The notes beneath the pieces are model-generated. The model worked only from the letters and a program-made list of their open reading frames with translations. It was not told where the DNA came from and did not search any database. From NCBI GenBank assembly GCA_003660555.1, contig QMUK01000057.1, positions 1-8,189 on the forward strand: a stretch of DNA of 8,189 bases, read 5' to 3'. Made by a program: the position numbers and the translations under genes. Below are positions 1-8,189 of this stretch, one piece after another; the first letter of the stretch is position 1, and every line of letters begins with the position of its first letter. This stretch comes from Thermococci archaeon (GTDB lineage Archaea > Hadarchaeota > B88-G9).

Positions 1-642
1 CTTCGGCTCCTGAGTTTCTGTGTATCCACAAGGTTCTGCTTTGCATCTTTCCAACTCGAGACCTTCCTCTTTGTATTTCTTTACTTCCTCCTCGCTGAGG
101 CATTTGCAGTCCTCTGGGCAAATTGGCACACATTTGCAGATGATCTCTCTTGACACTGCAGAGGGTACTTCCCTGCACACTTCGCCTGAGGGGCAATCTC
201 CTATGCATCTCTGTCTCTGTGGATCGTAGTGACACTTCTCCCTTATTTTGAAGCAGTATCTGTTCTCGTCGCATTTAATTCTCTCTCCCATGCAAAGTTC
301 CAATCCCATTTCCTTAGCGAATTCCTCTGGCAGGCAATTGCATCCACTCGGACACTTCTGAGTTGGCCTAAAACAGTACTTCGGTATTCTTTTTACTTCC
401 TTCCCTTCTCTAACTAGTTCATACCCGCAGGGCTCCTCGGTACATCTAGTATAGTCTCGGAACTTCTCCTTGGCCTCTTCTTCTGTTAAACAGTAGCATC
501 CCCTTGGACATATTTGAGGTTTATTTACTTCTTTTGGAAATTTACCGATTCTGGGCTGTTCTAGTGCTGTTCCCAATGTGGAAACTAGTAGGACGAGCAG
601 AACAGAGGCTACTAACCAATGGGTAAATCTCCTGCTAGCCAA
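1..642 (-). CDS. Secreted cysteine-rich repeat protein (3' end cut by window)
   Basis: The reading frame is open from a TTG at 642 to the window edge, giving 214 residues with no stop, so the C-terminus is missing. A TTG start is chosen because an in-frame TAA lies 11 codons upstream, no in-frame ATG occurs near, and a GGAGAGG ribosome binding site sits five bases before it. Residues 1-27 form a signal peptide: a basic start (ASRRF), a hydrophobic core around VASVLLVLLVS, and a likely cut near GTA-LEQ. The rest has 23 cysteines. Three modules of the form CPxxCxCL (residues 45-52, 97-104, 175-182) are each followed by an acidic helix-like stretch; modules 1 and 3 are then followed by C-x4-CGY. 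Repeated disulfide-bonded or metal-binding surface domains are likely; this is inference. It is transcribed away from the winged-helix gene at 887. No enzymatic motif is seen. I do not recognise a named family. Confidence 0.85.
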   Translation of the reverse strand, partial: MASRRFTHWLVASVLLVLLVSTLGTALEQPRIGKFPKEVNKPQICPRGCYCLTEEEAKEKFRDYTRCTEEPCGYELVREGKEVKRIPKYCFRPTQKCPSGCNCLPEEFAKEMGLELCMGERIKCDENRYCFKIREKCHYDPQRQRCIGDCPSGEVCREVPSAVSREIICKCVPICPEDCKCLSEEEVKKYKEEGLELERCKAEPCGYTETQEPK

Positions 643-687
643 AACATCCTCTCCTGTCTCCTGTGCCGACTTTTATGGAAATTTGAG

Positions 688-697
688 TATATAAAAC
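688..697 (-). promoter_or_regulatory. TATA box for the cysteine-rich protein gene
   Basis: On the minus strand the sequence reads GTTTTATATA, preceded by an A/G-rich stretch (GGAAAA) that could be the TFB-recognition element. Transcription would start about 25 bases on, near 665, leaving a short leader of roughly 22 bases that holds the GGAGAGG ribosome binding site of the TTG start at 642. Confidence 0.6.
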
Positions 698-845
698 TTT
701 TCCTTCCTCTTGGATCCAAATAGGTGTTTCTGCAAAATGATGCGGAATGAGAATTGAATCTATTTTTTGAATCGACTCCATGAGAAAACTGTGTTGGAAA
801 CCTCTGGAGTCCAATGACCAGTGGCGGGTCCTTGAATGAGGAAAC

Positions 846-856
846 GATTTTTAGTC
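846..856 (+). promoter_or_regulatory. Possible TATA box for the winged-helix gene
   Basis: The sequence CGATTTTTAGT is a weak match to an archaeal TATA box and lies about 32-40 bases before the TTG start at 887, which would give a very short leader with GAGGGAT as the ribosome binding site. The 245 bases between the two divergent genes hold no other gene I can support. The region contains TTGGA and TCCAA half-sites (around 793-811) that could be operator-like, but this is not strong. Confidence 0.3.
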
Positions 857-886
857 ATTAATGTCCCCATTTGAACGAGGGATAAC

Positions 887-2137
887 TTGATCACAGACGA
901 CCAGGCGTTCAGGGAACTATTCAAAGCTACTAGGAAAAAGAAGAAAGTGAAACGCCTTCCTACTAAAATGAGAAGAGAACTCCTCATAAAGATATGTTCT
1001 AGGATAAAGGAGAGTGGTTTCACTGAGATCCCAACTTTAAGCGAAGTCTCGAGAATGTACGGAAGCTACGGGAGGGGAAAGGCCTTCGTATACAAAATGG
1101 CCAATTCCGGCCTAGTTAAAATTCTGAATACTAAACCCAGGAAAGTAATACCAACAGCTTATTTCTTTTACACGAAGAGGGGAGAGGAATTCTCCCTAGA
1201 GGAATTTCTTCCTGAGAGAGAGGAGGATTTTCTCAGGATTGCCTCTCCAGGGATATTCAGCATAGTCTCCCAGGAGTTGAGGAGATGGTTTTCCCCTGGG
1301 AGAGACAGAATACTTAGGGCGATATACGAGGAAATGCATCTAGTCCACGCTGAAATCGCATCTAAGCTGAGACGTTCCTCCTCACTGGTCGGAGAGGGCA
1401 TGTTCGAGGAGGGAGCCTCTATCCTTTCCGAAATAAAGGAAGAGTTGGAAGCGGAACTTCTACTATTGGAGACCTTAAGGAAGCTGTACGACGTGAGGAA
1501 CTTAGAGGAAATAAAAAAAGGTGGAGAGAAGCTTCTATCAATAAGTGAGAAATTGAAGGAGCCTCTCTCATCACTGATCAGGTCCCTTGGAAAGTTCCAC
1601 TTGGCCCTTTATTACGAGGGGAAGTTCAGAGGGAAGAAGGAGGAATTGAAGTTCCTCGGGAAAGCATTGAATGGAATAGAGTCTGCATTGGAGGATTGCT
1701 CTAATGAGAACCTGAGGAGAGAGCTATCTATTTCTCAGAAGTTCCTGAGTCTAGTCCAGAAGTTCTGGGATGCTTATGTCTCAAGAGATTGGAATAGATC
1801 CAAAGAGATGCTTAAAGATGTCTTAGAAGAATCTAAGAGGATTGCAGGGAGTATAGAGAAGGATCATCCTAGGAGAATGAATTTCGTAAAAATTCACTAC
1901 TACTCCAAAGCCGTTCTCTCCTTAGGATCCTGGACTCAGGAAGGGGATAAGGAGGCCTTGGAGAACTGGATAAAAGAGATTGAAATAGAATCCCCCTCTA
2001 TGGTTACTTCTGATCCTGGGCTCAGATACTTCAATTCCCTTATATTGAGGGAGTATTTCCTCATGAAGTATGAGGAAACTGGGGAGGATAGATTTCTGAG
2101 AATGTACGAGGAAGTCTCTAGGAGAATGACCGAGTGA
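887..2137 (+). CDS. Winged-helix protein with long helical C-terminal region
   Basis: A 416-residue soluble protein. The start is a TTG at 887, after a GAGGGAT ribosome binding site; an in-frame TGA just upstream excludes a longer form, and the next in-frame ATG is 27 codons inside. Residues 14-31 are very basic (KKKKVKRL). Residues 28-105 look like a winged helix: helices around RRELLIKICSRIKESGF and LSEVSRMYG, a recognition-helix-like segment with GKAFVYKMANSGLVKI, and a wing ending in a strand with AYFFYTKRGEEF. From about residue 125 on everything is predicted helix with many Leu/Glu/Lys, and the segment around 234-275 (GKFHLALYYEGKF) resembles TPR-type helical hairpins. The likely role is a DNA-binding regulator or chromatin-associated protein with a helical interaction or sensing region; the target is unknown. 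The divergent cysteine-rich gene and the downstream operon are the natural candidates. No catalytic motif is seen. Confidence 0.8.
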   Translation: MITDDQAFRELFKATRKKKKVKRLPTKMRRELLIKICSRIKESGFTEIPTLSEVSRMYGSYGRGKAFVYKMANSGLVKILNTKPRKVIPTAYFFYTKRGEEFSLEEFLPEREEDFLRIASPGIFSIVSQELRRWFSPGRDRILRAIYEEMHLVHAEIASKLRRSSSLVGEGMFEEGASILSEIKEELEAELLLLETLRKLYDVRNLEEIKKGGEKLLSISEKLKEPLSSLIRSLGKFHLALYYEGKFRGKKEELKFLGKALNGIESALEDCSNENLRRELSISQKFLSLVQKFWDAYVSRDWNRSKEMLKDVLEESKRIAGSIEKDHPRRMNFVKIHYYSKAVLSLGSWTQEGDKEALENWIKEIEIESPSMVTSDPGLRYFNSLILREYFLMKYEETGEDRFLRMYEEVSRRMTE

Positions 2138-2153
2138 GCGATTCTTCCAAATC

Positions 2154-2190
2154 GGGAGAGTTACCTTCCCAAGGGAATTCTCTCCCCTTT
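2154..2190 (+). terminator. Stem-loop after the winged-helix gene
   Basis: A perfect 7-base stem, GGGAGAG at 2154-2160 with CTCTCCC at 2180-2186, encloses a second small hairpin (TTCC/GGAA) and is followed by CCTTT. It lies 17 bases after the stop codon at 2137 and 54 bases before the next start. It may terminate or attenuate transcription, or stabilise the 3' end; the T-tract is short, so termination is uncertain. Confidence 0.4.
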
Positions 2191-2243
2191 CGGTACCTGA
2201 ACCTCTAGTTGTAGTAACAGCTCTATACAAGTAGGGGGAAGGC

Positions 2244-2744
2244 ATGAAAGAGAACGTCAGATTCCATCCCAATTCTGAATTTGAGGATGAGTTAGATGAT
2301 CTAATAGAGGAGGTAGAAGACTACAGGAGAGATTTAACTGACGAGTTGATTGAAGTAGCCATGGACAAAATCGGAGAAACATTGGATTGGTCCAAAGCCA
2401 CTCTGATCGTCTACAAATACGTATCCGATGAGAGGATCAGACACTTCGAGAGAATATCCGAGGAGATGCACGAGGAAACCAAGGAACTCTCGGATTTCCT
2501 CAGGAGACACTCACTAGTAGATTCCCTTGTCCCTGGGGAACATCAAGAATTGGAATTGGAAGAATACGAGGAATTAGTCCCCGAGAGATATCTTTTATCC
2601 AAGATTCAGCGAATAGACTCTCTTAAGAGGAAGGTAAAGGAGGAGATGTTCAAGATATCCGCTAGGAGCTTAGGACTAGTGGAGTCCTCTTTGATCCTAT
2701 TGAGACTTTTCCTAGAGGAGCTCCTGAGGAAGATTGGGAGGTGA
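2244..2744 (+). CDS. Acidic helical (coiled-coil-like) protein, unknown function
   Basis: A 166-residue protein with an ATG start at 2244, seven bases after a GGGGG(A) purine-rich ribosome binding site. It is strongly acidic at the N-terminus (residues 12-30, EFEDELDDLIEEVEDY) and almost entirely predicted helix, with heptad-like spacing of Leu and Ile in residues 75-105 and 125-165. There are no cysteines, signal peptide or clear membrane segment, although the last 20 residues (LILLRLFLEELL) are amphipathic and leucine-rich. It is the first gene of a tight operon; its stop codon overlaps the start of the lipoprotein gene, which suggests translational coupling. It may be a scaffold or an antitoxin-like or adaptor partner of the following membrane proteins, but nothing in the sequence proves it. 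I do not recognise the family. Confidence 0.75.
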   Translation: MKENVRFHPNSEFEDELDDLIEEVEDYRRDLTDELIEVAMDKIGETLDWSKATLIVYKYVSDERIRHFERISEEMHEETKELSDFLRRHSLVDSLVPGEHQELELEEYEELVPERYLLSKIQRIDSLKRKVKEEMFKISARSLGLVESSLILLRLFLEELLRKIGR

Positions 2745-3136
2745 TGGAATTGAAGGCCCTCGGCTCTATGCTAATGATTTTCTTAATGCTTACAGCCGGG
2801 TGCATAGAGAAAGGGGCCTCAACTCCGACTTCCAGGAGAGAGATACCAGAGAAGGGAGTGGTCTTCAAAAACGAGGACTTCGTCGTCGTGAAATTCGAGG
2901 AAGAGATTTGCGTAATTCCCTTGGAGAACAGGGAGTTCGTGGTCTTAATCCTCTCTGGAGGAGAAAGCGGGACATTCGAGAGATTGGAATCCAGTGGAGA
3001 AGAGCTTTGCTTTTCTCTAGCTGAAATGGGATATCCTAACTCGATAAGGATAGAGTACGAGGATTGCAAACTCGATCCAATTGAGTTGGAGTGGAGGTGT
3101 AATAGGATCTCGGAGGAGGTTCCCCTTAGGAGGTGA
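2744..3136 (+). CDS. Small lipoprotein with four mature-region cysteines
   Basis: About 130 residues. The N-terminus has a hydrophobic segment (LGSMLMIFLMLTAGC) ending in a lipobox LTAGC, so the Cys at residue 20 is the likely lipidation and anchor site and the protein would face outside the membrane. The start could be GTG 2741, ATG 2744 or TTG 2750: the GGAGGTGAT site at 2738-2746 is best spaced for the TTG, which would give the classic lipoprotein start MKALG. The mature part is beta-rich with cysteines at 56, 89, 108 and 119, which could form two disulfides. No known domain is recognised. The start overlaps the stop of the gene before, and the stop codon at 3134-3136 lies inside the ribosome binding site of the thioredoxin gene, so the two products are probably made together. 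A role as redox partner of that thioredoxin is inference. Confidence 0.75.
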   Translation: MELKALGSMLMIFLMLTAGCIEKGASTPTSRREIPEKGVVFKNEDFVVVKFEEEICVIPLENREFVVLILSGGESGTFERLESSGEELCFSLAEMGYPNSIRIEYEDCKLDPIELEWRCNRISEEVPLRR

Positions 3137-3138
3137 TC
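3129..3138 (+). promoter_or_regulatory. Full-length Shine-Dalgarno site of the thioredoxin gene
   Basis: GGAGGTGATC matches the full archaeal anti-Shine-Dalgarno sequence and lies two bases before the ATG at 3141. It contains the TGA stop of the lipoprotein gene. It decides the thioredoxin start in favour of 3141 over the in-frame upstream ATG at 3081, which is inside the lipoprotein gene. Confidence 0.8.
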
Positions 3139-3140
3139 CC

Positions 3141-3497
3141 ATGGGGGAAATAATAGAATCCAAGGACGATGAGTTCTGGTCCGTTATAAAAAGAAGGAGT
3201 AAGGAGAAACTGATTATAGTTGAGTTCTACAGTCCTAGGTGCTTCCCTTGCAAGATGATGGACCCGGTATTGGAAGAGGTCTCGAAGGAAATGGACGTGA
3301 TAATAGCCAAGCACAACGTCAGGGAGAATTCCAGAATTCCCCTTTCTCTTAAGATAAGGGCAGTTCCAACTTTGATCTTCGTGAAAGACGGAGAAGTCGT
3401 GAAAGTGAAGAGAGGATTCACTAAGAAGGAGAAACTGGAGGAAATGATAGAGGAAATAATGGAAAGTCTCGGAGGGGTGAGGAGAATTGTTGGATGA
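3141..3497 (+). CDS. Thioredoxin-fold protein with atypical CFPC active site
   Basis: A 118-residue protein of the usual thioredoxin length. The family features are in order: a strand IIVEFYSP (residues 25-32), the active site RC-F-P-CK with Cys34 and Cys37, a helix to residue 55, a strand VIIAKHNV, and the cis-proline motif AVPTLIFVKDGE with Pro76. The usual WCGPC is changed: the Trp before the first cysteine is Arg and the Gly is Phe, and the buried Asp of the strand is Glu28. Both cysteines are present, so dithiol-disulfide exchange is expected, but at a shifted redox potential and with different partners from housekeeping thioredoxin. No signal peptide, so the protein is cytoplasmic unless tethered by the neighbouring membrane protein, whose start overlaps its last codons. 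Operon with a cysteine-containing lipoprotein and a small membrane protein suggests a dedicated redox module. Confidence 0.92.
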   Translation: MGEIIESKDDEFWSVIKRRSKEKLIIVEFYSPRCFPCKMMDPVLEEVSKEMDVIIAKHNVRENSRIPLSLKIRAVPTLIFVKDGEVVKVKRGFTKKEKLEEMIEEIMESLGGVRRIVG

Positions 3498-3684
3498 ACA
3501 CAGGGCTCGCTGGAGGGCCTTCAAGAAGGGAATGAGCGTGGCCTTCCTAGGTTTGATAATAGCTATGATTGGGGCGAATACACCCCTGATGTGGATGGGG
3601 TTCCTGATAATGTTCACCAGCCCCTTCGTCACCAAAAAGTCTTTGGAAAAGGAGCTTGGGAGAGTTAAGAGACAAAGGGGTTGA
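3487..3684 (+). CDS. Small two-helix membrane protein
   Basis: A 65-residue protein starting with TTG at 3487 (or the next codon, TTG at 3490) after GGTGAGGAG. The start overlaps the end of the thioredoxin gene by about 11 bases, so translational coupling is likely. Residues 1-14 are basic (RARWRAFKK). Two hydrophobic segments, about residues 17-29 (SVAFLGLIIAMIG) and 33-48 (PLMWMGFLIMFTSPF), are separated by a short turn with GANT, followed by a basic, charged tail. By the positive-inside rule both ends are in the cytoplasm. It has no cysteine and no known motif. It may anchor or assist the thioredoxin or the lipoprotein; this is inferred from gene order only. Confidence 0.75.
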   Translation: MLDEHRARWRAFKKGMSVAFLGLIIAMIGANTPLMWMGFLIMFTSPFVTKKSLEKELGRVKRQRG

Positions 3685-3707
3685 ACTCTCCGTTTGCAAT
3701 CAGAGAG

Positions 3708-3768
3708 TAGCTATGGGTGAAAGACTGTCGCCTTTGCAGTGTGGTAAAGACCCATCGAATAGTTGCTA
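3708..3768 (+). ncRNA. Candidate structured RNA in the 3' leader of the operon
   Basis: The gap after the membrane protein gene has no reading frame with coding character but folds on paper into a nested structure. TAGC (3708-3711) can pair with GCTA (3765-3768), ATGGGT (3713-3718) with ACCCAT (3750-3755), and ACTG (3724-3727) with CAGT (3737-3740). A separate hairpin CTCTC/GAGAG (3686-3690 with 3703-3707) lies just before it, and a T-tract at 3801-3806 follows. It could be a small RNA, a riboswitch-like leader of the 3848 gene, or only a 3' UTR. It matches no tRNA pattern and no riboswitch I know. Confidence 0.25.
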
Positions 3769-3794
3769 TGCCCTAGCGAGGAGGAATCTAGATC

Positions 3795-3822
3795 TAAGTC
3801 TTTTTTCTTCCTTTCTCCCCCC
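3795..3822 (+). terminator. T-rich terminator after the thioredoxin operon
   Basis: A run TCTTTTTTCTTCCTTTCTCCCC follows the structured gap. Archaeal termination needs mainly a T-rich tract on the coding strand, so transcripts of the operon probably end here, about 120 bases after the membrane protein stop. Confidence 0.5.
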
Positions 3823-3847
3823 TATCGGATCCGGAGGTGTGTTCGAG

Positions 3848-4231
3848 ATGGTTGAATTTACAGATTTGAGAGCTGGTGTTAAAGAAAGAGGTAGAATTGG
3901 TGAAAAACTAGTTAGATTGGTATTAGACGGAAAAGAGAGAATCCCAGAGGAGGAATACGTTGTGCTGAGTACTCCTCAAAACGACTTTCACGTTGTGGCC
4001 ATAAGAGGGAGAGACGAAATCATATTCATAGAGTACTGCAAAGTAGAGGACGATGTTCTGGTCTATCAGAGGCAGCGTGCTTTTAAGCTAGGATGGGAAG
4101 TCGCAGAGGCTTTGATCAGAACTAAGCCAGAGTGCAGGGGGAATGTTGCTGAAATACTCAAGATGGTCCTCTACGAGCCCGTGTTGAAATTCGTAGAGGA
4201 GGAGATGGCAGATGGAGATCTGTACCTTTAA
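3848..4231 (+). CDS. Hypothetical protein, possible divergent PD-(D/E)XK fold
   Basis: A 127-residue protein. The ATG at 3848 is chosen because a GGAGGTG site lies eight bases before it; the frame is open further upstream (to 3656), but that part runs through the structured gap and lacks coding character. The layout resembles Hjc-type nuclease folds: a helix with a glutamate (GRIGEKLVRLVL, Glu19), a strand (EEYVVLS), a strand beginning with an aspartate (Asp46, DFHVVAI), a turn, a strand ending in an acid (DEIIFIE, Glu62), then a lysine three residues on (Lys65) and a Gln/Arg-rich helix (VYQRQRAFKLGWEVAEAL). The usual E-x-K spacing is here E-x-x-K, so an active nuclease is not certain. The rest is helical. 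Alternative: an unrelated small alpha/beta protein. It is followed 49 bases later by another small gene. Confidence 0.8.
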   Translation: MVEFTDLRAGVKERGRIGEKLVRLVLDGKERIPEEEYVVLSTPQNDFHVVAIRGRDEIIFIEYCKVEDDVLVYQRQRAFKLGWEVAEALIRTKPECRGNVAEILKMVLYEPVLKFVEEEMADGDLYL

Positions 4232-4280
4232 TTAGTTTTGATTTCTCAGCCGTTTCTCGGAGGGGTCAGGAGGGGTGAAA

Positions 4281-4556
4281 ATGGTCAAATTCCTTTTCAA
4301 TCACAATGAAAACGAAGTACACGATGCCTTAGGAGTGACGGAGGAGTACTTAGCGCAAATAATGGGGGAAGCAGTTGCAATAGTCAAGTTCAGCAGAACC
4401 ATATCTGAGATAATCGAGAAAAGTATAAAGAGCGGAATTAGCAAAGACGAGGTGGCTCTAATAGCCTTCTTCTGTGGAAGGGAATTGGGAAGGAATGAAA
4501 CTATTAAATTCGTGATTAAGTCCAAGGGGAGAAGAGACAGGATCTGGAGGAGATGA
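4281..4556 (+). CDS. Small helical protein of unknown function
   Basis: A 91-residue protein. The ATG at 4281 follows GGAGGGGTGAAA; a GTG at 4275 is also in frame but lies inside the ribosome binding site. The first ten residues form a strand and turn (MVKFLFNHNENE). The rest is predicted helix, with a hydrophobic stretch around residues 28-36 (IMGEAVAIV) and one around 58-67 (EVALIAFFCG). The last residues are very basic (KSKGRRDRIWRR), which may bind nucleic acid. One cysteine. No known domain is recognised. It lies 49 bases after the 3848 gene and is followed by a strong T-rich terminator, so the two are probably co-transcribed. Confidence 0.75.
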   Translation: MVKFLFNHNENEVHDALGVTEEYLAQIMGEAVAIVKFSRTISEIIEKSIKSGISKDEVALIAFFCGRELGRNETIKFVIKSKGRRDRIWRR

Positions 4557-4613
4557 CCTCCGAATCACAATTGCGTAGATCCCAGATGGCTTAGTTCCTC
4601 CCTCAGAAGAAAC

Positions 4614-4641
4614 TCTTTTTTATTTTTTATTTATTTATTTC
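4614..4641 (+). terminator. Long T-rich terminator
   Basis: CTCTTTTTTATTTTTTATTTATTTATTT is the longest T-rich run of the window. It lies about 58 bases after the stop of the 4281 gene and marks the end of the plus-strand block. No stable hairpin precedes it, which is normal for archaea. Confidence 0.65.
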
Positions 4642-4650
4642 GTTTTGGAT

Positions 4651-4842
4651 TTAACTCCATGACGCACTTCTAACAGATTCCATCTTACGTACACCTGTAT
4701 TCCAGATCTCTCCTTTTCTAGTGTACTTCAAGGATTCCAGCAAGGACGAGCTCTCGAGTTAGTATCCCCTACCTCTTTCCTTGGATATAGATAGTAATCC
4801 TTTTTTATCTCTTCTACTCGGTAACGCCAGATTCCTCCTCCA
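4651..4842 (-). pseudogene. Coding-like fragment with one internal stop
   Basis: On the minus strand one frame runs from just inside a TATA-like repeat (CTATATATATAG, 4843-4854) to a TAA at 4651-4653, broken only by a TAA at 4759-4761. The downstream 35 codons (LESSSLLESLKYTRKGEIWN and onward) have the amino-acid composition of a real protein end. No start codon with a ribosome binding site is visible. It is best read as a decayed gene, perhaps the continuation of the relic at 4873-5228. No family is recognised. Confidence 0.3.
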
Positions 4843-4854
4843 CTATATATATAG
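4843..4854. promoter_or_regulatory. Palindromic TATA element
   Basis: CTATATATATAG reads the same on both strands and lies in an otherwise gene-poor stretch. It could act as a TATA box in either direction. A second TATA-like block (GGATATAGATAG) and a T6 run occur at 4783-4806. No intact gene is seen at the expected distance on either side, so it may be a leftover promoter. Confidence 0.3.
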
Positions 4855-4872
4855 ATATAGAGGATGCGAACT

Positions 4873-5228
4873 CTAATTCAACTGATCCATTATCTCATCG
4901 ATTTTCTCTATTTCAGCACATTCCTTCTCGACGTATTTCGGGAGTCCCTCCCAAGAATTCCCTTCCAGGTTTACTTCCTAGCATCTTTGCCTAACATCTC
5001 CTGCAGTCCGCCATGCCCACTATATGATTCCAAATCTTGGCATTCCTTTCCCAGTGAGACTAACTCACATAAGATATTTTGATGTTTTGTTGCGTAATCT
5101 CGTTTCGCTCGACTCCGAACTCGAGATTGGCAAGCGGATCGGCAATCTCCCATTCTTCCTCCTTCTGATTTTCCTTCGGTCAGTAGCTGAGCTACCACGA
5201 TGTTACTGCATCTCCAATCCCTAGGCAA
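4873..5228 (-). pseudogene. Decayed protein gene, frame-shifted
   Basis: Three minus-strand pieces in different frames follow each other. The first runs from a TTG at 5228 (PRDWRCSNIVVAQLLTEGKS). The second, 5060-5171, reads EEWEIADPLANLEFGVERNE and continues to a TAG. The third, 4873-4977, has 34 open codons containing LPKYVEKECAEIEKIDEIMD and ends in TAG at 4873-4875; before it this frame has two in-frame stops. Each piece has charged, helix-like composition and codon use like the intact genes, while no single frame spans the region. A GAATAAAAG sequence just upstream (about 5230-5240) may be the old TATA box. No family is recognised. The pieces could instead be chance open frames. Confidence 0.4.
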
Positions 5229-5283
5229 GAGCTCTTTTATTCTCTAGGTCTAAGCCTGCTGATGATAACATGTGTCATTCCGA

Positions 5284-5327
5284 AAACAAATAAAAAATAT
5301 GGTGGGAGCTCACAGAGCTTCTGCTCT
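5284..5327 (-). terminator. Hairpin plus T-tract after the NifX-like gene
   Basis: On the minus strand, 20 bases after the stop codon, AGAGC and GCTCT (5323-5327 and 5314-5318) form a 5-base stem with an AGAA loop. Then, after GTGAGCTCCCACC, comes ATATTTTTTATTTGTTTT (5283-5300). This fits a terminator for the gene at 5347-5814. Confidence 0.5.
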
Positions 5328-5346
5328 CCTCCATCGTTGACGATTC

Positions 5347-5814
5347 TCAGTCCCCAATTTCTTTTAACCTCTTTCTTATCTCCTCTAGTCTCATCTCTAT
5401 TAGCTTCTTCTCCTCCTCCAGCATTTTCATCTCTTCCTCTTTGGTCATTGGACGGGGGAACAAGGGCATTCCTACAGGAGGATGAAACGGGGCAGGAATT
5501 CCCCTCCTTTTACTTTTGGCGAACTCCATGGCATCCCTGACACTTCCTGAGAAATTAAGCACGGAAATCCCACTCATTTGCAATACGTACTGCGCATTCG
5601 GTCCAGGGACTCCCGAAGTTATGATTGCCTCTACCCTCTCTCTAGCTAGCATTTGGACTGCCTGTATTCCAGCTCCACTCGGGAAGTTCACGTATGGATT
5701 CCTAATCACCTTCTTCTCCGAGGTCTCTGTGTCGTATATCACGAAGTAAGGAGCTCTTCCTAGCAATGGGGAGACCTCTCCTTCAGGGGACTCAGCAGCT
5801 ATTGCTACCTTCAC
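5347..5814 (-). CDS. NifX/NifB-type cofactor-binding domain with C-terminal coiled coil
   Basis: A 155-residue protein with a GTG start at 5814 after a full GGAGGTGAT site. Residues 1-100 match the dinitrogenase iron-molybdenum cofactor family (NifX, NifY, C-terminal NifB): the start MKVAIAAESPEGEVSPLLGR, a strand YFVIYDTE, the helix GAGIQAVQMLARERVEAI, the turn GVPGPNAQYVL, and the strand GISVLNF. In that family the fold binds metal clusters or cofactor precursors; many archaea have copies without nitrogenase, with unknown cargo. This copy has no cysteine and no conserved histidine besides His111, so cluster binding is uncertain. A proline-rich linker (residues 106-122, PAPFHPPVGMPLFPRP) leads to a highly charged helix, 123-153 (KEEEMKMLEEEKKLIEMRLE), like the C-terminal helix of DUF5320-type small proteins that often accompany this family. 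The Fe-S protein at 6041-6457 lies upstream on the same strand. Confidence 0.9.
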   Translation of the reverse strand: MKVAIAAESPEGEVSPLLGRAPYFVIYDTETSEKKVIRNPYVNFPSGAGIQAVQMLARERVEAIITSGVPGPNAQYVLQMSGISVLNFSGSVRDAMEFAKSKRRGIPAPFHPPVGMPLFPRPMTKEEEMKMLEEEKKLIEMRLEEIRKRLKEIGD

Positions 5815-5875
5815 GTAATCACCTCCTGACGCTACTGCTTAACTCTCTATCTTCTTCTTCCTTTCTATTCTATTG

Positions 5876-5891
5876 ATTTATTATATTCTAT
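5876..5891 (-). promoter_or_regulatory. TATA box for the NifX-like gene
   Basis: Minus-strand TAGAATATAATAAATC lies about 65 bases before the GTG start, giving a predicted start of transcription near 5855 and a leader of about 40 bases that includes a purine-rich stretch and the GGAGGTGAT ribosome binding site. Confidence 0.45.
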
Positions 5892-6039
5892 CTCTGAGGA
5901 CTCTAATCTCCCCCTCTGGGGGACTTCCTAGATGCGAAGACCGAGTGGTAAGTAGGCCGATCAATCCAATAGGTCCAGACTGCCCTGATCTGAACCATGG
6001 AGGTAAACACCTGAAAGGTCCAAGCCAAATCAAGGCCAT
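5881..6039 (-). CDS. Possible 52-residue small protein, doubtful
   Basis: An ATG at 6039 lies one base after the stop of the Fe-S protein gene, whose end (GAGGTGAT) would be its ribosome binding site, but with almost no spacing. The 52 codons (MALIWLGPFRCLPPWF, then a Gly/Ile-rich GPIGLIGLL) have one cysteine and a proline-rich, tryptophan-containing start. The frame ends inside the predicted promoter of the NifX-like gene. The composition differs from the charged neighbours. Otherwise the 226 bases between the two genes hold only a short palindrome, AGGTGTTTACCT (6001-6012), and the promoter. Confidence 0.2.
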   Translation of the reverse strand: MALIWLGPFRCLPPWFRSGQSGPIGLIGLLTTRSSHLGSPPEGEIRVLRDRI

Positions 6040-6040
6040 A

Positions 6041-6457
6041 TCACCTCTTTGATTGAATTATCTCCCTGATCCTTCCCTCGATTTGCCTTCCAATTATTAC
6101 ACATGCGTCTGGAGGAGCCTCTCCTCTGGAAATAGCCACTGCGCATTCATAACAACTTGAATAACCACAGGATCCACAGTTAACCTTTGGGAGGAGCCTA
6201 TATATCTCTTCCACTATCTCAGTAGATTCGGGGGCTCCACGGAACTGACTTGCCCATTTTCCCCTCTCACGTTCTAAGCTAATTCCTCTGTGGATTCCAA
6301 TGGGCCAAAACGATGGATTTATCCATGTACCGCTCCTAATTCCTCTATGGGTTCCCATGGGCCAAAAAGCTGGATTTGTCCATGTACTACTTCCTCGGAA
6401 AGCTCCCTTCTTCCTCCTCCTGCGTCTTCTCCCAGAAGTACTGAATTTTCCGTGCAT
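6041..6457 (-). CDS. Fe-S domain protein with FWP tandem repeat
   Basis: A 138-residue protein from the ATG at 6457. A TATA box 21-30 bases upstream puts the start of transcription at this ATG, so it is probably leaderless; a longer form from GTG 6526 (23 more residues) is possible but would contain the TATA box. The N-terminus has an arginine/lysine tract (residues 10-17). Residues 25-62 are two copies of a 19-residue unit (TNPAFWPMGTHRGIR and INPSFWPIGIHRGIS). Residues 78-130 are a 4Fe-4S domain of the FeS (PF04060) type: helix IVEEIYRLLP, then Cys94-x2-Cys97-x4-Cys102-x16-Cys119 with the typical GSCGYSSC and the AISRGEAPPDAC signature. There is a fifth cysteine, Cys105. That domain occurs in electron-transfer and cofactor-handling proteins such as RnfB and corrinoid/CO dehydrogenase subunits. 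Electron transfer or cluster donation to the NifX-like partner is an inference from gene order. Confidence 0.85.
   Translation of the reverse strand: MHGKFSTSGRRRRRRKKGAFRGSSTWTNPAFWPMGTHRGIRSGTWINPSFWPIGIHRGISLERERGKWASQFRGAPESTEIVEEIYRLLPKVNCGSCGYSSCYECAVAISRGEAPPDACVIIGRQIEGRIREIIQSKR
6281..6394 (-). repeat. Two tandem 57-base units inside the Fe-S protein gene
   Basis: Unit 1 covers 6281-6337 and unit 2 covers 6338-6394. They are in frame and encode 19 residues each with the shared core NPxFWPxGxHRGI. Several differences are at third codon positions, so the duplication is not very recent and the protein motif appears to be kept. Confidence 0.8.
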
Positions 6458-6477
6458 ACGCACAACTAGTTTTATCT

Positions 6478-6487
6478 GGATATAACC
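6478..6487 (-). promoter_or_regulatory. TATA box for the Fe-S protein gene
   Basis: Minus-strand AAAGGGTTATATCC has a purine-rich TFB element followed by a TATA box. Its centre is about 26 bases before the ATG at 6457, the spacing of a leaderless archaeal transcript. It decides the start against the upstream GTG at 6526. Confidence 0.5.
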
Positions 6488-6688
6488 CTTTCCATATCGG
6501 GGGATCTCCACGACTCCAAGATTCACCCCTGATCCAAGCGTTTCTAAGAGTCTGTTTGGAGCTGTATGCGAGATTTCCCTCTTTGTTTATCGAAACAGTT
6601 CTCCTCAAATGCGTATTGAATAGACTTCGAAATTTAGGAGTACATCTCGGAGAGAATTGAGGAAGAGCACCAACTCAGGAGTAGTGCA

Positions 6689-6742
6689 CCTCAGTAATTG
6701 AGATAAGCTGATAGTCCTTCACTTGAGCCGAGATCATCAAGG
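6689..6742 (-). ncRNA. Candidate C/D box small RNA
   Basis: On the minus strand, a C-box-like TTGATGA (6740-6734) and a D box CTGA (6694-6691) are 54 bases apart end to end, the usual archaeal C/D sRNA size, and are flanked by CC and GG that can pair. A C'-like GTGAAGG lies in the middle with a poor D' (CTCA) before it. The guide before box D would be the stretch ending ATCTCAATTA. Weak points are the U at the first C-box position and the poor D' box. The remaining gap (6527-6688) has no gene I can support. Confidence 0.25.
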
Positions 6743-6756
6743 AAAAAGGGGGAAGG

Positions 6757-7125
6757 CTAGACGTATTCCTTCTCTTCCTCAGCCTCTTCCTTCCTTATTT
6801 CTTCCAAAACTTGTCCTATCACTTCAACTAAGGCCTCTCCGTGATCCCCCATTATATTACTCATCACTTCCGAAAGGGCTTCAGTACCGTGTTCTTCCTT
6901 TATGTTCTGCATGATGCTCGAAACAAGGGCAGATCCGATTGTTATACTCTCTCCCTTGCCATCTGGGAGTTCGATGAGAACCATGTGCTCTCCGTCTTTT
7001 TCCGTAAGGAGGGCTATGCCTACTATTTCGTACCCCTTACTCCTCGAGAGCTTCCTCATTTCCTTTGCTAGTTCCTTTATTCTCTCTACTTCTTCCTTCT
7101 CCATATTTCTTACCTCCCCCTCCAT
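6757..7125 (-). CDS. Acidic small protein of unknown function
   Basis: About 122 residues. Two ATG starts are possible, 7125 and 7104, and each has its own GGAGGT site eight bases upstream; 7125 has the longer match (GGAGGTG), while a TATA-like TGTAATATGG near 7150-7159 would suit 7104. The N-terminal helix is charged (EEVERIKELAKEMRKLSRSK). Two strands follow (YEIVGIALLTEKDG and HMVLIELPDG), then helices with a methionine-, histidine- and glutamate-rich segment (NIKEEHGTEALSEVMSNIMG, then DHGEALVEVIGQVL), and a very acidic tail (RKEEAEEEKEYV). It has no cysteines, signal peptide or membrane segment. The histidines could bind metal, but no known site is formed. I do not recognise the family. 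A T-rich tract (CCCCCTTTTTCC on the minus strand, 6741-6752) follows the TAG stop and may end transcription. Confidence 0.75.
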   Translation of the reverse strand: MEGEVRNMEKEEVERIKELAKEMRKLSRSKGYEIVGIALLTEKDGEHMVLIELPDGKGESITIGSALVSSIMQNIKEEHGTEALSEVMSNIMGDHGEALVEVIGQVLEEIRKEEAEEEKEYV

Positions 7126-7234
7126 TCGCAACACCTCCTGCGTCTATCCCCATATTACAGTGAGAGGGAAAGAGGATTGAAACCCCTGGGGAGGAAGTGG
7201 CTCGTCGAGTTCGGATTGAAAATAGACGAGAAAA

Positions 7235-7244
7235 GATTTAAATC
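7235..7244. promoter_or_regulatory. Palindromic TATA-like element GATTTAAATC
   Basis: This 10-base palindrome preceded by AAAA on the plus strand could serve as a TATA box in either direction. On the plus strand a transcript would start near 7268, just before the hairpin at 7284-7303. It lies within the relic zone, so it may equally be a chance sequence. Confidence 0.2.
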
Positions 7245-7283
7245 GAGGTATTGGTCGACCCAATACGAGAAACACTACACCTC

Positions 7284-7303
7284 AAAGACCTCGGAAGGTC
7301 TTT
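7284..7303. repeat. Perfect 8-base-pair hairpin
   Basis: AAAGACCT at 7284-7291 and AGGTCTTT at 7296-7303 are exact inverted copies around a CGGA loop. A transcript of either strand would form a stable small hairpin. It sits in the relic zone 15-40 bases downstream of a possible promoter and is not followed by a T-tract on the plus strand. Confidence 0.6.
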
Positions 7304-8020
7304 CGCCACGATTTCGACTCTTCATTAATTGTGAGGGTATTCAATGCTGGACGTCGAAGTTCGGTCTGGAAGTTCCTAGAAAAACTGTGCAGACGCCTCG
7401 AGGTTAAGAGGTTCAGTAGTGAAGACAGCATCTGGAACTACTCGAAGTGGTTAGAAGAACAGAGAAGCCGTGAGCCTTTGAATTGTATTTCAGAGATGGA
7501 CTTGAGGAGGCCGAGGAGAACAGCTTTTCGGCTCATCGGTCAGTTGAGAGGGAAGAACAATTCACGTTAAGGAGAAGATAATTTCCGAAATACACCATTT
7601 GAGTCTCTTAGCCAAAAACGATAAACGCTCCGGAGGACTAGTGAAGCTCTTGCGAAAATCCGCATATACTGCACAAGTACCTTGAGTGACAAAATAACTT
7701 AAAGAAAAAGACGTGAGAGATTGATCGAGAGCAAGGAAAGCCATGGAACGAATAATAAAAGGGAAGCTGAGGACTCCCTCAGAGAGATCGGTGGGGAGAA
7801 AGGGGTGTGATGTCAGATCTTCCTTTAGGAGATCCTAGGGGAGAAAGAGTTGACTCGACCATCTTCGGTGATTATTTCGAGATTTGAGTCCATGAAGTGT
7901 CCAGTTGAGCTTTACTCGGATCGGGATTGGATTATCCGTGGACTTCATTTACTGCGCCGCAGAGGAGTTCGAAGAGCTTAAGAAAAAGTAAGCCTAGTCT
8001 AGTGGGATAAGACTAAAGAA

Positions 8021-8032
8021 GGGGATATATTT
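8021..8032 (+). promoter_or_regulatory. TATA box before the partial right-end frame
   Basis: GGGGATATATTT is a good archaeal TATA box with a purine-rich TFB element (AAGAAG) in front. Its centre lies about 26 bases before an ATG at 8053, the leaderless spacing. Confidence 0.45.
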
Positions 8033-8052
8033 GAGCTGACTGATTTCCATAA

Positions 8053-8189
8053 ATGCGTGGGATTTCCGAGGCTAGGAGGAATAAAGTAATAATTGCTAGA
8101 GTGGAGGTCTTGGAGCAACAGCACTGTGTTTAGGATGGTGATGGCTTGATGCTGGATGCCGAAATATCTGAGAAGATTAGAACGATCAA
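8053..8189 (+). pseudogene. Partial reading frame with one in-frame amber codon
   Basis: From the ATG at 8053 the frame reads MRGISEARRNKVIIARVEVL and meets a TAG at 8131-8133. It then continues in the same frame, through DGDGLMLDAEISEKIRTI, to the window edge. Either the gene really starts at ATG 8149 (with GGTGAT eight bases before it), or it is a gene broken by a stop, or the TAG is read through. TAG also ends the gene at 6757, so ordinary termination is the simplest reading. The protein cannot be identified from so short a piece. Confidence 0.3.

Follow-up and report, generated by a model that had tools for sequence, protein, structure and literature searches.

A second, divergent thioredoxin gene packed with three orphan genes in an archaeal draft genome

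The four genes and their contig

The window, that is, the whole stretch of DNA that was analysed, was the entire contig C71 (8189 bases) of an archaeal draft genome (1.295 Mb, 91% complete), the sole member of its own family among the genomes examined. Four open reading frames (ORFs) were found on one strand at 2244-3684, encoding in order an acidic helical protein, a lipoprotein, a thioredoxin and a membrane hairpin (Table 1), with flanking gaps of 106 and 163 nt. All four are real coding sequences. A codon-usage score, for which 158 long ORFs from other contigs of the genome were the training set (training median, 0.251 bits per codon; 99th percentile of shadow frames, 0.023), gave 0.245, 0.21, 0.418 and 0.218 bits per codon in gene order, which is the range typical of real genes, and was negative for the antisense ORFs at 2662-3069 and 3126-3635. 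Rfam gave no match in the window, and the defence and phage libraries gave no relevant match.

Table 1. Coordinates and main evidence for the genes of the four-gene set
Feature	Position	Strand	Evidence
Acidic all-helical protein, 166 aa, no known family	2244..2744	+	Codon score 0.245
Lipoprotein: signal peptide, lipobox LTAGC and mature domain with four Cys	2750..3136	+	Start context; codon score 0.21
Second thioredoxin (118 aa) without signal peptide; active site YSPRCFPCKMM	3141..3497	+	PF00085, E 1.2e-21
Basic membrane protein, 64-65 aa, hydrophobic stretch of about 35 residues	3487..3684	+	Codon score 0.218; hydropathy scan

The helical protein (net charge, -16; 0 Cys) had no significant match in Pfam, NCBIfam, PHROG or PADLOC, and its structure model was helical but poor (pLDDT, 50.7). 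A likeness to truncated haemoglobin (E 0.026) covered 46 residues only and was dismissed as chance. The membrane protein (net charge, +8; 0 Cys) contains a single hydrophobic stretch, which probably forms a two-helix hairpin.

The lipoprotein has 128 aa if it starts at the likely TTG, or 131 aa if at GTG 2741; it carries cysteines at 18, 54, 87, 106 and 117 (128 aa numbering), namely the lipid-anchor cysteine and four others that are spaced 11 to 33 residues apart and form no CxxC. The signal peptide with a lipobox cysteine (MKALGSMLMIFLMLTAGC) predicted from its sequence is that of an archaeal lipoprotein. A single-sequence AlphaFold2 model of low confidence (pLDDT, 71.6; pTM, 0.65) showed eight strands in a beta-sandwich, and fold comparison of this model gave faint indications of an immunoglobulin-like sandwich (best Foldseek E, 7.5e-3; best Z in VIA, 6.9, rmsd, 3.1, 84 residues, which is within the range of common arrangements). 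The likeness to immunoglobulin/fibronectin-like beta-sandwiches such as the DUF3244 structures 3d33 and 3sd2 was weak (Z, 6.2 to 6.6, again in the common-arrangement range; rmsd, 2.8 to 3.1; 77 to 80 residues aligned), whereas the sequence is unrelated to those domains and the four cysteines are its own. By the strand register of the model, the last hairpin brings Cys89 opposite Cys100 (mature-chain numbering), and other strands carry Cys37 and Cys70; Cys89-Cys100 is thus read as a likely disulfide, with Cys37-Cys70 as a likely second one, and the model suggests two structural disulfides as the simplest use of the four cysteines. The lipoprotein stands out in the genome, since the predicted secreted proteins overall are not richer in Cys (1.08% vs 1.05%). 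Another lipobox protein (L060:10510-11145, contig C6) also has four mature Cys; it is unrelated in sequence to the lipoprotein of the window, adjoins no thioredoxin gene and is encoded downstream of genes for proton-pumping NADH dehydrogenase-like subunits.

These results agree with an earlier note on this DNA, which had placed four ORFs here and described, besides an acidic helical protein, a small membrane protein and a lipoprotein with four cysteines (the lipobox and four further Cys were confirmed).

Elsewhere in the window, a secreted and very Cys-rich protein (23 Cys in 214 aa) is encoded on the minus strand at 1-642 and ends at the contig edge. Also on the minus strand, at 6041-6526, is a gene for a protein with an Fe-S domain (PF04060, RnfB-like) and a pair of similar repeats of the STWTNPAFWPMGTHRGI type in its N-terminal part; for a real gene, the codon score is unusually low. 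At 4560-5340 and 7140-8189, long stretches hold neither convincing genes nor Rfam matches, whereas the genome is otherwise dense.

The thioredoxin and the search for relatives

The third gene product belongs with certainty, by its sequence, to the thioredoxin family. The PF00085 match spans residues 4-104, comparison with solved thioredoxins gave an E value of 1.9e-17, and the match to TIGR01068 (TrxA) was 5.4e-24, slightly under the family cut-off. In agreement with these families, the protein matches over its whole length and has a CxxC (CFPC at residues 34-37) followed by Pro, the Val-Pro-Thr cis-proline segment and the size of a cytoplasmic thioredoxin. It departs from the consensus in having Arg-Cys-Phe-Pro-Cys for Trp-Cys-Gly-Pro-Cys, Tyr for the preceding Trp and Glu for the buried Asp, and no reductase gene adjoins it. 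The active-site region is EFYSPRCFPCKMMDP, where nearly all archaeal homologues have DFWAxWCxPC; the typical WCGPC and the buried Asp absent from EFYSPRCFPC are not required for membership in the fold family. The cytoplasmic thioredoxin with a changed active site proposed previously was thereby upheld. CFPC by itself is no rarity, as two archaeal thioredoxins that are otherwise ordinary (L025 and L028) have it as well, and no paper on CFPC thioredoxins of archaea was found in a literature search. In a tree, the window thioredoxin formed a weakly supported branch (90/58) lying outside the remaining archaeal rows.

Contig C66 encodes a standard WCMPC thioredoxin; the gene that immediately follows it (G000:C66:4866-6293) is pyridine-nucleotide-disulfide oxidoreductase-like, and, judging from its sequence, we take it to be that of thioredoxin reductase. 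The window thioredoxin is a second copy, because this standard one sits elsewhere beside the reductase-like gene, and it is probably specialised. Several thioredoxins of distinct function within one archaeon are known (PMC7278568).

The three partners were searched for in 61 relatives, including 27 others from the same phylum, and in further sets of genomes. No credible relative was found of the lipoprotein in about 330 archaeal genomes (the 61 relatives and phyla of 115, 5 and 151 further genomes), none of the helical protein in about 85 (sets of 61, 5 and 23) and no credible one of the membrane protein in the 61, where only weak matches to pieces of hydrophobic ORFs were obtained. Lipoprotein matches at 16-17 bits were rejected, as they were confined to a signal peptide or to short segments of long proteins. 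Genome-contig scans gave no match with the lipoprotein and only scattered bacterial thioredoxins with the thioredoxin; no match came from viral contigs for any of the three orphans, from plasmids for the lipoprotein or from phages for the helical protein. At 29 other archaeal thioredoxin loci, several of which adjoin reductase-like genes, a lipoprotein together with a small membrane protein in comparable positions occurred at none. The three operon partners of the thioredoxin are orphans, in a family from which one genome has been sampled; this absence of relatives is weak evidence, because short, fast-changing proteins of a one-genome lineage easily look like orphans.

Spacing and co-transcription

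The earlier note had assumed that stops and starts overlap at every junction and that the products are hence probably made in fixed proportion. Overlap was found between the thioredoxin and the membrane protein, where the start (TTG 3487 or 3490) precedes the thioredoxin stop (3495-3497); this is the only clear overlap in the set, and the statement in the note was overstated. For the lipoprotein, ribosome-binding spacing is best at TTG 2750, a start served by GGAGGTG at 2737-2743 and lying 5 nt past the helical-protein stop (2742-2744); the alternative starts GTG 2741 and ATG 2744 overlap the upstream gene but fall on the ribosome-binding site itself. The thioredoxin ATG (3141) lies 4 nt past the lipoprotein stop (3134-3136). 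Among 193 same-strand neighbour pairs on 21 contigs of the genome (20 sampled contigs and the window), 41% overlapped and 61% were 10 nt or less apart, with a median of 4 nt. Fixed product proportions do not follow, because equally tight packing is common in the genome and is its norm, and this part of the proposal was abandoned. The tight packing supports co-transcription instead, and the four genes are probably co-transcribed, judging from their spacing.

The same figures bear on whether the genes belong together at all. Four neighbours packed by the compactness of the genome, with no shared function, are a real though lesser possibility: most same-strand pairs in the sampled contigs are as close as these, and the neighbourhood is not conserved across the 29 archaeal thioredoxin loci. 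Against this, four consecutive genes with gaps of more than 100 nt on either side resemble a single unit. Genes of one archaeal transcript are often functionally linked.

Thiol chemistry and the role of the gene set

Known transmembrane thiol routes (DsbD/CcdA and VKOR) use cysteines inside the membrane protein. In principle, the set is like DsbD/CcdA in combining a thioredoxin in the cytoplasm with a membrane protein and a cysteine protein outside, but its membrane protein, with about 35 hydrophobic residues, has none of the redox Cys pair of such a relay (0 Cys in 64 aa), and the family is absent from the genome: no relative of DsbD/CcdA (PF02683) or of VKOR was found in the 91% complete assembly. 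Since both the membrane and the helical protein are free of cysteine, no thiol path leads across the membrane, and a thiol relay through the set is unlikely on sequence grounds. The transmembrane thiol-redox system suggested in the earlier note, in which the thioredoxin would move electrons inside, the hairpin would organise a complex and the lipoprotein would hold redox-active Cys outside, was thus judged very unlikely. The gene set is compact, the lipoprotein and the thioredoxin are its Cys-bearing members, and the missing DsbD/CcdA and VKOR make a replacement conceivable; however, the two Cys-free proteins cannot pass a relay, the thioredoxin has no export signal, the mature lipoprotein Cys are too scattered for a CxxC and no co-occurrence was seen elsewhere. 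Of even lower probability is a membrane-associated redox or surface-protein maturation module of one deep archaeal lineage that would replace the missing DsbD/CcdA and VKOR, the modified thioredoxin serving the hairpin and the disulfide-bearing lipoprotein.

A 599 aa exported protein is encoded on the minus strand of contig C69 (L068:3608-5407), with an N-terminal thioredoxin-like stretch bearing CCKRC and a membrane helix near its end; it is a candidate outside thiol enzyme of this genome without DsbD/CcdA and VKOR.

Handling of a metal or cofactor at the surface, with the four lipoprotein Cys binding a metal ion and the thioredoxin keeping a cytoplasmic partner reduced, was considered unlikely. 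Four Cys could make a metal site, and two genes 2-3 kb off encode an Fe-S protein and a protein with a Nitro_FeMo-Co domain, but these are on the opposite strand, past a stretch without convincing genes, and the lipoprotein Cys are not in CxxC pairs, the hairpin pair being placed as a cross-strand disulfide by the strand register of the model.

The explanation preferred here, at a probability of roughly one half, is a lineage-specific operon with a second, divergent thioredoxin at its centre and no membrane electron transfer through the set. The thioredoxin would be a specialised cytoplasmic dithiol reductant that serves particular client proteins and would be recharged by the thioredoxin reductase of the genome or an equivalent. 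The lipoprotein would be anchored at the outside of the membrane, its four Cys forming two structural disulfides in a small beta-sandwich, and the hairpin together with the acidic helical protein may form a membrane-bound or accessory complex; no electrons would cross the membrane via the four proteins. This explanation is supported by the unrelated lipobox protein L060:10510-11145, whose four mature Cys occur without a thioredoxin neighbour. Points against it are the missing VKOR, given structural disulfides outside the cell, the single sequence behind the lipoprotein model, and a Cys content by which the lipoprotein stands out from the other predicted secreted proteins.

There is no evidence for a redox system, described or new, and more genomes of the family are needed before any system is claimed. 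If the genes work together, a lineage that lacks the usual thiol carriers of the membrane would have a small redox module in them. What is useful for now is the finding of a second, probably specialised thioredoxin in this genome, with three orphan operon partners.
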